DNA of 64,000 bases from Pseudanabaena cinerea FACHB-1277 (GTDB lineage: Bacteria > Cyanobacteriota > Cyanobacteriia > Pseudanabaenales > Pseudanabaenaceae). The notes below the pieces were generated by a model that was not told the origin of the DNA, searched no databases, and saw nothing but the letters and a program-made list of their open reading frames with translations. Positions 1 to 64,000 of this stretch are shown here, piece by piece. The stretch spans positions 1 to 64,000 of the forward strand of contig NZ_JACJPY010000015.1 of NCBI RefSeq assembly GCF_014696345.1, given 5' to 3'. The position numbers and the translations under genes were made by a program. Every line of letters starts with the position of its first letter. Positions within the stretch are counted from its first letter, which is position 1.

Positions 1-83
1 CGAGCGCAACCCATCGTCCTCCTGAGCATGCTTTCTTGCGCCTGAGTTGGATAGAATCGGTACTTGAAAGCTTTTTGAGTCAT
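1..83 (-). CDS. tnpB: TnpB (IS200/IS605 OrfB) transposon nuclease, N-terminal fragment cut by window edge
   Basis: Read on the minus strand from the ATG at 83, the frame runs open to the window edge. It gives 27 residues beginning MTQKAFKYRFYPT and ending MGCA. The pattern K-YRFYPT...Q...L/M-RRT-GCA is the typical amino terminus of TnpB, the RNA-guided nuclease of IS200/IS605 and IS1341-type elements and ancestor of Cas12. Only the start is present, so the RuvC and zinc-finger parts cannot be judged. The guide (omega) RNA would lie beyond the 3' end, outside the window. No TnpA is visible here. Confidence 0.8.
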   Translation of the reverse strand, partial: MTQKAFKYRFYPTQAQESMLRRTMGCA

Positions 84-165
84 ACTTACATTATACTACT
101 TGTTTTGTAAGATATCTAACTAATATAAAGCCGCACTAGAACGGCGGGGTTTTAAACCCATTTTT
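84..165. mobile_element. Probable tnpB-proximal end of an IS200/IS605-type element
   Basis: The stretch just upstream of tnpB is AT-rich. It contains a small hairpin (CCGC...GCGG, about 131-147) followed by a second one (GGGTTT-T-AAACCC, about 147-160). Subterminal imperfect hairpins are how TnpA recognises the ends of this family, so the element end probably lies here. The exact boundary is not visible. From 165 to 280 I see only the leader of the next gene and a short palindrome around 229-245. Confidence 0.35.
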
Positions 166-280
166 CTGATAACTAGCGACAACTTACAGCGCTTTGTATT
201 TAAATCAAAACCAAGGAAAAATCACAAAGCATTGCTTCGCAGCGATCTAAGTTTTTTATAGACCCAAACTAGTCTCTATT

Positions 281-553
281 ATGAATCAGCAAGTACCGAA
301 ATTATTGAGCGCAGTTGATATCGATCGCATTGTGGAAATGGCATGGGAAGATCGCACCAGTTTTGATACGATCTATGACCAATTTGGGATTACTGAATCT
401 GAAGTCATTCAAATCATGCGGCGAGAGATGAAGCGATCGTCTTTTTTGATGTGGCGCAAACGGGTTAGTGGGCGCAAGACTAAACACGCTAAAACCTCAA
501 AGTCGCAAAGATTTCGTTGTGGCGAGCAGGATAAGTTCAAGAGTTCTCTATGA
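281..553 (+). CDS. DUF2805 / TIGR03643 family protein
   Basis: This 90-residue basic protein shows the whole DUF2805 signature: IDRIVEMAWEDRTSFDTI, then QFGI-ESEVIQIMRREMK, then SSF-MWRKRV-GRKTKH. The first half predicts a helix-turn-helix-like fold and the end is lysine/arginine rich, so nucleic-acid binding is plausible, but no function is established for the family. The tail after about residue 68 extends past the usual end. The stop overlaps the start of the next gene in an ATGA (550-553), so the two are probably co-translated. Confidence 0.75.
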   Translation: MNQQVPKLLSAVDIDRIVEMAWEDRTSFDTIYDQFGITESEVIQIMRREMKRSSFLMWRKRVSGRKTKHAKTSKSQRFRCGEQDKFKSSL

Positions 554-3474
554 TTTTAATGCGTAATTTGGCAGGATTGGGATTAACGATAGTGGCGATG
601 ATCGCCATGCCAGCGATCGCGGTTCACGATCTGGCGATCGCGCAGGAGATCGTACCGAAGCCAGCTAATAATGACAATCTGCGGACACAGGAAATTACGG
701 AAGCAGTCTATCTCAAGCAATCGGGATATGATCGCCTCCAAAAAGCGGACATTCAAGGGGCGATCGCCGATCTGCAAAAGGCTTTGGCATTATTTCAAAA
801 ATGGCAAGCCACAGGGGGAGAACGGGATACTTTAAATTTTTTGGGAGAGGTGTATCTGGTGACGGGGCAGTATGCCCAAGCCATGCCTTACTTTGAAAAA
901 GCATTAAAAATCGCCAAAACCATTGCCAAGGTCAATAACGATCCTAATAATGATCCTGATGTTGCCTATACATTGCAATATATCGCCGATGTTTATGACA
1001 AGCAAAGGCAATATCCCGCCGCATTACAGGTTTATCAAGAGGCGCTCACGATTTTTCGCGGTCTGCTCAAAGCGCAAAAGGGCGATCGCCAATCCTTGCT
1101 TGTCAGCGAAAGCGTGGTTTTGTCACGGCTGGCGGCGATTTATTTTAAAGCATCAAAGTATGACCTCGCCCTCGCCACTTACCAACAAATGATCCCCAAT
1201 GCCGATGAACGGAGCGATCTCATTGGCAAGGTGCAGATTTTGAATAATAGCGGCGTAATTTATGCCAATCAAACCGAGTATGTCAAGGCTTTGGCTGCCT
1301 ATGAGCAGGCATTAACTTTGGTGCGATCGCTCTGTTGCTATCGTGGTGATGAGGCGGCAATTTTAAATAATATTAGCTCCCTCTACTTCAGTCTTGGACA
1401 GAACCGCCGCGCTCTGGAAGTAGCAGATCAAGCTACCAAAATCTATTTGCGGCTCAGTACCGAAAAGTTTGCAGGTTTAAAAAAGACGGAAATCGAACTG
1501 CTCCACGATATTTTGGGCGAGGACAATAGCAACCCCACCCTCACCAGTCGGGGGCTGTCGGTGCGAGCAACCGTGGGCGATACTGCCAATAATGATGTGG
1601 TGGTCAAGGCAGGACAGGCAAATAATCTCACTAATCTTGCTCACCTCTATAGCAACAGTGGCAAGTATAACGAGGCGATCGCCTTCTTTCAAAAAGCGCG
1701 GATTATCTATCAAGAAATTGGCAATGATTTGGGCTTGGGCATCACCACCGACAATATTGGCAGTACCTATGCAAGATTGGGGCAGTTTGAACAGGCGATT
1801 AGCTTCCATCAGCAAGCGCTTACCCAATACGAAAAGGTGCGCGATCGCGCAGGGACGGGCGTGGCTTTGAGCAATCTCGGTCGCGCCTATGCCAATTTGG
1901 GCAACCGTAACGCCGCCATTGCCAATTATCAACAGGCTTTAAAAATTACTAGGGAAGTTAGCGATCGCAGTACCGAAGCAGTGGTGCTGGCAAATATCGG
2001 TGAACTCTTGGTACAGGCTCAGCAAATCGAAGCCGCGATCGCCTATCTCAAGCAATCGGTAAATGTGCGCGAAACCATTCGCCAATCGATCCGAATGCTG
2101 CCCCGCGAAGATCGTTCTGCCTATAAACAGAGTGTTTCCTATACTTATCGCACCTTAGCCAAAATGCTCCTAGAGCAGGGGCGGGTAATCGAAGCCTTGC
2201 AAATTCTCGATTTGCTGAAGGTGCAGGAACTGCAAGACTATCTCCGTGATGTCAAGGGCAGCGATCGCACCAGTTTAGGAATTACCCTATTTGCGCCCGA
2301 ACAAGCTGTAATTAATGCTGATGTTCTTTCTTTAAGTCAAAATTCGGCAATGTCAGCGCAAATTCGGCAAATCGCCACCCAACAGGCGGCAAATCTTGCC
2401 ACTTCGCGATCGCTCCTGACCAATTTACAAAAATTTGGCGATCGGGCGGCATTATTCTACCCCTTACTATTTGAAGATCAACTATTTCTAGTCGTTGTCC
2501 CCGCCAAGTCCGCGCCAATTCTCAAATCAATCAAGATTAAGTCCGCAGAGTTTACGGCGTTAATGAGAGACTTTCGAGCGGATTTACAAGATGCTGGCTC
2601 CAATGATGTCGAGAATTCTTCCTATCGGTTGTATAAGTATCTAATCGAACCGATCGCCGCCGAACTAGCCAAAGCCCAAATCGAACTGATTCTCTATGCC
2701 CCCGATGGACAGATGCGCTATATCCCCCTAGCGGCGCTCTATGATGGCAAGCAGTGGCTAGTCCAACGCTATCGGTTTAATTACCTAACCGCCCTAGGAC
2801 TGCTAGATATGCCGCCCCCTAAAAGCTCGCAGCAGTTATCAACCAATCAACCCAAAGCGATCGCCGCCGCCTTTACCCAAGGACAAATCCAATTTGCGAT
2901 CGGCTCTGAAAAATTTACCTTTACGGGCTTACCCTTTGCGGGGCTAGAAATTGAGACAGTTGCAAAGATTTTCCCTAACACCACTAAGCTATTAGACAAT
3001 CTATTTGACCGCAAAACTGCCATTTCCGAGTTTGAGAATTATAATCTCATCCATTTGGCAACCCATGCCGCTTTTCTGAACGGTACACCCGAAGACTCCT
3101 TTGTGCTGATGGGCAACGGCGATCGCCTCAACCTACGTGAATTGCGAGAATGGCGCTTACCCAATACTCAATTGATCGTTTTGAGTGCCTGTCAAACTGC
3201 GGTTGGTGGTGTCCTCAGTAGTGGCGAAGAGATTCTAGGTTTTGGCTATCAAATTCAACGCACTGGTGCAAAAGCGGCGATCGCCTCACTTTGGACAGTC
3301 AGCGATCAAGGCACAAGTCTATTGATGGATAGTTTCTACAGCCAATTACAAAAGGGTACAGACATCATTAATTCCCTCCGCCAAGCCCAAATAGCCTTGA
3401 TCTCCCGCCCCGATAACTTTCAGCATCCCTATTTTTGGTCAGGTTTTATTCTGGTTGGTAACGGTTCACATTAG
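550..3474 (+). CDS. Exported TPR-repeat protein with C-terminal CHAT peptidase domain
   Basis: This 974-residue protein starts with an export signal (basic start, hydrophobic stretch about residues 8-25). About ten tetratricopeptide repeats follow through residue 520, then a linker with a helical region. The C-terminal CHAT (caspase HetF associated with TPR) domain spans about residues 660-970. The caspase-type dyad is visible: His839 in HLATHAAF and Cys881 in LSACQTAVGG. CHAT proteins are cysteine peptidases or regulators often controlled by their TPR part; this substrate is unknown. It overlaps the DUF2805 gene by four bases and is followed by a strong terminator, so the two form a short operon. 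Multigene TPR-CHAT families are common in cyanobacteria. Confidence 0.85.
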   Translation: MILMRNLAGLGLTIVAMIAMPAIAVHDLAIAQEIVPKPANNDNLRTQEITEAVYLKQSGYDRLQKADIQGAIADLQKALALFQKWQATGGERDTLNFLGEVYLVTGQYAQAMPYFEKALKIAKTIAKVNNDPNNDPDVAYTLQYIADVYDKQRQYPAALQVYQEALTIFRGLLKAQKGDRQSLLVSESVVLSRLAAIYFKASKYDLALATYQQMIPNADERSDLIGKVQILNNSGVIYANQTEYVKALAAYEQALTLVRSLCCYRGDEAAILNNISSLYFSLGQNRRALEVADQATKIYLRLSTEKFAGLKKTEIELLHDILGEDNSNPTLTSRGLSVRATVGDTANNDVVVKAGQANNLTNLAHLYSNSGKYNEAIAFFQKARIIYQEIGNDLGLGITTDNIGSTYARLGQFEQAISFHQQALTQYEKVRDRAGTGVALSNLGRAYANLGNRNAAIANYQQALKITREVSDRSTEAVVLANIGELLVQAQQIEAAIAYLKQSVNVRETIRQSIRMLPREDRSAYKQSVSYTYRTLAKMLLEQGRVIEALQILDLLKVQELQDYLRDVKGSDRTSLGITLFAPEQAVINADVLSLSQNSAMSAQIRQIATQQAANLATSRSLLTNLQKFGDRAALFYPLLFEDQLFLVVVPAKSAPILKSIKIKSAEFTALMRDFRADLQDAGSNDVENSSYRLYKYLIEPIAAELAKAQIELILYAPDGQMRYIPLAALYDGKQWLVQRYRFNYLTALGLLDMPPPKSSQQLSTNQPKAIAAAFTQGQIQFAIGSEKFTFTGLPFAGLEIETVAKIFPNTTKLLDNLFDRKTAISEFENYNLIHLATHAAFLNGTPEDSFVLMGNGDRLNLRELREWRLPNTQLIVLSACQTAVGGVLSSGEEILGFGYQIQRTGAKAAIASLWTVSDQGTSLLMDSFYSQLQKGTDIINSLRQAQIALISRPDNFQHPYFWSGFILVGNGSH

Positions 3475-3500
3475 AACGCAATATCGCAACTTGTTCTCAA

Positions 3501-3535
3501 AACAAAAAGAACACGCGAAGCGTGTTCTTTTTGTT
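3501..3535. terminator. Bidirectional hairpin terminator between CHAT gene and tmRNA
   Basis: A perfect 16-bp stem (3501-3516 with 3520-3535) has a three-base loop and A/T-rich ends that give a U-run in either direction. It sits between the convergent CHAT gene and ssrA, and can end both transcripts. Confidence 0.85.
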
Positions 3536-3543
3536 GTTAGTTA

Positions 3544-3930
3544 TGGAATCGGGCAGAGTCGAACTGCCGTCCGTACCAGCGCCTAACTTCCCAGTCATTC
3601 ACAGGTTTATCTGATCTAATCCTCGCAGAGGGAATTGCTAATTATCTCTAGCAACCAAAGATGCACTGATAAAGTCTTAAGCCTTCAGCTTACCAGAGAA
3701 AGCTAAGGGCAGCATCCGTTGGGGGTTTGTCTGATTTGTTTAACGGAGTCACAATTCAGACCTCGAAACCGAAATTAGGTTCTTAGGCGGCTACAGGAGC
3801 GGCTTTACGAGAGAAGGATACGATGTTGTTCGCATTTACTTTTTTGAGCCATTGATTTACGAGAGGTAGCTCGCTCTCGACCTGCATCAAAGGATAGCTT
3901 CTACTAACACGTCGAAACCCTTACGATCCC
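3544..3930 (-). ncRNA. ssrA: Transfer-messenger RNA (tmRNA)
   Basis: On the minus strand the RNA begins GGGATCG and ends CGATTCC plus discriminator A, giving a seven-pair tRNA-like acceptor stem (one G-U pair). The T-arm GTTCGACTCTG is directly upstream of the 3' end. CCA is not encoded. The tag reading frame is at 3833-3783: ANNIVSFSRKAAPVAA then TAA. This matches the known cyanobacterial tag style (ANNIV start, hydrophobic AA end for Clp-type proteases). tmRNA with SmpB rescues stalled ribosomes and tags the peptide. It is a one-piece gene of normal order. A -10-like TATACT is present upstream. Confidence 0.97.
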
Positions 3931-3940
3931 AATTAACTGG

Positions 3941-3946
3941 AGTATA
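3941..3946 (-). promoter_or_regulatory. -10 element of the tmRNA promoter
   Basis: On the minus strand TATACT lies about ten bases before the first base of tmRNA at 3930, the right distance for a -10 box. No convincing -35 box is seen. Confidence 0.5.
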
Positions 3947-3967
3947 GCATATATTTAAGTATTCGAG

Positions 3968-4008
3968 AGATATTTTTGAATGACACTTTGCGTCATTCAA
4001 AAATATCT
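3968..4008. repeat. Perfect 17-bp inverted repeat between ssrA and the kinase gene
   Basis: The arms at 3968-3984 and 3992-4008 are exact reverse complements around a seven-base loop. The structure is upstream of both diverging genes, so it does not terminate either in the normal sense. It could be a leader hairpin of the kinase mRNA or a mobile repeat. Confidence 0.7.
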
Positions 4009-4063
4009 TAATAAAGCTGCAAAAATCCTATAGCCCTCTGCGTTCAAGACCAACAGACAACCT

Positions 4064-6712
4064 ATGAACAATGCCATGCCCCGCCGTGAGAGTTTAGTCA
4101 GTCGCTTGATCTTTGGACTGACGACCAGCACTTCCTTACTAGCGACTGCGACCCTAATTTTGCTGCTGCATATTCAACAGGGGACACCTGAGCTAGAGGC
4201 TTTTACGACATGGTTAGCAGTGGTGATCCTTTCTGTGGGGTTGGGGTCTAGCCTATTTGTGGCTATTTCAATTATTCGGAGTATTCAGCCGCCTTTGCTG
4301 GAATTGTCGGAAACGGCGGCGGAGCTATCTACGGGCAATCTATCGGCGCGATCGCAGCTAAATCGGACGGATGAAATTGGCGAATTTGCCAAAGCTTTTA
4401 ACGAGATGGCGGCGCATTTCGAGCTTAAGACAGCCACCCTTGAAGCTAGGGATATCCAGTTTGCGCTGCAAGCGATCGATCGGGTACTGGTTAATACCAC
4501 CGATCAATATAAATTAATTAAAGCAAGTCTAGAAGAAATTTGTAAGCTTACGGGCGCACAGTTGGGCAGTATTTATTTATGGGAAAGCTCTAGTTCGCGT
4601 CCCGATGGTTGTTTGGTATTGGCGGCGGAATGGGGCTATAAGACCAGTCAGGCGCTGACCGAGATTAATTTGGGGGAAGGAATTATTGGGCAGGCGGGGC
4701 AGTTGGCGGAGGCGATCATTTGGGAGGGCGATCGCCTCAAAGGGCAAACCCTTGTATATCGCACTCCCGTTGGCGATTTGTTGCCCCAAAGTCTGTCTGC
4801 CTATCCTTTGCTGTTGCGCCAGAGCCTAGTGGGGGTTTTGTTTTTAGGTAGTTTGATCCCATTGGGCGATCGCAGTCGGAATATTTTGCAATCCATCGGT
4901 CGCCGCCTTGCCACGGCCATCAGCAACGCCCAGAGCATTGACACGATCGCCCGCCAGCGCGAAGAGCTAACTACGGTTTTTGAACAGCTTGCCGATGGGG
5001 TTCTGCTCAGCGATCCCGCAGGTAGGATTCTGAAAATTAATTCCGCAGGTCGTAAAATCCTCAGTGCTAATAGCAACAGCGCCAGCACCATTAATAGTAA
5101 TGTGCCAGCATCTCCTGTGATTGCTAAGTCGATGGAAGAGATTGTGAAGCAATTTGACATTAGGCATCAGGATGGGGAACCCGTTGATTTGGCAAATTTG
5201 GTCGTATTTCGGGCGATGTCTACGGGGGAAGTGGTGGAGGATCAAGTGGTATTGCGGCAGTCTGATGGCAAGGAAATTATTCTCAGCACGAAGGCGGCTC
5301 CCCTCGTGGGTACGGAGTCAGAACTAATTGGCAGTGTGATGATTTTGCGCGATGTGACCGAACAGCGCTATCGCGACAAGATGATGCAGGAAACCAATAA
5401 AATCATGATCGAGCAGCAAAAGCGCATGAGCATTTTGCAACGCTTGACTAATTTGATCAACCAGCAGTTGCAGGATCTAGATGTGTTGTTGGAGTCAGTG
5501 GTGGAGGCAACCTGCGACGCGATTATGTGGACAGAAATTTGTGTGTTGCTGCTCTATGATGCTAAGGAAAATCGCCTCACCCTTTCTGCCACCAATGGAC
5601 TACCTGAAGACTTTCCATTGCAAAAATCCTTTGATCTTGATGTTCCCAATTTGATTACACAGGTATTTAAAGAAGGTATTCCTGTGGAAATTAAATCTGG
5701 GGAATCACAGCTTTTAGATGATCTCATGGTCAAAAGCGCTCTTTGTGTGCCAATTGAGTCAAACCGTTCGGGGCGTTTGGGGGTATTGGCGATTGGGCAT
5801 AGTCGTTTGGAGAAGGCGAGTTCCCGTGAAGATTTGAATCTATTGGCTTCCTTTGGCATTCAGGCAGCGATCGCGATCGGCAATGCTCAGTTAATCAATC
5901 AAATTGAAGCTCAAAATGCCCAACTACTAGAGGCAACTCAATTAAAGAGCCAATTTTTGGCAAATATGAGTCATGAGCTAAGAACGCCCATGAATGCGAT
6001 TATTGGCTTTTCGCAGGTGTTGCTGCGTCAGCGCCGTGAGGTACTTTCCCCTAGCCAAATTGACATGGTGGAACGGATACTTCGCAATGGCAAAAATCTT
6101 TTGGATTTGATTAACGATATTCTCGATCTTTCCAAAATTGAAGCGGGCAAGATGGAAGCACATCCTGAGTTCTTTAACATAGATGAGCTAATTCGTCATA
6201 CTTATGAAGGACTTCAGCCCCTAGCCACCATTAAAGCTTTAAACTTTACCTTCCAAAATCATATTGGGGTCTGTACGATTTATCACGATCCAACGCGGCT
6301 GAAGCAGGTTGTCACTAATTTAGTTTCTAACGCCATTAAATTTACTGATGCAGGGGAGGTTTGCATCGAACTGAAATATGTAAGTCCCAATAATTCTGGG
6401 GCGATCGCCAAAGAACCAACTGAAGTGACTGAAGCTATGGATATAGCTGCTTTGCCGCAGGTTGCGAAGTCTAATATTCTCATATCGGTGCGAGATACGG
6501 GCATCGGCATTGAGCCAGAGTTTCAGCGCACTATTTTCGAGCAGTTTCGGCAGGTGGATCAGTCTTCGACCCGCAAGCATGGCGGTACGGGCTTGGGCTT
6601 GGCGATTACGGAGCAGTTGGTGTTAATGATGGGTGGCACAATTTGCGTGGAGAGTGGGGTTAATCAGGGGTCGATTTTTACAGTGGAGTTGCCACCTAAA
6701 TTGCAGGAGTGA
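4064..6712 (+). CDS. Membrane sensor histidine kinase, HAMP-GAF-PAS-GAF-HisKA-HATPase
   Basis: This 882-residue kinase has two hydrophobic segments (about 13-35 and 45-70) with only a very short loop between them, so sensing is probably cytoplasmic. A HAMP linker follows at about 70-125, GAF at about 145-290, PAS at about 300-440 and a second GAF at about 465-610. The phospho-acceptor is His637 in MSHELRTPMNAIIGF. The ATPase shows the N box (VTNLVSNAIKF), G1 (DTGIGI), F (EQFRQVDQSS) and G2 (GGTGLGLAI) boxes. No receiver or regulator gene is adjacent, so the partner is unknown. GAF domains may bind bilins or cyclic nucleotides; I do not see a clear conserved chromophore Cys. Confidence 0.9.
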   Translation: MNNAMPRRESLVSRLIFGLTTSTSLLATATLILLLHIQQGTPELEAFTTWLAVVILSVGLGSSLFVAISIIRSIQPPLLELSETAAELSTGNLSARSQLNRTDEIGEFAKAFNEMAAHFELKTATLEARDIQFALQAIDRVLVNTTDQYKLIKASLEEICKLTGAQLGSIYLWESSSSRPDGCLVLAAEWGYKTSQALTEINLGEGIIGQAGQLAEAIIWEGDRLKGQTLVYRTPVGDLLPQSLSAYPLLLRQSLVGVLFLGSLIPLGDRSRNILQSIGRRLATAISNAQSIDTIARQREELTTVFEQLADGVLLSDPAGRILKINSAGRKILSANSNSASTINSNVPASPVIAKSMEEIVKQFDIRHQDGEPVDLANLVVFRAMSTGEVVEDQVVLRQSDGKEIILSTKAAPLVGTESELIGSVMILRDVTEQRYRDKMMQETNKIMIEQQKRMSILQRLTNLINQQLQDLDVLLESVVEATCDAIMWTEICVLLLYDAKENRLTLSATNGLPEDFPLQKSFDLDVPNLITQVFKEGIPVEIKSGESQLLDDLMVKSALCVPIESNRSGRLGVLAIGHSRLEKASSREDLNLLASFGIQAAIAIGNAQLINQIEAQNAQLLEATQLKSQFLANMSHELRTPMNAIIGFSQVLLRQRREVLSPSQIDMVERILRNGKNLLDLINDILDLSKIEAGKMEAHPEFFNIDELIRHTYEGLQPLATIKALNFTFQNHIGVCTIYHDPTRLKQVVTNLVSNAIKFTDAGEVCIELKYVSPNNSGAIAKEPTEVTEAMDIAALPQVAKSNILISVRDTGIGIEPEFQRTIFEQFRQVDQSSTRKHGGTGLGLAITEQLVLMMGGTICVESGVNQGSIFTVELPPKLQE

Positions 6713-6745
6713 TACAGCCGATGAACAAAAATCTGCTGGGTTTGG

Positions 6746-7609
6746 CTAAGGATTACAATAATTACAGTACATCGCGTCAGCAACCCTTATGCCTGTGGGA
6801 AATAATATTTCTTGCTGAAATTCGCAGCGATCGCACTTGTATATATGGGCGCGGATCATTTGGGTTGGTAAACCACACAACTCGCATGGCAGACCTTTTA
6901 GGAGTTCGCCAACATCAAAATTCACAAAATTACAATTGGGGCAGAGTTGCTGCAATTTACGAACGAGATCTTCTGTCGCTTTGACAATATTTTTCATACG
7001 GGTGGGATTGTAGAGCGCTCGCATATCAGTTTCTATATGAATGGTGGGATATATTCTCAGTAGGTCTATGACAGTATTCTCAAGAATCTCCATTGAAGTA
7101 ATGCCCTTATATATTGAAGATTTTGCGGTCTGGGCATCTGGCATTAAGATCACGGCATGATCGGGGAAGCCAATTTTGAGGGCAAACTCGTAGGCTTGGT
7201 CGTAGCTGGAAATTTCCTGATGCCGAAAATTCGTGTCTGTCGAGAGATATTCACCATATACAGCGAAATCATGCTTTTGATCTAGCAATAAAACTAGTTC
7301 GCGATTGTAGGCTATGCCTAAAATTGGATGGGGAAAGAAACTGCCTTCACTGGCGATCGCCAAATCAAGGCCACTTAATTCTAATGCCCTTGCAGCCTTG
7401 AGCTTGGCTGTTTCGATTTGACTTGCAGGGCGATCAATGTCGCGGGTAAAAGTCCCAAATAAGTCGCTATCAAAATCTTGAAGGACTAGAGACTTTATGC
7501 CTAATGATGACTCTAGAATCGGCGCGATCGCTAATTCCTTGCGGTGCATGGTGGCAATTACGGCTAGGCGATCGGCAAATTCAATAGTGTTGCTAACCAA
7601 TATTTTCAA
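6746..7609 (-). CDS. DUF6671 family protein with C-terminal zinc ribbon
   Basis: This 287-residue protein resembles the DUF6671 family: an N-terminal half with DxxxR/ K-A-ARKA-like helix and SEGSF-PHP motif, followed by a C-terminal treble-clef-like region with four Cys pairs (CPNC, CELC, CDRC, CNYC) between about 220 and 285 that should bind zinc. The molecular function is not known to me. It lies just upstream, on the same strand, of nothing obviously related. The cupin gene transcribed towards it is 24 bases away, so they may form an operon. Confidence 0.7.
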   Translation of the reverse strand: MKILVSNTIEFADRLAVIATMHRKELAIAPILESSLGIKSLVLQDFDSDLFGTFTRDIDRPASQIETAKLKAARALELSGLDLAIASEGSFFPHPILGIAYNRELVLLLDQKHDFAVYGEYLSTDTNFRHQEISSYDQAYEFALKIGFPDHAVILMPDAQTAKSSIYKGITSMEILENTVIDLLRIYPTIHIETDMRALYNPTRMKNIVKATEDLVRKLQQLCPNCNFVNFDVGELLKGLPCELCGLPTQMIRAHIYKCDRCEFQQEILFPTGIRVADAMYCNYCNP

Positions 7610-7632
7610 GGCTTTTCTGGTGAATCGTTTGA

Positions 7633-8085
7633 TCAGTAGTTGCTGGATGCGTGACTAGCATCGTAAATGCTTGGATCATAGAGAACAACATTTTCTTGTT
7701 CGTTGGGATCATTGCGCGAGACGATCGCATGGGCTGCTTCAGTCTTACTGAGGTTATGGGGTTGATGTGGCACGCCTGCGGGAATAAAGATAAAATCCCC
7801 TGCCTCGTTGATTACAGATTGGCTCAATCCTTTGCCATAGCGAGTTTCGACCCTTCCCTTAACTAAATAAATCGCAGTTTCATAATCACGATGAAAATGA
7901 GGTTCGGCTTTACCCCCTGCGGGAATAATCACCAGATTCATAGAAATTCCCCGCGCCCCCGCAGTGGAGCCAGATATGCCAACAAAATAAGGTAGCCTTT
8001 GCAGAGTGGCGGTTTCACAGTCAGGACGAACTGTGATGATTTGGCTGGAATGGTCAGGTAAATGCTCGGAGATAGAGTTAACCAT
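7633..8085 (-). CDS. Single-domain cupin protein
   Basis: The 150 residues form one cupin barrel. Motif 1 is seen as PHFHRDYETAIYLVKG (His63, His65, Glu69) and motif 2 as GDFIFIPAGVPHQPHN (His106), a full 3-His/1-Glu metal site. Such proteins act as small dioxygenases, isomerases or sensors; substrate cannot be told from sequence. It is the first gene of a possible two-gene unit with the DUF6671 gene. Confidence 0.85.
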   Translation of the reverse strand: MVNSISEHLPDHSSQIITVRPDCETATLQRLPYFVGISGSTAGARGISMNLVIIPAGGKAEPHFHRDYETAIYLVKGRVETRYGKGLSQSVINEAGDFIFIPAGVPHQPHNLSKTEAAHAIVSRNDPNEQENVVLYDPSIYDASHASSNY

Positions 8086-8331
8086 AATAGATGTGAAGAT
8101 GTGCTATGGCTAGCGTAACGCATTTACAATACTTTTCGCTCAGACCCAAACCACAAAAATCTTAAAAATGTTGCTAAGCCATACTTGCCATGCTTTTCTA
8201 TTGTGGCAAAGCCTTATTTTGCTTAGGTTTGCTGTATAACCAGCGATCGCTAAGATTCACGTATTGTGTGACTCTTTTTGTTTTGGGTAATAGATGCTGC
8301 GGGATTCGCCCACCATATTCCTTGATGTGAA

Positions 8332-8562
8332 TTAGTCAGGATGGTAGGCAGTGATCACTACTTTCTTGTCAGGCGAATAGACAGCTTCGACCCTACCAAA
8401 GGATGAATGTACAAAATATACAAACCATCTACCTTGAAAAGTAGGAGCGCTACCAGACCGAAAATAACCAGCCTCTACCATAAGTTTTTCAAAGGTAGAA
8501 GCTGGTAAAGGCTTGATTTGCTTTAAGGTTATGCCCTTGATCTCATGTTTGCCTAGAGTCAT
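8332..8562 (-). CDS. Small hypothetical protein
   Basis: The 76 residues are not recognised. The protein is mixed alpha/beta, with an aromatic stretch (GRWFVYFVHSSFG) and a C-terminal beta-rich part. Its ATG overlaps the stop of the gene before it (ATGA, 8559-8562), so the two are coupled. The compact pair resembles toxin-antitoxin layout, but no family motif supports that. Confidence 0.5.
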   Translation of the reverse strand: MTLGKHEIKGITLKQIKPLPASTFEKLMVEAGYFRSGSAPTFQGRWFVYFVHSSFGRVEAVYSPDKKVVITAYHPD

Positions 8563-8834
8563 GCAGCAATGTCCATGAGATCTGCTGACTTATTCTTATC
8601 GGTTAGCTTTTTGAACTTGCTGAAAGGTGTATGCCAAGAAATGTAGTTAGGTAATACATACCCAAAACCGACAAAGGTAGGAACAATGTAAGGGTAGGTG
8701 GTATTAGAACCTGTAAGGTCTATCCCTCCTATTCTGAGAGTGAAATCACCTAGCCAAAAGTAAAAGCCTACATAGCAAGCATCAAGGCTATGGGTAAGAG
8801 ATCTCTTTGCGTCTTGAGAAAAACTAACATTCAT
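8559..8834 (-). CDS. Small hypothetical protein, partner of the downstream 76-residue protein
   Basis: The 91 residues start MNVSFSQDAKRS and are rich in aromatic residues and glycine through the middle, without a clear transmembrane segment. The end is charged (KFKKLTDKNKSADL). No family is recognised. It overlaps the next gene by four bases. The region around the pair (8086-8331 and 8835-8977) shows no other gene. Confidence 0.5.
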   Translation of the reverse strand: MNVSFSQDAKRSLTHSLDACYVGFYFWLGDFTLRIGGIDLTGSNTTYPYIVPTFVGFGYVLPNYISWHTPFSKFKKLTDKNKSADLMDIAA

Positions 8835-8977
8835 ATTATTTTTACTCTTTACTATTAGCTCTGTATAGATTTTACCTTAACTCAAAAAAGGCTTCCATCG
8901 CTAGATTTAACCATCATCCTGTGCTGAATCAGGGACAAATTTTGGGGGCGGACTAGGCGGTATATGTATAGGACAAT

Positions 8978-10477
8978 TTAGGTTTTAGGTGTAACACTAG
9001 GCTTGAGCGGTTTGAGGGGAATATTATGCTCAAGTAGCCAATCCTTGCCAATTCGCACCGTAATATCCGACTCAATATCCCCTGTTGACTCCACCAAAAT
9101 TTCCCCCAACCCCAACGCATCACGCAACTTTTCCGCAGTCTCGCGATCGCCGTTTTGAGCAATAATCTGGGTCTTGGCTAGAGGCTTATTCCAACGCTCA
9201 TTGGCGGCAAATACTTGACCATATCCCGACTTCGACAAAGTGGTAATCGCCTTTTTCGAGCCTTCAGGCTGGGGCATACTGTCCTGTACCGATATGCGTA
9301 AAGCTTGCGGTGAGCTATCCATCAAACTTGATTCGGCACGTTGATAAACCCCAAAGTTTTGATTCATGATCTTGGCAAGGCGCTGATTGTCGAGAATCCA
9401 ATAGCTGAGATTGTCAAACTCCCCAGGATTGCTAAATCTGCCTGGAGCCATGTGCATTTGAATGTTCTTGCGATCAATTTTGGCAGTATAACCAGCGATC
9501 GCTAGAAGTTCTTCCACCGACAAATTTGTATCAATATTATCTTTAACGATATTCAAAACTTCAGGTAACTTGCCAATGGTTTCGGGTTTGATTTTTTGTT
9601 CGACAAACGCTCTAAAGAAAGCTTGCTGGCGCTGTACCCGCCCAATATCACCTAGATCATCATGGCGGAAACGCATATATTGAATTGCCTTCTTGCCATT
9701 TAGCTTTTGCTGTCCCGCGTTGAGATTGATGTACAGCCTTTGGCTATCATCTTGATATTTCATCCGCTTAGGGACGTAGACATCCACACCTTCGAGGGCA
9801 TCAATGATCTTGCCAAAACCATTGACGTTAAAGCGAATGTAGCGATCTATAGGAATGTCGCCAAGCACTTGGCTAACGGTACGCGCTGATAAGGATGCAC
9901 CACCTGCATAGTTGGCAAAATTAATCTTGGTGTTGCCTATGCCTTGGATGTTCACACGACTATCACGGGGGATTGACAACACTGCCACTTTTTTAGTCGC
10001 AGGATCAAACCGAATGAGTAACATCGCATCGCTTAACCCATTGAGATTATCCTCAATCTCGGCAAAATGCTCGCCTCTTGCCTTGGTCGGAGCATTGGGC
10101 AGATCGGTACTCAAAACAATTGTGCCTAACACCAAAATGTTAACGGGACGGGTTAGGGTCGGGACACCCGCGATCGCCGAGGTCATGTCATTGCCATTGC
10201 GATTAAAAGCGCCTTCATCTGTAGACTGACGCTGAAATGGTCTACTGCTTAATACATAGGCAACACTTGCGCCTAGCCCCCCAGACAGCAGCGCCACAAA
10301 CAACACCAAAAACAAAGACCATTTATGCTTGAACTTAGTATTGGGTTTGCTAACAATCTTATTTGTACCAGTATTCAAACCAGTATTTTTGCCTAGATTA
10401 ATGGGATTACTTGCCACAGGTAGGTGATACTCCTCACGACTGAATATGGTTTTCAGCGATCGCCCACCCATAAACAA
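8978..10477 (-). CDS. LytR-CpsA-Psr (LCP) family glycopolymer transferase with LytR_C domain
   Basis: This is a 499-residue type II membrane protein. It has a cytoplasmic tail of about 50 residues, one transmembrane helix (about 53-77), an LCP domain (about 145-295) and a C-terminal LytR_C domain (about 400-490). LCP landmarks are visible: D150 in GLSDAMLLIR, the arginines of SIPRDSRV (171, 174) and FRHDD-GDIGRVQRQQ (about 270-285). LCP enzymes move polyprenyl-phosphate-linked glycopolymers onto peptidoglycan; in cyanobacteria the acceptor and polymer are not well defined. It stands alone. Confidence 0.9.
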   Translation of the reverse strand: MFMGGRSLKTIFSREEYHLPVASNPINLGKNTGLNTGTNKIVSKPNTKFKHKWSLFLVLFVALLSGGLGASVAYVLSSRPFQRQSTDEGAFNRNGNDMTSAIAGVPTLTRPVNILVLGTIVLSTDLPNAPTKARGEHFAEIEDNLNGLSDAMLLIRFDPATKKVAVLSIPRDSRVNIQGIGNTKINFANYAGGASLSARTVSQVLGDIPIDRYIRFNVNGFGKIIDALEGVDVYVPKRMKYQDDSQRLYINLNAGQQKLNGKKAIQYMRFRHDDLGDIGRVQRQQAFFRAFVEQKIKPETIGKLPEVLNIVKDNIDTNLSVEELLAIAGYTAKIDRKNIQMHMAPGRFSNPGEFDNLSYWILDNQRLAKIMNQNFGVYQRAESSLMDSSPQALRISVQDSMPQPEGSKKAITTLSKSGYGQVFAANERWNKPLAKTQIIAQNGDRETAEKLRDALGLGEILVESTGDIESDITVRIGKDWLLEHNIPLKPLKPSVTPKT

Positions 10478-10636
10478 AGATGGGACTCAACACGATTAGG
10501 ATAAATGCACCTGCATAGTTTCAACAGGCTTGTACTCAACTTTAGCACTATATTGTAATTATTCGTTACAATATAGCGCTAAATAGGGGCAAAGTTGCGA
10601 ATTTATTAATTTTTCGACATTCCTAAGTTTCATGCA

Positions 10637-11560
10637 TTAGGCGTTGACTTTCACAATTTCTTGCAACTTAGTACAAGCTTTAGCAATTGCATCAATACTT
10701 CCAGGATTGACTAGTCCGAAATAGTCGAAGGTGTAAACGCGATCGCTGGTCACGGCATCGAGCTTATTCCAAAAGGGAGTTTCCTTTAATTTATTAATTG
10801 TGCCATCACCCACATCTACGAGAATGAGAACCTGAGGATTTGCTTCTAAAACTTTTTCGGCTGAAAGGGTAATGTAGCCACGCATAGGGCTTTGACCTTG
10901 CAGCTCAGCTGCCGCATTGTTAATTTGGAACTGAGTTAATAAATCCCCTGCCCAGCTATTTTTATTAGGTGCAAGAATTGGTTGCGAACTGACGAGAACA
11001 AGGGTTGATTTGGGATTGGTCGCCTTTGTGGAAATTAAAGATTGATAGGACTGAATTAGGGCAGTGGGGTCAGCCTGTATTTCGGTGGCGATCGCTTTAG
11101 TTAATTCTTCTAAGGACTGCCAACTGGTGATACTAGAGGTCATGGTTTTTATGCCTAACCCCTTCAACTTTTCCAAAATTTGATCGTGAAATCCCGTTGC
11201 TCCAATTACCAAGTCAGGTTTAAGAGCAATGATTTTCTCTAAATTTGGCGGGGTTTGTCCTTCGCTAACTTGAGTGATTTTGGATATTTCGGCATTCTCT
11301 CTCAATAAGCGACTTCCAGGAATACCGACTAGTTTGTTTTTGTCTAAGCGATAGATAATATCGGCAGAGAGTGAAGTTAAGGCAACTACCTTAGAAGCGC
11401 CTACGGGTTTAACTTCGGCGGTGGATGACTGTGCGGGTGTGGTGGGAGCCACAGATTGAGGAGGAGAAGCGGGGTTGCAAGCTACGGTAAATATGGCGAT
11501 TAAGGTAATAATTACCCAATTTCTGAGCGATCGCATAAGTTGAAATACTCGATAAATCAT
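10637..11560 (-). CDS. Periplasmic iron-siderophore/cobalamin-type binding lipoprotein
   Basis: This 307-residue protein has a lipoprotein signal ending in TVAC (Cys28) and a Thr/Ser/Pro linker. A helical-backbone (class III, BtuF/FecB-like) binding domain follows, with KVVALTSLSADIIYRL, LEKIIALKPDLVIG and the C-terminal FGLVNPGSIDAI. It probably delivers ferric chelates or a corrinoid to the FecCD permease and ATPase encoded at 17022-18859 on the same strand. About 5.5 kb of restriction-methylase and toxin-antitoxin DNA now separates them, so the cluster looks interrupted. Substrate choice between iron chelate and B12 cannot be made from sequence; the nearby flavodoxin stub favours iron. Confidence 0.85.
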   Translation of the reverse strand: MIYRVFQLMRSLRNWVIITLIAIFTVACNPASPPQSVAPTTPAQSSTAEVKPVGASKVVALTSLSADIIYRLDKNKLVGIPGSRLLRENAEISKITQVSEGQTPPNLEKIIALKPDLVIGATGFHDQILEKLKGLGIKTMTSSITSWQSLEELTKAIATEIQADPTALIQSYQSLISTKATNPKSTLVLVSSQPILAPNKNSWAGDLLTQFQINNAAAELQGQSPMRGYITLSAEKVLEANPQVLILVDVGDGTINKLKETPFWNKLDAVTSDRVYTFDYFGLVNPGSIDAIAKACTKLQEIVKVNA

Positions 11561-11591
11561 AATTATAGGCTATTAATAATTTGGATCTTGC

Positions 11592-11625
11592 GTAGGGTGC
11601 GTTAGCAGAGCGTAACGCACCCTAC
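11592..11625. repeat. Dispersed hairpin repeat (GTAGGGTGCGTTA family)
   Basis: Thirteen-base arms GTAGGGTGCGTTA and TAACGCACCCTAC flank a short loop. Variants of the same unit occur at 18926-19015, 55853-55903, 56241-56298, 59120-59155 and 60544-60601. It lies directly behind two convergently placed ends and may also terminate transcription. Confidence 0.75.
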
Positions 11626-11628
11626 AAA

Positions 11629-12162
11629 TTACTTGTTCAAAACCTTAGCGATCGCCTGTTTCTGCTCTTCGTCATAGCCCCATTTCTCAAGGAAAGCGGC
11701 ATATTCGCCAGCATTGGTCTTTGCCGAATCTTGCATCTGAGTAGCGATCGCTTGCACTTCAGATAGATCAACTTTCTCAATTAATAGAGCCGTGCGTTTC
11801 GCCACGCGATCAGAACTTTGCGCCTGTGCCTCATCACCATTGCGGCGATGGGTGATTGCCATAGCGGTTGACATGGCGAGGTTTTTGACTAGCAATTCGG
11901 CGATCGCATTGGGGACGGCGTGCAAGGCTTGAATGATCGCGGGGCTAGGATTGTCGGCAAGCTCCCATTCACCTGTCAAGAAGCAGACAAAAAAGCCTCT
12001 AGCTCCATTGGCAGTTTTGACAAGGTTGGTGATTTCCGCTTGCAACTGAGCGTCATTGAGATCGCTGCGCGATAGCAGGGTTTCGGTATAGGCGATCGCT
12101 TCTTCAAAGGTCATGGGCTGCTCATTGTTCATCAACGTAATGTGTCGAAATTGAATACTCAT
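11629..12162 (-). CDS. Conserved hypothetical protein
   Basis: I do not recognise a family. The protein is about 177 residues and almost entirely helical, soluble and acidic at the start (MTFEEAIAYTETLLSR), with a central GARGFFVCFLTGEWELADNP segment and a C-terminal KWGYDEEQKQAIAKVL helix. The start was set at the ATG at 12162 because GGAG stands eight to ten bases before it. A TTG fifteen bases upstream would overlap that ribosome-binding site. It lies between the HicA fusion gene and the binding-protein gene. Confidence 0.6.
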   Translation of the reverse strand: MSIQFRHITLMNNEQPMTFEEAIAYTETLLSRSDLNDAQLQAEITNLVKTANGARGFFVCFLTGEWELADNPSPAIIQALHAVPNAIAELLVKNLAMSTAMAITHRRNGDEAQAQSSDRVAKRTALLIEKVDLSEVQAIATQMQDSAKTNAGEYAAFLEKWGYDEEQKQAIAKVLNK

Positions 12163-12256
12163 TTTTAATTGCTCCAAAATTTAAAAAGTTATATATCTCT
12201 GTCGCGCCATGCGTTCATGATTTTATCGGTCTGTGGATGTCGCATATTTGTCATGC

Positions 12257-13807
12257 CTAATTTTTTGGTATTCCCAAATCTGATAAGCCTTTGACTATTT
12301 TAACGGTTTCTAAACTAACAGTGATTACTTGCTTAATCAATCTCACGATGTATTCTTCGTCATCAAGGCGATTGGGATCGTTGGTGATGCCGCTTCGTTT
12401 GTCGGTGCTGACTTGGTATTGATCGATGATCCAGTCTAGGGCGGAACGGTTGCCTAGTTTGTATTCAAAGGTTTCTGGGGGAATACCTGCAAGCGTGAGG
12501 AAGTCGTTATATTTGATTTGGGTTTTGTCTTTGCTAAGGCGCATTTTTTCGACTCGCCAATCAATTGGCAGGTCTTTATTTTCAATATATTTGAGGCGAT
12601 ATTCTGGTTGTTGTTCGTAGTTGATATGGATTTCGGTGAGGCGTTTTCCTGCTGTGGCAAAGGGATGAAACTCTGGTGCGAAAGGGATGCGCGGTAGTTC
12701 GCGTTTGAGGTTGGCGGCGTAACGTTGACGATAGTGGGGATGATGGAGTAGGGCGTAGGTGTAATGGAAGATGTCCCATTTGGTAATTTTGGGATCTTGA
12801 TAATGGGTTTGAAATTGTTCTAACGCCCAATCAGTGATGTTTTCGCGGCGGTTAGTTCCATCTTCATCATAGAAATAGAAAGGGAAGCATTGAGTAGTAC
12901 ATCCAGATCCATTTAGATGTAAATCACTAATCTGATTTGAACCAATCACCAAAAATGGTTTCTCAGATCCTGAACCTGTAAGACAAATTACCTGATTCTT
13001 TTTTTCTATTTCAAGGTTGGGGAAGATGTAAGGAAATAGCCCACGTCGATCATTTAGAGTGTCGTCAAAGTATAGAAATTGCTTACAAAACGGACGATAC
13101 AAAGCAAATCTAATTTGCTCAGAATTGTAATTATTTAATACCCCTCTTTTTAAATATATTTTGAGGGTACTACTCCAGCTAATTTTTGAGTCATCGTAAG
13201 TTACAAAATCATCAGCATTAGTTAGTTTTGCTCCTTTCTGATTCCATCGATTTACCTGTTCGTTATAAGCATCAATAGTTTTCTGGATATTACTAGATAG
13301 CTCATCTGAGTTAAAGTTGTAAACCCAAGCATCACGGCTAGAATGTAAACCATTGCTAAATACCTGAAAAATTGAATCTACAGAATCATCTTGTCGAGAT
13401 CTAGAATCTTTATTGCCAATTGAGATGAACTCACTAAATTCATCTTCCATCCCATTAGTTAGCCAAATATATTTTTTGTCTGGTTGAATCTCTTGCCAAT
13501 CAACATTTTGAAGACTTTCAAACTTCTCCAAACAACTTAACTTCTGTTCCTTGCGCCAAAACTCATCCATCCGCGCATAGTAGATTTCGGCTCTTTTGAC
13601 ATCCTCTGGTTTTAGCCCCGTTTTTTTAGCAATGTCAGTGAGCTTAGTCGCTTCGATTAGATCGTTATCGGCAAAAGTGAAAACATAATCATCACAGCCG
13701 TCACGTTCTAGAATCTTGTGCGATCCAGTTTGACGCTTAACTTTCCATCCAATTTTTTCTAGTGCGGCTAATACTTTTCTTGGTTTTGCAGACGACCATT
13801 GACTCAT
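12257..13807 (-). CDS. Fusion: HicA-type toxin domain joined to type ISP methyltransferase specificity domain
   Basis: Residues 1 to about 70 are a complete HicA (YcfA) double-stranded-RNA-binding-like mRNA interferase domain with the key His30 in RQTGSHKIL. From about residue 71 (KRAEIYYARMDEFWRKEQK) the protein is the C-terminal target-recognition part of a type ISP/LlaBIII-like restriction-modification methyltransferase: LYRPFCKQFLYFD, CFPFYFYDEDGTNRRENI, HYTYALLHHPHYRQRY and LDWIIDQYQV. The catalytic half of that enzyme lies upstream at 15576-16930 as a pseudogene. HicA thus sits in the insertion that split the gene and has captured the downstream half in frame. HicB is 12 bases upstream. 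Whether the long product is made, or HicA is still toxic, cannot be told. Confidence 0.85.
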   Translation of the reverse strand: MSQWSSAKPRKVLAALEKIGWKVKRQTGSHKILERDGCDDYVFTFADNDLIEATKLTDIAKKTGLKPEDVKRAEIYYARMDEFWRKEQKLSCLEKFESLQNVDWQEIQPDKKYIWLTNGMEDEFSEFISIGNKDSRSRQDDSVDSIFQVFSNGLHSSRDAWVYNFNSDELSSNIQKTIDAYNEQVNRWNQKGAKLTNADDFVTYDDSKISWSSTLKIYLKRGVLNNYNSEQIRFALYRPFCKQFLYFDDTLNDRRGLFPYIFPNLEIEKKNQVICLTGSGSEKPFLVIGSNQISDLHLNGSGCTTQCFPFYFYDEDGTNRRENITDWALEQFQTHYQDPKITKWDIFHYTYALLHHPHYRQRYAANLKRELPRIPFAPEFHPFATAGKRLTEIHINYEQQPEYRLKYIENKDLPIDWRVEKMRLSKDKTQIKYNDFLTLAGIPPETFEYKLGNRSALDWIIDQYQVSTDKRSGITNDPNRLDDEEYIVRLIKQVITVSLETVKIVKGLSDLGIPKN

Positions 13808-13819
13808 GATAATAAATTC

Positions 13820-14044
13820 CTACATTGCCACAAAGTCAAAACTAGTCAAACCCAAAGCCATTTCTCCATGCTCTAACTTGTCAGCAATAATCCGTAACGC
13901 TAGAGCTTGAACATTTGCGATCGCCTGTTGTTGACTATTTCCATAGACTAAAGCGCCCGAAATTTCGAGGATTTCAGCAATCCAGCGACCATCATCTTCT
14001 TGCTCTGTTTCAATGGTGAAATGATTAGAAATATGTTGTGTCAT
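13820..14044 (-). CDS. hicB: HicB-like antitoxin
   Basis: The 74 residues show the partial RNase H-like HicB fold: FTIETEQEDDGRWIAEILEISGALVYG then QQQAIANVQALALRIIADKLEHGE. There is no separate C-terminal DNA-binding domain, as in the shortest HicB proteins. It precedes the HicA domain gene by 12 bases, in the antitoxin-first order common for HicB-HicA pairs in cyanobacteria. It should bind and neutralise HicA. Confidence 0.8.
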   Translation of the reverse strand: MTQHISNHFTIETEQEDDGRWIAEILEISGALVYGNSQQQAIANVQALALRIIADKLEHGEMALGLTSFDFVAM

Positions 14045-14054
14045 AATGCTTTCC

Positions 14055-14330
14055 TTAATAAATATCTCCCCTAAAATCTATCGCATAAATGAGTAATTCA
14101 TTTTGTTCAAAATCAATTACATATATAACCCTGATTTTCCCAATCCTTAGCCTTGAGAAGCCATCCCAAGAACCTTTTAATGGCTTGACATCAAGTTCTT
14201 TAGAGATAATTGAATCTGGCTTTTCCGCTAAATCAAGTAAATAGAGAATTTTAGCTTTGATTTTTTCGCTATCTTTGGGTGGAATCTTTTCAAGAAACTT
14301 GATCGCATTTTTACTTAAAACTAGTTTCAT
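14055..14330 (-). CDS. RelE/ParE-superfamily toxin
   Basis: This basic 91-residue protein has the RelE fold pattern: helical start (LSKNAIKFLEKIPPKDSEKI), VKPLKGSWDGFSRLRIGKIRVIYVID and a final beta strand (ELLIYAIDFRGDIY). RelE members cleave mRNA at the ribosome, ParE members poison gyrase; the GSWDG-SRLRIG-IRVIY core fits the RelE/mRNase side. It overlaps the DUF433 gene by 20 bases, so the two are translated together. Confidence 0.85.
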   Translation of the reverse strand: MKLVLSKNAIKFLEKIPPKDSEKIKAKILYLLDLAEKPDSIISKELDVKPLKGSWDGFSRLRIGKIRVIYVIDFEQNELLIYAIDFRGDIY

Positions 14331-14739
14331 TTCTCACCCAATCTGTCATATCTACAAATTCGGATCTGTCATAATCAGATGGCGAACCAAAATGATCCTC
14401 AATATCCGCTTGTTCTTCATCACTGACACAAGGCATCTGAGAGAAGATAAAAGCAAATTTCTCCTTTCTCAAAACCTCGTTCATTGTCTCTTGGACAGTC
14501 TGTTGAACAACCTCTTTGAGTCCTTGAGTCTCTAGATTGACTCTTAATGTCGTAGCCACATACTGTAGAACCTCTTGTATGTCCTCTGCCTCTAAATCAG
14601 GGAATGCCTGTAAAATTTCTTGATCCCGCATTCCATCAGCAAACATATCAAAGATAGTGGTAACAGGTATTCTCAAAGAGCGAATACATGGCACACCACC
14701 CATTTTTTGAGGATTAGTTGTAATTCTCGCAAATTGCAT
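14311..14739 (-). CDS. DUF433-domain antitoxin for the adjacent RelE-type toxin
   Basis: Residues 1 to about 75 are a DUF433 helix-turn-helix (PQKMGGVPCIRSLRIPVTTI, GMRDQEILQAFPDLEAEDI). A coiled linker and an acidic tail (SDEEQADIEDHFGSPSDYD, SEFVDMTDWV) follow, and the tail has the look of RelB/RelN-type toxin-binding segments. Usually DUF433 is the antitoxin of a DUF5615 PIN-like toxin, as in the two pairs near 61-62.7 kb. Here it is paired with RelE, with a tail to match. It probably binds its own promoter. Confidence 0.75.
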   Translation of the reverse strand: MQFARITTNPQKMGGVPCIRSLRIPVTTIFDMFADGMRDQEILQAFPDLEAEDIQEVLQYVATTLRVNLETQGLKEVVQQTVQETMNEVLRKEKFAFIFSQMPCVSDEEQADIEDHFGSPSDYDRSEFVDMTDWVRNETSFK

Positions 14740-14760
14740 AGCTGATTTAACCTCTAACGC

Positions 14761-14847
14761 TTTCTTACAAATATATTAACATTTACCCAAACTTGGATGT
14801 CAAACACATTGTAAATAGATTTGGAAGTGTGTTTACGGATATTATCA
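14761..14847 (-). pseudogene. Diverged second copy of a methyltransferase segment
   Basis: Read on the minus strand this stretch gives NIRKHTSKSIYNVFDIQV followed by VNVNIFVRKR and a stop. That corresponds residue by residue to GNIRKNPKLSGTTHNVFGIQV and VSVNIFIRRK, the end of the methyltransferase catalytic half at about 15601-15691. The two DNA copies agree at roughly four of five bases over their first 48 positions, with mostly transition differences. They lie as direct repeats on either side of XisI and XisH. Confidence 0.75.
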
Positions 14848-14851
14848 CAAA

Positions 14852-15166
14852 TTAAACAGCTTGAAATTCAGGTAAAAAAGCAAGCACAATATCTCGTTCA
14901 GGAATCCCTTTCTCTATCAAATCCTGAGTAATTCCACTCTCAATTCCATCATATTCAATTAAAACTTTATTGTCTTTGATACTCACATAAATCAAATTAC
15001 CACGCACACGTCGATCTCTATCCCAACCGAATTGCATTAGTGCATAGCGACTATTCACATCATCAAATATCGGCTCTAAGTGAATATTGCCATGAGACGG
15101 ACGGAACTTAGCATATTCACTAATTACTTGCTTGATTACTGCTTGGTAGGATTTGATGGTATCCAT
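14852..15166 (-). CDS. xisI: XisI-like protein (fdxN element excision controlling factor family)
   Basis: The 104 residues follow the XisI pattern: start MDTIKSYQAVIKQVISEYAK, then HGNIHLEPIFDDVNSRYALMQFGWDRDRRV and LIEYDGIESGITQDLIEKGIP with DIVLAF at the end. XisI and XisH were named for their need in excision of the fdxN element in heterocysts of Anabaena. Most copies in cyanobacteria are not linked to such elements and their general role is unsettled. The gene overlaps xisH by 31 bases. Confidence 0.9.
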   Translation of the reverse strand: MDTIKSYQAVIKQVISEYAKFRPSHGNIHLEPIFDDVNSRYALMQFGWDRDRRVRGNLIYVSIKDNKVLIEYDGIESGITQDLIEKGIPERDIVLAFLPEFQAV

Positions 15167-15570
15167 TGAGTTATCTCCTTAGTACTTAGATTTACGATAA
15201 CAAGTTTTAACGGGATTTCAGCGATCGCTAGTTTACCAATTGGTTCATTAAATATATCGCTATAAGTTGCCTCAGAAATTGCCAAATACAGATCACGCTC
15301 TGGGTCAATCTGATTGAGCAATATGCGATACAAAGAATATTGCCCGATCGCTTGCTCTAAGTCATTAACTTGAGACTGACCTCGAAACTGTTTGATTTCG
15401 ATGGCAATTTGTTTATTTCCTTGCTGAAGCCCAATAAACCCACTTGCACCAAGATCAACAAACAAAAAGCGATCGCCATAGGAAATAACATAGGGATCGT
15501 CAGTAATTTCCCATCCATCTTTAATAACTGCTTCTTTTACAGTTTCATGAATGGAATCTCTAGCTGGCAA
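15136..15570 (-). CDS. xisH: XisH-like protein with PD-(D/E)XK nuclease-like core
   Basis: This 144-residue XisH family member begins MPARDSIHETVKEAVIKDGW. The core FVDLGASG...QIAIEIKQF (Asp about 54, E-x-K about 76-78) has the D...ExK spacing of PD-(D/E)XK nucleases, the clan in which the family is placed. A TTG start at 15570 follows a GGAG ribosome-binding site and lies five bases after the end of the truncated methyltransferase half. It is coupled to xisI. Together with xisI it is flanked by the duplicated methyltransferase segment. Confidence 0.9.
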   Translation of the reverse strand: MPARDSIHETVKEAVIKDGWEITDDPYVISYGDRFLFVDLGASGFIGLQQGNKQIAIEIKQFRGQSQVNDLEQAIGQYSLYRILLNQIDPERDLYLAISEATYSDIFNEPIGKLAIAEIPLKLVIVNLSTKEITQWIPSNPTKQ

Positions 15571-15575
15571 ATTGT

Positions 15576-16930
15576 TTACTCCTCATCTATTACTTTTCTT
15601 CTTATAAAAATATTAACACTTACCCCAACCTGAATGCCAAAAACATTATGAGTTGTACCTGATAATTTAGGGTTCTTGCGAATATTGCCGCCTAAATCAA
15701 ACACATAAATTTGATCAAATTCCTGTTCTAAATATTGACGCATTCCATCAAACGCAATCCCATCAATAAAACTGTTGTTAGTCACAAATGCAACCACTCC
15801 TTCATCACCAATTCTATCCGATGCCCAACGAATTGCTTTCACATAGGGATCGGAAAGAGAATTTTTTAAAGTTGCCTTTGAAGCTTTGGCATAGGTAGCT
15901 GCCACGCGATCGTCAATCCCAGTCTTGTTTTTAGTCTGGTACTTGCGATTCTTATTGTTATCATTCTCATTCAACTGTCCCACATTGTATGGAGGATTCC
16001 CAATCACCACAAATAAATCTGACTCCCTTTGTCTCTCCACCCGTTTCATATTCTCAGGCGTAAACAACCCCAACTGCTCAATACGCTGATCCTCAAACGT
16101 ATCCACCAAACAAATCCCCTCAAACGCCTCATACTTCCCAGTCTACTCAAAATACTCATGCTCAATATTCATCGAAGCAATGTAATAGGGCAACAACATC
16201 ACCTCATTGCAATGCAACTCATGCTCATACTTGTGAGGCAAAGCCGACTTCTGGATTTCCGCAATCTCGCGCATCACCCGCATAATGAAATTTCCCGTAC
16301 CCACAAACGGATCGAGAATATGCACCCCCTTATCTACAAGCGACTTGCCAAACTCCCGTTGCAAAATCTCCTCCACACTCTTCACCATGAAATTCACAAT
16401 CGGCTGCGGTGTATACACAATCCCATGCGTATCCGCCACCTTTGTCGAAAAGCCCTGAAAGAACTTCTCATAGACCGTATTCAAAAAATCCTGCTTTTGC
16501 GAAAAATCATCAATCGTAGCCGCCGTCTCCTCGATCGCCCCATAAAACCGATCCAAACTACTCAAAAAATGAGCGCGGCTGAAATGCTTAGAAGTCAAGG
16601 CATTGATCACCTTCTCAATCTCAACCGCAATAATATTTCTCTGAGCAAAATCAGGATTATTAAACACACTCCGAAAAATTCGTTCCGTTAGCAAATGCTG
16701 AATCAACATCTCCTCAACCGCCGATTCTGCCAAATTAGGATTAATCGACTGCCGACACAGCAACATAAACGCCGCAAATGCATCGATAAATTTTTTGTTA
16801 GTTTTCTCCTGTACCCGAATTAGCTCCAGCAAAGCCGTAGCATGATCCTTCACGCGATCGCCAAATTCTTCAGCCGCCTTTTCCCATTGCGCGATCGCTG
16901 GCGCACGATATTCAAAAAACTGGCGGACGA
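15576..16930 (-). pseudogene. Type ISP-like adenine DNA methyltransferase, catalytic half: 5' truncated, nonsense mutation, 3' end lost to insertion
   Basis: One frame runs on the minus strand from about 16930 (SSVIVRQFFEYRAP) to 15576. It holds the helical region, SAM motif I (HILDPFVGTGNF) and catalytic NPPY (VVIGNPPYNVGQLNENDNNKNR), typical of gamma-type N6-adenine methyltransferases of type ISP/IIG systems. An in-frame TAG at 16143-16145 breaks it (HEYFE-stop-TGKYEAFEGICLVDTFE). The frame then ends IFIRRKVIDEE-stop where XisH begins. The N-terminal nuclease/helicase part expected of the family is absent. The specificity half survives as the HicA fusion at 12257-13807. Neither piece alone should methylate DNA. 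Confidence 0.88.
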
Positions 16931-17021
16931 TAACACTACTATAGACTGTGTAAGAAAATAAATACGATCGCTTCGGTGAATTATTGACCTATTCAAGGGA
17001 TGATTGCCATCTCCCTAATAC

Positions 17022-17843
17022 TTATTCTAAAGTATGCGATGGCGAGAGCAAACAGATCTGCAATCCCACAGGCGTAATGATCGTCACCGCTTCCACATCA
17101 AAAACTTGACGGAGATTGTCAGGAGTGATGACATCAGCCGATCGCCCGATCGCTATGATCTCACCCTGCTTTAACATCACTAGGCGATCGCTATAACGAA
17201 CCGCCAGATTAATATCATGCAGCACCGTAATAATCGACAATTGATGTTCTTGGTTGAGGGTCTTCAGCAGTTCTAATAGTTCTAATTGATGATGTAAATC
17301 CAAAAATGTAGTTGGTTCATCTAGTAAGAGAACTTGAGGATTTTGGGCTAGGGTTAATGCTAGGAAAGCCCTTTGGCGCTCACCACCCGAAAGCTGTTCG
17401 ACAGGGCGATCGCTTAATGCCGTAAGTTGCGTTTGGGCGATCGCTATCTCCACCATTTGCCGATCCTCTGCATTCAGATCCCATTGCCACCAAGGTTGAT
17501 GGGGCGTGCGTCCTAGACTCACTAGTTGCCTTACCGTCAAACCCGATGGAATCGTCTGCTGTTGTGGCAAAATCGCTAACTGTCGGGCGACCACATTGGC
17601 GGGCTGTTGATGAATGGCTTTCCCATCCAGTAAAACCACGCCTGTTTGCGGTGTCAGAATTCGACTGCATAGCTTCAACAAAGTTGATTTACCAGAACCA
17701 TTTGCCCCCACCAAACTCAACCATTCGCCTTTATGGAGAGATAGGGACACATCCTGCAAAATTGTCTGCTTGCCATAGCCACCGACTAGATTTTGTACCT
17801 CTAGCAATGCTTCAGCAAGATTATAGGAATCATGATTATCCAT
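17022..17843 (-). CDS. ABC transporter ATPase, iron-siderophore/B12 type
   Basis: This 273-residue FecE/BtuD-type ATPase has Walker A GANGSGKST (residues 46-54), a Q-loop, signature LSGGERQR, Walker B VLLLDEPTTFLDL and H-loop LHDINLA. The ATG at 17843 lies two bases after the permease stop and starts directly before the conserved domain. An upstream in-frame start would run 165 bases into the permease gene and is rejected. The gene energises uptake with the FecCD permease and the binding lipoprotein at 10637-11560. Confidence 0.92.
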   Translation of the reverse strand: MDNHDSYNLAEALLEVQNLVGGYGKQTILQDVSLSLHKGEWLSLVGANGSGKSTLLKLCSRILTPQTGVVLLDGKAIHQQPANVVARQLAILPQQQTIPSGLTVRQLVSLGRTPHQPWWQWDLNAEDRQMVEIAIAQTQLTALSDRPVEQLSGGERQRAFLALTLAQNPQVLLLDEPTTFLDLHHQLELLELLKTLNQEHQLSIITVLHDINLAVRYSDRLVMLKQGEIIAIGRSADVITPDNLRQVFDVEAVTIITPVGLQICLLSPSHTLE

Positions 17844-17845
17844 TA

Positions 17846-18859
17846 CTAACCTCTCTGACCGCGCCGATAGAGTAACCAAATAAATAATGGCGACCCCAGT
17901 AGCGCCGTCACTGCGCCCACAGGTAATTCCACCGTACCGAGTCGCGATAGCAAATCCGCAAGCGTCAACACCCAAGCACCACCAATCGCGGAGCATGGCA
18001 AAATCCATCGGTAATCAGAACCGACGAGCAAGCGCACACCATGAGGTACGACTAAGCCGACAAAACCGATTAGCCCCGCCATGCTGACAGCACTCGCTGC
18101 CAGTAAACTCGCCACTGCGCCGATCGCTAAACGCGATCGCACTAACGAAGTTCCCAATCCTGAGGCGAGGTCGTCGCCAAGATTCAGCAAATTCAATGGA
18201 CGAGCTAATAGACAACCTGCGATTAGCGCCATACCCACATAGAGACCAACATTATTCACCTCAGCCCAGCCGCGCCCATTGAGGCTACCAATTAGCCAAT
18301 TCAATGCCGATTGAATCCTGCCATCATCCGCAAGCAGGAGCAGCGTAGTTTGGATTGCGCCAAACATGGAACTAATCGCCACACCCGCCAAAATCAAGCG
18401 CTCAACGGATAGCCCCCCGCCCAAATAGCCAAGGGTATAAACGAGAGTTGCCGTAGCGATCGCACCTACCCATGCGCCTATGGGAACTAAGGTTTGGACT
18501 ACGCCAAGGGTAATCATGGCGATCGCCACGAGTCCCGCCCCTGCGGAAATGCCCAACACAAAGGGATCGGCAAGTCCATTTCGCAACATTCCTTGCAGCA
18601 AAGCTCCTGACATTCCCAGCGCCGCACCGACCACCATCGCGGCAATGATGCGCGGTAATCGCAATTCCCAAATAATCGTTTGATTGACCGATTCGCCTTG
18701 ATGCCAAAGCGCTTGCCAGAGTTCGTTCCAACTCAGGGGAACAGCCCCTTTGCATAGGGAAACTGCCATTGTCAATAGCAGTCCAATCGTCAACAAACCT
18801 AACGTGGGTAAGAAGCGATCGCGCAGCAAATAATTAAATTTAACTTTCTGAACTAACAT
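17846..18859 (-). CDS. FecCD-family ABC transporter permease
   Basis: This 337-residue protein has about ten transmembrane helices. Family motifs are LRLPRIIAAMVVGAALGMSGALLQG, NPLADP-like NGLADPFVLGISAGAG, and GFVGLVVPHGVRLLVG. It would form a homodimer carrying ferric-siderophore, haem or corrinoid across the inner membrane. The ATPase follows at two bases. Upstream lie a flavodoxin stub and a small inverted-repeat element. No Fur box or cobalamin riboswitch was recognised in the 5' region. Confidence 0.92.
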   Translation of the reverse strand: MLVQKVKFNYLLRDRFLPTLGLLTIGLLLTMAVSLCKGAVPLSWNELWQALWHQGESVNQTIIWELRLPRIIAAMVVGAALGMSGALLQGMLRNGLADPFVLGISAGAGLVAIAMITLGVVQTLVPIGAWVGAIATATLVYTLGYLGGGLSVERLILAGVAISSMFGAIQTTLLLLADDGRIQSALNWLIGSLNGRGWAEVNNVGLYVGMALIAGCLLARPLNLLNLGDDLASGLGTSLVRSRLAIGAVASLLAASAVSMAGLIGFVGLVVPHGVRLLVGSDYRWILPCSAIGGAWVLTLADLLSRLGTVELPVGAVTALLGSPLFIWLLYRRGQRG

Positions 18860-18925
18860 TGACTCAAATTAACCTAAGGACTCTAATACTAGCTTGTGCC
18901 ATAAGATAAGTTGTTAGACTTAAAC

Positions 18926-19015
18926 GTAGGATGGGTTAGCGAAAGCGTAACCCATCATTAGGTATAATTGAGGCTGTTTATAATTGATTCGTTACGCAGC
19001 ACTAACGCATCCTAC
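18926..19015. mobile_element. MITE-like 90-bp element
   Basis: The ends are inverted: GTAGGATGGGTTAG on the left and CTAACGCATCCTAC on the right (13 of 14 pair). The left end carries its own hairpin ATGGGTTAGC-GAAA-GCGTAACCCAT. It belongs to the GTAGGGTGCGTTA repeat family of this genome. It begins seven bases after the stop codon of the flavodoxin stub, so it may have replaced the rest of that gene. Confidence 0.6.
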
Positions 19016-19021
19016 ACATAA

Positions 19022-19102
19022 TTAAGCTTTTGACTGGATCTCTTCAGCCGCGCTCTCAGTATTACCAGTCTGAGTCCCAAAAAACAAACCAATCTTAGCC
19101 AC
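19022..19102 (-). pseudogene. Flavodoxin N-terminal remnant
   Basis: A GTG at 19102 with AGGAAG seven to twelve bases upstream starts a 26-residue frame: VAKIGLFFGTQTGNTES then AAEEIQSKA-stop. This is the first strand and FMN-phosphate loop of a flavodoxin (consensus KIGLFFGTQTGNTE). The remaining 140 or so residues are missing; a MITE-like repeat follows at once. Flavodoxin (isiB) replaces ferredoxin in iron-starved cyanobacteria, so its remnant upstream of an iron-type transporter suggests a former iron-stress cluster. From 19103 to 19476 no other gene is seen. Confidence 0.75.
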
Positions 19103-19476
19103 AATATTTTCTTCCTGATTTAATTATTAAAACTTGAATGCAATGTCAAATAGTGATTCTTCCAGCTAATTAAGCCATCAAGTCGTAGTTAATTTAAAGC
19201 TCTTGTCATCGTTACTCTTTAATGAAAACATGATGACACTTTCGTTAATTGAAAACCAAATCCAGCAAAGGTTTTTACATTCAGAAACGGCGTAGTTGTG
19301 TCTGAATTTAGTATTAGCGATCGCCTGTAGTAGATTCCCAATGATAAATATCAAAATAGAAAGGTGTAAGCGTAAAGACCGAAAGAGTAGATCCGTAGAT
19401 CTATGCTATGACCCCGTTAAGCTATTAATTGCTAGTTAGTAAGCAATTGATTCAAAACATCTTTACTAGAGCATAA

Positions 19477-20085
19477 TCAAAACAATTCTTGCCACTCAAA
19501 CACCACATCATCAAAGGCAAGTATGGAGAGGCGATCGCCTTGAGTATAAAGACAGGTTTGCTTATAGCCTAACTCTGAGGGTTGCGAAAAGCCTGTAATC
19601 GTTTTGGTATTCACATCAAATAACCACATCTGCGGAATCCCTGCGACACCATAGAGCTTTGCCTTCACATCGCGATCGTATTCAAGGGAGCTATCAGCAA
19701 CCTCAATAATTAACAAAATATCCGCAGGCGTTGGCAAACCCTCCTCATAAAAATCATCACGATATTTCAAAACCACAATATCTGGCTGTGGCTGTGATTT
19801 GTTACCAAGATCGATAGGGTTCTGCACCCAGATAATGACTTGCTCCCTTAGCTTTGACTCAAGCTTTTTAGAAAATCGCCCTACAGAAACGGCGTGTTTT
19901 AGCCCAATTGGTGACATCGCAATAATTTCTCCGTTAATTAACTCATAGCGATCGCTATCGGCAAATACACCGCGCTCATACATCAGTTGAAATTGGGCGA
20001 TCGTAAATCGCATTACATGGGGCTGATCTGGATTTGGCACTTCCTGATTAGGCGATAAGCTGGGTACTAATAGTTGTGCAGTCAT
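19477..20085 (-). CDS. Uma2 family (DUF820) putative restriction-type endonuclease
   Basis: This 202-residue PD-(D/E)XK fold protein has the Uma2 landmarks: YELINGEIIAMSPIGLKHA, QPDIVVLKYRDD, LLIIEVADSSLEYDRDVKAKLYGVAGIPQMWLFD. The acidic residues of QPDIV and IIEVADS with the later Lys form the likely metal site. Dozens of paralogues are usual in cyanobacteria and their role is unclear. It overlaps the DUF4351 gene by four bases (20082-20085). Confidence 0.9.
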   Translation of the reverse strand: MTAQLLVPSLSPNQEVPNPDQPHVMRFTIAQFQLMYERGVFADSDRYELINGEIIAMSPIGLKHAVSVGRFSKKLESKLREQVIIWVQNPIDLGNKSQPQPDIVVLKYRDDFYEEGLPTPADILLIIEVADSSLEYDRDVKAKLYGVAGIPQMWLFDVNTKTITGFSQPSELGYKQTCLYTQGDRLSILAFDDVVFEWQELF

Positions 20086-20438
20086 AATCTTGCTAACCGA
20101 TATCTTTGGGCGCTGATTTTTTTAGATGCTGATTTTTTAGATTGTGTTTTAGGACTTAGCCAAACCGTCACATCATCGAGACTCTGAAAATCTAACAACG
20201 CCTCCCCAAAAGCCTCTAAACGTTTTAGCGATAAAGCTTTAATTTTTTTGACTAAGCGATCGAGCAGATCCCCAAATTTACGCCGCAATAAACGTAAAGC
20301 CAAATCTAGCTCGCCCTGCTGAATGCCCTGCTGCACACCTTTGGCAAGTAAATCTTGATAAGTTACTGACTCGCGCATGATTTCTTCTCTCAGCAATTGA
20401 CGCAAAATCTCCTTGCTATATCGTAACCCACCCAACAT
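20082..20438 (-). CDS. DUF4351 protein, C-terminal part of an Rpn/PD-(D/E)XK-type protein
   Basis: The 118 residues hold QGIQQGELDLALRLLRRKFG and RLEAFGEALLDFQSLDDVTVWL, the DUF4351 signature normally found at the end of Rpn-family nucleases of about 250-300 residues. Here the nuclease domain is absent and a start MLGGLRYSKEILRQLLREE stands in its place. It is probably a truncated remnant, still in an operon with the Uma2 gene. A lysine/serine-rich tail is present. Confidence 0.75.
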   Translation of the reverse strand: MLGGLRYSKEILRQLLREEIMRESVTYQDLLAKGVQQGIQQGELDLALRLLRRKFGDLLDRLVKKIKALSLKRLEAFGEALLDFQSLDDVTVWLSPKTQSKKSASKKISAQRYRLARL

Positions 20439-20546
20439 AATTGCGGATAAAGCTTGAATAGGCTATATATTGCTAAAATGTTACATATCGCTTGAAAACG
20501 CAATATAAATTAACTTCCTGTAAAAATCTAGAAAAAGGTAATCTCT

Positions 20547-20900
20547 ATGGCACTTTTTGGTTTGTTTGGTAAAAAGGATAACAATAAAGACTCTGAAAAT
20601 TCTGAGTCTTCTTACTTTCTCGATCAAGATGCCGCTAAGACCTTTGGCGATATCAACTATATGCGAACCCCTAAAGCAGTAAAGAAAACCTTTCCAACCG
20701 TCAATGGGGTGAAAGGGGCTGAAATCATAGAGTCGGTTTCGGCAACGGAAAAAGCCGAGGTTGATGAAGTTGCTGAAAATTCTAACAAGACATCGGAAGC
20801 GATCGCCCAACCATCCTTTGAACCCAAAAAGATTAATACCCGCGTTGATTCTAGTATGGATATTTTCCTGAATATGGCAAAGGACGTTAAAAAGCGTTAA
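20547..20900 (+). CDS. Conserved small cyanobacterial-type protein of unknown function
   Basis: The 117 residues begin MALFGLFGKK, then a polar segment, then YFLDQDAAKTFGDINYMRTPKAVKKTFP, a compact motif that looks conserved. A disordered acidic stretch and a terminal helix (SMDIFLNMAKDVKKR) follow. No enzyme motif or membrane segment is seen. AAAAAGG lies ten bases upstream of the ATG. The gene stands alone and ends at a strong bidirectional terminator. Confidence 0.7.
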   Translation: MALFGLFGKKDNNKDSENSESSYFLDQDAAKTFGDINYMRTPKAVKKTFPTVNGVKGAEIIESVSATEKAEVDEVAENSNKTSEAIAQPSFEPKKINTRVDSSMDIFLNMAKDVKKR

Positions 20901-20906
20901 CCAAAG

Positions 20907-20941
20907 CAAATTCCCAAATGGCATAGCCATTTGGGAATTTG
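20907..20941. terminator. Bidirectional terminator between the 117-residue protein gene and sufD
   Basis: The palindrome CAAATTCCCAAATGGC / GCCATTTGGGAATTTG has a three-base loop and is followed by T-rich sequence in both directions. It serves two convergent genes. Confidence 0.85.
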
Positions 20942-20943
20942 TT

Positions 20944-22329
20944 TTAAATGGTTTTTGTCTTTTCTAAAACAAACTGACCTAGCGATCGCTGGATTGACAC
21001 CACGGGGATGTAATTAATCGCTTCGGCGGCAAAGGCATAGGTAAGCAGTTTGGCGGCACTCTCCGCATCGATCGCCCGACTTTGTAAATAAAAGATCTCA
21101 TCGGCATCAAGCTGGCTGACGGTTGCACCGTGAGCGCATTTGACATTATCCGCAAAAATTTCTAGCTGCGGTTTGGTATCCACCCTTGCTTGGCGCGATA
21201 GCAATAGGCTGCGGCTAAGCTGCGATGAATCGGTTTGCTGTGCCAACTTAGCAACCTGAATTTTGCCATTGAATACGGTACGCGATCGACCATCGGCAAT
21301 ACATTTATGCAACTGCTGGCTAGAGCCATAGGGATAGTTATGGGCGATGCAGGAATGGGTATCGGCAAGGCGATCGCCATCGGTAAGAGATAGACCAGTA
21401 AGGGAAGTTTCGGTCTGCTCTGCCATTTGCTGCACTAGCAAATTGTGGCGGGACAGCTTTGCCCCTAAGCCGATCGCCTGATTTTTGTAGGTGCTATTTC
21501 TTGCTTGGGCGATCGCGGTGGTGCTGATATGCACCGATGCTGCCCCCTGCCACTGCACTTTTGTATGGTTAACTTGAGCGCCTTCCGCCAACCAAATTTC
21601 GGTAACGGCATTGGTGACATAGACTTGATCCTCAACGCCGACAAAGCTCTGCACTAGGGTGAGACTGCTGTGATTTTCGGCAACCACTAAACAACGGGGT
21701 TGGGTGATTAAGGTTTCTTGACCAGATGCGGGCGCGGTGATGAATATCACTTGCACAGTAGCTTCAATCACAAGATTTTTAGGAACGATAATAATCGCCA
21801 CATCGTTGATACTAGCTGTATTGAGACTGGCGAAATAGTCTTGGGTGTCGGGGTGCTGGGCAAGGTGCGATCGCAGTTTTGGCAAGATGAGATCGTCAAG
21901 GGTGGTCAAAGTGCCAACTACTAGCCCCTGAGCGATCTGGGAATAGTCCGATAACTCTGGGCTGTATTTGCCATTGACAAACACAAGGCTAGAGCCGATC
22001 GCTTCGGGGGCGCGGTGTTGCGCCAATAGAGCAATAGCTGCCTGCATATCAACAGGGCGATCGGCAAAGCTAAGCTCTCCCAAACCCGATATATCGGTAT
22101 ATTTCCACTCTTCGTCCTTGGTGGTGGGGAAGGTCAAAGCACGCAGGCGATCGCTGGCAGCTTGCCGCAACTCCGCCACCACCGCAGGGGCAATCTCAGC
22201 ACTCAACCCCATCACCTGCGCCGCAAACTGCTGACCATTGACAGCCCGCTTACTGCGAATACTTGCCGCACCCTTGAGATCTTGGGCATCAACTAATTCA
22301 GAAACCGATTCAGAAATTGGAATAGTCAT
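20944..22329 (-). CDS. sufD: SufD, Fe-S cluster assembly scaffold subunit
   Basis: This 461-residue SufB/SufD family protein has an N-terminal helical part (about 1-130) and a right-handed beta-helix core. The C-terminal motif DNVKCAHGATVSQLDADEIFYLQSRAID contains the conserved Cys-x-His of the family. It forms SufBC2D with SufB and SufC. It starts one base inside the sufC stop (TAATG). sufB and sufS are not next to it, unlike the common cyanobacterial sufBCDS order. Confidence 0.95.
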   Translation of the reverse strand: MTIPISESVSELVDAQDLKGAASIRSKRAVNGQQFAAQVMGLSAEIAPAVVAELRQAASDRLRALTFPTTKDEEWKYTDISGLGELSFADRPVDMQAAIALLAQHRAPEAIGSSLVFVNGKYSPELSDYSQIAQGLVVGTLTTLDDLILPKLRSHLAQHPDTQDYFASLNTASINDVAIIIVPKNLVIEATVQVIFITAPASGQETLITQPRCLVVAENHSSLTLVQSFVGVEDQVYVTNAVTEIWLAEGAQVNHTKVQWQGAASVHISTTAIAQARNSTYKNQAIGLGAKLSRHNLLVQQMAEQTETSLTGLSLTDGDRLADTHSCIAHNYPYGSSQQLHKCIADGRSRTVFNGKIQVAKLAQQTDSSQLSRSLLLSRQARVDTKPQLEIFADNVKCAHGATVSQLDADEIFYLQSRAIDAESAAKLLTYAFAAEAINYIPVVSIQRSLGQFVLEKTKTI

Positions 22330-23111
22330 TATGCCAACACCGCCTCTTCTTCCTTCAGCCAGTCATAGCCTTTTTCTTCCAATTCCAAAGCCAAATTCTT
22401 ATCACCTGTCATGATAATGCGCCCATTTTCCATCACATGGATAAAGTCTGGAATGATGTAATTTAGCAGCCGTTGATAATGGGTAATTACCAGTGAAGAA
22501 TTTTGGGGGGTTGACAGCTTATTCACACCATTTGCCACGATTCTGAGGGCATCAATATCTAAGCCCGAATCTGTTTCATCAAGGATCGCCAAGGTAGGGT
22601 CTAGAATCGCCATCTGCAAGATCTCGTTACGCTTTTTCTCGCCACCCGAAAATCCTTCATTAACGCTGCGGCTCAGAAATGAAGGATTCATTTCCACAAT
22701 TTCTAACTTCTCTTGGATAAAATCATCAAAATCGATAATATCCAGTTCCTCCAATCCTTGATGTTTGCGAAGATTGTTATAGGACAAACGCAAAAAGTCA
22801 GAATTAGTTACCCCAGGAATCTCCAATGGATATTGAAATGCTAGAAATACACCTTCCCTAGCCCTAACTTCAGCTGCTAGTTCTAAAAGGTTCTGCCCCT
22901 TGTAAATCACTGCGCCGCCTGTGACGGTGTAGGCAGGATGCCCAGCTAATATTTTAGAAAAGGTACTCTTTCCTGAGCCGTTGGGACCCATAATTGCATG
23001 GACTTCACCCGCTTTAATTTCTAGGTTCAGCCCTTTCAAAATCTGGACTCCATCCACATCCGCAGTCAAGTCCTTGACCGCTAAAATTACTTCACTATTC
23101 TCGACAATCAT
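22329..23111 (-). CDS. sufC: SufC, ATPase of Fe-S cluster assembly
   Basis: The 260 residues carry Walker [11 protein letters not shown] (about 42-51), the SufC-type signature [14 protein letters not shown], Walker [17 protein letters not shown] and H-loop VITHYQRLL. It drives conformational change of the SufB-SufD scaffold. Upstream, where sufB would be expected, is a short repeat element and then a kinase gene. Confidence 0.96.
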
Positions 23112-23209
23112 CTCTTTTCTCTTAACAGTTGCTTAATATTGTACAGTAGTTTGATGAAGCTACGCAAACTGCCGCCCTGCTCCTGATTGGGCGCTGCACA
23201 TATTCATTT

Positions 23210-23425
23210 TGCACATATTCATAATGTTATTGGTAGGGGCAATCCCTCCGTGGTTGCCCGAATCCCTCCGTGGTTGCCCGAATCCCCCCGTGGTTGCCCG
23301 AATCCCTCCGTGGTTGCCCGAATCCCCCCTTAGTTGCCCAAATTCCTACGGGGGTAGGCACAGGGGCGCGACCCCTACATCTAATAATTTTTTGTTTTGC
23401 AGCCGTTTCATTATGAATATATGCA
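23210..23425. mobile_element. MITE-like element with internal 20-bp tandem repeats
   Basis: Terminal inverted repeats TGCACATATTCATAATG (23210-23226) and CATTATGAATATATGCA (23409-23425) enclose five tandem copies of a 20-bp unit AATCCCTCCGTGGTTGCCCG (23241-23340, the last degenerate) and a GTAGGGG...CCCCTAC stretch. Direct repeats GCTCCTGATTG lie outside (23179-23189 and 23431-23441). A 77-codon open frame across it is only the repeat read through. It fills the space between sufC and the kinase gene. Confidence 0.6.
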
Positions 23426-23465
23426 ACGCCGCTCCTGATTGACTGACAGAAGCATAAGGGAGTAA

Positions 23466-25610
23466 TCAGTCAAATGCTTTGGGTTGCAATAAGGGAATGT
23501 CGATGATAAATTCTGTTCCCTTGGTCAATTCTGAATTAAATGACAGCTTGCCATGATGCACTTCAGTCACAATCTGATAGGAAATCGACAACCCTAGCCC
23601 AGTCCCTTTGCCCACAGGCTTGGTGGTAAAAAACAGGTCAAACAGGCGATTACGAATATTGTCTGGTACACCATTGCCATTATCGGCAACCTTAATCAGC
23701 AGGCGATCGCCATCTTGCAATTCAGTTTTAATGACAATCTGAGAGACTTTACCATCGAGACGCACCCATTGGGGGCGCTCGCTAATAATTTGCCAAGAGC
23801 CATTGTTTTTAGCATCCTCATCTAAGGCATCAATGGCATTGCCCAAAAGATTCATAAACACTTGGTTGAGTTGCCCTGCATAGCATTCTATTGGAGGTAA
23901 ATCTCCATAGTGCTTTTCCACCAGAATTTCAGGACGCAGGCAAGAGGCTTTGAGGCGACTTTGTAAAATCAGAAGTGTGCTATCAATCCCCTCATGAATA
24001 TCCACAAACTTACAGCCCTCCTCATCACTACGGGAGAATTTATTCAAAGACTGGACAATTTTTTGAATCCGTTCTGCGCCAAGGCGAATGGAACTCACCA
24101 GCTTGACAAAATCCTCCGTCAGAAAATCAATATCAATCTCCGTCAATTTTTCGGCGATCGCCTCTGTTGGCTCAGGATAAGTCTGTCGGTACATTTCCAC
24201 CAGACCCAACAATTCTTTCGTATAACTATCAGCATAGGACAAATTGCCATAGATAAAATTTACAGGGTTATTGATCTCATGGGCAATACCCGCCACAAGC
24301 TGCCCTAGTCCCGACATTTTTTCCGCCTGAATTAGTTGCGACTGAGTGCTTTTTAGCTCCTGCAAAGCTAGTTCGAGCATTTCCGCCTGTAGGCGATATT
24401 TCTCCTCTGAAGCCCTGACTAATGCCTCCGAAGCTAGGCGTTCTGTAATATCGCGCAGACTCCATACCCGCCCCGCACAGCTATCAAAAATATGTTGCGG
24501 TTGCGAGTAACATTCTAAAGTGCGCCCATCATCTAGTTGCACCACCTCAAAGCTATTTTGGTCATCTTCTAACCCCTTGCCAAAGGTATGTAAATATTTC
24601 GCCGACTTTACCCGTTTAGCCACATATTTCAAAATGTGGGAATCATCATGGGATGAGAAAATTCTTTTGGGAATTCGCAATAAATCCACAAATTTTTGAT
24701 TGCAGATGATGATATTGCCGATCGCATCGAGTACCAAAATACCATCAGCCGTTGCCTCTAGGGTTGCGCCCAAGGCGGCAAAGCTTTTATTGATTTCCGC
24801 CTCTGCTGCCTTGCGATCACGAATATTCGTACAAACATAGGTGGAACCAACCACTGTCCCCATATGATTTTTAACAGGATTGACCCGCAAAAATACAGGA
24901 ATGGCTTGCCGATAGCGATCGTACATATCCAATTCACTTGACCAATTACCGCCATGCATCACCGCGTTATGAATCGCCTGTGCGATCGCTTCATTGGCAA
25001 ACAGCCTGATAAACTGTGATGAATATTGCAATTCCCGCAGCTCATAGGCAAACAATTCGTTAAATGCCAAATTTAAATAGATTGGTTGTCCCCTTTCATC
25101 AGTAATACATACAGCATCATTAGCACTTTCTAAGGCTGTCCCCACCTTATGAAAAGATTCTTCAAAATGCTCACGCTCCGCAATCTCCTGTGCCAACTGC
25201 TGTTGGAGTGATTTGACATCCTGCGTAGGACTCAGCGCTAATACGATGCCCCCCGTTGAGCCATCGTCACTATACCAAGGCTGCACCTGTAACTGATAAA
25301 GTTGCAATAGGCGATCGCGATTTTCTAGCTCCACCTCAGCGCTATATCGCATTTGTCCACCACTCAAGCACCGTTCTAGGGCATGGCGATGATTAAGGGC
25401 GATCGGCAAAGAATCGTAAATACCAGTTCCGATCAATTTCAGCCTTGGTACACCTAACAACTTAACCCAAGCTTGACTAACCAACACATAACGCAAATTG
25501 CAGTCCAACATGGCGATCGGCACAGGACAAAAATCCACAAAGCAACGCAGATATTTCTCTGCGTAGCTGACTCGCGACTCCCACTGTGTTTTAAGATTGG
25601 TCTTTGCCAT
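23466..25610 (-). CDS. Soluble PAS-repeat sensor histidine kinase
   Basis: This 714-residue kinase has no membrane segment. Three PAS domains lie at about 20-130, 155-270 and 280-390 (FCPVPIAMLDCNLRYV, ALESANDAVCITDERGQPIYLN, ALGATLEATADGILVLDAIGNI). A coiled coil then leads to HisKA with His444 in GIAHEINNPVNFIYGNL. This H-box type (HEINNP) is typical of the HPK4-like group. The ATPase shows GNAIDALDEDA, ADNGNGVP and TTKPVGKGTGLGLSI. It probably senses redox, light or a ligand through PAS. No partner regulator is adjacent. Confidence 0.9.
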   Translation of the reverse strand: MAKTNLKTQWESRVSYAEKYLRCFVDFCPVPIAMLDCNLRYVLVSQAWVKLLGVPRLKLIGTGIYDSLPIALNHRHALERCLSGGQMRYSAEVELENRDRLLQLYQLQVQPWYSDDGSTGGIVLALSPTQDVKSLQQQLAQEIAEREHFEESFHKVGTALESANDAVCITDERGQPIYLNLAFNELFAYELRELQYSSQFIRLFANEAIAQAIHNAVMHGGNWSSELDMYDRYRQAIPVFLRVNPVKNHMGTVVGSTYVCTNIRDRKAAEAEINKSFAALGATLEATADGILVLDAIGNIIICNQKFVDLLRIPKRIFSSHDDSHILKYVAKRVKSAKYLHTFGKGLEDDQNSFEVVQLDDGRTLECYSQPQHIFDSCAGRVWSLRDITERLASEALVRASEEKYRLQAEMLELALQELKSTQSQLIQAEKMSGLGQLVAGIAHEINNPVNFIYGNLSYADSYTKELLGLVEMYRQTYPEPTEAIAEKLTEIDIDFLTEDFVKLVSSIRLGAERIQKIVQSLNKFSRSDEEGCKFVDIHEGIDSTLLILQSRLKASCLRPEILVEKHYGDLPPIECYAGQLNQVFMNLLGNAIDALDEDAKNNGSWQIISERPQWVRLDGKVSQIVIKTELQDGDRLLIKVADNGNGVPDNIRNRLFDLFFTTKPVGKGTGLGLSISYQIVTEVHHGKLSFNSELTKGTEFIIDIPLLQPKAFD

Positions 25611-25985
25611 GTAGACCTTGCATTAAAAAAATATTGAAATTGACAGCAACAGCATCACCAGGCAGAGACTCTGACCAAAATTACTGCACTGCGACAATTG
25701 TAATGGCTTCCAGATTTTTAGATTGTGTCATCTGAACCAATAATCAAGATTTTTCATCCTCAATGCCACCTCAAGTCAATAAGACTGTCATTATGTACAA
25801 ACAAGTCAAACTACAGCCAATTGAGGTTTAACTTGTCCAGAAATATTTTGTCCAGAAATATTTTTGAAAGCAGTGCTTTGCGCCGCGCCGTCTAATCTTT
25901 AACTAGGAAGGGAGTATATACTGAGAAACGTCCAGAGATTAGCACTTAACTCATATCCAGCGAAGTTTGCTCAATCCCTGTTGTA
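25611..25985. other. Intergenic region between divergent kinase and TIGR02652 genes
   Basis: No gene is seen. It holds the two promoters. A direct repeat TGTCCAGAAATATTTT occurs twice in a row (25838-25868). A TATATA-containing stretch near 25914-25920 may be the -10 region for the rightward gene. Confidence 0.5.
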
Positions 25986-26501
25986 ATGTTTTTTAGAGTA
26001 AAACCAACAGCTAATAACACTGTGTCACAATATCCTATTTTTGGCTCCGAGATTAAGTGTCCCCATTGTCAAGAAACTATTCCCGCCCTAGTCTTAACTG
26101 ACACCTATCTCTGCCCAAGACATGGCGCATTTGAAGTATCCACCAACAACCGCGATCTCGTCCATCTACAGTCCGATCGCCAATGGCGGCTGTGGGATGA
26201 TCAATGGTACAGACAACATAACCACCCCGACGGCATTCGCTTTGAGATCCATGAACACATCGATCAGCTCTATACCCAAGGATATAGAGCCATCAAAGTC
26301 ATCATAGCCGATCGCTACAGCACCATCGTCAAACCCTACCTAGAATCTAGCGACAATGACCCTGACCAATTGCGCCTATATGGTCTAAGCGTGGAGTTTA
26401 GCCCACCTGAGACCGAAGAGCCACGCTGGGGAGTGATCAATTTTGAGATTGAAAAAGAGTTGGGCAACCACAAGGCATACTCTTACTTTCGCTCTATTTG
26501 A
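25986..26501 (+). CDS. TIGR02652 family cyanobacterial protein
   Basis: The 171 residues begin with a zinc-ribbon-like segment (CPHCQETIPALVLTDTYLCPRHG, Cys pairs at about 25/28 and 43) and continue with R-WRLWDDQWYRQHNHPDGIRFEIHEHIDQLYTQG, a highly conserved stretch in a family seen only in cyanobacteria. No function is known. It stands alone, convergent with rseP. Confidence 0.8.
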   Translation: MFFRVKPTANNTVSQYPIFGSEIKCPHCQETIPALVLTDTYLCPRHGAFEVSTNNRDLVHLQSDRQWRLWDDQWYRQHNHPDGIRFEIHEHIDQLYTQGYRAIKVIIADRYSTIVKPYLESSDNDPDQLRLYGLSVEFSPPETEEPRWGVINFEIEKELGNHKAYSYFRSI

Positions 26502-26579
26502 CAGTAATTACAAGGCTTGCAAGGCTTGCTATTGTGGTGTGTCAGATCGGCATTTTTTGCATATTCACAACTCTTGCAT

Positions 26580-27668
26580 TTACAGAGGTGAAATGCCACT
26601 TTGCTGGATCAGATTGAAGGAATCCTTAAAAATCATCACCACACCCAAACCTAATAACAACACCAAACCACCCTGCATTACGTTATTTTGAAACTCCTCT
26701 GGCAGTGGCTTACCACCGCGCAGCGCCTCGATCGCCAAAAACACTAATTGACCACCATCTAAGGCAGGCAGGGGCAAAATATTAATAATTGCCAAATTGA
26801 TGCTAATAATTGCTGTGAAATCAAACAAAGCTGCCGCATCCGACTTAACCAACTCCGAACCCATCGCCACGATCGCCACAGGACCAGACAACTGCGAAGC
26901 CGTATTTTGGAAATTGGTTGCCAACTGTCGCAACCCTTGGACTGTCATCACCACCAATCGCTCAAAGCTCTGAGTGGCACTATCAAAAGCTTCGCCAAGA
27001 TTACGCACAGCGCGGCGATGGGGCTTACCCGTAAAGTCTAAGCGCACTCCGATTTTGCCTTTACCCGCCGCTCCATTAGGCATTACCGTCAGATCAATTA
27101 ACTGCTCCCCACGCATGACCTGCAAATCCACCTTTTCGTTTGCATTCTTAGCAATTAAGCTTTGAAATCGATCTAGAGTGGTCAGGCTCGTATCAAATTT
27201 AATGCCATTAGCCGATAAAACCACATCCTCAGCCTGTAAACCTGATATCGCGGCTGGAGCATTAGGTTCCAAAATTTTGGTGATCCTGACCCCTGGTTGA
27301 TCGACTGAGCCAATGCCAACGCTCAAGGTCATGACTAGCAAAACCAAGTAAGCGAATACAAAATTGGCAATTACACCCGCACTAATCACGATCGCCCGAT
27401 CAAAGATAGGACGATTTCGCATGAGGTTAGGATCGTCTAGGGGGATATTGCTCTCCTCATCATCGTCAGGAAATCCCACATAGCCCCCAAGGGGAATCGC
27501 GCGTAAGGCATACTCAGTTTGCTTGCCCTGATATTTCCAAAGTACAGGGCCAAAACCAATTGAGAAGCGATTGACATGGATGCCTTGAATGCGGGCAGCC
27601 ATAAAGTGACCGAGTTCATGTACCAAAATCAAGATTGCCAGAACAGCAATGGCGGGCAAGGCGGACAT
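26580..27668 (-). CDS. rseP: RseP/site-2 family intramembrane zinc metalloprotease
   Basis: This 362-residue S2P protease has HELGH (His17, Glu18, His21) in the first membrane helix and the second zinc motif in NILPLPALDGGQL near residue 305. A single PDZ domain lies at about 120-200 (GLQAEDVVLSANGIKFD). It cuts membrane-bound regulators, for example anti-sigma factors, after a first periplasmic cut. About four membrane helices are predicted. Only one PDZ is present, as usual for cyanobacterial members; E. coli RseP has two. Confidence 0.93.
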   Translation of the reverse strand: MSALPAIAVLAILILVHELGHFMAARIQGIHVNRFSIGFGPVLWKYQGKQTEYALRAIPLGGYVGFPDDDEESNIPLDDPNLMRNRPIFDRAIVISAGVIANFVFAYLVLLVMTLSVGIGSVDQPGVRITKILEPNAPAAISGLQAEDVVLSANGIKFDTSLTTLDRFQSLIAKNANEKVDLQVMRGEQLIDLTVMPNGAAGKGKIGVRLDFTGKPHRRAVRNLGEAFDSATQSFERLVVMTVQGLRQLATNFQNTASQLSGPVAIVAMGSELVKSDAAALFDFTAIISINLAIINILPLPALDGGQLVFLAIEALRGGKPLPEEFQNNVMQGGLVLLLGLGVVMIFKDSFNLIQQSGISPL

Positions 27669-27844
27669 AGGCTTGATGAGAGACTGTTTATGATTCAGAG
27701 ATGCGATCCTAACACATATTGAAAATACAGCGTTTAGCGCTAACTTAAAACCCAGCAGATTTTTGGGAAGTGGTACTTTTCAAAAACCTTCTATAGATGA
27801 AATCGGCTTAGAGGTTCCCTATAAGCTATATAATCTTGCTTATG

Positions 27845-27883
27845 ATTTTTGTTTGTAATTTTTGTTTGTAATTTTTGTTTGTA
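27845..27883. repeat. Three tandem copies of a 13-bp unit
   Basis: ATTTTTGTTTGTA is repeated three times in tandem ahead of the GTPase gene, followed by looser copies of GGCTTAATT. This T-rich leader also contains the likely promoter. It may vary in copy number. Confidence 0.8.
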
Positions 27884-27952
27884 ATTTCTAGCTTAAATTT
27901 TCGGCTTAATTCTTGGCTTAATTTTTGTTTCTAGGCGTAAACGTTGAATTGA

Positions 27953-29485
27953 ATGTTGAATTTTACCCCCTCTTGGTCTCGTCAAAAAATCTGGTTAGGT
28001 GTCGGGATTGCTGGTGCGGCGGCGATCGCCAATGCTTTGTTTGGTCTTGAGCATGATTGGCACTTGCTCAGCATAATGACAGTGGCGGCGGGAGGATCAC
28101 TGCTATTAGTCAACGTTAGGCGAAGTTGGGCGAATGTAATTGAGCAACCGCAGGAGCATAGTCGTGATGCCTTGGCGCGAGAATTGCAACGGGTGCAGCA
28201 ACTTAGTCTGAAAATTGGAGATGAGGATCTGCGGACACAGGTGCAAAATAGGGCGGCAGCGATCGCCCTTAATCTTCAGAAAAACCATTTTCAAATTGTG
28301 GTATTTGGTACAGGTTCGGCGGGGAAAACCTCTGTCATTAATGCTTTGCTTGATCGTGCTGTGGGTAAGACCGATCCTGCCATTGGCACAACGAGCGCCC
28401 GACAGGAATATCGCTATTTAGATCATAATCAAAAATCAAATCAAAAATCAAATCAAAAATTCAAGCGTCAAATCTCGCTGGTGGATACTTCGGGCATTCA
28501 AGAGATGGGGCAGTTGGGGCGGCAGCGTGAAGGGGTAGCAATTCAAGATGCTCAAAATGCCGACCTCTTGGTATTTGTGACAGCAGGGGATTTGACCAAT
28601 ACAGAATATCAAGAGCTAGAAAGGCTGGCAAGGCTGGGGAAGCGGTTGATTTTAGCATTTAATAAAACTGATTTATATTTGCCAAGCGATCGCCAGTTAA
28701 TCCTTGAACAGTTGCAAAATCACACTAAATCTTTTTTGCAGGCGATCAATATTGTTGCTATAGCTGCTAAGCCGAATCCGATCAAAGTGCGTCAATATGC
28801 CAATCCTGATCTTGGCAACTTAGGAATTACAGAACTCGCTCTTCAAGAATGGTGGGAAGAGCTACCTGCTGATGTCATGAGTTTAAAAGAACGCATTGAG
28901 TCCATTCTTTCTAATGAATGGGAAGATTTATTAATTCAGAATACACATTTGCAAATTGCAGGTTTATTGCAAGAAATTGAATCAGCGATCAACCAACAGC
29001 GCCGCCAAGATGCCAAGGTGATCATTCAACGCTATCAAGCGATCGCTGCCACTACGGTATTTGCTAATCCGATTCCTGCCCTTGACCTATTGGCAGGAGC
29101 CGCCATCAATACACAAATGCTCATGGATCTGGCAAAGGTGTACGAGCGTCCGCTCAATTGGTCACAGGCTCAGCAGTACGCCATGATTATCGCTCAGAAT
29201 TTATTGCAGCTAGGCTGTGTGGAGGTTGCCACCTCAGCGATCGCGACTTGTTTTAAGGTGAATGCTCTTACCTATGCGATCGGTGGCTCGATGCAAGCGT
29301 TTACTGCTGCCTATCTCACCCATATCGGCGGCATGAGTTTTGTGGAATATTTAGAAACACAACCCCAAGCGATCAGCGTTGATAACCAAACATGGCAAAA
29401 TATTTGCCAAAAAACCTTTAGTGGCTTCAAAAGCGATCGCTTTTTCATGAATTTGGTGAGCAGTCTGTCATTCTCTCAAGCTTAG
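27953..29485 (+). CDS. Membrane-associated Era-like GTPase with C-terminal DUF697 region
   Basis: The protein has 510 residues. Two hydrophobic segments (about 12-30 and 38-54) precede a GTPase domain with G1 GTGSAGKTS (119-127), G3 VDTSGIQEMG, and G4 FNKTD (about 236-240). The C-terminal helical, partly hydrophobic portion (about 350-480) resembles DUF697. An internal NQKSNQKSNQK microrepeat (28430-28460) lies in a surface loop. Such proteins are widespread in cyanobacteria and plastids; cellular role is unknown. A hairpin terminator follows. Confidence 0.82.
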   Translation: MLNFTPSWSRQKIWLGVGIAGAAAIANALFGLEHDWHLLSIMTVAAGGSLLLVNVRRSWANVIEQPQEHSRDALARELQRVQQLSLKIGDEDLRTQVQNRAAAIALNLQKNHFQIVVFGTGSAGKTSVINALLDRAVGKTDPAIGTTSARQEYRYLDHNQKSNQKSNQKFKRQISLVDTSGIQEMGQLGRQREGVAIQDAQNADLLVFVTAGDLTNTEYQELERLARLGKRLILAFNKTDLYLPSDRQLILEQLQNHTKSFLQAINIVAIAAKPNPIKVRQYANPDLGNLGITELALQEWWEELPADVMSLKERIESILSNEWEDLLIQNTHLQIAGLLQEIESAINQQRRQDAKVIIQRYQAIAATTVFANPIPALDLLAGAAINTQMLMDLAKVYERPLNWSQAQQYAMIIAQNLLQLGCVEVATSAIATCFKVNALTYAIGGSMQAFTAAYLTHIGGMSFVEYLETQPQAISVDNQTWQNICQKTFSGFKSDRFFMNLVSSLSFSQA

Positions 29486-29486
29486 T

Positions 29487-29527
29487 GTATGTTTGAAAGT
29501 GGCGCTTCGCACCACTTTCAAACATAC
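29487..29527. terminator. Hairpin terminator of the GTPase gene
   Basis: Sixteen-base arms GTATGTTTGAAAGTGG and CCACTTTCAAACATAC enclose the loop CGCTTCGCA. The hairpin starts two bases after the stop codon. Confidence 0.75.
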
Positions 29528-29549
29528 TTCAAAAACATTGCTATACTGC

Positions 29550-29570
29550 TAAAAGCCTCAATAGGCTTTA
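29550..29570 (-). terminator. psaK terminator
   Basis: On the minus strand AAAGCCT-ATTG-AGGCTTTT lies immediately after psaK and ends in T residues. The same 27-bp stretch recurs at 31452-31478. Confidence 0.65.
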
Positions 29571-29573
29571 CAA

Positions 29574-29849
29574 TTACAACAATCCAGCTTGAGCCAAGCC
29601 CAAAATTAGACCAGCGCCAAGTATATGCCCGAAGCTAGTAATACCTAATAACTCAGGTAAACCAAATCCAGCAAATAGCCCTGGCAACTGAACGGGCAAA
29701 CTAGGTCCAACACCCTTGACTTTAATGCCGTAGCGACCGACAACCAACGCAAACACATTGGCAGTGATCATGATTAGGGCTACGTTGAATGACCAAGTTG
29801 GGGTTGTGGGTACTGCCGCAGCGAGTAAATTGAGGTTTAAAAGAGTCAT
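29574..29849 (-). CDS. psaK: Photosystem I reaction centre subunit PsaK
   Basis: The 91 residues begin with a short presequence-like part (MTLLNLNLLAAAVPTTPTW). Two transmembrane helices joined by a stromal loop follow, with FALVVGRYGIKVKG and GLPELLGITSFGHILGAGLILGL, matching PsaK of cyanobacteria in length and order. PsaK sits at the edge of PSI, helps bind chlorophyll and phycobilisome energy, and has light-dependent isoforms. Which isoform this is cannot be told. Confidence 0.95.
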   Translation of the reverse strand: MTLLNLNLLAAAVPTTPTWSFNVALIMITANVFALVVGRYGIKVKGVGPSLPVQLPGLFAGFGLPELLGITSFGHILGAGLILGLAQAGLL

Positions 29850-30052
29850 AGTTTAGGTCTAATTACTTATAAAAAATTATTTTCATTATCCTATGGTTCA
29901 ACTAGCACAATAACCAGTTGTTCTTAAGTTAAATTCATCAAACTTTGTAATTATTTACAGATTAACCTAAAAATATTGGCGCTTTTAGTTGAGCATGGCA
30001 TAGAAAAAGCTAGGGCAATTCATGAACTGCCCCTGCCTTTCTATGGCTGCAT

Positions 30053-31189
30053 TCATTTGAGAGCCGCAGTGGCGCTTGGTAAAACCACCGTGAATTTTGT
30101 CCCCACATTCACTTCACTTTCCACAGTCACCTTGCCCTGATGCGCCTCGATCGCCTGCTTCGCAATATATAGCCCCATGCCCAACCCCTTGACATGACCT
30201 ACATTCTCAGCGCGTAAAAATGGCAAAAATAAGTTTTCTAAATATTCGTTAGGAATGCCAATGCCATGATCGCTAATTCTTAGGGTTAGGTGCTGACGTT
30301 CGCAGGTCAAATCCACATCCACAGTACCGCCATCATAGGAGTATTTAACCGCATTAGAGACTAAATTCATGACAATATGCCACAGCAATTTCTTATCGAT
30401 TCTTAGTTTTTGACATTGACCATGACTATGAAATTGAATCTTGCATTTACGGCTATTTTCATCGTCCTGCAAGCTTTCTACCAACTGCTGACAATAGGCG
30501 ATCGCATCCACATCTTCAGGATGAAAGGGGAATTTACCTGAATCAGAACAAGAGATAAACTTAATTTCTTCTAGTAGCCAGTTGATATCTTTGATTGCTG
30601 ATTGAATTGAGGCGAAATTTTTGGCGCGGCTTTCCTTAGTTAATTGATCCTCAAAATTTTGCAACTTCCAAATCAACAGTCTTATTACGGACATAGGGGT
30701 TGAAAACTCATGGGAAGCCATCGCCAAAATACGCGATTTTAGATGATGCAGTTCTTTTTCTTTGAGAAGTGCCTCTTGCAAAATTTGATGCTCGCGATAT
30801 TCTCTCAGGGCAATATTAATAGCCACATTCACCTCCGCATAGCGCAGGGGCTTCGTAAAGTACCCATAGGGAGAGGTGGCAAGGGCTTGGGCTTGGGTTT
30901 CAGGATCACTAAAAGCAGTTATGTAAATAATGGGTACTTGGATAATTTTCTGGATCTCGTGAGCCGCAGTGATGCCAAAGTCTGAACCTCTTAATTTGAT
31001 ATCCATTAAGATAATGTCAGGAATTTGCTGATGAATTGCGGCGATCGCCCCATCTGTACTATCAACAATCTTTAGAACCCGATAACCTAACTCGCCCAAA
31101 ACATCAGAAAGCGCATGGGCTGTCACTAGCTCATCTTCAACAATTAAAACATTAGCAATGACTTTATTCTCAATTACAGTTTTTAGCAT
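30053..31189 (-). CDS. Hybrid response regulator-histidine kinase
   Basis: This 378-residue protein has an N-terminal receiver (about 12-130) with phospho-acceptor Asp63 in ILMDIKLRG and Lys113 in YFTKPL. A coiled linker leads to HisKA with His160 in ASHEFSTPMSVIRLL. The ATPase domain shows VMNLVSNAVKYS, ISDHGIGIP and GLGMGLYIAKQAIE. Receiver-first soluble kinases act in the middle of phosphorelays. No partner is adjacent. Confidence 0.9.
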   Translation of the reverse strand: MLKTVIENKVIANVLIVEDELVTAHALSDVLGELGYRVLKIVDSTDGAIAAIHQQIPDIILMDIKLRGSDFGITAAHEIQKIIQVPIIYITAFSDPETQAQALATSPYGYFTKPLRYAEVNVAINIALREYREHQILQEALLKEKELHHLKSRILAMASHEFSTPMSVIRLLIWKLQNFEDQLTKESRAKNFASIQSAIKDINWLLEEIKFISCSDSGKFPFHPEDVDAIAYCQQLVESLQDDENSRKCKIQFHSHGQCQKLRIDKKLLWHIVMNLVSNAVKYSYDGGTVDVDLTCERQHLTLRISDHGIGIPNEYLENLFLPFLRAENVGHVKGLGMGLYIAKQAIEAHQGKVTVESEVNVGTKFTVVLPSATAALK

Positions 31190-31615
31190 TTGGGGTTATA
31201 TTTTCTTACTTTCTGGTGCTGAACATATTCGCAAGTCAAGATTTTTATGTCAATATTATATCATGATCAAGAATAAATAAAGACGATTGTTACTTGCTGT
31301 TAATCTATTTTTAGGATTTAATAAAGTTTGCCCGATGCAAAGTTTGTAAATCTGAAAACATTGCAGTGGGTGTGGGCTGATCTTCTGTATAGTAATTTTC
31401 ACAGAGCGCCTTGCATTTACTTAAAACCCAGAAATATCTTTAAAATGGCTTCTATACTACTGAAAGCCTCAATAGGCTGGGATTTGGAAATGTGACTTAC
31501 AAAGTGATTCGCAAATATTTTTGCTGTAGATAGTCACGCTCAGGTTATAATGACAGATCCTTGCTTCTGTGTTCTATGCTTAGAAGCCAACTAATGACCG
31601 TAAGGAAATAACTAA
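31190..31615. other. Intergenic region with the rpsF promoter
   Basis: No gene is seen. A TATAAT at 31546-31551 with TTGCTG at 31521-31526 (19-bp spacing) is the likely rpsF promoter, and AAGGA stands before the ATG. A 27-bp stretch at 31452-31478 repeats the psaK terminator sequence (25 of 27 identical). Confidence 0.55.
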
Positions 31616-31987
31616 ATGACTGTCAAACGTTTGTACGAAACCATGTATATCTTGCGTCCCGACCTGCCCGATCAGGAAATTGACGCAGCGATCGCTAAAT
31701 ATCAAGATTTCTTAGTACAGCATGGCTCTGAAGATCTCACGGTGCAACACCGTGGCAGACGCAGACTTGCTTATGACATCAAGGGACATCGCGAAGGTAT
31801 TTATATTCAAGTAAACTATAGTGCTATCCCTAGTACCATTGAGAGTCTAGAAAAGACCATGCGTCTTGGTGATGATGTGATTCGTTACTTGACGGTCAAA
31901 TTGGAGCCAGAAGCTGTTGAGGAAGATTTGGATGCTGAAATTCCTAACGCTGAAGATGTAGTAGTCACTGAAGAAGTTGCCGCTTAG
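31616..31987 (+). CDS. rpsF: 30S ribosomal protein S6
   Basis: This 123-residue S6 has the canonical start YETMYILRPDLPDQEIDAAI, then RGRRRLAYDIKGHREGIYIQVNYSA and LGDDVIRYLTVKLE. An acidic tail of about 20 residues (DLDAEIPNAEDVVVTEEVAA) follows, as often in S6. It binds S18 in the small-subunit platform. Here it stands alone, not with ssb and rpsR, as is normal in cyanobacteria. Confidence 0.97.
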   Translation: MTVKRLYETMYILRPDLPDQEIDAAIAKYQDFLVQHGSEDLTVQHRGRRRLAYDIKGHREGIYIQVNYSAIPSTIESLEKTMRLGDDVIRYLTVKLEPEAVEEDLDAEIPNAEDVVVTEEVAA

Positions 31988-32020
31988 CAAAAGTGCAAAG
32001 GCTTAGCCTTTGCACTTTTG
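31988..32020 (+). terminator. rpsF terminator
   Basis: A near-perfect palindrome (CAAAAGTGCAAAGGC / GCCTTTGCACTTTTG) starts right after the rpsF stop and is followed by CTTT. Confidence 0.85.
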
Positions 32021-32048
32021 CTTTAACTACAGTTCTATGAATTGACAA

Positions 32049-32085
32049 CCCAATAAAGCAACAGCATAGCTATTGCTTTATTGGG
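32049..32085. terminator. Second hairpin, terminator of the convergent NTF2-like gene
   Basis: CCCAATAAAGCAA pairs with TTGCTTTATTGGG around CAGCATAGCTA. It ends 13 bases from the end of the leftward gene, so it probably serves that gene. Confidence 0.7.
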
Positions 32086-32098
32086 CTTTATTGGATTT

Positions 32099-32974
32099 TT
32101 ATAGTGTCTGACGATTGTCATTGCGGGGGCGGACACGGGTGGGGGTAGTATCTGGCTCTGGCAAAGGTGTGTATTGATTGCCAGTAAAATCACGGCTCAC
32201 CCGTAAGCGTTGACTCGCGATTGTGACACCCGACTCGCGGACTAGCACCACCGAAATCCAGCGATCGCCCGATTTAAAGGGCGCTTGACCAATTTTAAAG
32301 ACTCCGCCAGCCCTGAGAGGACGCAAATTAATCGTATTTTCATTCAATAAATTTTTGGCATCCACTGCCTCCTCGATCGCCGCCCCTAACAACAAACCTG
32401 TTCCCAAGGGTTCCGTCACGATCGCATCAAGGACATATTGCCGCCCGACACCGATCAACTCAGGCATATTTAGCTGTACCGATGGTGGAGCCTCTCCCGA
32501 ACTCAAGGATGACTGCTCAGACAAAACCTGTTGAGATACCACCTGCAACTGACCATTCACAGATTTATAGGTTTGGGTCGTGACCATGCGCCCATTGAGC
32601 TTGAAGTCATCGCTTTGATCCCCTTTCTTGCCCTGAATCATCGTGATCGTTTCCGCAGTGATCAAATCCCCCTGCTTCTGCCACTTAGAAATTTCTGTCC
32701 GATAACTAATATTGGTATAGCTCTGCCACAACTCTCGGAGCGCTTTTTTGTATAGATCGCGGTTCAGCCCATCGCCATGACTAAAACTAGGCGCATAATA
32801 TTTCATCACTGCTTCAATATCTTGGGCGCTTGCGGCTCGGTCTAAAGCCGCCACAACATTTTCTAGCTCGGCAGGAGCTGGTTTAGAAGATTGAGCCGCC
32901 AAGGATGCAGGCGCAAAGGAAGCAAGGGTCGTAACTGCGACGGCGGCAATTAGCCAATTAATTTGTTTTAACAT
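32099..32974 (-). CDS. Exported protein with NTF2/SnoaL-like domain
   Basis: The protein has 291 residues with a clear signal peptide (cleavage after ASLA-AQ, about residue 27). Residues 40-160 have the NTF2-like pattern seen in nuclear-transport-factor/SnoaL folds: LDRAASAQDIEAVMKYYAPSF and an alternating strand pattern YRTEISKWQKQGDLITAETITMIQG. The second half is beta-rich with no assigned domain and ends in a proline/arginine-rich tail. Function is unknown; periplasmic location is likely. Confidence 0.7.
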   Translation of the reverse strand: MLKQINWLIAAVAVTTLASFAPASLAAQSSKPAPAELENVVAALDRAASAQDIEAVMKYYAPSFSHGDGLNRDLYKKALRELWQSYTNISYRTEISKWQKQGDLITAETITMIQGKKGDQSDDFKLNGRMVTTQTYKSVNGQLQVVSQQVLSEQSSLSSGEAPPSVQLNMPELIGVGRQYVLDAIVTEPLGTGLLLGAAIEEAVDAKNLLNENTINLRPLRAGGVFKIGQAPFKSGDRWISVVLVRESGVTIASQRLRVSRDFTGNQYTPLPEPDTTPTRVRPRNDNRQTL

Positions 32975-33217
32975 CCGTAACCCTCATCAAAAACTTTTGC
33001 AGATCGCTGGGGATTACCATTATTTTGTCACAAATTAGGCAATCTCTTTAGCTTTGTCTATCTTAGTTTAGTAATTCGACTTTTGAAGCCAAGATTTGTA
33101 ATTTGCAACAATTTTAGGTTTTTTGTGCATCATGAGCCAAGGGGGTTTTGCTAGGTAGCTCATGAATACACTAAAAACCGAGAAAGCTATACCACCCGCG
33201 ATCGCCGCGATCGCAGT

Positions 33218-34207
33218 TTAAACAATCATCACATTGCGCTGCTGACTGGTGTTGAGATTTTCTAAAGGATAAAGAAGATCCCATTCATGCAATTCTGCGT
33301 AATGCTTATAGCCTAGTTCGAGGAGCAGTTGTTTGAGGCGATCGCCTGTCGCCCCTGCGGCTTTGAGGCTATTGGGATGCACCTCAATGATCAACTTGGG
33401 CTTGAGGGATGTGATCATTTGCCTTGCACCTTCTAAAAATACACATTCGCTACCTTCCACATCTAGTTTAAGCATTACCCTCCCCGTGAAGTTTTGCCAA
33501 TCGACCAACTGATCAAAACGGCGTAATGGAACCTTAATCGCATTGTGATCATGGGTGGCTGAATGTTCGGGAAATATACCTGCTGAGCCAGATGTGCCAA
33601 TGGGAACTAATAGTTCAATTTCACCGTCGCGATCGCCTACCGCTAGGTTATAAATATGGAACTTACATAAAGCATTGGCACTTAAAGACTTTGCGATCGC
33701 CTTTGCTAGTCTTGGCTGCGGCTCTACCGCAATCACCAAGCCATCTGCACCTAACAATTTGCTGGCAACGATCGCAAAACTACCATGATTTGCCCCCACA
33801 TCTAAAAAAGTATCCCCTTCCTTAAGCAAATGTGATAGCACGGCTATGTCAGTATCGCGTTCAGACAATTCATTTACCACCTGAAACAGCCGCATATCTG
33901 TGGGATTGAGGAACACGCGATAGTTAGTTAGTTCTAATTCAAGATCGCGGTCGGGATAAAATCTCGAAAAAACCTTTGAGATGAACCGAAATAGTCCTCT
34001 ACCCCCCTTGAGATAATTCTGCTTTGTCAGTTGGAAGTATAGATGACTATACCAACCAAAAATTTGATATGGAAGCGGTAATTGGGTAGTTAAAGTGGAA
34101 TTAGAGAGCCATTGTAAAACAGCGCGGTCATACAGCCAGTCGTCAGGTTGTAGGCGATCGCTTGCATTGGCATGATGATCAAATTGATTGGGAAGGTTAG
34201 TAATCAT
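33218..34207 (-). CDS. FkbM family methyltransferase
   Basis: This 329-residue protein has the SAM-binding motif GDTFLDVGANHGSFAIVASKLLG at about 132-154, VIAVEPQP, and VMLKLDVEGSECVFLEGARQMI, which are hallmarks of FkbM O-methyltransferases. The N-terminal 120 residues are helical. Such enzymes often methylate sugars of surface glycans; the target is unknown. The HIP1-rich space downstream holds no gene. Confidence 0.9.
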   Translation of the reverse strand: MITNLPNQFDHHANASDRLQPDDWLYDRAVLQWLSNSTLTTQLPLPYQIFGWYSHLYFQLTKQNYLKGGRGLFRFISKVFSRFYPDRDLELELTNYRVFLNPTDMRLFQVVNELSERDTDIAVLSHLLKEGDTFLDVGANHGSFAIVASKLLGADGLVIAVEPQPRLAKAIAKSLSANALCKFHIYNLAVGDRDGEIELLVPIGTSGSAGIFPEHSATHDHNAIKVPLRRFDQLVDWQNFTGRVMLKLDVEGSECVFLEGARQMITSLKPKLIIEVHPNSLKAAGATGDRLKQLLLELGYKHYAELHEWDLLYPLENLNTSQQRNVMIV

Positions 34208-34431
34208 CTTGCTTTGATAGGTTTCATTGATACAGCCACTAACTCAAACATGAAATGTAACGAGTTTCGATGCAGCAAACAATACTTGGTAAGGGGTACG
34301 GTAGTCAAGGGTTTTAGGGCTGCTGACTTACAGCAGTTTTCTAAGTTGGCTGCAAATTATTCAAAGCGTAATGGTGTGACGGCATTAGGTTTAGATGCAA
34401 TTGGCAAGTTACGCTGTGTTGCAAAAAATTG

Positions 34432-35034
34432 ATGAATTGGAATCAGTTAGCAATTTTGAGCATAGCTAAACAAAAGCCAAGAGAAGCTGAGGAATGGTTT
34501 CGCAAGACAGTGCGCTATTTCAAGGATATTGGAGATAAACCAAGTAATTCTAAGGCAATCAATAACCTTGCTACTGTACTGGAAAAATTACCAGAGTCAC
34601 TCAACGAAGCAAAGCAGTTAGCAGAAAAGGCACTAAATACTCAGCAAACTATTGATCCTGCGGCATCTGAGATTTGGCTAACTTACGACACCTTAGCAAA
34701 AATTAGTGATAAACAAGGCGATCCAGCCAAAGCAAAGGAATATCGCCGCCTTTCTCGCACCGCCTGCGCCAATTTTGCAGGCACTGAGTACGAGCTAAGC
34801 CAACACGCCCCGCTTATCGACTGTGTAGTGAGAGCGGTTGACGATACTGAGGTTAGACAGCAATTAGAAACTGAATTACAAGAAGTCGATCCAGAATGTC
34901 AAAACATTGTCTGGAATGCGATTCGGCAAATCCTCAACGGAGAACGGGATGAAGATATTCTCTGCGAAAGATTGGATAGTATGGAATATCTAATTGTCCT
35001 TGCCATCCTTGGGCAAGTAAAAAGTAAAAAGTAA
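34432..35034 (+). CDS. Truncated TPR protein
   Basis: About 200 residues. Residues 1-115 contain two to three tetratricopeptide repeats (WNQLAILSIAKQKPREAEEWFRKTV, NNLATVLEKLPESLNEAKQLAEKAL). The C-terminal part is helical and acidic. It looks like the tail of a larger TPR protein whose N-terminal part is gone. The reading frame ends inside a 7-bp microsatellite that supplies its last codons and stop (VKSKK-stop). I chose the ATG at 34432 over the TTG before it. Upstream, 34250-34430 reads as a short open frame without recognised homology and may be debris of the missing part. Confidence 0.55.
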   Translation: MNWNQLAILSIAKQKPREAEEWFRKTVRYFKDIGDKPSNSKAINNLATVLEKLPESLNEAKQLAEKALNTQQTIDPAASEIWLTYDTLAKISDKQGDPAKAKEYRRLSRTACANFAGTEYELSQHAPLIDCVVRAVDDTEVRQQLETELQEVDPECQNIVWNAIRQILNGERDEDILCERLDSMEYLIVLAILGQVKSKK

Positions 35035-35072
35035 AAAGTAAAAAGTAAAAAGTAAAAAGTAAAAAGTAAAAA
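35017..35072. repeat. Microsatellite: eight tandem GTAAAAA units
   Basis: The 7-bp unit GTAAAAA is repeated eight times without a mismatch, from the last codons of the TPR gene to one base before the tRNA 3' end. Seven-base units shift reading frame on gain or loss, so the end of the TPR protein can vary. Confidence 0.95.
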
Positions 35073-35073
35073 A

Positions 35074-35146
35074 TGGAGAATAGGAGGCTCGAACCCCTGA
35101 CCTCTGCGGTGCGATCGCAGCACTCTACCAACTGAGCTAATTCCCC
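35074..35146 (-). tRNA. tRNA-Ala, anticodon CGC
   Basis: This 73-nt cloverleaf on the minus strand has acceptor GGGGAAT/ATTCTCC, with the G3-U70 pair that identifies alanine tRNAs. The D-arm is GCTC...GAGT. The anticodon arm is CTGCG-ATCGCAC-CGCAG, so the anticodon is CGC. The T-arm is AGGGG-TTCGAGC-CTCCT and the discriminator is A. CCA is not encoded. The anticodon arm contains the HIP1 octamer GCGATCGC. The gene lies between a microsatellite and lptC. Confidence 0.93.
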
Positions 35147-35230
35147 ATACGGCTTGCCATTCTAACACAAATATGCCAACGAAAACCTAAAATATAGCGA
35201 AAATAATTCTCGATATTGAGCAGATGTCTG

Positions 35231-36358
35231 TTAGGGCGTGAGCGTGGTCAATACATTTGCCCCTGTGACCGTCACTGTTTGCTGTTCGAGATTTGCCACA
35301 GCGCGATCGCCCTGCACATTTAGATCTTTGTCAGGCTGTCGATAGTTGATATTGCCATCGGCAGTAATGGACTTATTGGGAATTTGCCATTCCACGCGAT
35401 CGGCTGTTACCAAACCCTGTGTCGACTGCAAACTTGCAGATACCTGTCCCATAAGATTAATCTTTTCTTCCTTTACCTGCGCCTCTCCCCTTTGAGCATT
35501 GATCACAATTCCGCGCCCTTTGCTAGTTGCCGTAAAAGCTTCGGGCAATGTAATTAACTCCTTGTCCAAATTCCATGCAGCAATGCTAGCAGTGATATTC
35601 ACATCTAAGGTCGGATCTTCAGCTTGAATGTCGCCTGTAAACGTAACTTCCTGCTTAGCAATATCCCATTTACCTTGATTTGCCTTCAGTTGCAGCTTAT
35701 CCTGCACTTGGATCACCGACAAAGGCACATCGGAAAAGACCAGACTTTTTTGGGCTTCCCAAGTGATTTTTTCACTTTGCATCTTCAATGGTGGCTTCAC
35801 CATCGTGACAACCACATCTTTCTCAAGACTGTAAACATCAGTACTAGGCTTAGCCGTTAATTCTTTGCCAGTCATTTTTAGCTTATCAGCCTTGCGTTCA
35901 ATCTCAATATTGCCCCCAGCCTTGAGAAGATCCGCTTCTGACTTCCAAACCATGCGATCGGCTTTCATATTGATCTTTTCCTGCACAGCGATCGCCTCAA
36001 TACTACCCTGCAAAGAAATTTCCCTAGATACCTGATCAATAGTTCCTTTATCGCCGACCGCTTCCATCAGCAGTTCCCCCCCACGATAAAACTTGCCCTT
36101 CACCGCTTCCACATCCGCAATTTTGCGATCCTCTCGATAGTCAGCCTGCTTGGCAGTAATTTCCCATAGCAGCTTGCCATCAGCATCAAACTCAGTCAAT
36201 GTGATATTTTGCAAAGTTGAGCCAGCGATCGTTTCTGTCCTATTCAGAGTTGGCAAGGGTGGACGCAAAAATATGAACCATCCCAACCCAAAAATAGCGA
36301 TCGTCAGGACAAAAAGAATAATGAACAGGCGCAGATTTTGGCGGCTAAATATTTTCAT
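35231..36358 (-). CDS. lptC: LptC-type lipopolysaccharide export protein
   Basis: This 375-residue protein has an N-terminal membrane anchor (about 12-31). Two or more LptC/OstA-like beta-jellyroll units follow: LTEFDADGKLLWEITAKQADYREDRKIADVEAVKG, then a second set around VFSDVPLSVIQVQDKLQLKANQGKWD. Cyanobacterial LptC is longer than the E. coli one (191 residues), consistent with this. It bridges LptBFG to LptA in LPS transport. The other lpt genes are not in the window. Confidence 0.85.
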   Translation of the reverse strand: MKIFSRQNLRLFIILFVLTIAIFGLGWFIFLRPPLPTLNRTETIAGSTLQNITLTEFDADGKLLWEITAKQADYREDRKIADVEAVKGKFYRGGELLMEAVGDKGTIDQVSREISLQGSIEAIAVQEKINMKADRMVWKSEADLLKAGGNIEIERKADKLKMTGKELTAKPSTDVYSLEKDVVVTMVKPPLKMQSEKITWEAQKSLVFSDVPLSVIQVQDKLQLKANQGKWDIAKQEVTFTGDIQAEDPTLDVNITASIAAWNLDKELITLPEAFTATSKGRGIVINAQRGEAQVKEEKINLMGQVSASLQSTQGLVTADRVEWQIPNKSITADGNINYRQPDKDLNVQGDRAVANLEQQTVTVTGANVLTTLTP

Positions 36359-36401
36359 GTAAATATTTTCCTATACAACTGTAAGTATTTATCAGTATTT
36401 A

Positions 36402-37145
36402 TCAGTATTTGGTATTAATGCTATAGCGCTTTTCGTAGAGGCGGTTGAGATGTTTAGGATCGATTTTGAGATGATAGCAGAGCTTTAATAATTGATTAAG
36501 CAGGGCATGGCGATAAATGCCCCTTTGTCGAAAACGCCTTGCCGAGGTAATCACCGTACCATCCACTAGCATAGGTTTGGTAAATTGACAGAGGCGATCG
36601 CTCAGAACTGTATCTTCAAAAATATCTAAATCAGGAATATTGCCGATTTTTGTGAGCAAATCACGACTCACAAAGGGACAATGATCAAAATAAACAATCC
36701 CCTTTTGCTTCGCCCTAATATGGCTAGAATACCAAGATGTGAACTTTAACAGCCAATGCTGATCGTCAAAGCTATGGTAAAACGCTCCCCAAATAATATT
36801 AGAATATTCAGGCGCTACGGCACTAAGCGATCGCCTAATGATCGCCAAGACTCGCACCTCTGGCAAAAGGGTCGCGGGATGATGTAACAAAATCGTCTCT
36901 CCCTGACTAATCGCAATGCCATCATTAAATCTTTGGGCGCGGTTTCTCGCAAGCGATCGGGCAACTTTTAAGTTAGCATAGCGTTGGGCATAGTTATTTA
37001 CAACTATTTCCGTGTCATCTTCGCTAGGGCTAACTACAGCAATAATTTCAATATCACCAACTTGATGAACTAAGTTGGTGAGAATGCGCTCCAGATATCC
37101 ATGCCTGATTTCATTTAGGCATGGCAAAATAATCGAAAGTTCCAT
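36402..37145 (-). CDS. Family 2 glycosyltransferase
   Basis: This 247-residue GT-A fold protein has LSIILPCLNEIRHGYLERILTNL, IIAVVSPSEDDTE, ARNRAQRFNDGIAISQGETILLHHPATLLP and FEDTVLSDRL. These are the nucleotide-sugar-binding start and the acceptor ED motif of GT2. The DxD-like position is replaced by HHPAT, which is seen in several cyanobacterial members. The sugar and acceptor are unknown. It is divergent from the kinase at 37183. Confidence 0.85.
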   Translation of the reverse strand: MELSIILPCLNEIRHGYLERILTNLVHQVGDIEIIAVVSPSEDDTEIVVNNYAQRYANLKVARSLARNRAQRFNDGIAISQGETILLHHPATLLPEVRVLAIIRRSLSAVAPEYSNIIWGAFYHSFDDQHWLLKFTSWYSSHIRAKQKGIVYFDHCPFVSRDLLTKIGNIPDLDIFEDTVLSDRLCQFTKPMLVDGTVITSARRFRQRGIYRHALLNQLLKLCYHLKIDPKHLNRLYEKRYSINTKY

Positions 37146-37182
37146 ACTGGCTATACAAATTAGATTGGGGTTGGATTTAATT

Positions 37183-38493
37183 ATGAATGTAGATCGCGAA
37201 AATCATGAAACAAGTGATGCAATAAACAACGAAAAGGCTAGATCACCTAAAGATAACTTGGTTTTGATTGTTGATGATACTCTCTATAATATTCAGTTGC
37301 TATCTCTAATGCTATTGCGGCAGGGCTATCAAGTAGAGCAAGCTAACAACGGACTAGAGGCTTTGGCGAAAGTAAAGGAAAGACCACCAGATATTATCTT
37401 ATTAGATATTCGGATGCCTGATATCAATGGCTATGAGGTTTGCTCACGCTTGAAGGCTGATCCATTCACAGAAGATATTCCCATCATTTTTATTAGTTCT
37501 GTAGAAGATGCATCAGATAAAGTAGAAGCCTTTTCTGTTGGAGGTGTGGACTATATTAGTAAACCATTTCAGTTAATTGAAGTGCTTGCCAGAATTGAAA
37601 CCCACCTGCGTTTATGCTCTCTACAAAGGCGCTTGCAAGAACAAAATGAACAGCTACAGCTATCGGCAGAAGTATTGTCGCGATCGCTCAAACAAGAAAG
37701 AGAGCTTAGTCAGATGAAAACAGATTTTATTTCCGTTGTTTCCCATGAGTTTCGCACACCCCTAACGACAATTCAGAGTGCCTCAGAGTTGTTAGAATAT
37801 TATGAATGGACTAAGGAAGAGCAAATAGAACAATTACACCAAATTCAAGCGGAAGTCAAACATATGACAGCATTGATGGAAGATGTATTATTTTTGAGTC
37901 GGGCAAATACCAATAAATCCAAAATCAATCCCACGGAATTTGATCTATTAAAATTCTGTAATCAACTGCTCAGGCAAATGCAAAGAACCTTTGCGAAAAA
38001 CTATACTATTAACTCTCGGCTTCAAGTCCATGTCATTGATGATGCAAACAGAAATCTCGCGAATAGTCCCCCTGATATAGTTATTGAAAATCTGCACCTT
38101 CAAAATGAGATCGCTCCCCTCATGGTGAATATGGATGAGAAGTTATTGCGTCAAATTTTAACCAATTTACTGACCAACGCCTTCAAATATTCGCCAGAGC
38201 ATAGCCAAGTTAAATTTGATTTGACAGTCACACAAGAAACTGTTACTTTTTCTATTTGCGATCAGGGAATTGGCATTCCCAGTGATGATCTAGAACATTT
38301 ATTTAATGCCTTTCATCGGGGTAAAAATGTCGGGATATTGCCTGGCACTGGTTTGGGCTTGTCAATTGTCAGAAACTGCGTCAACCTTTGCAAAGGAAGT
38401 ATATCGGTAAATAGCCAACTAAATGTTGGCACAGAATTTGTGGTGACTTTGCCTATCCATCATCTAGCTGATGATGACTGTGATACCGAATAA
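37183..38493 (+). CDS. Hybrid response regulator-histidine kinase
   Basis: With the ATG at 37183 the protein is 436 residues. A farther upstream start would overlap the divergent glycosyltransferase gene and adds no domain. The receiver covers about 25-145 with Asp75 in ILLDIRMPD and Lys127 in ISKPF. HisKA has His188 in SVVSHEFRTPLTTIQSA. The ATPase has ILTNLLTNAFKYSPE, ICDQGIGIP and GTGLGLSIVRNCV. It is followed at 64 bases by a second receiver-kinase on the same strand, so the two may work in one relay. Confidence 0.9.
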   Translation: MNVDRENHETSDAINNEKARSPKDNLVLIVDDTLYNIQLLSLMLLRQGYQVEQANNGLEALAKVKERPPDIILLDIRMPDINGYEVCSRLKADPFTEDIPIIFISSVEDASDKVEAFSVGGVDYISKPFQLIEVLARIETHLRLCSLQRRLQEQNEQLQLSAEVLSRSLKQERELSQMKTDFISVVSHEFRTPLTTIQSASELLEYYEWTKEEQIEQLHQIQAEVKHMTALMEDVLFLSRANTNKSKINPTEFDLLKFCNQLLRQMQRTFAKNYTINSRLQVHVIDDANRNLANSPPDIVIENLHLQNEIAPLMVNMDEKLLRQILTNLLTNAFKYSPEHSQVKFDLTVTQETVTFSICDQGIGIPSDDLEHLFNAFHRGKNVGILPGTGLGLSIVRNCVNLCKGSISVNSQLNVGTEFVVTLPIHHLADDDCDTE

Positions 38494-38557
38494 GTCACTC
38501 AATATCATTATCAGAATCATTATAATATTAGGTTAGACACCATCATAATTTGTAGAT

Positions 38558-39655
38558 ATGAAAAAAATCCTACTTATCGAAGATAACCCCAATGTTCTGC
38601 TCAATACAGCCAAGATGTTGCAGGCAGAGGGTTATGCGGTTATCACTGCCAATAATGGACGCGATGGCATTAATCTAGCACAGCAGACCATACCCAGCTT
38701 GGTCATTTGTGACATCATGATGCCTGAGGTTGACGGATATGGTGTTATTCAGGCTTTACGAGCTAACTCTGCTACCACAGCAATTCCATTTATGTTTTTA
38801 AGCGCCAAATCTGATAAGGCTGACTTTCGGCATGGCATGGAACTAGGTTCTGATGACTATTTGACTAAGCCATTTACCAGAGATGAATTGCTAAGTGCCA
38901 TTAGCGCCCAGTTTAGAAAGCAAGACATTATTAGTAGCTATTACAAGCAGGAATTAGACAATCTGCGTAGTAATATTTCCAAATCACTGCCTCATCAGTT
39001 ATTATTCCCTGCGATTGAGGTGATGGGCTTGGCGGACATTTTGGTTAAAAACTATCACGCAATGGAATCCCATGAAGTCCCTGATATTGGGCGGCGAATT
39101 CGCAAGGCAGGGCGGGATATGCACGAAATGGTGAAAAAATTTTTGTTGTATGCGGAACTGGAGTCAAAGGAAAATTCTACGGAATGGAATGATCAGGTTG
39201 CTAACAGCAAAACAACTTTTGTGGATATTGAGATTGCTAGCTGTGCCAAGGATATCGCCAACAATGCTAACCGTTTATCCGATTTGCAGTTGCATATTCA
39301 AGACGCTAGCATTCAGATCTCTGACTCCTATCTCAATGTGATTACCAAGGAAATTATTGATAATGCTTTTAAAGCATCCCATGAGGGCAGTCCTGTTAAT
39401 GTGTTAGGAACCTATGATGATCGCGAATATTGCCTATGTGTGAGCGATCATGGTCATGGCTTTGAGTCTGAGCAGATGACAAATCTGGGGGCATATGTCA
39501 AGTTTGAGAAAAAGCTTTATGTGCAGCAGGGTACTAGTTTAGGTTTACCCATTGTCAAGCGCCTAGCCGAACTCCACAAGGGCAGGCTAGAGATTGAGAG
39601 CATTCCCTATGAACTAACTACGGTCAAAGTGTTTCTGCCCTTATATTTGCAATGA
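38558..39655 (+). CDS. Hybrid response regulator-kinase with atypical H-box
   Basis: This 365-residue protein has a receiver at about 1-120 with Asp52 in ICDIMMPEVDG and Lys104 in YLTKPF. The expected H-box reads SLPHQLLFPAIEVMG: His146 is kept, but the usual E-x-R/N-T-P that follows is altered. The ATPase domain has EIIDNAFKAS, VSDHGHGFE and GTSLGLPIVKRLAE, so nucleotide boxes are present with a shortened F box. It may be a phosphatase or a slow kinase. It follows the previous hybrid kinase in the same direction. Confidence 0.85.
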   Translation: MKKILLIEDNPNVLLNTAKMLQAEGYAVITANNGRDGINLAQQTIPSLVICDIMMPEVDGYGVIQALRANSATTAIPFMFLSAKSDKADFRHGMELGSDDYLTKPFTRDELLSAISAQFRKQDIISSYYKQELDNLRSNISKSLPHQLLFPAIEVMGLADILVKNYHAMESHEVPDIGRRIRKAGRDMHEMVKKFLLYAELESKENSTEWNDQVANSKTTFVDIEIASCAKDIANNANRLSDLQLHIQDASIQISDSYLNVITKEIIDNAFKASHEGSPVNVLGTYDDREYCLCVSDHGHGFESEQMTNLGAYVKFEKKLYVQQGTSLGLPIVKRLAELHKGRLEIESIPYELTTVKVFLPLYLQ

Positions 39656-39709
39656 AAATATTTGCCAGTCAATCGGTAGGACGGCACATTTCAGCAACGT
39701 AGTTATAGA

Positions 39710-40519
39710 TTAATTTAGATTAATTTGACCCCGCAGGAAGGTTTTGGCTCTGCCTTTGAGAAGTACCCGATCGCCGCGATCGCTAACCTGCAAAATGCCA
39801 GTACGTTTTGATAGCTGTTTGGCAATTAGGTCAGCTTTGCCCATACGTGCTGCCCAATAGGGAACAAGACAACAATGGGCAGAACCAGTTACAGGATCTT
39901 CAGGAATGCCTGCCTTGGGCGCAAAAAATCTCGATACAAAATCATAGGGATGATTGTGATCGGCGATCGCGGTAATGATCAAGCCCAAAGCATCTAGCTC
40001 CGCGATATGCCCCATCTGGGGGCGAAAGTTTTGAACGGATGCCTCAGATTCTAGTAAAACCGTAATGTAATCAAGGCTGCGCCCCAAACACTCGTAAATC
40101 TTGCCTGTGAGCATCTCTGCTAAAATGCGCTGCGATCGCGTTGAACATTGATGATATTTTGCTGACGGGAAGTCCATCACAATTAAATCCTGCTCGAAGC
40201 TAATGTGCAAGTCACCACTCAAGGTCGAAAAAATTAAGGGGTGCTGAGGATCAATCCCCCCCGACTCACGCAAATTATGGGCGATCGCTAGGGTCGCGTG
40301 ACCACAGATTGGCACTTCCTGTGTGGGGGTAAACCAACGCAAATGAAAGTGATTTGGCGCTAGGAGTTTTGTAAAAGCAGTTTCTGATAGGTTAATCTCA
40401 GCCGCGATAGACTGCATAACTCGATCTTCGAGAAATTCATCAACGATCGCGGTTGCCGCAGGGTTGCCACAAAAGACCTGATCTGTAAAAGCATCAATAA
40501 TTGCGATCGGGATTTGCAT
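39710..40519 (-). CDS. PhzF family isomerase/epimerase-like protein
   Basis: This 269-residue protein has the diaminopimelate-epimerase-like fold of PhzF. Features are IDAFTDQVFCGNPAA, catalytic Glu46 in NLSETAF, RWFTPTQEVPICGHATLA and AGIPEDPVTGSAHCCLVPYWA. Most PhzF members outside phenazine clusters act on unknown small molecules. No phenazine genes are near. Confidence 0.9.
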   Translation of the reverse strand: MQIPIAIIDAFTDQVFCGNPAATAIVDEFLEDRVMQSIAAEINLSETAFTKLLAPNHFHLRWFTPTQEVPICGHATLAIAHNLRESGGIDPQHPLIFSTLSGDLHISFEQDLIVMDFPSAKYHQCSTRSQRILAEMLTGKIYECLGRSLDYITVLLESEASVQNFRPQMGHIAELDALGLIITAIADHNHPYDFVSRFFAPKAGIPEDPVTGSAHCCLVPYWAARMGKADLIAKQLSKRTGILQVSDRGDRVLLKGRAKTFLRGQINLN

Positions 40520-40900
40520 AAGTTTTTTGGAAAGTTTTCAGAAAGTTTATCAAGAGAAAGTTTATCAAGAGATTTTATTACAGAGACTAGCGATCAAACC
40601 CAACCAAGCAAAACTTTAGAAGTTTTGCTCCGCGATGATTTTAAAGTTTTCGCTGTACTATTCAAAACCTCAACAAACTGTATATCGAATTTATGTTAAG
40701 TTTTGGATTCTCCGCAAAATTGCGTGGCAAGATAAGCTTAGTCTGTATCCTTAATCACAGACACCAAAGATATACATCCAAATTATATCTAGAAATTTTA
40801 TATTTAAATTATGATTGTCAATATTTTCTATCGTTGCCATTGACGGTCTTTTAACCCCATAGCCACAGACAACTAGAAGAATTACCTTAAGAGTTTAGTT
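40520..40900. other. Intergenic region
   Basis: No gene is recognised. A 16-bp direct repeat (AAAGTTTATCAAGAGA, 40543-40574) lies at its start. The remainder is AT-rich leader for the DUF4327 gene; a short open frame at 40514-40699 is built on the repeat and is not supported. Confidence 0.5.
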
Positions 40901-41122
40901 ATGCTGCAAACACTTTATTATTCAATTGGTGCAATCCAAGACGAGGCAAAGCATTTGATCGAAAGCGGCAAGCTTAGCCGCAGTCAGCCGATCCATAATC
41001 TTTGTCGGTTCTTTCGCGATCGCGAATGGTGTCAAATCGAACGCGAACTAGAGGATCATCAATATTTACTGCGCGATCGCATTTGTGACTTAATTAGTCA
41101 AGAATGTTGGCAAAACGACTAG
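40901..41122 (+). CDS. DUF4327 family protein
   Basis: This 73-residue cyanobacterial family member has YSIGAIQDEAKHLIE-GKLSRSQPI, LCRFFRDREW, and ELEDHQYLLRDRICDLI. It is all-helical and soluble. No biochemical role is known. It is a single gene. Confidence 0.85.
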   Translation: MLQTLYYSIGAIQDEAKHLIESGKLSRSQPIHNLCRFFRDREWCQIERELEDHQYLLRDRICDLISQECWQND

Positions 41123-41470
41123 AGTTACAGCCCATAGTTGCTTTGATTCCCTAGCCCCCCTTTCGTAAGGGGAGAGATTAAAAAAGCTCCCCTTTGTAAG
41201 TGGGATTTAGGGGGATCAAAACTTTCCAAACAGGCTCTTAGTTAAGCTTTCAACATTTTCTCTAGGTTTTAATCCAGTTTAAAACGCTGTAATTCTCATA
41301 CAAGGATATACAATGCTATAGGAAAGTATGTAACTATATTCAACCATTTCCCGCTAAATTTAGTAAAATCTAGGGAAATATCTAGCAGAAAGCTATGTTT
41401 AACAGCATAGCTAGTTAACCAATCATCAACGGATTTAATTCAATCTGTTGGGGAGTCAGCAAAAGCAAAA
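41123..41470. other. Intergenic region with dispersed inverted repeat
   Basis: No gene is seen. A repeat at about 41138-41222 has inverted ends (TTGATTCCCTAGCCCCC and GGATTTAGGGGGATCAAA) and an internal AAGGGGAG/CTCCCCTT hairpin. A similar CCCCCTCAATCTCCTTAAG sequence occurs near 51703. The rest is the leader of cphB. Confidence 0.55.
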
Positions 41471-42385
41471 ATGAGTCAAGGTATTAGCTTAATTAATCGC
41501 CTCAAACAATTTGTTGATCAATCTGCTAGTATGCTGAACTTAGACGAAGATATAGCAATAGATAGGGGCATGACTCAAATTATCAAATCGGCGGTAATGG
41601 TAATAGGTGGTGGCGAGGATAAGGTTCAAGATCGCAAGATCCTCAAAGCTTTTGTAGAAAATTGTGGTGGTTCCCAAGCCTGCATTGCTATTATTCCCTG
41701 CGCTTCTAGAGAGCCAGACATTATTGGGCGAATTTATCACGATATTTTTACCGATTTGGGAGCCAAACAGGTTGAGGTTCTTGATATTCGTGAGCGCCCT
41801 CACCACGACTATCCACAAGCCGAAGCTTTGGTGGATCGGTTTACAGGTATTTTTATGACAGGCGGCGATCAGTTGCGCCTATGTGGTTTGATCGCTGATA
41901 CCCCCTTTGCAATTACGATCGCCAAGCGGATTAATGAGCAGAAAATTGTCTTGGCGGGTACGAGCGCGGGGGCGGCGGCAATGGGTTATCACATGATCTC
42001 AGGGGGCAGCAGTGGCGAGTCACCCCATAAGGAATTGATCAATATGAGTACAGGCTTGAATATTTTGCCTGAAATTATTGTCGATCAGCATTTTCATAAC
42101 CGCAATCGCATGGCACGTTTGATGACCGCGATCGCTGCCCATCCCGATCGCCTTGGCGTGGGCATTGACGAAGATACGGTTGCCATTTTTGAACCCAATC
42201 ATATTTTGCGAGTGATGGGACGCGGCACTGTCACCGTAATCGACCCTGGCGAAGTCTCCTACAGCAATCAACTATGGGTCAGTGGGTCAGCACCGCTTAC
42301 CATTCATAATCTGCGGGTACATATTTTGGCAACGGGTTGTAAATATCACCTGCTCAAACGCATTCCCATCAGTCCTTCTGTGTAA
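41471..42385 (+). CDS. cphB: Cyanophycinase
   Basis: This 304-residue S51-family exopeptidase releases beta-Asp-Arg dipeptides from cyanophycin. It has the nucleophile Ser165 in LAGTSAGAAAMGYHMI, FMTGGDQLRLCGL, and VVDQHFHNRNRMARL-like IIVDQHFHNRNRMARL. The N-terminus is about 30 residues longer than the commonly known form; Met34 is an alternative start but lacks a good ribosome-binding site. cphA is not adjacent. The enzyme lets the cell use stored arginine and aspartate, which links it to the glnN gene later in the window. Confidence 0.94.
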   Translation: MSQGISLINRLKQFVDQSASMLNLDEDIAIDRGMTQIIKSAVMVIGGGEDKVQDRKILKAFVENCGGSQACIAIIPCASREPDIIGRIYHDIFTDLGAKQVEVLDIRERPHHDYPQAEALVDRFTGIFMTGGDQLRLCGLIADTPFAITIAKRINEQKIVLAGTSAGAAAMGYHMISGGSSGESPHKELINMSTGLNILPEIIVDQHFHNRNRMARLMTAIAAHPDRLGVGIDEDTVAIFEPNHILRVMGRGTVTVIDPGEVSYSNQLWVSGSAPLTIHNLRVHILATGCKYHLLKRIPISPSV

Positions 42386-42386
42386 T

Positions 42387-42425
42387 CCAAAAAGAAAGCG
42401 GCGCGATGCGGCGCTTTCTTTTTGG
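42387..42425. terminator. Terminator between cphB and the SPFH gene
   Basis: CCAAAAAGAAAGC pairs with GCTTTCTTTTTGG across a GC-rich loop. It lies between convergent genes and can act both ways. Confidence 0.8.
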
Positions 42426-42432
42426 TTTGGTA

Positions 42433-43413
42433 TTATTTACGGTCATTTAACATATCGCCACTTTCAGGCACATCAACAATCGACTTCAGCCCTTCAAGGG
42501 TTGAGGGCAGCGATCGCGGGTCCATAAACATAACCTTGCTGCTGGCGCTAGAGCCAATGGTTGTACCCATAGAAATATAATTTTGCGCCAGTAAAAATTG
42601 CAGCGCCTCCTGTGCTTGAGCATTACCCTTCATCGACTGCAAAAGTACCTGCATCGCTTGGGCAGTACCTTGTGCCTTGAGTACTTGCTCCTGTCGCTCT
42701 GCCTCTGCCCTCAAGATCCGTGACTGCTTCTGCCCCTCCGCCTCCAAGATCGCCGCTTTTTGCGAAGCCTCAGCATTGAGCAATTGCGAATCCGCTAAAC
42801 CTTTAGCCTTGTTGATTGCTGCCTCCCGTTCCCCCTCAGAGGTGAGGATCGCGGCTCTTTTTTTACGCTCGGCGGTCATTTGCAATTCCATTGACTCCTG
42901 CACCGCCTTGGCAGGCAAAATGTCCCGTAGCTCCACCCTTGTCACCTTGACCCCCCAAGGATCGGTGGCTTCATCAAGATCGCGCAGTAAAATTTCATTA
43001 ATTTTATTACGGGCAGTAAATGTCTCATCTAACTCTAAACTACCCAGTTCAGCGCGAATTTGGGTGAGGACAATGTTGGTCATGGCTTGGTGCAGGTTGT
43101 CGACCCGATAAAAGGCTTTCTCCATGTCCATAACGCGCCAATAAACCACTGCATCCGCCGTAATCGATACGTTATCGCGGGTAATACATTGCTGGGGCGG
43201 AATATCAAGCACTTGCTCTTTGATCGAGCCACGATAGGTAACACTATCGACATAGGGCAGGATAAAATGCGGCCCTGCGGGTAGTTTGCGTTTATATTTG
43301 CCAAAGGAAGCGACCAACGCCTCTTCCCCCTGATTGACAATTTTAAAAGAGGCTCCACCAACGGTGAAAAATACCCCTGCACCGATCGCAAAGCTAACTA
43401 ACAGATCCATCAT
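42433..43413 (-). CDS. SPFH/band 7 membrane protein (stomatin-like)
   Basis: The protein has 326 residues with an N-terminal membrane anchor (about 3-22). The SPFH domain (about 25-190) shows [27 protein letters not shown], and VEVRDILPAK-like [24 protein letters not shown] long coiled coil rich in Ala/Glu/Arg then follows ([19 protein letters not shown]). It probably forms oligomeric cages or microdomains at the membrane that regulate proteases such as FtsH. No nfeD partner is adjacent. Confidence 0.9.
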
Positions 43414-43544
43414 AATGGTTTACCAATGAGTGTATTGCTTATCGTTTTGCCAAACTTGGCTTTATTTTATGGCTGGGAATGTCTGTGGCAACTTTTCGAT
43501 CTTAAAAATTAATCTTAGATGCGGTCATCATCCTCAAATTTTTC

Positions 43545-44474
43545 ATGTTCCAGTTCCCATTGATAAGTAAATCATTGATTAAAATTGCTGTGGTTGGCGA
43601 TGTCCATGAATTATGGCAACCCATCGAGGATCGGCTGGCATTGCAAGCTTTGGGTGTGGATTTAGTGCTATTTGTGGGGGATTTTGGTAATGAGGCAGTA
43701 GAGGTGGTGCGGGCGATCGCCAGTCTCGATATCCCCAAAGCCATAATCTTAGGCAACCATGATGCTTGGTACAGCACAGGCAATCCTCACAGCAAAAATC
43801 CTTCTAAAAAGCAATGTCCCTACGATCGCACCAAGGAGGATCGGGTACAGCAGCAGTTAGAAATTTTAGGAGAAACCCATGTTGGTTATGGCTGGCTAGA
43901 CTTTCCCGAATTGCGGCTGTCGGTGGTGGGCGCACGTCCCTTTAGCTCTGGCGGCTCCAAATGGAAAAAGCAACATTTTTATCGCGATCGCTATGGCATT
44001 AATTGCTTCACCGAATCCACCCAACGTATTACTGAGGCGGTAAAGCAGACTAGTCAGGATACGCTGATTTTTTTGGGGCATAGTGGTCCTTGGGGGTTGG
44101 GGGCTGATGAGCATTCTCCTTGCGGTAAAGACTGGAAGCCCGTTGGCGGCGACTATGGCGATCCAGATTTAATGGAGGCAATTTCTAAATCCTATGGCAT
44201 GGGCAAACAGATTCCCCTCGTCACCTTTGGGCATATGCACCATCGTCTGCGGCATAATTCGCAACGTACCCGTGAGGCGATCGCCACTAATGACATGGGG
44301 ACAGTTTTCTTGAATGCTGCTTGCAGTCCGCGCTTGATTATAGAAAGCGATCAAACCTATCGCAGTTTTTCCATCGTCACCCTAGAGTCGGGGCAGGTGC
44401 AGCAAATATCACTGCTGTGGCTTAAAGGGATCGATCAAATTAGCAATGAGATTGTGCTTTTGGCAAATAACTAA
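43545..44474 (+). CDS. Calcineurin-like metallophosphoesterase, TIGR04168 type
   Basis: This 309-residue protein has all metal-binding blocks: VVGDVHELW, FVGDFGNE, ILGNHDAW, FLGHSGPWG and FGHMHHRLRH. The family is cyanobacterial and plastid-like and its substrate is unknown. The start is at 43545; an in-frame Met at residue 14 is not available, but the conserved domain begins at about residue 12. It is divergent from the SPFH gene. Confidence 0.9.
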   Translation: MFQFPLISKSLIKIAVVGDVHELWQPIEDRLALQALGVDLVLFVGDFGNEAVEVVRAIASLDIPKAIILGNHDAWYSTGNPHSKNPSKKQCPYDRTKEDRVQQQLEILGETHVGYGWLDFPELRLSVVGARPFSSGGSKWKKQHFYRDRYGINCFTESTQRITEAVKQTSQDTLIFLGHSGPWGLGADEHSPCGKDWKPVGGDYGDPDLMEAISKSYGMGKQIPLVTFGHMHHRLRHNSQRTREAIATNDMGTVFLNAACSPRLIIESDQTYRSFSIVTLESGQVQQISLLWLKGIDQISNEIVLLANN

Positions 44475-44593
44475 TCAGAGATTATGCTACAATCGCGCCC
44501 AACTTTCCTAAACCGCCTAAAATAGTTTTTCCCTACTTTTACTTTAATTTCCACTTTAATTTTCACTCTTCGCGACCTTTAGCTGGCAAGCAA

Positions 44594-45406
44594 ATGAAAC
44601 TCCACACACAGAAGCCGATCCATAGTTCATATCTTCGTGGTTTTGCCATTGGGTTAGTATCACTTATCGGTATTAGCGCTAGTCCATTGCTCAATTACGT
44701 CAAGCCTGTTGCTGCTCAGACTGTGCCTAGTGCTAGTCAATACCTTGTTTATTCGCCAAATGTCGCCAATCTCCAACGCGCCAGAGCGATCGCGCCCGAT
44801 GCGTTTTTGAGCCGCCTCAATACTGGTGAGCAGGTGGTGCAGTTAGGGCGATTTAATAACCTCAATCTGGCAGAACGCCGTGCTGCTGAATTTAATCAAG
44901 CTGGCGTAACGGCTCAGGTACGACCAGTGCAGGGGCAGTTGGGCAGTTTACCTGCACCTAGCAATCCACCCATCACTTCATTGCCAACTCCTGTCGGCTC
45001 TATTTTTACTCCCAATCCTGCGGTTAATGAGCCTTTGCCAGGCGTACCAGGAGCAGATTTCCCTAATAATTCCATCGAAATTGTGCGATCGCCACAACCC
45101 ATTCCCCAACCTGCCATTCCCCAACCTGTTAGTTCTCAGCAGCCAGCCCCAATCCAGCCCATCCCCATAGTCACCGCAAGTCCCACAGCCCCATCGGTAG
45201 GGCAGTTACGCTATTTTGTCATTATCCCCACAGGGTTAGTATCAGAATTGCAAAGGGTAAAGGCGATCGTCCCCACTGCACAGTTACGCTCATCCTATCG
45301 CGGCACATACATTGAGGTACAGGGCTACCCCGATCGCAGCAGTGCCGAAACCTTAAATGGCACAATTCGCCGCCAAGGATTTGATAGTCGGGTTGTATTT
45401 TTCTAA
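44594..45406 (+). CDS. Exported protein with two SPOR-like segments
   Basis: This 270-residue protein has a signal peptide (hydrophobic about 16-40, AAQ cleavage near 42). A first SPOR-like unit reads YLVYSPN...GEQVVQLGRFNNLNLAERRAAEFNQAGVTAQVRP. A proline-rich linker of about 80 residues follows, and then a second unit (YFVIIPTG...AQLRSSYRGTYIEVQGYPDRSSAETLNGTIRRQG). SPOR domains bind denuded peptidoglycan; the match is by pattern only. A role at the cell wall or septum is possible. Confidence 0.65.
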   Translation: MKLHTQKPIHSSYLRGFAIGLVSLIGISASPLLNYVKPVAAQTVPSASQYLVYSPNVANLQRARAIAPDAFLSRLNTGEQVVQLGRFNNLNLAERRAAEFNQAGVTAQVRPVQGQLGSLPAPSNPPITSLPTPVGSIFTPNPAVNEPLPGVPGADFPNNSIEIVRSPQPIPQPAIPQPVSSQQPAPIQPIPIVTASPTAPSVGQLRYFVIIPTGLVSELQRVKAIVPTAQLRSSYRGTYIEVQGYPDRSSAETLNGTIRRQGFDSRVVFF

Positions 45407-45536
45407 TTGCCGCGCAAAATAACGTGATTTTTGGGCATCGGTATAAAGCGCCTATGCTCAAAATTTGTTTTGGGTTTTATGTCACCCCAAAGCGCTGTAA
45501 CTTGTTATTCATTGAACAGATCCTTGATGCCTAGTT

Positions 45537-46241
45537 ATGCGAATTCTATTGGTTGATGATGAAGAAGAATTGGCGGAGCCATTACAGCGCATTTTGACCA
45601 GTCAAGGATATATAGTTGATAGCGCCAATAGTGGCGATCGCGGTTGGGAATTGGCGCAAAGTAACGATTACGATTTGCTGATTTTGGACTGGATGATGCC
45701 TATGATGTCGGGAGTGGAGATTTGTAGTCAGTTGCGCCAAAGGGGGCATAGTACGCCCGTATTAATCCTCACCGCCAAAGATACCCTTGACGATCGCGTG
45801 GCAGGTTTAGACAGTGGAGCCGATGACTATCTCGTCAAACCCTTTGAGTTGCGCGAGTTATTGGCGAGGGTAAGGGCATTGTTACGGCGTATTCCTGCCC
45901 CAGATTCTTCTTCAGTATTAATTGCTGAACCAAATGGCTTGCCAAATAGCTTGATCTATGACGATCTCAGGTTAGATCGTCAAAATCAGTTGGTGTATCG
46001 CCAAGGAGCAGCGATCGCCCTGACGGAGAGGGAATATCAGCTTTTAGAATATTTTATGCAACGCCCTAACCAGTTGCTCAGCCATGAATTGATCGGGCAG
46101 CATCTATGGCAAGAGGGAGAAGATATGCCAACTAGCAATGCCCTTGCTGCTCAAATCAAATTATTAAGGCGCAAAATTGACCGCGATCGCCCAGTTTCCC
46201 TAATTAATACGGTCTATGGCAAAGGCTATCGCTTTGGGTAA
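45537..46241 (+). CDS. OmpR-family response regulator (RppA-like)
   Basis: This 234-residue regulator has a receiver with Asp51 in LILDWMMPMMSG, Thr79 and Lys101 (YLVKPFELRELLARV). The winged-helix DNA-binding domain (about 140-234) has LTEREYQLLEYFMQRPNQLLS and NTVYGKGYRFG. It resembles RppA-type regulators that respond to redox or metals in Synechocystis. No histidine kinase follows, so the partner is elsewhere. Confidence 0.88.
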   Translation: MRILLVDDEEELAEPLQRILTSQGYIVDSANSGDRGWELAQSNDYDLLILDWMMPMMSGVEICSQLRQRGHSTPVLILTAKDTLDDRVAGLDSGADDYLVKPFELRELLARVRALLRRIPAPDSSSVLIAEPNGLPNSLIYDDLRLDRQNQLVYRQGAAIALTEREYQLLEYFMQRPNQLLSHELIGQHLWQEGEDMPTSNALAAQIKLLRRKIDRDRPVSLINTVYGKGYRFG

Positions 46242-46261
46242 GCAAGCAATAGCCATTATTT

Positions 46262-46567
46262 CTAAGGGTTATTTGTATCTGCCAAAGAATGGTCTAACTG
46301 CATTCTGGTTTCCATTTGGCGGATGAAGTAACCCGTCATCATTGCCGAGCCGATCAAGCCTGCCAAATTTTCGCGATCGGTGGTGATGCTCACGTTGAAA
46401 TGAGCAGGGGGTAGAATGCCCAAGAGGTTTTGAATATTTTGACTAATAATTTGCTGGGCTTCAGGACTAACCGACTGAGCAACCGTCGCAAGGGTTTCGG
46501 GAGTTTGATTTTTGAGATAGTCCAGTAATAAATTATTGCTGGAGTTAAGTTCGCCAAGATTAAACAT
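46262..46567 (-). CDS. DUF760 family protein
   Basis: The 101 residues show the DUF760 core: LLLDYLKNQTPETLATVAQSVSPEAQQIISQNIQNLLGILPP then FNVSITTDRENLAGLIGSAMMTGYFIRQMETRMQL. It occurs in cyanobacteria and chloroplasts. No activity is established. It is divergent from nothing adjacent and convergent with the regulator gene. Confidence 0.85.
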   Translation of the reverse strand: MFNLGELNSSNNLLLDYLKNQTPETLATVAQSVSPEAQQIISQNIQNLLGILPPAHFNVSITTDRENLAGLIGSAMMTGYFIRQMETRMQLDHSLADTNNP

Positions 46568-46665
46568 AATTACATCCCCTCAGTCACGGTATTGCGTGGC
46601 TAGATATGTGTTCTATGTATATTCTTACCAATGCCATCAAAAATTTTCCAGTCGGAAAACCGTAA

Positions 46666-46708
46666 AAAAGATTGAAGAGAGCTGCAAAGCGTCTCTCTTC
46701 AATCTTTT
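46666..46708. terminator. ssb terminator
   Basis: AAAAGATTGAAGAGA pairs with TCTCTCTTCAATCTTTT, touching the end of ssb on the minus strand. T-runs are found in both directions. Confidence 0.75.
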
Positions 46709-47078
46709 AAAAATCATCGTCAGGGTTGCTGCCGCCAAAGGAAGATGCTTCATTATCGCGGCGGGAACTTAGCAATTCGAGGCGATCAACCCGAATCACT
46801 GACTTTTGGCGTTCTTCGCCTGTGTTGCGATCAGTCCATCGATCAAATTTTAGTGAACCAGTGACCCCGACAAGTCCGCCTTTCTTGACATAGTTAGCAG
46901 CGATTTCTGCCGTTTTGTCCCAAATTTCCAAGTCAAACCAATCGGGCGGATCGTCACGATTGCTACTATTGCGATTGACCGCGATCGCAAAATTACAGAC
47001 CATTTTGCCCGACTCAAAATGTTTGATATCAGGATCACGTCCTGCGCGACCCACTAAATGCACTTTGTTTAGAGTCAT
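46707..47078 (-). CDS. ssb: Single-stranded DNA-binding protein
   Basis: This 123-residue SSB starts at MTLNKVHLVGRAGRDPDIK (ATG at 47078); a longer frame from 47117 only adds an unconserved leader. The OB fold (NFAIAVNRN, DWFDLEIWDKTAEIAANYVKKGGLVGVTGSLKFDRWTD) is followed by a very short linker and the acidic tip NPDDDF that binds partner proteins. The short linker is typical of one of the two SSB forms in cyanobacteria. Confidence 0.93.
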   Translation of the reverse strand: MTLNKVHLVGRAGRDPDIKHFESGKMVCNFAIAVNRNSSNRDDPPDWFDLEIWDKTAEIAANYVKKGGLVGVTGSLKFDRWTDRNTGEERQKSVIRVDRLELLSSRRDNEASSFGGSNPDDDF

Positions 47079-47157
47079 ATCACCGCCTTGCCTAGAATGC
47101 CTTTCAATATATCTCAAAGTCCAGCCCTTTGCGCTGGCTTAAAACCCAAAAAAATAT

Positions 47158-47185
47158 AAAAGCGCTGCTTGGCAACGCTTTTAAA
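47158..47185. terminator. Hairpin terminator of the cyclophilin gene
   Basis: TAAAAGCG pairs with CGCTTTTA across CTGCTTGGCAA, ten bases downstream of the minus-strand cyclophilin stop. Confidence 0.6.
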
Positions 47186-47194
47186 CTTCATGGA

Positions 47195-47998
47195 CTAAAC
47201 AGGCTGTTTGATATTTTCTGCACCTTCGGTGATGGTCATAGACTCGATCACATCGCCAACGGCAATATTTTGAACTAGCTCCATGCCCTCAGTCACATAG
47301 CCAAATACGGCATAGGAGCCATCAAGAAAGTAAATATCATCAAGGGCAAAGTAAAACTGACAAGATGCCGAGTTGGGCGACTGCGATCGTGCCATCGCGA
47401 TCGCACCTTTGCTATGGCGTAGCTTCGGCTTCTGGGTTGGTGGTAACACCTCACCATAGACAGGGCGCTTAGCCCCTTCAGGCAAAATTTCTAAAGGGAT
47501 ATAGCGAGGCTGTGAGGTGACAGGATCGACAAAACTGCCAGTTCCATTACCCAAAGGATCGCCGCCTTGGGCAACAAAGGGACTAGGCTCTTTGACCACG
47601 CGATGAAAGGTCAAACCATTGTAATGACCGCGCTGTACTAGGTCAGCAAAGTTACCTGCGGTCAAGGGTGCATTTTCGCCATCTAGGGCAATTTTGACCA
47701 ATCCCAACTTGAGTTTTAGCTCAATGGTTGCCTTGCCCTTTAGCTGCACAAACTTAGCCAGCGCTGCCGCTAACTCATCTTGAGGCTCGGCTTGGGGGCT
47801 GCTGTTAGGGCTAGGTTTGGGATCGGTTTTAGGATCGGCTTTGGCATTGTCCTTATTATCTTTAGCATTGGCGATCGCGGAGGGCGTACTGAGCGCCCCA
47901 CTAGGCGATGAAGATGTGGCTGAGACACTACTGCCATTACTACAGCCAGTGAGAAAAAGACTCAATGCCAGAAAACAGCTAAAAATCCAACGAAACAT
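47195..47998 (-). CDS. Lipoprotein cyclophilin-type peptidyl-prolyl isomerase
   Basis: The protein has 267 residues with lipobox LTGC (Cys19). A Ser/Ala/Lys/Pro-rich spacer of about 60 residues then leads to a cyclophilin domain (about 90-265) with NFADLVQRGHYNGLTFHRVV, FVAQGGDPLGNGTGS, and SQFYFAL-like ASCQFYFALDDIYFLDG. The catalytic Arg is in FHRV. It should fold proteins in the periplasm or thylakoid lumen as an outer- or inner-membrane lipoprotein. It is similar in layout to other cyanobacterial secreted cyclophilins. Confidence 0.9.
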   Translation of the reverse strand: MFRWIFSCFLALSLFLTGCSNGSSVSATSSSPSGALSTPSAIANAKDNKDNAKADPKTDPKPSPNSSPQAEPQDELAAALAKFVQLKGKATIELKLKLGLVKIALDGENAPLTAGNFADLVQRGHYNGLTFHRVVKEPSPFVAQGGDPLGNGTGSFVDPVTSQPRYIPLEILPEGAKRPVYGEVLPPTQKPKLRHSKGAIAMARSQSPNSASCQFYFALDDIYFLDGSYAVFGYVTEGMELVQNIAVGDVIESMTITEGAENIKQPV

Positions 47999-48102
47999 AG
48001 TGATCTTACTCTAAATTTTTGATAAATTTTACTCTGTAAAGTTTGACCGCACGCAATGTAATCAAAGTGCGATCGCACTGTACATCGGACTTTAAAAGGC
48101 TT

Positions 48103-48684
48103 TTACAAACCTTCAAGGGGGACTGCCAAAAACTTCGCAATCTCAGCCGCCCGATCTTCAAGAGCTGTCAAAGAAATGGGCTGACCAACCTCCGTCAAAG
48201 GCAGATCACCCTTGCCCTTTACCCGCAAATATAGCGATCGCTTAGGATTTAACCCATTGCGAATTTCCACGCGCAAAGCCTGCACATCGGCAACTTTGTA
48301 AGTGAATTCCAGATTTTTGTTTTTGTTGCGTCCACGTCTAAAAATCGTGATTTTGCCACTGTTGCGATCAAACTCGTTATAGCCACCGCCATAGTCGATT
48401 GCCATCACATATAACAAATAAATCTCAAGCAGCGTACCCGCAACACCATAAAAAGACAGGGCTAGACCTTGGGGGACAAAATCTAGCTGCAATGGTTCTG
48501 AAAATGGCAAAAGATTTACCTTAAGGAAACTAGATATTCCCGCCAATAAAAAACCCGAAGCGCCGATCGCCACAATTGCCGCAAAGCAATAATTACTAAA
48601 GCGTCGCGCTCCAATAATGTTGTATCGCAGGATCTGGGACTGAGAAGACTGAGAGGGAGAAGATTGAGATTGTGTGGTTGCCAT
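48103..48684 (-). CDS. ycf4: Photosystem I assembly protein Ycf4
   Basis: This 193-residue protein has ILRYNIIGARRFSNYCFA, two membrane helices (about 33-55 and 75-97), QGLALSFYGVAGTLLEIYLLYVMAIDYGGGYNEFDR and a C-terminal soluble domain with YLRVKGKGDLPLTEVGQP. The order and length match Ycf4. The first 18 residues are a Ser/Gln-rich extension. It helps assemble PSI and complements psaK earlier in the window. Confidence 0.96.
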   Translation of the reverse strand: MATTQSQSSPSQSSQSQILRYNIIGARRFSNYCFAAIVAIGASGFLLAGISSFLKVNLLPFSEPLQLDFVPQGLALSFYGVAGTLLEIYLLYVMAIDYGGGYNEFDRNSGKITIFRRGRNKNKNLEFTYKVADVQALRVEIRNGLNPKRSLYLRVKGKGDLPLTEVGQPISLTALEDRAAEIAKFLAVPLEGL

Positions 48685-49031
48685 CTAAAAAAATATTTCT
48701 AATTTACAAAATTAACTTCTAAAAATAAAGTATACCTTTCTCCAAACTTCTTACAGCGTCAAGCGCTCATTTGAACCTGTAAAAATAAACCCATAAAAAA
48801 ATCGAGGCAAAGGCACGGTTCTTTTTTCGGTGAAACCAAGATAGAAAATTTTCTGGTTTTCCAGTCCACGCAAAGTGCCATACAGTCTATCGCGGCTTTA
48901 TCTGGGTTTTAAACAAGCGCAAAGCGCTGTATACCAATCAAGTGCAATCGATTTAGTATCCTTTTTACCCGTTTCCAAGATCTATCCTTAGTATGATTGA
49001 GTAAATTTAAAAAATAAACTCCAAAATCATC
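48685..49031. other. Intergenic region ahead of glnN
   Basis: No gene is seen. A near match to the NtcA site (GTA-N7-TAC at about 48956-48968, one base shorter than the standard GTA-N8-TAC) lies 65 bases upstream of glnN. A hairpin of GCGCAAAGCGC type is near 48917. I saw no glutamine riboswitch core. Confidence 0.4.
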
Positions 49032-51203
49032 ATGAGCGGAAACGAGTCGCGCATTCAAGCCATTTATCAAATCACCAATCGCGAGCCAATGCCCAAGAAA
49101 GCACCTAAGCGCTTGGAAGAAATGTGGGCGACTGATGTGTTTACTCTGAGTAAGATGCAAGAATGTCTTCCCAAGACAGTCTTTAAGTCGATCAAGAAAA
49201 CCATTCAAACAGGTGAACCCCTCGATATCACTGTTGCCGATGCGATCGCCCTCGCAATGAAGGACTGGGCGATTTCCAAAGGCGCATTGTACTACGCCCA
49301 CGTTTTCTATCCCCTCACCAATGCCACTGCGGAAAAGCACGATGGTTTTATTTCCGTACAGAGTGACGGTTCCGCCATCTCCGAATTTGCAGGTAAGCTC
49401 TTGGTACAGGGTGAGCCAGACGGTTCTTCCTTCCCCAATGGCGGTATTCGCTCCACCTTTGAAGCCCGTGGCTATACCGCATGGGATGTCACCAGCCCCG
49501 CCTACATCATGGAAACCGACAATGGTTCCACCCTCTGTATTCCTACTGTTTTTGTATCTTGGACTGGTGAAGCCCTCGACAAGAAAACACCTTTGTTGCG
49601 CTCCAATGCAGCCATGAACAAGGCTGCCACCAGAGTCCTGAAAATCTTGGGCGAGAAAGACATTGCCCCCGTTAACTCTAGCTGTGGTGCTGAACAAGAA
49701 TATTTCTTAGTTGATGCTAATTTTGCCAATGCTCGTCCCGACTTGCTATTAGCAGGGCGTACCCTATTTGGTAAGCCCTCGGCAAAGGGTCAACAATTTG
49801 ATGACCATTACTTCGGTGCAATTCCTGAGCGCGTACAGGTCTTCATGCAGGATGTGGAAGAGCGCCTCTATCGTCTTGGCATCCCCGCCAAAACCCGCCA
49901 CAACGAGGTTGCCCCTGGGCAATTTGAAATCGCCCCTTACCATGAAGCTGCTAACGTCGCTACCGATCATCAACAGATGATCATGACCATGCTGCGCTTT
50001 ACCGCCAAGAAGCATGGCTTTGTCTGCTTGCTCCATGAAAAGCCCTTTGCTGGTATTAATGGCTCTGGTAAGCACGTTAACTGGTCAGTCGGTAATGCCA
50101 CCCAAGGTAACTTGCTTGATCCTGGTGATACACCCCACTCCAATGCTCAGTTCTTGGTCTTCTGTGGTGCAATTATTCGTGGCGTTCACACCTATGGTCC
50201 ATTGTTGCGCTCAGTGGTGGCAACCGCCAGCAATGATCACCGTCTTGGTGCAAACGAAGCTCCTCCTGCAATTATCTCCATGTACCTCGGTTCACAGCTT
50301 GAGGATGTGTTTGAGCAGATCCGTCAAGGCGAACTCAAGAGTTCTACGGGCAAGGGCTTGATGAATATTGGTGTAGATACTCTGCCTGTTTTGCCAACTG
50401 ACCCAGGCGATCGCAACCGTACTTCTCCCTTTGCCTTTACAGGCAACCGCTTTGAGTTCCGCGCTGTGGGTTCTGGTCAGTCTGTGGCTGGTCCCTTGGT
50501 TGCCATGAATACCATTTTGGCAGATTCCTTGACTTGGATCGCCGATAAGCTAGAGGCAGAACTTGCTAAAGGTGTTGGACTGCCCGCAGCCATCAGCACC
50601 GTTTTGAAAGAGGTCATGGAACTGCATGGCGCGGTTATCTTTAACGGCAATGGTTATTCTGAAGAATGGCACAAGCTGGCGGTTGAGCGTGGTCTAGCCA
50701 ACCTTCGCACCACGGCTGATGCTTTGCCTGTACTTAAGGAATCTTACATCGAAGAGTTGTTTAGTAAGCTAGGGGTTCTGTCTCCTGTTGAGCTAGCCAG
50801 CCGCTTTGAGACCTATGCTGAGCAATATATTCTCTCCATTGAAGTGGAGGCAAAATTGGTTGTCAGCATGGTCAAGACAATGATTTACCCTGCGGTAACT
50901 CGCTATTTGGCAGATTTGGCAAATACCGCCTTGAGCCTTAAGGAGATTGGTGTTGACTACGACAAAGAACCCATCGACAAAATCACGGCTCTCTCTAAGT
51001 CGATGATGGCTGGGGTTAGCAAGTTGTCAGAGGCTTTGACTAAGCATGATTTCGCCTCCATTGAAGATCATATGCAGTTTATTTCGCAAACTATGCGATC
51101 GCTGATGGATGGTATTCGCGCTGATGTTGATGCCCTTGAGGGCGAAGTGGCTGACGACCTATGGCCATTGCCCACTTATCAAGAGATGCTATTTATTAAG
51201 TAA
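49032..51203 (+). CDS. glnN: Glutamine synthetase type III
   Basis: This 723-residue GSIII begins with the family N-terminal region ([21 protein letters not shown]). The catalytic stretch has [37 protein letters not shown]-like [33 protein letters not shown] and [14 protein letters not shown]. It joins ammonium and glutamate using ATP. In cyanobacteria GlnN is induced under nitrogen starvation and may replace GlnA, which is not in the window. Two hairpins follow the stop. The same window encodes cyanophycinase. Confidence 0.97.
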
Positions 51204-51210
51204 TTTCCAG

Positions 51211-51237
51211 CAATTAAACGGCGGAGCCGTTTAATTG
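51211..51237 (+). terminator. glnN terminator, first hairpin
   Basis: CAATTAAACGGC pairs with GCCGTTTAATTG around a three-base loop, eight bases after the glnN stop. Confidence 0.7.
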
Positions 51238-51246
51238 TTATCTCCC

Positions 51247-51286
51247 AAAAGAGAGGGGCAATGCTTCGCATTGCCCCTCTCTTTTT
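51247..51286. terminator. Second hairpin, bidirectional terminator
   Basis: AAAAGAGAGGGGCAATGC pairs with GCATTGCCCCTCTCTTTT around TTC, with T residues after. It lies between the convergent glnN and the 102-residue protein gene. Confidence 0.85.
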
Positions 51287-51590
51287 AGCTAACCTTTAAA
51301 TGCCTAATGGCGCGATCGCTGCTAACACGGGCTTGGTTCATGTCATCTTGAATATGCTTCCATGTGCGGGAATTAAGGAAAGTGGGCAGTTCTATTTTGC
51401 TGGTGGGCGTAATTGCGATAGTTTGATTTTGAGGCGATCGCTGAAACTGCTGCTCAGAGATTTCCCCAGTAAGGGCATAGGAGTCATCCTGCTCCATTTG
51501 TTGCAAAACCTGTAAAGCCAGATGGAGATGTGCTTCTAAATATCTAACCCGACTTTGCAAAGCCTCAATGGTTGCTTCTTCATTAGTCAT
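51285..51590 (-). CDS. Hypothetical coiled-coil protein
   Basis: This is a protein of 101 residues (stop at 51285) with an N-terminal heptad-repeat helix (NEEATIEALQSRVRYLEAHLHLALQVLQQM). A polar linker and a basic C-terminal part (TWKHIQDDMNQARVSSDRAIRHLKV) follow. The start at 51590 was chosen because GGAGG lies eight bases before it; the TTG and two ATGs upstream overlap or precede that site. No family is recognised. Confidence 0.6.
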   Translation of the reverse strand: MTNEEATIEALQSRVRYLEAHLHLALQVLQQMEQDDSYALTGEISEQQFQRSPQNQTIAITPTSKIELPTFLNSRTWKHIQDDMNQARVSSDRAIRHLKVS

Positions 51591-51833
51591 ATCCATAACC
51601 TCCATCAAAATGGCGATCGCTGCTGTTTTTTTATGTCAATTTGTGGCATTGAGTTTAGCGTTCTCACCTATGGGGATCATCCTACCAACGTATGATCCCC
51701 CTCAATCTCCTTAAGAAGAGGGAAAAAGGGGAAGTTTCACGTAATATCAGTTAACATCATGAATGTGGTGGGTAGATCATCACACTCATGATTGAAAATT
51801 TTAACTAAAAGTTTTAAACAAAATAATTAAGGC

Positions 51834-52853
51834 ATGGGACTTGAGGCTCTTCGATCGCGGCATTGGTTTAAACTCATTTGTGGCGCAAGTTATCAACATT
51901 TACCCGCAATTCGCCATTTGGCATTGATCTATACATTAGCAGGAGCCGACTGCATCGATATGGCTCCCGACCCTGCCACGATCGCCGCCGCCCGTGAAGG
52001 TATCGCCGCCGCCCTGAAGCTAAATCCTCAGATTGCTGCCCCCTTGGTGATGGTCAGCTTTAATGATGGCGAAGATCCCCACTTTCGCAAAGCCTTCTTT
52101 GACCCGCAACTTTGTCCCGCCGATTGTCAACGCCCCTGCGAGAAAGTATGCCCCACCACCGCCATCAAGTTTGGAAATGATTACAATGGGATCATGCCTA
52201 GCCTTTGCTATGGCTGTGGTCGTTGCTTACCCCTATGCCCTGTGCAGATTATCCATACCCGCGAGCAGGTTTACCAGCCTGAAGATATCTTTGAGCTAGT
52301 GACTAATCAATCCCAATCTAGTCAATCCCAATCTAGTCAATCAATCGATGCGATCGAAATCCATACTCAACCCCATCGCACTCAAGAGTTTGCTGCTTTT
52401 TGGCGGCGCTTGAGTGCGATCGTGCCACAGGTAAAACTGATGGCGGTGAGTTTTCCTGACTGCGAAAATTTGCATGAATATCTGTTGTCATTGCTGGCGG
52501 TGATGCAGCCAATGCCGCGATCGCTGATTTGGCAAACCGACGGTAGACCGATGAGCGGCGATATTGGCGATGGCACGACTAGGGCGGCGCTCAAGCTAGG
52601 GCAGAAGGTATTGGGTTTTGATCTGCCCTTGGGCTTTGTGCAGGTAGCAGGTGGCACTAATGCCAGCACCGTTGCCAAGTTAAAGCAAGCAAAAATACCC
52701 GTTTCTGGGATTGCCTATGGCAGTTATGCTCGTAAAATCATCACTGATTTTCTGGATGCCCAACCAATACCCGATCGCCTCGAAGATTGCCCAGAACTGC
52801 TATGGCAAGCAGTGGCGATCGCTAAGCAGCTAGTTTCCCAAATCAAAAATTAA
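51834..52853 (+). CDS. ldpA: LdpA, Fe-S protein of circadian redox input
   Basis: This 339-residue protein has two ferredoxin-like Cys sets: C94, C98, C102, C106 (CPADCQRPCEKVCP) and C125, C128, C131, C135 (CYGCGRCLPLCP). The N-terminal part KLICGASYQHLPAIRHLALIYTLAGADCIDMAP and the C-terminal GFVQVAGGTNASTVAKLK fit LdpA. In Synechococcus LdpA senses the redox state and adjusts the clock period through CikA/KaiA. A short Ser/Gln repeat (NQSQSSQSQSSQS) sits between domains. Next gene starts 21 bases later. Confidence 0.93.
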   Translation: MGLEALRSRHWFKLICGASYQHLPAIRHLALIYTLAGADCIDMAPDPATIAAAREGIAAALKLNPQIAAPLVMVSFNDGEDPHFRKAFFDPQLCPADCQRPCEKVCPTTAIKFGNDYNGIMPSLCYGCGRCLPLCPVQIIHTREQVYQPEDIFELVTNQSQSSQSQSSQSIDAIEIHTQPHRTQEFAAFWRRLSAIVPQVKLMAVSFPDCENLHEYLLSLLAVMQPMPRSLIWQTDGRPMSGDIGDGTTRAALKLGQKVLGFDLPLGFVQVAGGTNASTVAKLKQAKIPVSGIAYGSYARKIITDFLDAQPIPDRLEDCPELLWQAVAIAKQLVSQIKN

Positions 52854-52874
52854 CCGTAAACCCCAGCAATCCTA

Positions 52875-54599
52875 ATGGACTCAATCCGTAAGCAAGTTAC
52901 AGACAATCTCGATCAACTCCTTGAAATATTGCCCCCCCGCATTAAACATAGTTTGGAACTTTGTGGCGGTTTGGAACAGCTAGTAGAAATCGTGATGGAT
53001 CTCGGCAGATTGCCCGAAGCCCGATATTTTGACAGTACTAAATATTTAACCGATGATCCTGTGACTAGGGAAGATTTGGCGCTTTGTGTGCAGCAGGTGG
53101 GTGAATTTGGCGGCGACAATCGCGCAGGGATCGAGCGCACTCTGCACCGCATTAGCGCCATTCGCAACCGCAAAGGGGAAATCATCGGGCTGACCTGTCG
53201 GGTGGGCAGGGCAGTCTATGGCACGATCGCCATGATTCGCGATTTGGTGGAAACGGGTAAATCGATCCTTTTGCTTGGTCGCCCTGGCATGGGCAAAACT
53301 ACGGCATTGCGGGAGATTGCGCGGGTACTGGCGGATGATCTCAATAAACGAGTAGTGATCATCGACTCATCCAACGAGATTGCAGGGGATGGCGATATCC
53401 CCCATCCCGCGATCGGCAAGGCGCGAAGGATGCAGGTATCCCAACCTGAGTTGCAGCACCAAGTCATGATCGAGGCAGTGGAAAACCATATGCCTGAAGT
53501 AATTGTGATCGATGAAATTGGCACAGAGTTAGAAGCCCTTGCCGCGAGAACGATCGCTGAGCGGGGGGTACAGCTAGTTGGCACTGCCCACGGCAATCAA
53601 TTGGCAAATTTAATCAAAAATCCCACCCTCTCAGACCTCATCGGCGGCATTCAGTCAGTCACCCTTGGCGATGAAGAGATGCGGCGGCGCGGCTTGCCCC
53701 AAAAGAGTATTCTCGAACGTAAGGCGCAACCCACCTTTGACATTGCGGTAGAAATGTGGGAGCGCTACCGTTGGGCGGTGCATCAGGATGTCGCCGCCAC
53801 CATCGATATGCTCCTGCGCGATCGCGACCCTGGGCGACAAATTCGCGCCGTCAGCGATCAGGGCGAAGTCACCACCACCGAAGAGCAGCCTAAAAATCCT
53901 GAAGTTGTCCGCAATCCTGTAGTTAAGGGTTGGCGGTCTTCGGGACGGATGAAACCCATTCCCCTTGATCCGCAAGTGCAGATGCGAACGGAAGCGATCG
54001 CCAATCCTGTCAACAATGGCGCTACGGTCAGCGCGATCGCCCCTCCCTTAGAAAATCTCGAAGCCACAGAATATGAAGCCATGAAGGAGCGCTTCGGCAC
54101 GCTCTATGTCTATCTCTATGGGGTCAGTCGCCATCAAACGGAACAGGTAATTCAATCCACTAATTTACCCATCGAAGTCACTAAGGATCTCGATGAAGCG
54201 GATGTAATCTTGGCATTGCGATCGCAGATTCGCACTAGCTCCAAAGTGCGACAAGTAGCAGAAGCGCGGCAAATTCCCATTCACGCTATCAAAACCAGTA
54301 CCCTACCCCAAATCACCCGTTCCCTCAGACGTATTCTGCACATCGATGAAAGTCCTGCCGATACCATTTCCGATCTAAATATGTTCGCCTATGGTGACTC
54401 TGAAGATGAAATCGAAGCTTTAGAAGAAACCCGTCTAGCCGTGGAACAGATTGTAATTCCTAAAGGTCAACCCGTGGAACTGCTACCCCGTTCTTCCATC
54501 ATCCGCCGTATGCAGCATGAATTAGTGGAACATTATCAACTGCGATCGGAAAGCTACGGCACAGAACCCAACCGCCGCCTCCGCATTTTCCCTAATTGA
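52875..54599 (+). CDS. Ycf45-like AAA ATPase with R3H domain
   Basis: This 574-residue protein has a SpoIIIAA-type ATPase domain (about 90-330) with Walker A LLGRPGMGKTT (133-143), Walker B VIVIDEIGTELEALAARTIAERG and DEEMRRRG. The C-terminal R3H domain (about 535-574) is RSSIIRRMQHELVEHYQL-S-S-G-EPNRRLRI, which binds single-stranded nucleic acid. It is the family of plastid Ycf45. Function is unsettled. It follows ldpA closely, so it is probably in one operon. Confidence 0.9.
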   Translation: MDSIRKQVTDNLDQLLEILPPRIKHSLELCGGLEQLVEIVMDLGRLPEARYFDSTKYLTDDPVTREDLALCVQQVGEFGGDNRAGIERTLHRISAIRNRKGEIIGLTCRVGRAVYGTIAMIRDLVETGKSILLLGRPGMGKTTALREIARVLADDLNKRVVIIDSSNEIAGDGDIPHPAIGKARRMQVSQPELQHQVMIEAVENHMPEVIVIDEIGTELEALAARTIAERGVQLVGTAHGNQLANLIKNPTLSDLIGGIQSVTLGDEEMRRRGLPQKSILERKAQPTFDIAVEMWERYRWAVHQDVAATIDMLLRDRDPGRQIRAVSDQGEVTTTEEQPKNPEVVRNPVVKGWRSSGRMKPIPLDPQVQMRTEAIANPVNNGATVSAIAPPLENLEATEYEAMKERFGTLYVYLYGVSRHQTEQVIQSTNLPIEVTKDLDEADVILALRSQIRTSSKVRQVAEARQIPIHAIKTSTLPQITRSLRRILHIDESPADTISDLNMFAYGDSEDEIEALEETRLAVEQIVIPKGQPVELLPRSSIIRRMQHELVEHYQLRSESYGTEPNRRLRIFPN

Positions 54600-54672
54600 G
54601 CAGGTTAATGAAACTATCCAGAAACCAATCTAAATAATACACTGTACTGTCGGGCTAACACACTATTTGGTT

Positions 54673-54752
54673 GATTAGGCAGGATTTTTCTGTATAACAC
54701 GCTGTATAGGGTAAATAGCCAGAATTTTTCTGTATAACACCCCCTACAGGGT
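54673..54752. repeat. Two tandem copies of a 40-bp unit
   Basis: Copies at 54673-54712 and 54713-54752 share TAG-CAG-ATTTTTCTGTATAACAC and end in TA-AGGGT. A third partial copy starts at 54753 and a related stretch is at about 54801-54832. No gene lies in 54600-54881. The region marks the change from core to accessory DNA. Confidence 0.8.
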
Positions 54753-54881
54753 GATTAGCCAGCATCTTGACTTTCAGCCTATATCGCCTATAGTTACATT
54801 AGACAGAATTTTTCCGTCTAATACATAGTTGACTGATTTCCATCTCAGTAGGTAGAGAAATACAGATTCTTGGGACTTTAG

Positions 54882-55460
54882 ATGATAGAAAATTACAAAC
54901 TGCCAAGAAAGATACGCAAAAATTTAGAAAAAGAGATTGAATCATCTGAAGTGATTCAATGGATTGAGCAACCTATTCCCCGTATTTTGACACGATCCAC
55001 GGTGGGTACTTGCTTGGTTTTGCTGTTTTCCTTAGCCTTCTTTTCGTTTGTTGGTTATGGTACGTATGAGCAATTCAAAAATGCACGAATACCTATAAAT
55101 GAATTTCCGCAGGTAAGCGGCGTTTTAATCCCTCTAGTTGCAGTTGTTATTCAGTTAATTCTAATCGTACTAATCCCGTTTCTTAATTGGCTAGAAGCAG
55201 TTCAAAGCGTCTATGTAATAACTAATAAACGAGCCTTTGTTCTTAAAGTTGGAGCATCTAAAACAGTGACATCTTTCTTTTTTCCCGATCTTAGGGTTAT
55301 CTTGCGACGTGAGAATAAAGATGGCAGCGGTGACATTATTGTCTATATTCATCAATCAAAGGACTATGATGGAGATACGGTAACTGAGGAAATAGGATTT
55401 AAGCAGGTTCGCAACGTCAAGTCATTCGAGAATATGTTGCGTTACCCAAATGGCACTTAA
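54882..55460 (+). CDS. Membrane protein with C-terminal PH-like domain
   Basis: The protein has 192 residues. A polar start (KLPRKIRKNLEKEIESSEVIQWIEQP) is followed by two transmembrane helices (about 43-63 and 80-107). A beta-rich tail reads VYVITNKRAFVLK...FFFPDLRVILRRENKDGSGDIIVY. That tail has the bacterial PH-like (bPH2/YdbS) pattern, in which the phrase Y-x-x-T-x-x-R-x-x-x is typical. The role is unknown. The start is preceded by a short leader with no strong ribosome-binding site. Confidence 0.65.
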   Translation: MIENYKLPRKIRKNLEKEIESSEVIQWIEQPIPRILTRSTVGTCLVLLFSLAFFSFVGYGTYEQFKNARIPINEFPQVSGVLIPLVAVVIQLILIVLIPFLNWLEAVQSVYVITNKRAFVLKVGASKTVTSFFFPDLRVILRRENKDGSGDIIVYIHQSKDYDGDTVTEEIGFKQVRNVKSFENMLRYPNGT

Positions 55461-55463
55461 ATA

Positions 55464-55649
55464 CTAACCCTTACTAGCAGTGCGATCGCGGATCTTGTAG
55501 GGTGGTGCGATTCGATTAGCGCGAAACACGGTAAACAGTCCGTAGATAAACGCTAGAGCCAAGTCTCCTAAGACTAGCTTAACCGTCCAGACGATGAGAG
55601 TGAAAGTCTCTCCGTCTAAACTCAAGACTGACTCCTTACCTGCCCACAT
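55464..55649 (-). CDS. Possible small one-helix membrane protein
   Basis: From the ATG at 55649 a 61-residue frame gives MWAGKESVLSLDGE, a hydrophobic helix (FTLIVWTVKLVLGDLALAFIYGLF) and a basic tail (RANRIAPPYKIRDR). No family is recognised. The frame remains open upstream to 55712, without support. It ends three bases from the opposing gene. Its tail crosses a HIP1 site. Confidence 0.35.
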   Translation of the reverse strand: MWAGKESVLSLDGETFTLIVWTVKLVLGDLALAFIYGLFTVFRANRIAPPYKIRDRTASKG

Positions 55650-55974
55650 TGAGTAAGCTCGGACTTTACAGGATGAAGTTGGGAACAGGGTGAAAACAGA
55701 CACTAATTGCAAATGACACTGGCGCTAACAGAGAGTCCCCAAGATGAAACCGAGCCTAAAAAAGCAACCTACGAGAAGGCAGCCGCAATATTAAAGACTG
55801 ACCTCGCCAGAGATAAGTATCCCGCCGCACCATCACCCTAGTAGCGGCAAGAGTGCGATCGCCTATCTTGTAGGGTGCGTTAATCAAATCTAACGAACTT
55901 TTTTTAGTGCAAAATGTAAGGATTCATAGTTATAGAAAGCTATAATGGCATTGTAAATTAACAACGCAAAATCT
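55650..55974. other. Intergenic stretch with short frame and dispersed repeat
   Basis: A 42-codon frame at 55713-55841 (MTLALTESPQDETEPKKATY, helical) has no ribosome-binding site and no recognised homologue. A copy of the GTGCGATCGC...TAGGGTGCGTTA repeat lies at 55853-55903. Nothing else is seen before the next ATG at 55975. Confidence 0.4.
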
Positions 55975-56271
55975 ATGGCAGTTCGTCAACGGCGCTACAG
56001 CAAAGAAGAATTAGCTCGGCGTGGACAAGAACTCTATGAATCCACCATTCGGCAGCAAGTTGAAACTGGCAACTCTGACAAAATCGTAGCGATTGATATT
56101 GAAACAGGAGCCTTTGAAGTCGCCGATCATGTTTTGCCAGCAACTAACCAATTATTCAAGCGATATCCTGATGCTCAACCTTGGGTTATCCGCATTGGAC
56201 ATCGTGCAGTTTATCACTTTGGCTCACGGAGTTTGGTGAAGTGCGATCGCCGATCTTGTAGGGTGCGTTAA
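55975..56271 (+). CDS. Small conserved protein with C-terminus replaced by a repeat
   Basis: The 98 residues begin MAVRQRRYSKEELARRGQELYE and contain KIVAIDIETGAFEVADHVLPATNQLFKRYPDAQPWVIRIGHRAVYHFG. This pattern is common among small cyanobacterial proteins of unknown function that precede toxin- or protease-like genes. The last residues (KCDRRSCRVR-stop) are encoded by the GTGCGATCGC-GTAGGGTGCGTTA repeat at 56241-56298, so the natural end was probably overwritten. A truncated paralogue starts at 60682. Confidence 0.65.
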   Translation: MAVRQRRYSKEELARRGQELYESTIRQQVETGNSDKIVAIDIETGAFEVADHVLPATNQLFKRYPDAQPWVIRIGHRAVYHFGSRSLVKCDRRSCRVR

Positions 56272-56298
56272 TGAAATGTAACGCACCTTATTTTTGTC
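56241..56298 (+). repeat. Dispersed repeat copy
   Basis: GTGCGATCGCCGATCTTGTA, then GGGTGCGTTAATGAAATG and TAACGCACC. It is nearly identical to 60544-60601 and similar to 55853-55903. The GGTGCGTTA/TAACGCACC arms form a hairpin. It supplies the last codons of the gene before it. Confidence 0.85.
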
Positions 56299-56342
56299 GT
56301 AACAAAAGCAGTTAAGCAAGTTTTCTTGCCGCTTGTTTTTCC

Positions 56343-56358
56343 GTATCTCATAGGATAC
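56343..56358. promoter_or_regulatory. Candidate operator ahead of higBA
   Basis: The inverted repeat GTATC-TCATAG-GATAC ends ten bases before the toxin ATG and overlaps a possible -10 (TAGGAT, 56351-56356). Antitoxins of the HigA group bind such palindromes to repress their own operon; this is inference from position and symmetry. Confidence 0.35.
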
Positions 56359-56367
56359 ACTTAAAGC

Positions 56368-56658
56368 ATGATTGAAATTCGGGAAACTGAAATCTATTTG
56401 CGGTGGTTTAAATCACTGCGCGATCGGGAAGCTAGGGCTCGTATCGACATTCGTATTCGGCGGTTGTCTATGGGTAATCCTGGTGACGTGAAACCGATAG
56501 GAAAAGGTGTATCAGAACTTCGCATTGACTATGGTGCAGGATATCGAGTGTATTTCATCCAACGAGGGGATACGTTAGTTATCTTGCTTGCAGGCGGAGA
56601 TAAACGTACACAAGATCGGGATATCAAAACAGCTTTAGACTTATCACAAAACCTATAG
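56368..56658 (+). CDS. HigB/RelE-superfamily toxin (addiction module killer protein)
   Basis: This 96-residue basic protein has WFKSLRDREARARIDIRIRRLSMGNPGDVKPIGKGVSELRIDYGAGYRVYFIQRGDTLVILLAGGDKRTQDRDI. This is the TIGR02683-type HigB-like killer protein pattern with the RID-GaGYRVYF core and the C-terminal GGdK-tQ-rDI. It probably cleaves mRNA at ribosomes. Toxin-first order, as usual for HigBA. The antitoxin follows after eight bases. Confidence 0.92.
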   Translation: MIEIRETEIYLRWFKSLRDREARARIDIRIRRLSMGNPGDVKPIGKGVSELRIDYGAGYRVYFIQRGDTLVILLAGGDKRTQDRDIKTALDLSQNL

Positions 56659-56666
56659 GAGATCTT

Positions 56667-56954
56667 ATGAACAAAGTTTCAACCCATCTTTGGGATGTAG
56701 CAGAACATCTGGAAACCAAAGAAGATATGGCAGCTTATCTTGAAGCAGCTCTTGAAGACGGCGATCCTAATCTAGTGGTAGCAGCCTTAGGGGATATTGC
56801 TCGATCTAAGGGAATGACAAATATTGCGCGTGAAACAGGATTAGGACGAGAAAGCCTCTATAAATCTTTGTCACTCGAAGGTAATCCAGAATTTGCCACT
56901 GTTTTAAGAGTTATACAATCACTTGGTATCCGTTTACGAGCTACGCCCGTATAG
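56667..56954 (+). CDS. HigA-like antitoxin (XRE helix-turn-helix)
   Basis: The 95 residues hold an N-terminal helical part (LWDVAEHLETKEDMAAYLEAALEDGDPNLVVAALGDIARSKG) and an HTH (MTNIARETGLGRESLYKSLSLEGNPEFATVLRVIQSLGIRL). This fits TIGR02684 addiction-module antidotes. GGAG lies seven bases before the start. The stop is two bases from the R'' box of the first attC site. Confidence 0.92.
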   Translation: MNKVSTHLWDVAEHLETKEDMAAYLEAALEDGDPNLVVAALGDIARSKGMTNIARETGLGRESLYKSLSLEGNPEFATVLRVIQSLGIRLRATPV

Positions 56955-56956
56955 GA

Positions 56957-57042
56957 GTCTAACACTGCGTTGGAGCCGACCTCTCAAAAGTGATCTGTAA
57001 AAGTCTAAACTTGGCGGCGGCGGCTCAACTTTACCGTTATGC
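56957..57042 (+). other. attC site 1
   Basis: This 86-bp site has R'' GTCTAAC (56957-56963), L'' arm TTGGAGCCG, L' arm CGGCTCAA and R' GTTATGC (57036-57042). The arms pair except for the extra G in TTG-G-AGCCG, the extrahelical base that sets strand choice. R' fits the next site's R'' (GCATAAC). Confidence 0.88.
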
Positions 57043-57063
57043 GTCAAGCGTAAGGTGAGTAAA

Positions 57064-57558
57064 ATGAGTTGCGTTGCGAAGTTTAGAGCAGTTTTTGGAA
57101 TTTTTATTCTGTCCAGTATTTATGGCGTTGCTCAGCCCTTGAGAGCGGAAGTTCCCAACCCTGGTGTTCCTGATTTCATCTATCAAACTGAAGGACAACC
57201 AGTCATTGCTACTTTTTTTGGTCGAGGAGAATCTTACGCACTCGGTTGTATGCGATTGAGAAATCTGTGGAGCAGTGTCCCAACGAAATTACTTAGTTCT
57301 GATTCTTTTAGGGGCATACTTGACTCATATCCGATTGTTGCCGATATCCCCTGTAATGGGAACGTAAGAGCTTATGCACCGAAAGGTGAGCCTGGTGCAT
57401 TAGTCTTTAAAAATCGAGATGGACAACTTTGCCGACACTACGTCAATAGTACTGACTGGTTTGTCGCCACAAGAGCAGGAGGAGAAATCCCAATTACAGC
57501 CGAGCAATTCAGACAAGATGTACCCTGTCGTGGCTCTGATTTTAGAGTGAGCCGCTAG
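57064..57558 (+). CDS. Exported protein of unknown function (cassette cargo)
   Basis: The protein is 164 residues from the ATG at 57064, preceded by AAGGTG; a GTG nine bases upstream lacks this spacing. A signal peptide (hydrophobic about 10-24, cleavage near LRA-EV) leads to a mature part with four cysteines (ALGCMRLRN, DIPCNGN, QLCRHYV, DVPCRGS), which may form two disulfides. No family is recognised. It starts 22 bases after attC1, as a cassette gene does. A toxin-antitoxin pair follows 44 bases downstream. Confidence 0.65.
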   Translation: MSCVAKFRAVFGIFILSSIYGVAQPLRAEVPNPGVPDFIYQTEGQPVIATFFGRGESYALGCMRLRNLWSSVPTKLLSSDSFRGILDSYPIVADIPCNGNVRAYAPKGEPGALVFKNRDGQLCRHYVNSTDWFVATRAGGEIPITAEQFRQDVPCRGSDFRVSR

Positions 57559-57602
57559 TTCTCAAGCGGATTAGGCTAAGATTATGGGCAGGAGGTCTAA
57601 TT

Positions 57603-57827
57603 ATGAAAACTACTGCCCAAGAAATCTACGCTCAAGTAGTTCATGTTCTCTCGCCAACAGAGCGACTACGATTAGCAACGCTCATTCTTAACGAGCTTGT
57701 TGGGCAACAGCTAACATCTGTCGATCAAAGCGATACCTGGACTGACGAAGATCAGATTGATCTTGTGAATTTTTCACTACGGTATGCGGCTACAACTTTC
57801 TCTGATGTCGAGGGGGTTGAATTGTGA
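57603..57827 (+). CDS. Antitoxin of a PemK/MazF-type pair
   Basis: The 74-residue acidic protein begins MKTTAQEIYAQVVHVLSPTERLRLATLILNELV, a helical pattern common in short cyanobacterial antitoxins. It ends in an acidic, disordered toxin-binding tail (WTDEDQIDLVNFSLRYAATTFSDVEGVEL). AGGAGG is nine bases upstream. It overlaps the toxin gene by four bases (GTGA). Identity as antitoxin rests on this context. Confidence 0.75.
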   Translation: MKTTAQEIYAQVVHVLSPTERLRLATLILNELVGQQLTSVDQSDTWTDEDQIDLVNFSLRYAATTFSDVEGVEL

Positions 57828-58177
57828 CGCTTTGTCCCGGAGATTTAGTTACAGTTGATTTTCCTGGTGTAACAGGAGTTAAACGCCGTCCGGCTGTAGT
57901 CTTGTCATCAGATACCTACCATTCACTTCGACCAGACGTGATAGTTGGACTTATTACAACTCAGACCAAGGTACTAGGAGTTACAGATTATGTGCTTCAG
58001 GACTGGGCATCGGCAGGATTACGATCTGCTTCAATGTTTCGTTCCTTTATCGTGACTCTGCCACCATCTGCGAATTTAGTTGTAATTGGGCATTTATCGG
58101 AGCGTGATTGGCAAGGGGTTAAGGCTTGTGTCAAAATATCGCTTTCAACTTTAGATAACACAACACCGCAAGAGTAA
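57824..58177 (+). CDS. PemK/MazF-like mRNA interferase toxin
   Basis: This 117-residue toxin has the PemK/MazF fold start PGDLVTVDFPGVTGVKRRPAVVLSSDTYH. DVIVGLITTQ, LRSASMFRSFIVTLP and HLSERDWQGVKACV follow. The loop with the conserved R-PAVVLS and the later S-x-x-R-F fits sequence-specific RNA cleavage. It starts with GTG. It ends 27 bases before attC2. Confidence 0.88.
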   Translation: MTLCPGDLVTVDFPGVTGVKRRPAVVLSSDTYHSLRPDVIVGLITTQTKVLGVTDYVLQDWASAGLRSASMFRSFIVTLPPSANLVVIGHLSERDWQGVKACVKISLSTLDNTTPQE

Positions 58178-58204
58178 GTACTGCCACTCTTTATGCCCAA
58201 TGCT

Positions 58205-58293
58205 GCATAACAATCCCGTTGCACACCGACCGGATAGAGTCTCTTCGTTGAGTCCGAGAAGTTACTAGCGGCGGGTGAACGGGGTCGTTAGAC
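58205..58293 (+). other. attC site 2
   Basis: This 89-bp site has R'' GCATAAC (58205-58211), the exact reverse complement of R' of attC1. Left arm CCCGTTGCACACCG and right arm CGGGTGAACGGGG pair with an extra G after CCCGTT. R' is GTTAGAC (58287-58293). Arm sequences differ from the other four sites, but structure is the same. Confidence 0.85.
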
Positions 58294-58401
58294 TGCCAGT
58301 TTATTTATCAAAGTGCAATTGAGAACTTCGAGAAATTGTTGATTGACAATCAGTTTGGTAGTGACTGGATAGTTCGCGTCGGCAAAAATATTTGATTTAC
58401 T

Positions 58402-59115
58402 ATGAAATCACAAATCAAGTTCCTCAAGTTTCTTCTCATTGGTTTTCTTCTCAGTATCATCTTAATGTTTGCGGTTCCTAGTGTTGCAGAAACATTTTTA
58501 AATACTGCATACATCCGTCCTCGAACTCTTGTTTTTGCCAAGGGCAATTTTTGGGTGTATGCTCACAACAACTTCAGTCCATCGCAGCAAACAATGATTA
58601 AATCAGCATCGAATAAGCTGCACGAACAGATGAATAATCCAAGTCAAAGATCAAAGCTTATAGACTGCGGTTTGCGGAGAACTGTTAGAGCCAAGCCTAG
58701 CAAACAAGTCGTTGATAATCAGCTAAAACAAGTGTTTGTTAACCCTGCTAGTGGCAACCGTCCAATTAAAGCAACTGTTGCCTATATGTGGGGAGAGAAA
58801 GAAGTCGTTGGAAGAGGCACACTTGGATCTGGCGAGTTTCCAGAGAAAGGCGATCTTTTGAGGGTCGCATTCAATTCAGATTATTTCGGTGATAGCTCTC
58901 AATTTTCTCTAAGAAATGATGTTGACTATTGGTCTGCTACGTTATTGCATGAAATACTTCACAACTTAGGCTATGAACACCCACAACCCAAGGGAGACTT
59001 TATCACAGAGTTCGATTTGTGTGTTAACTTCAATGGCTCTATTCCTCAGAGGTTCGGCTTGAACGGCGGCACAGAGGACAATATCGATGATGTGTATTTC
59101 AGAATGAGAAAATAG
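58402..59115 (+). CDS. Secreted metzincin-like zinc metalloprotease (cassette cargo)
   Basis: The protein has 237 residues with a signal peptide or anchor (hydrophobic about 9-28, cleavage near VAE). At about 192-202 it has HEILHNLGYEH, the full HExxHxxGxxH zinc motif of metzincins, within LLHEILHNLGYEHPQPKGDF. The N-terminal half (FSPSQQTMIKSASNKLHEQMN, VNPASGNRPIKATVAYMWGE) is a mixed alpha/beta region. A Met-turn cannot be clearly located. No close family is recognised. It is the first gene of its cassette, 109 bases after attC2. A repeat hairpin follows. Confidence 0.7.
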   Translation: MKSQIKFLKFLLIGFLLSIILMFAVPSVAETFLNTAYIRPRTLVFAKGNFWVYAHNNFSPSQQTMIKSASNKLHEQMNNPSQRSKLIDCGLRRTVRAKPSKQVVDNQLKQVFVNPASGNRPIKATVAYMWGEKEVVGRGTLGSGEFPEKGDLLRVAFNSDYFGDSSQFSLRNDVDYWSATLLHEILHNLGYEHPQPKGDFITEFDLCVNFNGSIPQRFGLNGGTEDNIDDVYFRMRK

Positions 59116-59119
59116 CTAG

Positions 59120-59155
59120 TAGGGTGCATTTATGAAATTTAATGCACCTCATTTT
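59120..59155 (+). repeat. Dispersed hairpin repeat, diverged copy
   Basis: TAGGGTGCATTTATGAAATT then TAATGCACCTCATTTTTG resembles the GTAGGGTGCGTTA family with GC changed to AT. GGTGCATT pairs with AATGCACC. It probably terminates the protease gene. Confidence 0.7.
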
Positions 59156-59258
59156 TGTTCGTATGGACAGTTATTTGAACACAATTACAATTTTTTAGTT
59201 AGACTAGAGTAAATTTTTCCATTACTCAACTGAACTGATTTTCAATCTAGGAGCAGCC

Positions 59259-59471
59259 ATGCTAGACACAGCAACTCTTGAGAGACGCTTGACAAACCTT
59301 GAACAGGTTGTTTTTGACCTCCAGCATAAATTTGACAGTAAGCCTGTCTCTGACAATTGGTTAGATAGACTTATTGGTTCAATTTCTGATGATGCAGCTT
59401 TTCTTGAAGCTCTAGAATACGGACGCGCATTTCGGCAGTCTGACAAACCTATTGATGAGATTGGCCAGTAA
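59259..59471 (+). CDS. Antitoxin of a VapC-like PIN pair
   Basis: The 70 residues start MLDTATLERRLTNLEQVVFDLQHKF, a short coiled coil. NWLDRLIGSISDDAAFLEALEYGRAFRQSDKP follows, a stretch common in cyanobacterial antitoxins before PIN toxins. AGGAG lies eight bases upstream. The toxin starts two bases after its stop. Confidence 0.78.
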   Translation: MLDTATLERRLTNLEQVVFDLQHKFDSKPVSDNWLDRLIGSISDDAAFLEALEYGRAFRQSDKPIDEIGQ

Positions 59472-59473
59472 AC

Positions 59474-59902
59474 GTGAAATATTTGTTCGATACCGACCAC
59501 ATCAGTTTTCTGCAACGCCGATCTAGTTTAGAGTTTAGCCGATTAACTTTGAGGATGTCCCAACATTCGATCGCAGACTTTGGCTTATCGGTTATTAGCT
59601 TCCATGAGCAAATAATTGGCGCTCACAGCTTCATCAATCGCGCTCAGAACAATACTGATTTGGCTCGTGGATATGCGCTGTTGTCAGAAACTCTTAACGG
59701 TTTCGCAAAAGCTCCAGTTTTACCATTTGATGCTGAAGCAATTGAAATATTTGATGAGATGAGGAGTCAGAAAGTTCGTGTAGCTACGATGGACTTGAGA
59801 ATTGCAGCGATCGCCATTTCCAACAATTTAGTTTTACTTACCCGAAATACTGGCGATTTTAGCAAAGTTCCAAACTTAATAATCGAAGATTGGACAGTGT
59901 AG
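59474..59902 (+). CDS. VapC-like PIN-domain ribonuclease toxin
   Basis: This 142-residue toxin starts with GTG: KYLFDTDHISFLQR with the first acidic residues (Asp6, Asp8). The central part has SVISFHEQIIGA with Glu, and the end has RVATMDLRIAAIAISNNLVLLTRNTGDFSKVPNLIIEDW with Asp residues completing the Mg site. It should cleave RNA. It ends eight bases before attC3. Confidence 0.92.
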   Translation: MKYLFDTDHISFLQRRSSLEFSRLTLRMSQHSIADFGLSVISFHEQIIGAHSFINRAQNNTDLARGYALLSETLNGFAKAPVLPFDAEAIEIFDEMRSQKVRVATMDLRIAAIAISNNLVLLTRNTGDFSKVPNLIIEDWTV

Positions 59903-59910
59903 CGCAGAAG

Positions 59911-59995
59911 GTCTAACACTGCGTTGGAGCGGACGGATGAAAAGTCCTAATGTAATGAAAAACTCATCTGCCGCCGCTCAACTTTACCGTTAGAC
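59911..59995 (+). other. attC site 3
   Basis: This 85-bp site has R'' GTCTAAC (59911-59917), complementary to R' of attC2. TTGGAGCGG pairs with CCGCTCAA with the extra G. R' is GTTAGAC (59989-59995). Here R'' and R' pair with each other as well, so the two neighbouring cassettes carry the same box type. Confidence 0.88.
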
Positions 59996-60040
59996 TGTCA
60001 CGTTGAAATCACGAAACGTAATAATCACCAAAATAGTAAG

Positions 60041-60544
60041 ATGTCAAACTATCAATTCGTATCCATTACATGTGTTACCCCCTCAACGGGTGTAAGTGGT
60101 ATTGCAACAGCTGTTATTACGACAATTTCTTCCACATTAGGAGGAACGATTGCTGGATCTTTGGCTGCTCTAACTGGCCCCGGTGCTGTTTTAGCGTCTG
60201 TGGGTGGATCTGTCGCTGGCACTTTAGTCGGTAAAGGCGCAGGAAGCTTACTAGAATCGATTGGTCAGGCATTTCCAGATAATTTGTACATCGAAGTCGA
60301 TGGCAAAAAGGCTTGGCCTAGTGGCAAATATCAGAACATTAATGCTGGCGACAAAATTACGCCACCTATTCAAGGGGCATTCGATCATCCCACTAAGGTA
60401 ACGCTTAAAGAATGAGATGTATTTGGTGATGATAATCTAGGCGAATTTATCATTAACCCGATGCAAAAAGGTAATGGGCTTGCGTATCTTGTTGCTAATC
60501 CTAAAGAGGGGGATGTTTACGAAGTTGTGCTGAATATCTCATAG
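60041..60544 (+). pseudogene. Glycine-rich protein gene with internal TGA (cassette cargo)
   Basis: The first 124 codons read MSNYQFVSITCVTP, a glycine/alanine-rich hydrophobic region (GTIAGSLAALTGPGAVLASVG and repeats, glycine-zipper-like) and IYVDGKKAWPSG-like IEVDGKKAWPSGKYQNINAGD. A TGA at 60413-60415 stops the frame. The same frame continues DVFGDDNLGEFIINPMQ, GLAYLVANPKEGDVYEVVLNIS to TAG at 60542. The conserved look of the second half shows that the ancestor was about 166 residues. Membrane insertion is suggested by the glycine zipper. Function is unknown. Confidence 0.72.
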
Positions 60545-60601
60545 TGCGATCGCCGATCTTGTAGGGTGCGTTAATGAAATGTAACGCACCTTGTTTTTGT
60601 T
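60544..60601 (+). repeat. Dispersed repeat copy
   Basis: It is nearly identical to 56241-56298 (GTGCGATCGCCGATCTTGTA then GGGTGCGTTAATGAAATG). It begins in the stop codon of the preceding gene. A fragment of the gene that follows or precedes the other copy (MAVRQ) lies 80 bases downstream. Confidence 0.85.
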
Positions 60602-60681
60602 TTAATCAAAGCAATCTATTCAGAGCAGTTCTGGTCAGTTATAATACCAGATAAGGCAATGACCGAGGAAAATTCATAATC

Positions 60682-60750
60682 ATGGCAGTGCGTCAATCAC
60701 GCTATGGCAGAGAAGAATTTGCCCAACGAGTCAATGATTTTTCGGTTTAG
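60682..60750 (+). pseudogene. N-terminal remnant of the MAVRQ small-protein family
   Basis: ATG at 60682 starts MAVRQSRYGREEFAQRVNDF then SV-stop, 22 codons, clearly related to the start of the 98-residue protein at 55975 (MAVRQRRYSKEELARRG). The rest is missing. It is a truncated paralogue trapped in cassette D. Confidence 0.75.
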
Positions 60751-60775
60751 TGCTAACATTCTGGAGACATAAACT

Positions 60776-61129
60776 ATGCAACTAGAAGATTACTTTATCT
60801 TTCTTGCAGTCAATGACATTCGCATAAAAAATACGCGAATTGGTATTGAAACAGTTTTGTATGACTACATTTACCGCAGTCGAACACCAGAAGAAATCGC
60901 TAGAACTTACCTATCATTAAGCTTAGAGCAGGTTTATGCCACTGTTCTCTACTATCTCCACAACAAACAAGCGATCAGTGAGTACCTCACTAATTGGCTA
61001 GAATGGGGACACAAAATGAGAGAAGAGCAAAAGCTTAATTCACCGCCAATTTCCGAAAAATTGCGTCAACTTCGCTCTGAACGACTAACATCAGGAAAAT
61101 CCTATGCAAATCAAGTATTTGATGGATGA
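60776..61129 (+). CDS. DUF433 antitoxin
   Basis: The 117 residues show the DUF433 pattern: DIRIKNTRIGIETVLYDYIYRSRTPEEIARTYLSLSLEQVYATVLYYLHN, a winged HTH used by antitoxins of DUF5615 toxins. A basic tail follows. It overlaps the start of the toxin frame by 26 bases. As that toxin is broken, this protein has nothing to neutralise and may only be a remnant. Confidence 0.85.
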   Translation: MQLEDYFIFLAVNDIRIKNTRIGIETVLYDYIYRSRTPEEIARTYLSLSLEQVYATVLYYLHNKQAISEYLTNWLEWGHKMREEQKLNSPPISEKLRQLRSERLTSGKSYANQVFDG

Positions 61130-61466
61130 AAATCTCCCTCCAATTTATCAAATACAGCTACGCCGCAAAGAACCTGATTTAGTAGTCTGGGCAATTGGCG
61201 ATCCCAACACACCGCCAAAAGGCACTTTAGATCCAGATATCCTGATTTAGTGTGAAAAATACGACTTTATTCTTGTAACAAATAATCGTAGCTCTATGCC
61301 CATCCATCTAATCGATCATCTTGCTGAAGGGCAGCACATTCCTGGAATCTTCCAAATCAATCCCAGTATGAGCTTGGGTGAAACTATTGAAGAATTAGTA
61401 TTAGCTGCTCTTGCTTATCTGGATGGCGAGTATAGCGATCGGATTTCATATTTGCCATTGCCATAA
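61104..61466 (+). pseudogene. DUF5615 PIN-like toxin with internal TAG
   Basis: The frame begins MQIKYLMDENLPPIYQIQL with the acidic DEN motif, then GDPNTPPKGTLDPDILI. A TAG at 61248-61250 sits where relatives have Trp (ILI-x-CEKYDFILVTNNR), consistent with a TGG to TAG change. The frame continues SMPIHLIDHLAEGQHIPGIF to TAA at 61464. The toxin is inactivated. It ends 30 bases before attC4. Confidence 0.85.
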
Positions 61467-61496
61467 ATTGCTCGCATTAAGTTGCTAGTGAAAGAG

Positions 61497-61586
61497 GTCT
61501 AACACTGCGTTGGATCCGACCAAGTAGAGATAGATAATCTATAAAAGCCGAAGCTTGTCTACGGCGGCTCAACTAGACCGTTATGC
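61497..61586 (+). other. attC site 4
   Basis: This 90-bp site has R'' GTCTAAC (61497-61503), the complement of R' of attC3. TTGGATCCG faces CGGCTCAA; the extra G is kept and one mismatch (T for G) weakens the arm. R' is GTTATGC (61580-61586). Confidence 0.85.
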
Positions 61587-61617
61587 TACAAGTCTAGGTA
61601 ACGGAGTGTTAAAGCTG

Positions 61618-62049
61618 ATGCCCAATGATATTGTGAAATATGAACCAGATGATGCGGGGAACATTGTTACTCATGCTCTACAACAAATTGCTGAAAATTC
61701 AGAAATAGTTTTATCTATCAAGGCAGTTAGTAATTGGGTTACTGGTTTTACTTGTTATCTTAGCAACGAAGCTGGATTGTATCGCTCTCAAGAAGTTGAT
61801 TTCAGAGAAACGTTCAAAGATTTTAATCAGTATATTCGTCTATTCAATGCAGGATCTGATTTTCGCGCAAGATCTACCGTAAATTTTTGTAGACGTGTTC
61901 TTCATATGGAAGATTCAAAAGCTAAACGCAATTTTATTATTCAAATTTTTAGCAGCTTTCGCTGCGACATGGGTAACTCGATAGAAAGATTTTCAGAGAT
62001 TGAAGGGCAACTCGTTGATGGATTTCTTGAAAACCCTTTTGGACGCTAA
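61618..62049 (+). CDS. Hypothetical protein (cassette cargo)
   Basis: The protein is 143 residues from the ATG at 61618, with GGAG eleven bases upstream. A longer frame starts inside attC4 and is rejected. It is helical with an acidic start (MPNDIVKYEPDDAGNIVTHALQ). A central part has LSNEAGLYRSQEVDF and a C-terminal region with RRVLHMEDSKAKRNFIIQIFSSF. No domain is recognised. It starts 32 bases after attC4 and lies 32 bases ahead of the DUF433 gene. Confidence 0.6.
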   Translation: MPNDIVKYEPDDAGNIVTHALQQIAENSEIVLSIKAVSNWVTGFTCYLSNEAGLYRSQEVDFRETFKDFNQYIRLFNAGSDFRARSTVNFCRRVLHMEDSKAKRNFIIQIFSSFRCDMGNSIERFSEIEGQLVDGFLENPFGR

Positions 62050-62081
62050 AATAAAGTTAATGTTTAGGATTTATTGCTGCT

Positions 62082-62411
62082 ATGCTTACCGCATCTCGAA
62101 CAGTGTCAGTCCCTTTGTCCACTAATGCAGATGGTGTGATTTTGGTTGGTAACACTCGTGTAACCATTGATACAGTTGTTGGCAATTACAAGCAAGGACT
62201 GTCACCTGAAGAAATCGTATTTCGCTACTCATCTCTTGATCTATCAGATGTTTATAGCACCATTGCTTTTTATCTAAGCTATCAGACAGAAGTTGAAGAA
62301 TACCTAAAAAAACGTCAAATTACGGCTCAAGCCATTCGAGAAAAAAATCAACATCGGTTTAACTCTCAAAGTTTGCGTGATCGCCTTCTTGCAAGACAGG
62401 CAGCTAAATAG
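62082..62411 (+). CDS. DUF433 antitoxin, intact pair
   Basis: The 109 residues include ILVGNTRVTIDTVVGNYKQGLSPEEIVFRYSSLDLSDVYSTIAFYLSYQTEVEEYL, the DUF433 HTH. A basic tail (KKRQITAQAIREKNQHRFNSQSLRDRLLARQ) follows. It precedes a DUF5615 toxin by two bases. The pair is a second version of the broken pair in the previous cassette, but the two differ clearly in sequence. Confidence 0.9.
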   Translation: MLTASRTVSVPLSTNADGVILVGNTRVTIDTVVGNYKQGLSPEEIVFRYSSLDLSDVYSTIAFYLSYQTEVEEYLKKRQITAQAIREKNQHRFNSQSLRDRLLARQAAK

Positions 62412-62413
62412 CA

Positions 62414-62764
62414 ATGATCAAACTACTTGCAGATGAAAATTTCGATAATACAATCGTCAGAGGACTATTACGGCGCAATCCTAAAATCGATATTGTCCGA
62501 GTACAAGACATGGGACTATCGGGCATAGACGATCCATCAATTCTGGCATGGGCAGCCAAGCAAAATAGAGTATTGCTAACCCATGATGTAGCAACTATTA
62601 CTCGTTATGCTTATGAAAGAATAGAACAAAATTTACCTATGAATGGTGTTGTAGAAGTTCCCATGGATGCAAGTATTGGAAAAGCAATAGAAGATATCTT
62701 TCTGTTAATAGAATGTAGTTCAGAGGAAGAGTTGCAAGGACAAATTCACTACTTGCCATTTTAG
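62414..62764 (+). CDS. DUF5615 PIN-like toxin
   Basis: The 116 residues start MIKLLADENFDNTIVRGLLRRNP with the acidic D-E-N motif. DIVRVQDMGLSGIDDPSILAWAAKQNRVLLTHDVATI follows with the Asp of THD, the PIN-like catalytic set. This is the toxin of DUF433/DUF5615 (VapBC45-like) systems. It ends 17 bases before attC5. Confidence 0.9.
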   Translation: MIKLLADENFDNTIVRGLLRRNPKIDIVRVQDMGLSGIDDPSILAWAAKQNRVLLTHDVATITRYAYERIEQNLPMNGVVEVPMDASIGKAIEDIFLLIECSSEEELQGQIHYLPF

Positions 62765-62781
62765 GTAAATCTCTTAAAGCC

Positions 62782-62868
62782 GCATAACACTGCGTTGGAG
62801 CCGACCGTTCAAAAAGTGACCTTTAACAGCTAAAGTTTGACTGGGGCGGCTCAACTAGACCTTTAGAC
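62782..62868 (+). other. attC site 5, R' box mutated
   Basis: This 87-bp site has R'' GCATAAC (62782-62788), complementary to R' of attC4. TTGGAGCCG pairs with CGGCTCAA with the extra G. The right box reads TTTAGAC (62862-62868) in place of GTTAGAC: the G next to the crossover point is changed to T. The cassette junction after it may no longer recombine. Confidence 0.83.
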
Positions 62869-62889
62869 CGACAAGCAAAAAGAATTATC

Positions 62890-63141
62890 ATGACTGAACC
62901 AACGCCGCAACCTTTATGTCCTTATTGCAAAGAATCCATACAGCCAAAGGCTACAGTTTGTCCACATTGCAAAAAAACTATTTTTTCGACCGACCCTGGA
63001 GCAAATGCAGTAATCTATCTCATCTCCTTTGGTGTAATGTTCGCCGTACTATGGACAGGCATAAATTGGTTTGCAAAGGTTCAAACTGAGCAAAACCTCC
63101 GTGATGCACAGCAACAAGTTGATAAGATGCTCAAGCGATAA
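62890..63141 (+). CDS. Zinc-ribbon membrane protein
   Basis: The protein has 83 residues. A double Cys pair (LCPYCKESIQPKATVCPHCKK) forms a zinc ribbon. One transmembrane helix (about 42-62) and a polar helix (QTEQNLRDAQQQVDKML) follow. It starts 22 bases after attC5, as the first gene of the next cassette. The role is unknown; related small proteins are common. Confidence 0.7.
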   Translation: MTEPTPQPLCPYCKESIQPKATVCPHCKKTIFSTDPGANAVIYLISFGVMFAVLWTGINWFAKVQTEQNLRDAQQQVDKMLKR

Positions 63142-63245
63142 TTTTATAGGAATGATCTCGCTCGTAATTACTGATTTCAAGAAAAATATCTGAGTTAAGC
63201 GCGATCTGCTAAATTAGAGAGGCTTATCTATATTGCTATCAAATT

Positions 63246-63803
63246 ATGCGCTCAAATGTCGATCCTCAGAAAATCGAACAACTCATGGAAGCATTAGGTA
63301 AAGAATCTCGTAGTTCGGGTTGTATTTATTTTACAGGTGGTGCTAGTGCTTTACTTATTGGTTGGCGCACTTCTACTGTGGATATAGATATTCGTCTAGA
63401 TCCAGAACCCTTAGGGGTTTTTCAAGCGATCTCCAATCTCAAACAAGAATTGAACATCAATATTGAACTTGCCTCCCCACAAGACTTCTTGCCACCTCTT
63501 CCAGGATGGCGTGATAGAAGCGTGTTCATTAGCAAACGAGGTCAAGTTTCGTTTTATCATTATGATTTTACAGCCCAAGCTCTTTCCAAACTATCCAGAG
63601 GATTTGACCGCGATATTAAAGATATTGAAGCTATGTACGATCAGAAATTATTCTCTCTGAGTAAGCTGCGCGATTGCTTTGATGCGATTTTACCTGAAAT
63701 AATTCGGTTCCCTTCTCTTAATTCTGATCTACTTAGAAGCAGAGTCGAGAACTTCATCGAGCGTTTTGAAGATCAAGGGAGGAGAAATAATGAGTCTTCA
63801 TGA
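63246..63803 (+). CDS. DUF6036-like nucleotidyltransferase-fold protein
   Basis: The 185 residues have YFTGGASALLIGWRTSTVDIDIRLD, the G-G-(S)-x-A/L-x8-T-x-D-I-D active-site pattern of minimal nucleotidyltransferases (MNT, AbiEii-like) with Asp about 48 and 50. LPGWRDRSVFISKRGQVSFYHYDFTAQALSKLSRGFDRDIKDIEAM follows, as in DUF6036. It overlaps the next frame by 14 bases. Such pairs are often toxin-antitoxin or defence units. Here the partner is not HEPN-like in the visible part. Confidence 0.72.
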   Translation: MRSNVDPQKIEQLMEALGKESRSSGCIYFTGGASALLIGWRTSTVDIDIRLDPEPLGVFQAISNLKQELNINIELASPQDFLPPLPGWRDRSVFISKRGQVSFYHYDFTAQALSKLSRGFDRDIKDIEAMYDQKLFSLSKLRDCFDAILPEIIRFPSLNSDLLRSRVENFIERFEDQGRRNNESS

Positions 63804-64000
63804 TTTGCCAGGAGCCGAGATAATATTACCTGGATTAAGCGACCTTCGCAATGGTAAGTCCAATACAATTGGTGCATTACTAGTTGCGATCGCAGCAACG
63901 CGCTTAACCGAAGCAGGTTTAGATATTCAAAAGCATCATCTATCCCCAGAGCCAGAGCTAAATCTGTATGCTTGTCTCCAAGACGAACGAGAGGATGCTT
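63790..64000 (+). CDS. Partner of the nucleotidyltransferase-like protein, cut by window edge
   Basis: ATG at 63790 opens a frame that runs to the window end: MSLHDLPGAEIILPGLSDLRNG, then ALLVAIAATRLTEAGLDIQ and NLYACLQDEREDA. AGGAG lies six to ten bases upstream. It overlaps the preceding gene, a sign of coupled translation. At least 70 residues are present, helical in the second half. I do not recognise the family with certainty. Confidence 0.7.
   Translation, partial: MSLHDLPGAEIILPGLSDLRNGKSNTIGALLVAIAATRLTEAGLDIQKHHLSPEPELNLYACLQDEREDA

Follow-up and report, generated by a model that had tools for sequence, protein, structure and literature searches.

DrdV (PDB 7LO5/7LVV) is a restriction-modification (R-M) enzyme made as a single chain. 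The two subunits considered here, RM and the specificity subunit S, resemble DrdV when taken together: they total ~1030 aa, have no helicase, and show homology to it over the coupler, the methyltransferase and S. They differ from DrdV in being split into RM and S genes, both in the window (the whole 64,000-nucleotide stretch of Pseudanabaena cinerea FACHB-1277 DNA that was analysed) and in 21 other loci. In the window, the first 140 codons of RM are also missing and a stop interrupts what is left, and S is fused to the toxin HicA. The Type ISP enzymes LlaGI and LlaBIII share coupler, methyltransferase and C-terminal specificity domains with this locus, which in contrast has no SF2 helicase and is not one polypeptide. 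A two-gene RM and S layout is described for Type IIB enzymes such as BsaXI and BcgI (PMC11997821); here, however, S is of the ISP_C kind, and toxin-antitoxin (TA) genes lie between RM and S.

HicAB systems have the GSH-His motif in common with the window, as well as a HicA-like topology in the predicted structure and, with a HicB-like gene in the place of HicB, the HicB-HicA gene order. HicA of the window differs from them in its degenerate C-terminal half, its absent stop and its 446-residue extension. Suicide genes in R-M systems have known precedents, namely PrrC inside EcoprrI and the HEPN genes of R-M operons (PMC3710099, PMC12707154), and PrrC-EcoprrI and other such loci carry a toxin gene within the R-M locus, as here (PMC3506569, PMC3710099). 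What sets the loci described below apart from these is that the genes between RM and S are complete TA pairs, drawn from three toxin families or more, and that these frequently overlap S. Typical antitoxins appear to be absent from immunity loci, according to Makarova et al. (2012; PMC3506569). Neither an RM-TA-S arrangement nor a HicA-specificity fusion was found in the literature searched, which is weak evidence given the incomplete coverage and the partial texts.

The first-pass annotation of the window described an in-frame open reading frame (ORF) that joins HicA to a methyltransferase specificity domain, and this is borne out. The HicA stop is absent, the frame is open throughout its 516 codons from an ATG start with no internal stops, and a HicB-like gene lies directly upstream (Table 1). 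The specificity domain assigned to the C-terminal part is also present, as Type_ISP_C at residues 145-489 (Pfam, 346.5 bits).

Table 1. Features of the fusion locus and the adjoining array in the window.
Feature	Position	Strand	Remarks
Fusion ORF	12257..13807	-	516 aa; HicA domain, residues 1-70, and specificity subunit S, residues 71-516
Specificity subunit S (Type_ISP_C)	12260..13597	-	own start codon absent except internal Met80; PDB match, predicted fold
Diverged tract, ~120 nt	13566..13684	-	spans HicA C-half and HicA/S joint; 67% identity to L031
HicA part	13598..13807	-	GSH-His30 retained; changes at eight conserved positions within residues 41-70
HicB-like antitoxin, 74 aa	13820..14044	-	96% identical to gene preceding hicA in L031
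ParE/RelE toxin	14055..14330	-	PF05016
DUF433 antitoxin-like protein	14311..14739	-	PF04255
Degenerate second RM 3' end (codons 553-586)	14757..14852	-	tblastn 58.8%, E=1e-4; between xisI and DUF433
XisI	14852..15166	-	PF08869
XisH	15136..15570	-	PF08814
RM-subunit remnant (coupler and adenine methyltransferase)	15576..16931	-	98% identical to L022 RM codons 141-586, one stop

The HicA domain with its His30 stood in part. HicA_toxin (PF07927) matches residues 10-40 above its cut-off (30.6 bits against 27), and the His30 in the GSH motif is identical in 12 of 12 relatives. The match is half-length, covering profile positions 2-32 of 58, so that a full-length domain is not recovered, and the family signature is gone from the C-terminal half. 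By contrast, HicA of the related locus L031 spans positions 1-58 of the 58. Within residues 41-70, eight of 22 conserved positions are changed, each to a residue unseen in the 12 relatives. With these eight conserved C-terminal residues gone, the domain is probably weak or inactive as an RNase. Structure prediction of the HicA part alone gave low confidence (pLDDT 61); the best structural matches of this model are HicA structures, and they are weak. The same genome has six other matches to the HicA profile. An origin of the tract from another HicA of this genome was rejected, as the sole copy that tblastn aligned shares 38% identity with the window HicA and differs from it within the tract.

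S has an intact frame over 446 codons. Its C-terminal half shows normal constraint (dN/dS of 0.08-0.12 against relatives) and is ~90% identical in DNA to L029 and L031, and most of its N-terminal half has no blastn match. Because the frame is intact and the C-half normally constrained, S need not be dead. It is predicted to fold well, and the predicted fold matches the C-terminal region of LlaGI/DrdV. The best PDB match is DrdV (7LO5, E=4e-77), followed by LlaGI and LlaBIII. S aligns to DrdV residues 585-1022, and residues 22-584 of the intact L022 RM align to DrdV 18-577 (E=5e-123). Since these alignments adjoin, RM and S correspond to a single DrdV chain interrupted between roughly residues 578 and 585. 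The earlier label "type ISP" is right as far as domains go, with both an ISP coupler and a Type_ISP_C specificity domain present (Pfam); the close family, however, is the helicase-less DrdV type of ~1030 aa. A helicase domain is absent from the L022 RM and from the full-length enzyme of L040, and the RM ORFs begin at the N-terminal domain, so the label names a domain family and not an enzyme class. By eye, the RM N-terminus contains a stretch, IDGALVD...YWEAKD, that looks like a PD-(D/E)xK nuclease.

The catalytic half of the enzyme had been placed 1.8 kb upstream of the fusion. It does begin 1.77 kb away, and it retains ISP_coupler, N6_Mtase and Eco57I domains (Pfam), but it is broken by a 140-codon deletion and a stop. 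Compared with L022 and L025, the remnant lacks the start and the first 140 codons, and thus the N-terminal (putative nuclease) part. An in-frame TAG stands at 16145-16143, where relatives have a sense codon. The loss of RM is recent, because the remnant is still 98% identical to intact RM genes with dN/dS of 0.03-0.04. We found no second RM of the same type in the genome; there is just a 1730-aa ISP paralogue with 37-50% identity. In L028, L029 and L061, RM matches the window at 97-100% identity in its Ma part and at only 67% in the following Mb part, which places exchange breakpoints inside the methyltransferase domain as well.

Relatives were gathered by a genus search, a scan of 84,980 genomes (67 loci), a phylum search (386 cyanobacterial genomes) and tblastn mapping. 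Many loci, including those of Planktothrix, Tychonema, Microcoleus, Okeania and most non-cyanobacteria, encode a single fused protein of ~1030 aa (L034, L037, L040, L041 and others). In 22 loci, counting the one in the window, RM (about 586 aa) and S (about 445 aa) are encoded apart; 20 of the 22 are cyanobacterial. All 20 cyanobacterial split loci have TA genes or their fossils between RM and S. These 20 loci are not 20 independent events, because they are related by descent, though at least six different gene sets occur in them. The sets in the gap are DUF433-RelE, DUF433-DUF5615 (PIN-like), ParDE, HicBA, MNT-HepT, DUF6883-DUF4926 and XisHI. The non-cyanobacterial split loci L047 and L057 have other genes in the gap.

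Elsewhere among the split loci, S stands as a gene by itself; in relatives it starts at an ATG of its own. The stop of an intact hicA and the start of S share the four bases ATGA in L026, L031, L089 and L121. L022, L032, L033, L035 and L090 retain little of hicA beyond its last codons, which finish in the same ATGA at S. The frame overlapping S is a parE-type gene in L023, L039, L051, L082 and L094 and hepT in L066. ATGA alone is weak evidence, because S often continues with AAA or AGA; what counts is a toxin frame ending there. At L022:7816-8004 and L033:4682-4927, HicB frames end in the last HicA codons, with most of hicA deleted and the ATGA joint kept.

In the window this overlap is erased. 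Identity to L031 per 30 bases is mostly 83-97% over hicB and the first 120 bases of hicA, falls to about 67% for roughly 120 bases past that point, and then returns to 77-90%; overall the flanks of the diverged tract are 77-97% identical, mostly about 90%. A net change of -2 nt in the tract removes the ATGA overlap (~13604-13596), and the joint lacks both the ATGA and the TGA that relatives have there. Because the hicA stop and the S start are both erased, S should be translatable only as an extension of HicA. Synonymous sites of the diverged HicA tract are also strongly changed, to saturation for dN/dS on the HicA C-half. This synonymous change resembles what the import of a distant allele would leave more than it does neutral decay. 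A derivation of residues 41-78 from the linker of an unsplit enzyme was rejected, as the linkers examined show no resemblance.

An insertion that restored an open frame, as the first-pass annotation had proposed, is not borne out, since S is a gene of its own in the other split loci and the joint in relatives is ATGA. Recent insertion of a TA cassette into a continuous gene was likewise rejected; all closest relatives (RM 92-98% identical) are split, with S on its own ATG. We instead regard the fusion ORF, with a probability of about two in three, as a by-product of decay in a split DrdV-like RM-TA-S locus, and as an early relic that does no R-M work. In relatives hicB-hicA and S stand in tandem, with the hicA stop and the S start sharing ATGA. 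In this working form, translation of S would be coupled to that of the preceding toxin. In the window, with the overlap lost through the net -2 nt, HicA reads into S, and S would then be made solely as a C-terminal extension of HicA, presumably repressed along with it by the upstream HicB. RM has lost its start and first 140 codons and contains the TAG. Because the RM subunit is absent, S should be unable to direct methylation or cleavage, and since HicA is probably impaired too, an early relic without R-M work is the most likely state. The features of the fusion are read directly from its sequence; its expression, its toxicity and its inactivity are inferred.

Some observations run counter to a relic: S is intact and constrained, the tract has changed at synonymous sites, HicB is preserved, and the predicted HicA fold is weakly HicA-like. 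Given the constraint on S and the saturation of synonymous changes, the fusion may instead be functional or imported. Import would mean that the ~120-nt tract was recombined from a lineage missing from the sample, where HicA and S already formed one protein; the fusion would then be older and perhaps functional in that lineage. Divergence, synonymous sites included, does jump sharply only from ~13684 to ~13566, with flanks mostly ~90% identical to L031; yet searches of 386 cyanobacterial genomes, plasmids, phages and viral contigs turned up no donor, and we consider import unlikely. A functional chimera, in which HicA and a sequence-specific DNA-binding domain form a localised or DNA-regulated RNase checked by HicB, seems to us rather improbable. 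Both frames are open, His30 is kept, the HicB-like gene is upstream and conserved, S is predicted to fold well, and HicA tolerates fusion, as in its fusion to HicB (Slr1999) in Synechocystis 6803 (PMC4963859). Nevertheless, conserved residues are lost from the HicA C-half, S works with the RM subunit in relatives and RM is dead in this genome, and the fusion occurs in one genome only (among 386 cyanobacterial genomes and 67 loci).

The source assembly is a draft in 179 contigs, and a small indel would be enough to shift the frame, so that the true sequence could be two separate genes. We hold such a sequencing or assembly error at the joint to be very improbable, because the tract around the joint carries numerous substitutions and is neither homopolymeric nor identical apart from the joint, and because the ATGA and the TGA of relatives are both missing. 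The same fusion did not recur in the 386 cyanobacterial genomes or the 67 further loci. The idea that fusions of this kind are common was rejected, with none in the genus, 84,980-genome, phylum, plasmid, phage or viral-contig searches. Among the plasmid matches listed, those that extend as far as residues 3-60 carry annotations as type ISP enzymes or as a helicase.

The main interest of the locus is a pattern that recurs in cyanobacteria: complete TA pairs lie between the genes for the two subunits of a single restriction enzyme, and toxin and S often overlap by four bases. Tentatively, RM-TA-S may be a functional restriction class, in which S of a split DrdV-like enzyme is translated overlapping a toxin from one of several unrelated families (HicA, ParE, HepT), so that exchange or loss of S would disturb the TA pair. 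If so, the TA pair would guard a swappable S, either as an addiction lock or as a back-up suicide device, and the HicA-S fusion would be an extreme, permanent coupling. With its simple two-gene setting, the arrangement opens the proposed link between restriction and suicide to testing, and it bears on the claim (PMC3506569) that typical antitoxins are missing from immunity loci.

On the minus strand, the order of the array in the window is RM remnant, xisH, xisI, degenerate RM 3' end, DUF433, parE/relE, hicB-like gene and fusion ORF. The HicB-like protein shows 77-96% identity to genes before hicA in relatives, and hicB is well preserved (three nonsynonymous changes against L031). Its label rests on position and homology, because Pfam and NCBIfam gave no match above threshold. 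The second RM 3' end is apparently a trace of array remodelling. Extra RM 3' ends also occur in the arrays of L033 (6638-6808) and L039 (7155-7361), and L022, L061 and L063 carry additional S 3' ends. XisHI follows S directly in L029, as xisH does in L066, whereas in the window XisHI follows RM directly. These features, together with the contrast between the two halves of S, would fit recombination between repeated ends that exchanges segments of S and whole gene sets. S is far more variable than RM, with 65-77% identity across loci, compared with 92-100% for RM in most of them. At L022:4713-5198, an XisH with a large internal deletion lies beside an intact XisI, upstream of RM and not between RM and S. 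The whole island of the window appears to sit within a metal/iron-type ABC transporter cluster (10637-18859), with, as judged from sequence, a permease (17846-18859) and an ATPase (17022-18008) on one side and a substrate-binding protein (10637-11560) on the other.

Follow-up and report, generated by a model that had tools for sequence, protein, structure and literature searches.

The window, by which we mean the whole stretch of 64,000 nucleotides analysed here (G000:C57:1-64000), ends within an integron gene cassette that has an attC site on both sides and carries a nucleotidyltransferase gene (NT) followed by a small, overlapping partner gene. The ATG of the partner lies at 63790 and the window end cuts the gene; as the contig reaches 64341, 341 bases beyond the window, the whole partner could be read up to its stop at 64128 (on L002, G000:C57:60001-64341). 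The cassette holds three genes and comprises the following features:

62780-62869, minus strand: attC5, which opens the NT cassette (R'' GCATAAC, R' TTTAGAC; 96.5 bits)
62890-63141, plus strand: open reading frame (ORF) of 83 aa with a zinc-ribbon and a membrane segment, the first gene of the cassette
63246-63803, plus strand: NT, a DUF6036 (PF19502) nucleotidyltransferase of 185 aa and the proposed toxin (from Pfam match, alignment and predicted fold)
63790-63803, plus strand: overlap of NT and the partner gene, 14 bases
63790-64000 in the window, running on to contig position 64128, plus strand: partner gene, 112 codons, the proposed antitoxin
contig 64075-64164 (L002:4075-4164): attC that closes the NT cassette (R'' GTCTAAC, R' TTTAGAC; 95.5 bits)

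The boundaries of the cassette were derived from the attC sites. A covariance model (R1), built from six aligned attC sites of the window and L002, recovers these six building sites at 64-96 bits and scores at most 10.7 bits elsewhere in the two stretches. Read by eye, each R'' is complementary to the R' with which its own cassette begins at five of five junctions, pairing GTTATGC with GCATAAC and GTTAGAC with GTCTAAC; the last junction differs at the crossover base. From this pairing and the attC sites it follows that the cassette spans the attC at 62780-62869 to that at 64075-64164. The preliminary description, which had only the window, predicted a next attC with R'' GTCTAAC beyond position 64000, and the closing site was found there. 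In a larger set of 27 attC sites (26 distinct) from several genomes, whose alignment was fitted to the structure, the stems contain 44 double changes, compared with 12.5 in shuffles (0 of 500 reached this number). In the attC alignment, likewise fitted to the structure, stem pairing amounts to 90% and falls to 43% or less when the partner column is slid by one. The folding z-scores of single attC strands (-0.3 to -4.2) are weak alone, and the case for the sites rests on covariation.

Both attC sites that flank the NT cassette carry TTTAGAC in place of GTTAGAC at R' (62862-62869; L002 near 4157-4164). We take the changed base to be the crossover position, and among the 26 distinct sites only these two show the change. 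Judging from their sequence, the two flanking attC sites may have lost activity, or may recombine solely with one another. The zinc-ribbon ORF was considered as a member of the module and rejected, as no match to it lies beside the pair in any other locus searched. A promoter scan of the cassette was uninformative, with four promoters found and 3.4 in shuffles. Close to the contig end, an open frame runs on the minus strand (L002:4199-4339). By eye, it presumably resembles an insertion-sequence transposase, and this transposase-like frame may be the reason why the assembly breaks there.

Upstream of the NT cassette, the array continues as follows (attC1 to attC4 from alignment and covariance model R1):

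56368-56954, plus strand: RelE/ParE-type toxin (TIGR02683) and addiction-module antidote (TIGR02684), both over cut-off
56955-57043, minus strand: attC1
57603-58177, plus strand: PemK/MazF-like gene (57824-58177), preceded by an ORF of 74 aa
58203-58294, minus strand: attC2
59259-59902, plus strand: VapC-like PIN gene (59474-59902), preceded by an ORF of 70 aa
59909-59996, minus strand: attC3
60776-61129, plus strand: DUF433 ORF, in the next cassette upstream of the neighbouring one; it is followed by a DUF5615-like frame that, judged by eye, seems interrupted
61495-61587, minus strand: attC4
62082-62764, plus strand: DUF433 (62082-62411) and PIN-like DUF5615 (62414-62764), in the cassette neighbouring that of NT

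Toxin-antitoxin-type genes are thus present in all five other cassettes (window 56368-62764), and the array resembles a collection of addiction modules. DUF433/COG2442-PIN is a predicted toxin-antitoxin family, in which DUF433 is the predicted antitoxin of PIN toxins and which is frequent in cyanobacteria, according to passages of PMC2701414. For Vibrio, passages of PMC11023631 describe toxin-antitoxin cassettes that have their own promoters and stabilise the array, and stabilisation of arrays by the toxin-antitoxin cassettes of chromosomal integrons is treated in passages of PMC11023631 and PMC8618304. The pair described here resembles the cassettes of the Vibrio superintegron in being bounded by attC sites and lying among other toxin-antitoxin-type cassettes. 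It differs in that its array is cyanobacterial, that its genome yielded no intact integrase gene and that its toxin family is not named in the passages of PMC11023631 and PMC8618304 concerned.

The search for an intact integron integrase gene covered the G000 draft genome (179 contigs) and found none. Integrase fragments are present on contig C114, the best of which scores 59 bits where the cut-off is 265. They lie at C114:93946-94306 and 96726-96817, contain stops and frame changes, and have one lone attC at a distance of about 2.4 kb. These fragments are likely the remnant of the genome's integron platform. Further single attC sites lie on C90, C130 and, weakly, C35. A genome of the same genus (G001) carries a full-length integron integrase over the curated cut-off (G001:C1:4696011-4696949), and full-length integrases were found in 12 of the 29 relatives searched and in 0 of 14 control genomes; integrons look common in this genus. 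In G001, the intact integrase lies 21 kb from the genome's own NT/partner pair. The stretch covered there contains one good attC directly before NT and, some 2.3 kb ahead of the integrase, a weaker site (E 2.2e-4), and with a single good site the G001 array is not intact.

The NT reading frame translates into a protein that carries GGASALLIGWRTSTVDIDIR (185 aa, 63246-63803). It matches DUF6036 (PF19502) with an E-value of 1.8e-10 and 41.3 bits, over the curated Pfam cut-off of 23.6, and the same model, run with a limit of E 10, matches all 37 aligned NT members (1.9e-11 for the best). The nucleotidyltransferase active-site pattern, GG...D-x-D followed by a third acidic residue, is present in NT across the 37 sequences. 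In the numbering of the window's protein, the active site comprises T44-V-D46-I-D48, E74, K115, R122-D123 and D126, where E74 is, as we infer from the motif, the third acidic residue. G31, G32, T44, D46, D48, E74, K115, R118, R122, D123 and D126 are, among others, invariant in 37 of 37 sequences. The gene at 63246 had been called nucleotidyltransferase-like in the preliminary description, and both the Pfam match and the active-site pattern bear this out. With a limit of E 10, Pfam gave no AbiEii (DUF1814) match for any of the 37 members, although most matches above 0.1 are removed by the HMMER filters. A sequence search of the PDB gave no convincing solved relative of NT; its best match, at E 0.015, was to a helical segment in an unrelated protein. 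Further DUF6036 matches from cyanobacteria (L201-L205) are different nucleotidyltransferases that lack the partner, and were excluded. In the open-licence literature searched, no paper mentions 'DUF6036' or 'PF19502'.

About 95 of the partner's 112 codons are family sequence, and the remainder is read into the closing attC (contig 64075-64164); relatives of the partner are about 95 aa long. The 14-base overlap with NT, reported earlier and located at 63790-63803, is peculiar to the window's copy; in relatives, the overlap is mostly 1 or 4 bases long, or the two genes are separated by 2 bases. The partner is more variable than NT, with a mean column identity of 65% (50 sequences) against 84% (37 sequences). 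Nonetheless, the 50 aligned partners share 29 invariant columns, including P7, R38, E54-P55-E56, Y60, Y71, Y74-N75 and S83-F84-C85. Pfam gave nothing better than E 0.15 for the window's partner and E 0.013 for the 50 members, among which there was no HEPN match, no AbiEi match, and no match to a DNA-binding or other known antitoxin family. The preliminary description had noted a lack of HEPN or AbiEii features in the first 70 residues of the partner. The R-x4-6-H motif is not conserved in the 50 aligned partners, and neither is any histidine. NCBIfam did not match the window's partner, PADLOC gave a weak match to a JetC fragment (E 0.008), and PADLOC returned no match worth counting for either NT or the partner. 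The AlphaFold2 model of a relative of the partner (L034) has four helices (pLDDT 85, pTM 0.77). Compared with the PDB, it reaches at best E 3.9 in Foldseek and Z 3.8 in VIA-align, which supports neither a new fold nor a known one, and no PDB chain is a convincing relative by sequence. The partner is no recognisable housekeeping enzyme; the preliminary description had named a housekeeping partner as an outcome that would count against its proposal of a toxin-antitoxin or defence pair.

For NT, the predicted model (pLDDT 87, pTM 0.82) comes closest, among PDB entries, to MenT1 of the MenAT1 complex, with a modest Foldseek E-value of 0.012 and a probability of 1.00. VIA-align gives a Z of 8.9 for MenT1 (rmsd 4.0, 157 aligned), with ANT(2'')-Ia (4xje, Z 8.0) within one Z unit, the AbiEi chain 6y8q at rank 4 (Z 7.9), MenT3 and MenT4 at Z 6.8-7.0 and LnuA (4fo1) at Z 6.8. 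MenT/AbiEii-type toxins occupy much of this list, and in the Foldseek list MntA chains rank low (E 0.9). As the Z of ANT(2'')-Ia nearly ties that of MenT1, the fold alone is not decisive; passages of PMC10435456 in fact describe a superposition of MenT1 on ANT2 by its authors. According to passages of the same paper, the toxicity of MenT1 requires D41, K137 and D152, and phosphorylation of MenT1 at T39 is driven by MenA1 (passages of PMC10435456 and PMC11375011). T44-x-D46 of NT would correspond by motif to T39/D41 of MenT1. The spacing between the lysine and the aspartate is 15 residues in MenT1 compared with 8 or 11 in NT, with the residues compared by motif alone.

Among known systems, MenAT1 of Mycobacterium tuberculosis is similar in that it is a two-gene pair with a nucleotidyltransferase of about 190 aa, whose fold is the nearest match of the NT model, an S/T-x-D-x-D active site and a short antitoxin other than AbiEi. 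However, NT belongs to PF19502 and is unmatched by the AbiEii/DUF1814 Pfam model, its partner (about 95 aa, four helices) has no convincing match to PDB chains in sequence or fold, and the pair was found in Cyanobacteria only, in the scan of GTDB r220 for close relatives. AbiE, MenAT3 and MenAT4, in which a DUF1814 toxin is paired with an AbiEi antitoxin, are matched by the NT model in their toxin fold (MenT3 and MenT4 as above), but NT has 185 aa instead of about 290 aa and its partner is not AbiEi by Pfam. In MNT-HEPN (MntA-HepT), the gene of a small nucleotidyltransferase likewise adjoins that of a small helical protein, whereas the loss pattern described below has the opposite polarity and the partner lacks R-x4-6-H.

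A pattern scan of GTDB r220 (one genome per species), which detects close relatives only, found the NT/partner pair at 77 loci, all of them cyanobacterial by title. Plasmid matches are confined to four records of Leptolyngbya boryana that carry the pair, one of which annotates a DUF6036 family nucleotidyltransferase followed by a hypothetical protein. No NT relative was found among 50,697 phage records, and of the 69 stretches of viral contigs that fit the partner peptide pattern, none was confirmed. Among the matches listed from the open-licence literature, none names the DUF6036/partner pair. With a second model (R2), an attC was detected on the partner stop or within 150 bases of it at 8 different loci of 84 given (L035, L080, L042 with its second copy L006, L011, L009, L053, L075 and L045), two of which, L080 and L009, have an attC in front as well; the set of 84 contains a few duplicates, and some of the sites found had helped to build R2. 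Most loci have no attC close behind the partner by R1 or R2, suggesting that the pair lives outside arrays too, or that the attC has decayed or is too divergent for the model. In the NT tree, the window's copy falls among those of other families (support 99/97), as expected of a mobile gene, and most Pseudanabaena copies lie in a separate clade of ten (support 100/98). The tmRNA tag of the window's genome is cyanobacterial in type, and the partner of G005, a genome of the same genus, is identical in its printed sequence to the partner of Pseudanabaena sp. CAN_BIN31 (L057), which makes Pseudanabaena the probable genus.

Which of the two genes depends on the other was addressed by counting intact copies in two partly overlapping draws of 388 cyanobacterial genomes each, most of them drafts, with genomes in both draws counted once. 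NT was scored as intact if it extended from residue 5 or earlier through 164 or later, and the partner if it extended from 2 or earlier through 89 or later. Short fragments below this coverage rule and second pieces of broken genes were excluded, G030 and G388, in which the stop falls at the end of the gene, were counted as intact, and partial or broken partners without NT (G081, G035, G068, G011, G346, G349, G114 and others) were counted for neither side. Directly behind 60 of 61 intact NT genes lies an intact partner, and behind the remaining one, on a draft contig (G555), a frameshifted partner. Conversely, 35 of 95 intact partners occur without an intact NT and 60 with it; the 35 become 32 after dropping three ambiguous cases, i.e. 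an NT with an in-frame insertion (G262) and two contig ends (G519, G586). At least 17 different NT lesions lie beside intact partners, comprising tails, heads, stops, frameshifts and internal deletions. Under a null model in which NT is struck twice as often owing to its length, p is 0.007 for 17 of 18 and 9e-6 for 35 of 36, uncorrected for kinship. The intact NT thus depends one-way on the partner, and the partner can stand alone. In nine pairings of a solo with a paired partner, as well as in others, dN/dS ranges from 0.06 to 0.20 (pairwise, the paired branch included), which indicates that the solo partners sampled are not decaying but are kept for function.

Two genomes show further arrangements. 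In G269, NT is broken and the partner is absent. G629 has a solo partner and, in addition, a truncated NT that is fused to foreign sequence and has no partner (L229, G629:C21:57000-60000). Here, NT ends at about residue 119 and continues into about 160 foreign residues, with the loss of the R-D--D helix; from its sequence, this could possibly be a natural inactive fusion. A truncated NT without a partner fits the notion that NT is harmless once broken.

An intact NT that is essentially never alone, and a partner that can be, form the pattern of a toxin-antitoxin pair, whose polarity is that of MenAT and opposite to that of MNT-HEPN. Together with the MenT1-like fold and the toxin-antitoxin-type genes in the other cassettes, this one-way dependence leads us to consider it probable that the pair is a toxin-antitoxin module on an integron cassette, in which NT is the toxin and the overlapping four-helix partner its antitoxin. 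The preliminary description had proposed a toxin-antitoxin or phage-defence pair carried by the next cassette. The cassette was found and the toxin-antitoxin part is favoured by the loss pattern, the fold and the neighbours, whereas the phage-defence part found no support, neither gene having a PADLOC match of note. The strong conservation of NT (84% mean column identity) counts against our reading, as it is unusual for a fast-evolving toxin. The modest Foldseek E-value with ANT(2'')-Ia so close in Z, the negative AbiEii/DUF1814 result for NT, the lack of a DNA-binding or other known antitoxin family in the partner and the differing lysine-to-aspartate spacing weigh on the same side.

In the toxin-antitoxin module that we favour, the partner would probably be produced by translation coupled to that of NT. 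By analogy with MenT1, NT may add nucleotides to RNA, most likely to tRNA 3' ends, until the partner blocks it by binding. Perhaps the partner would also push T44 of NT into self-phosphorylation, as MenA1 does to T39 of MenT1. Loss of the cassette would leave the toxin behind, and the pair could in this way stabilise the array or protect against competing elements. The constraint on solo partners could instead mean that the partner has a task of its own. A bolder version, which we put forward tentatively and hold to be doubtful in its entirety, is a new class of nucleotidyltransferase toxin-antitoxin system, confined to Cyanobacteria and spread by integron cassettes. Here, a DUF6036 toxin would extend or cap tRNA 3' ends, a four-helix antitoxin of new sequence would turn the toxin onto its own T44, and the solo antitoxins, about a third of the intact copies, would provide immunity against incoming toxin cassettes.

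Could the polarity be the reverse, as in MNT-HEPN, with the partner as the toxin and NT as an antitoxin that modifies it, for example at Y71 or Y74? The predicted four-helix partner with its invariant Y60, Y71 and Y74, the position of NT as the first gene of the operon and the MntA chains low in the Foldseek list would fit such an arrangement. Yet 35 of 95 intact partners have no intact NT, and those sampled are under constraint, which is hard to reconcile with a toxin. The 50 members also show neither a conserved R-x4-6-H nor a HEPN Pfam match, and no HEPN fold match was obtained for the partner, though this absence is not decisive. We regard reversed polarity as very improbable. Less so, but still unlikely, is that NT is not a toxin at all and instead an enzyme with an obligate small subunit, i.e. 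an antibiotic- or metabolite-modifying nucleotidyltransferase of the ANT(2'')-Ia or LnuA type or a tRNA/RNA repair enzyme. Integrons carry antibiotic nucleotidyltransferases, ANT(2'')-Ia and LnuA rank high in the fold list, and NT is highly conserved. However, it would have to be explained why the small subunit of such an enzyme is kept, and constrained, without it; plasmid matches are limited to the four L. boryana records, and the neighbouring cassettes hold toxin-antitoxin-type genes.

An AbiE-type phage-defence pair, in which the NT toxin would be freed on infection and cause abortive infection, seems quite unlikely to us, if not as remote as reversed polarity. AbiE is described in PMC3985639 as a phage-abortive type IV system, and the rank of the AbiEi chain and the many MenT/AbiEii-type toxins in the VIA-align list are in line with it. 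Against this stand the PADLOC results for both genes, the Pfam result that sets the partner apart from AbiEi, and the phage records and viral contigs, from which no relative of NT and of the partner, respectively, emerged.

If the toxin-antitoxin module that we favour proves true, a Pfam family of unknown function would become a toxin family with a testable target, and the partner would be an antitoxin family that is absent from all libraries scanned. One toxin fold would then be controlled by still more unrelated antitoxins, for which MenA1 and MenA3 are precedents. Most of what is known about cassette biology comes from Vibrio and clinical integrons, and the locus provides a cyanobacterial cassette array that is filled with toxin-antitoxin-type genes. 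With many solo partners at hand, a role of the partner in immunity or anti-addiction would be directly testable.
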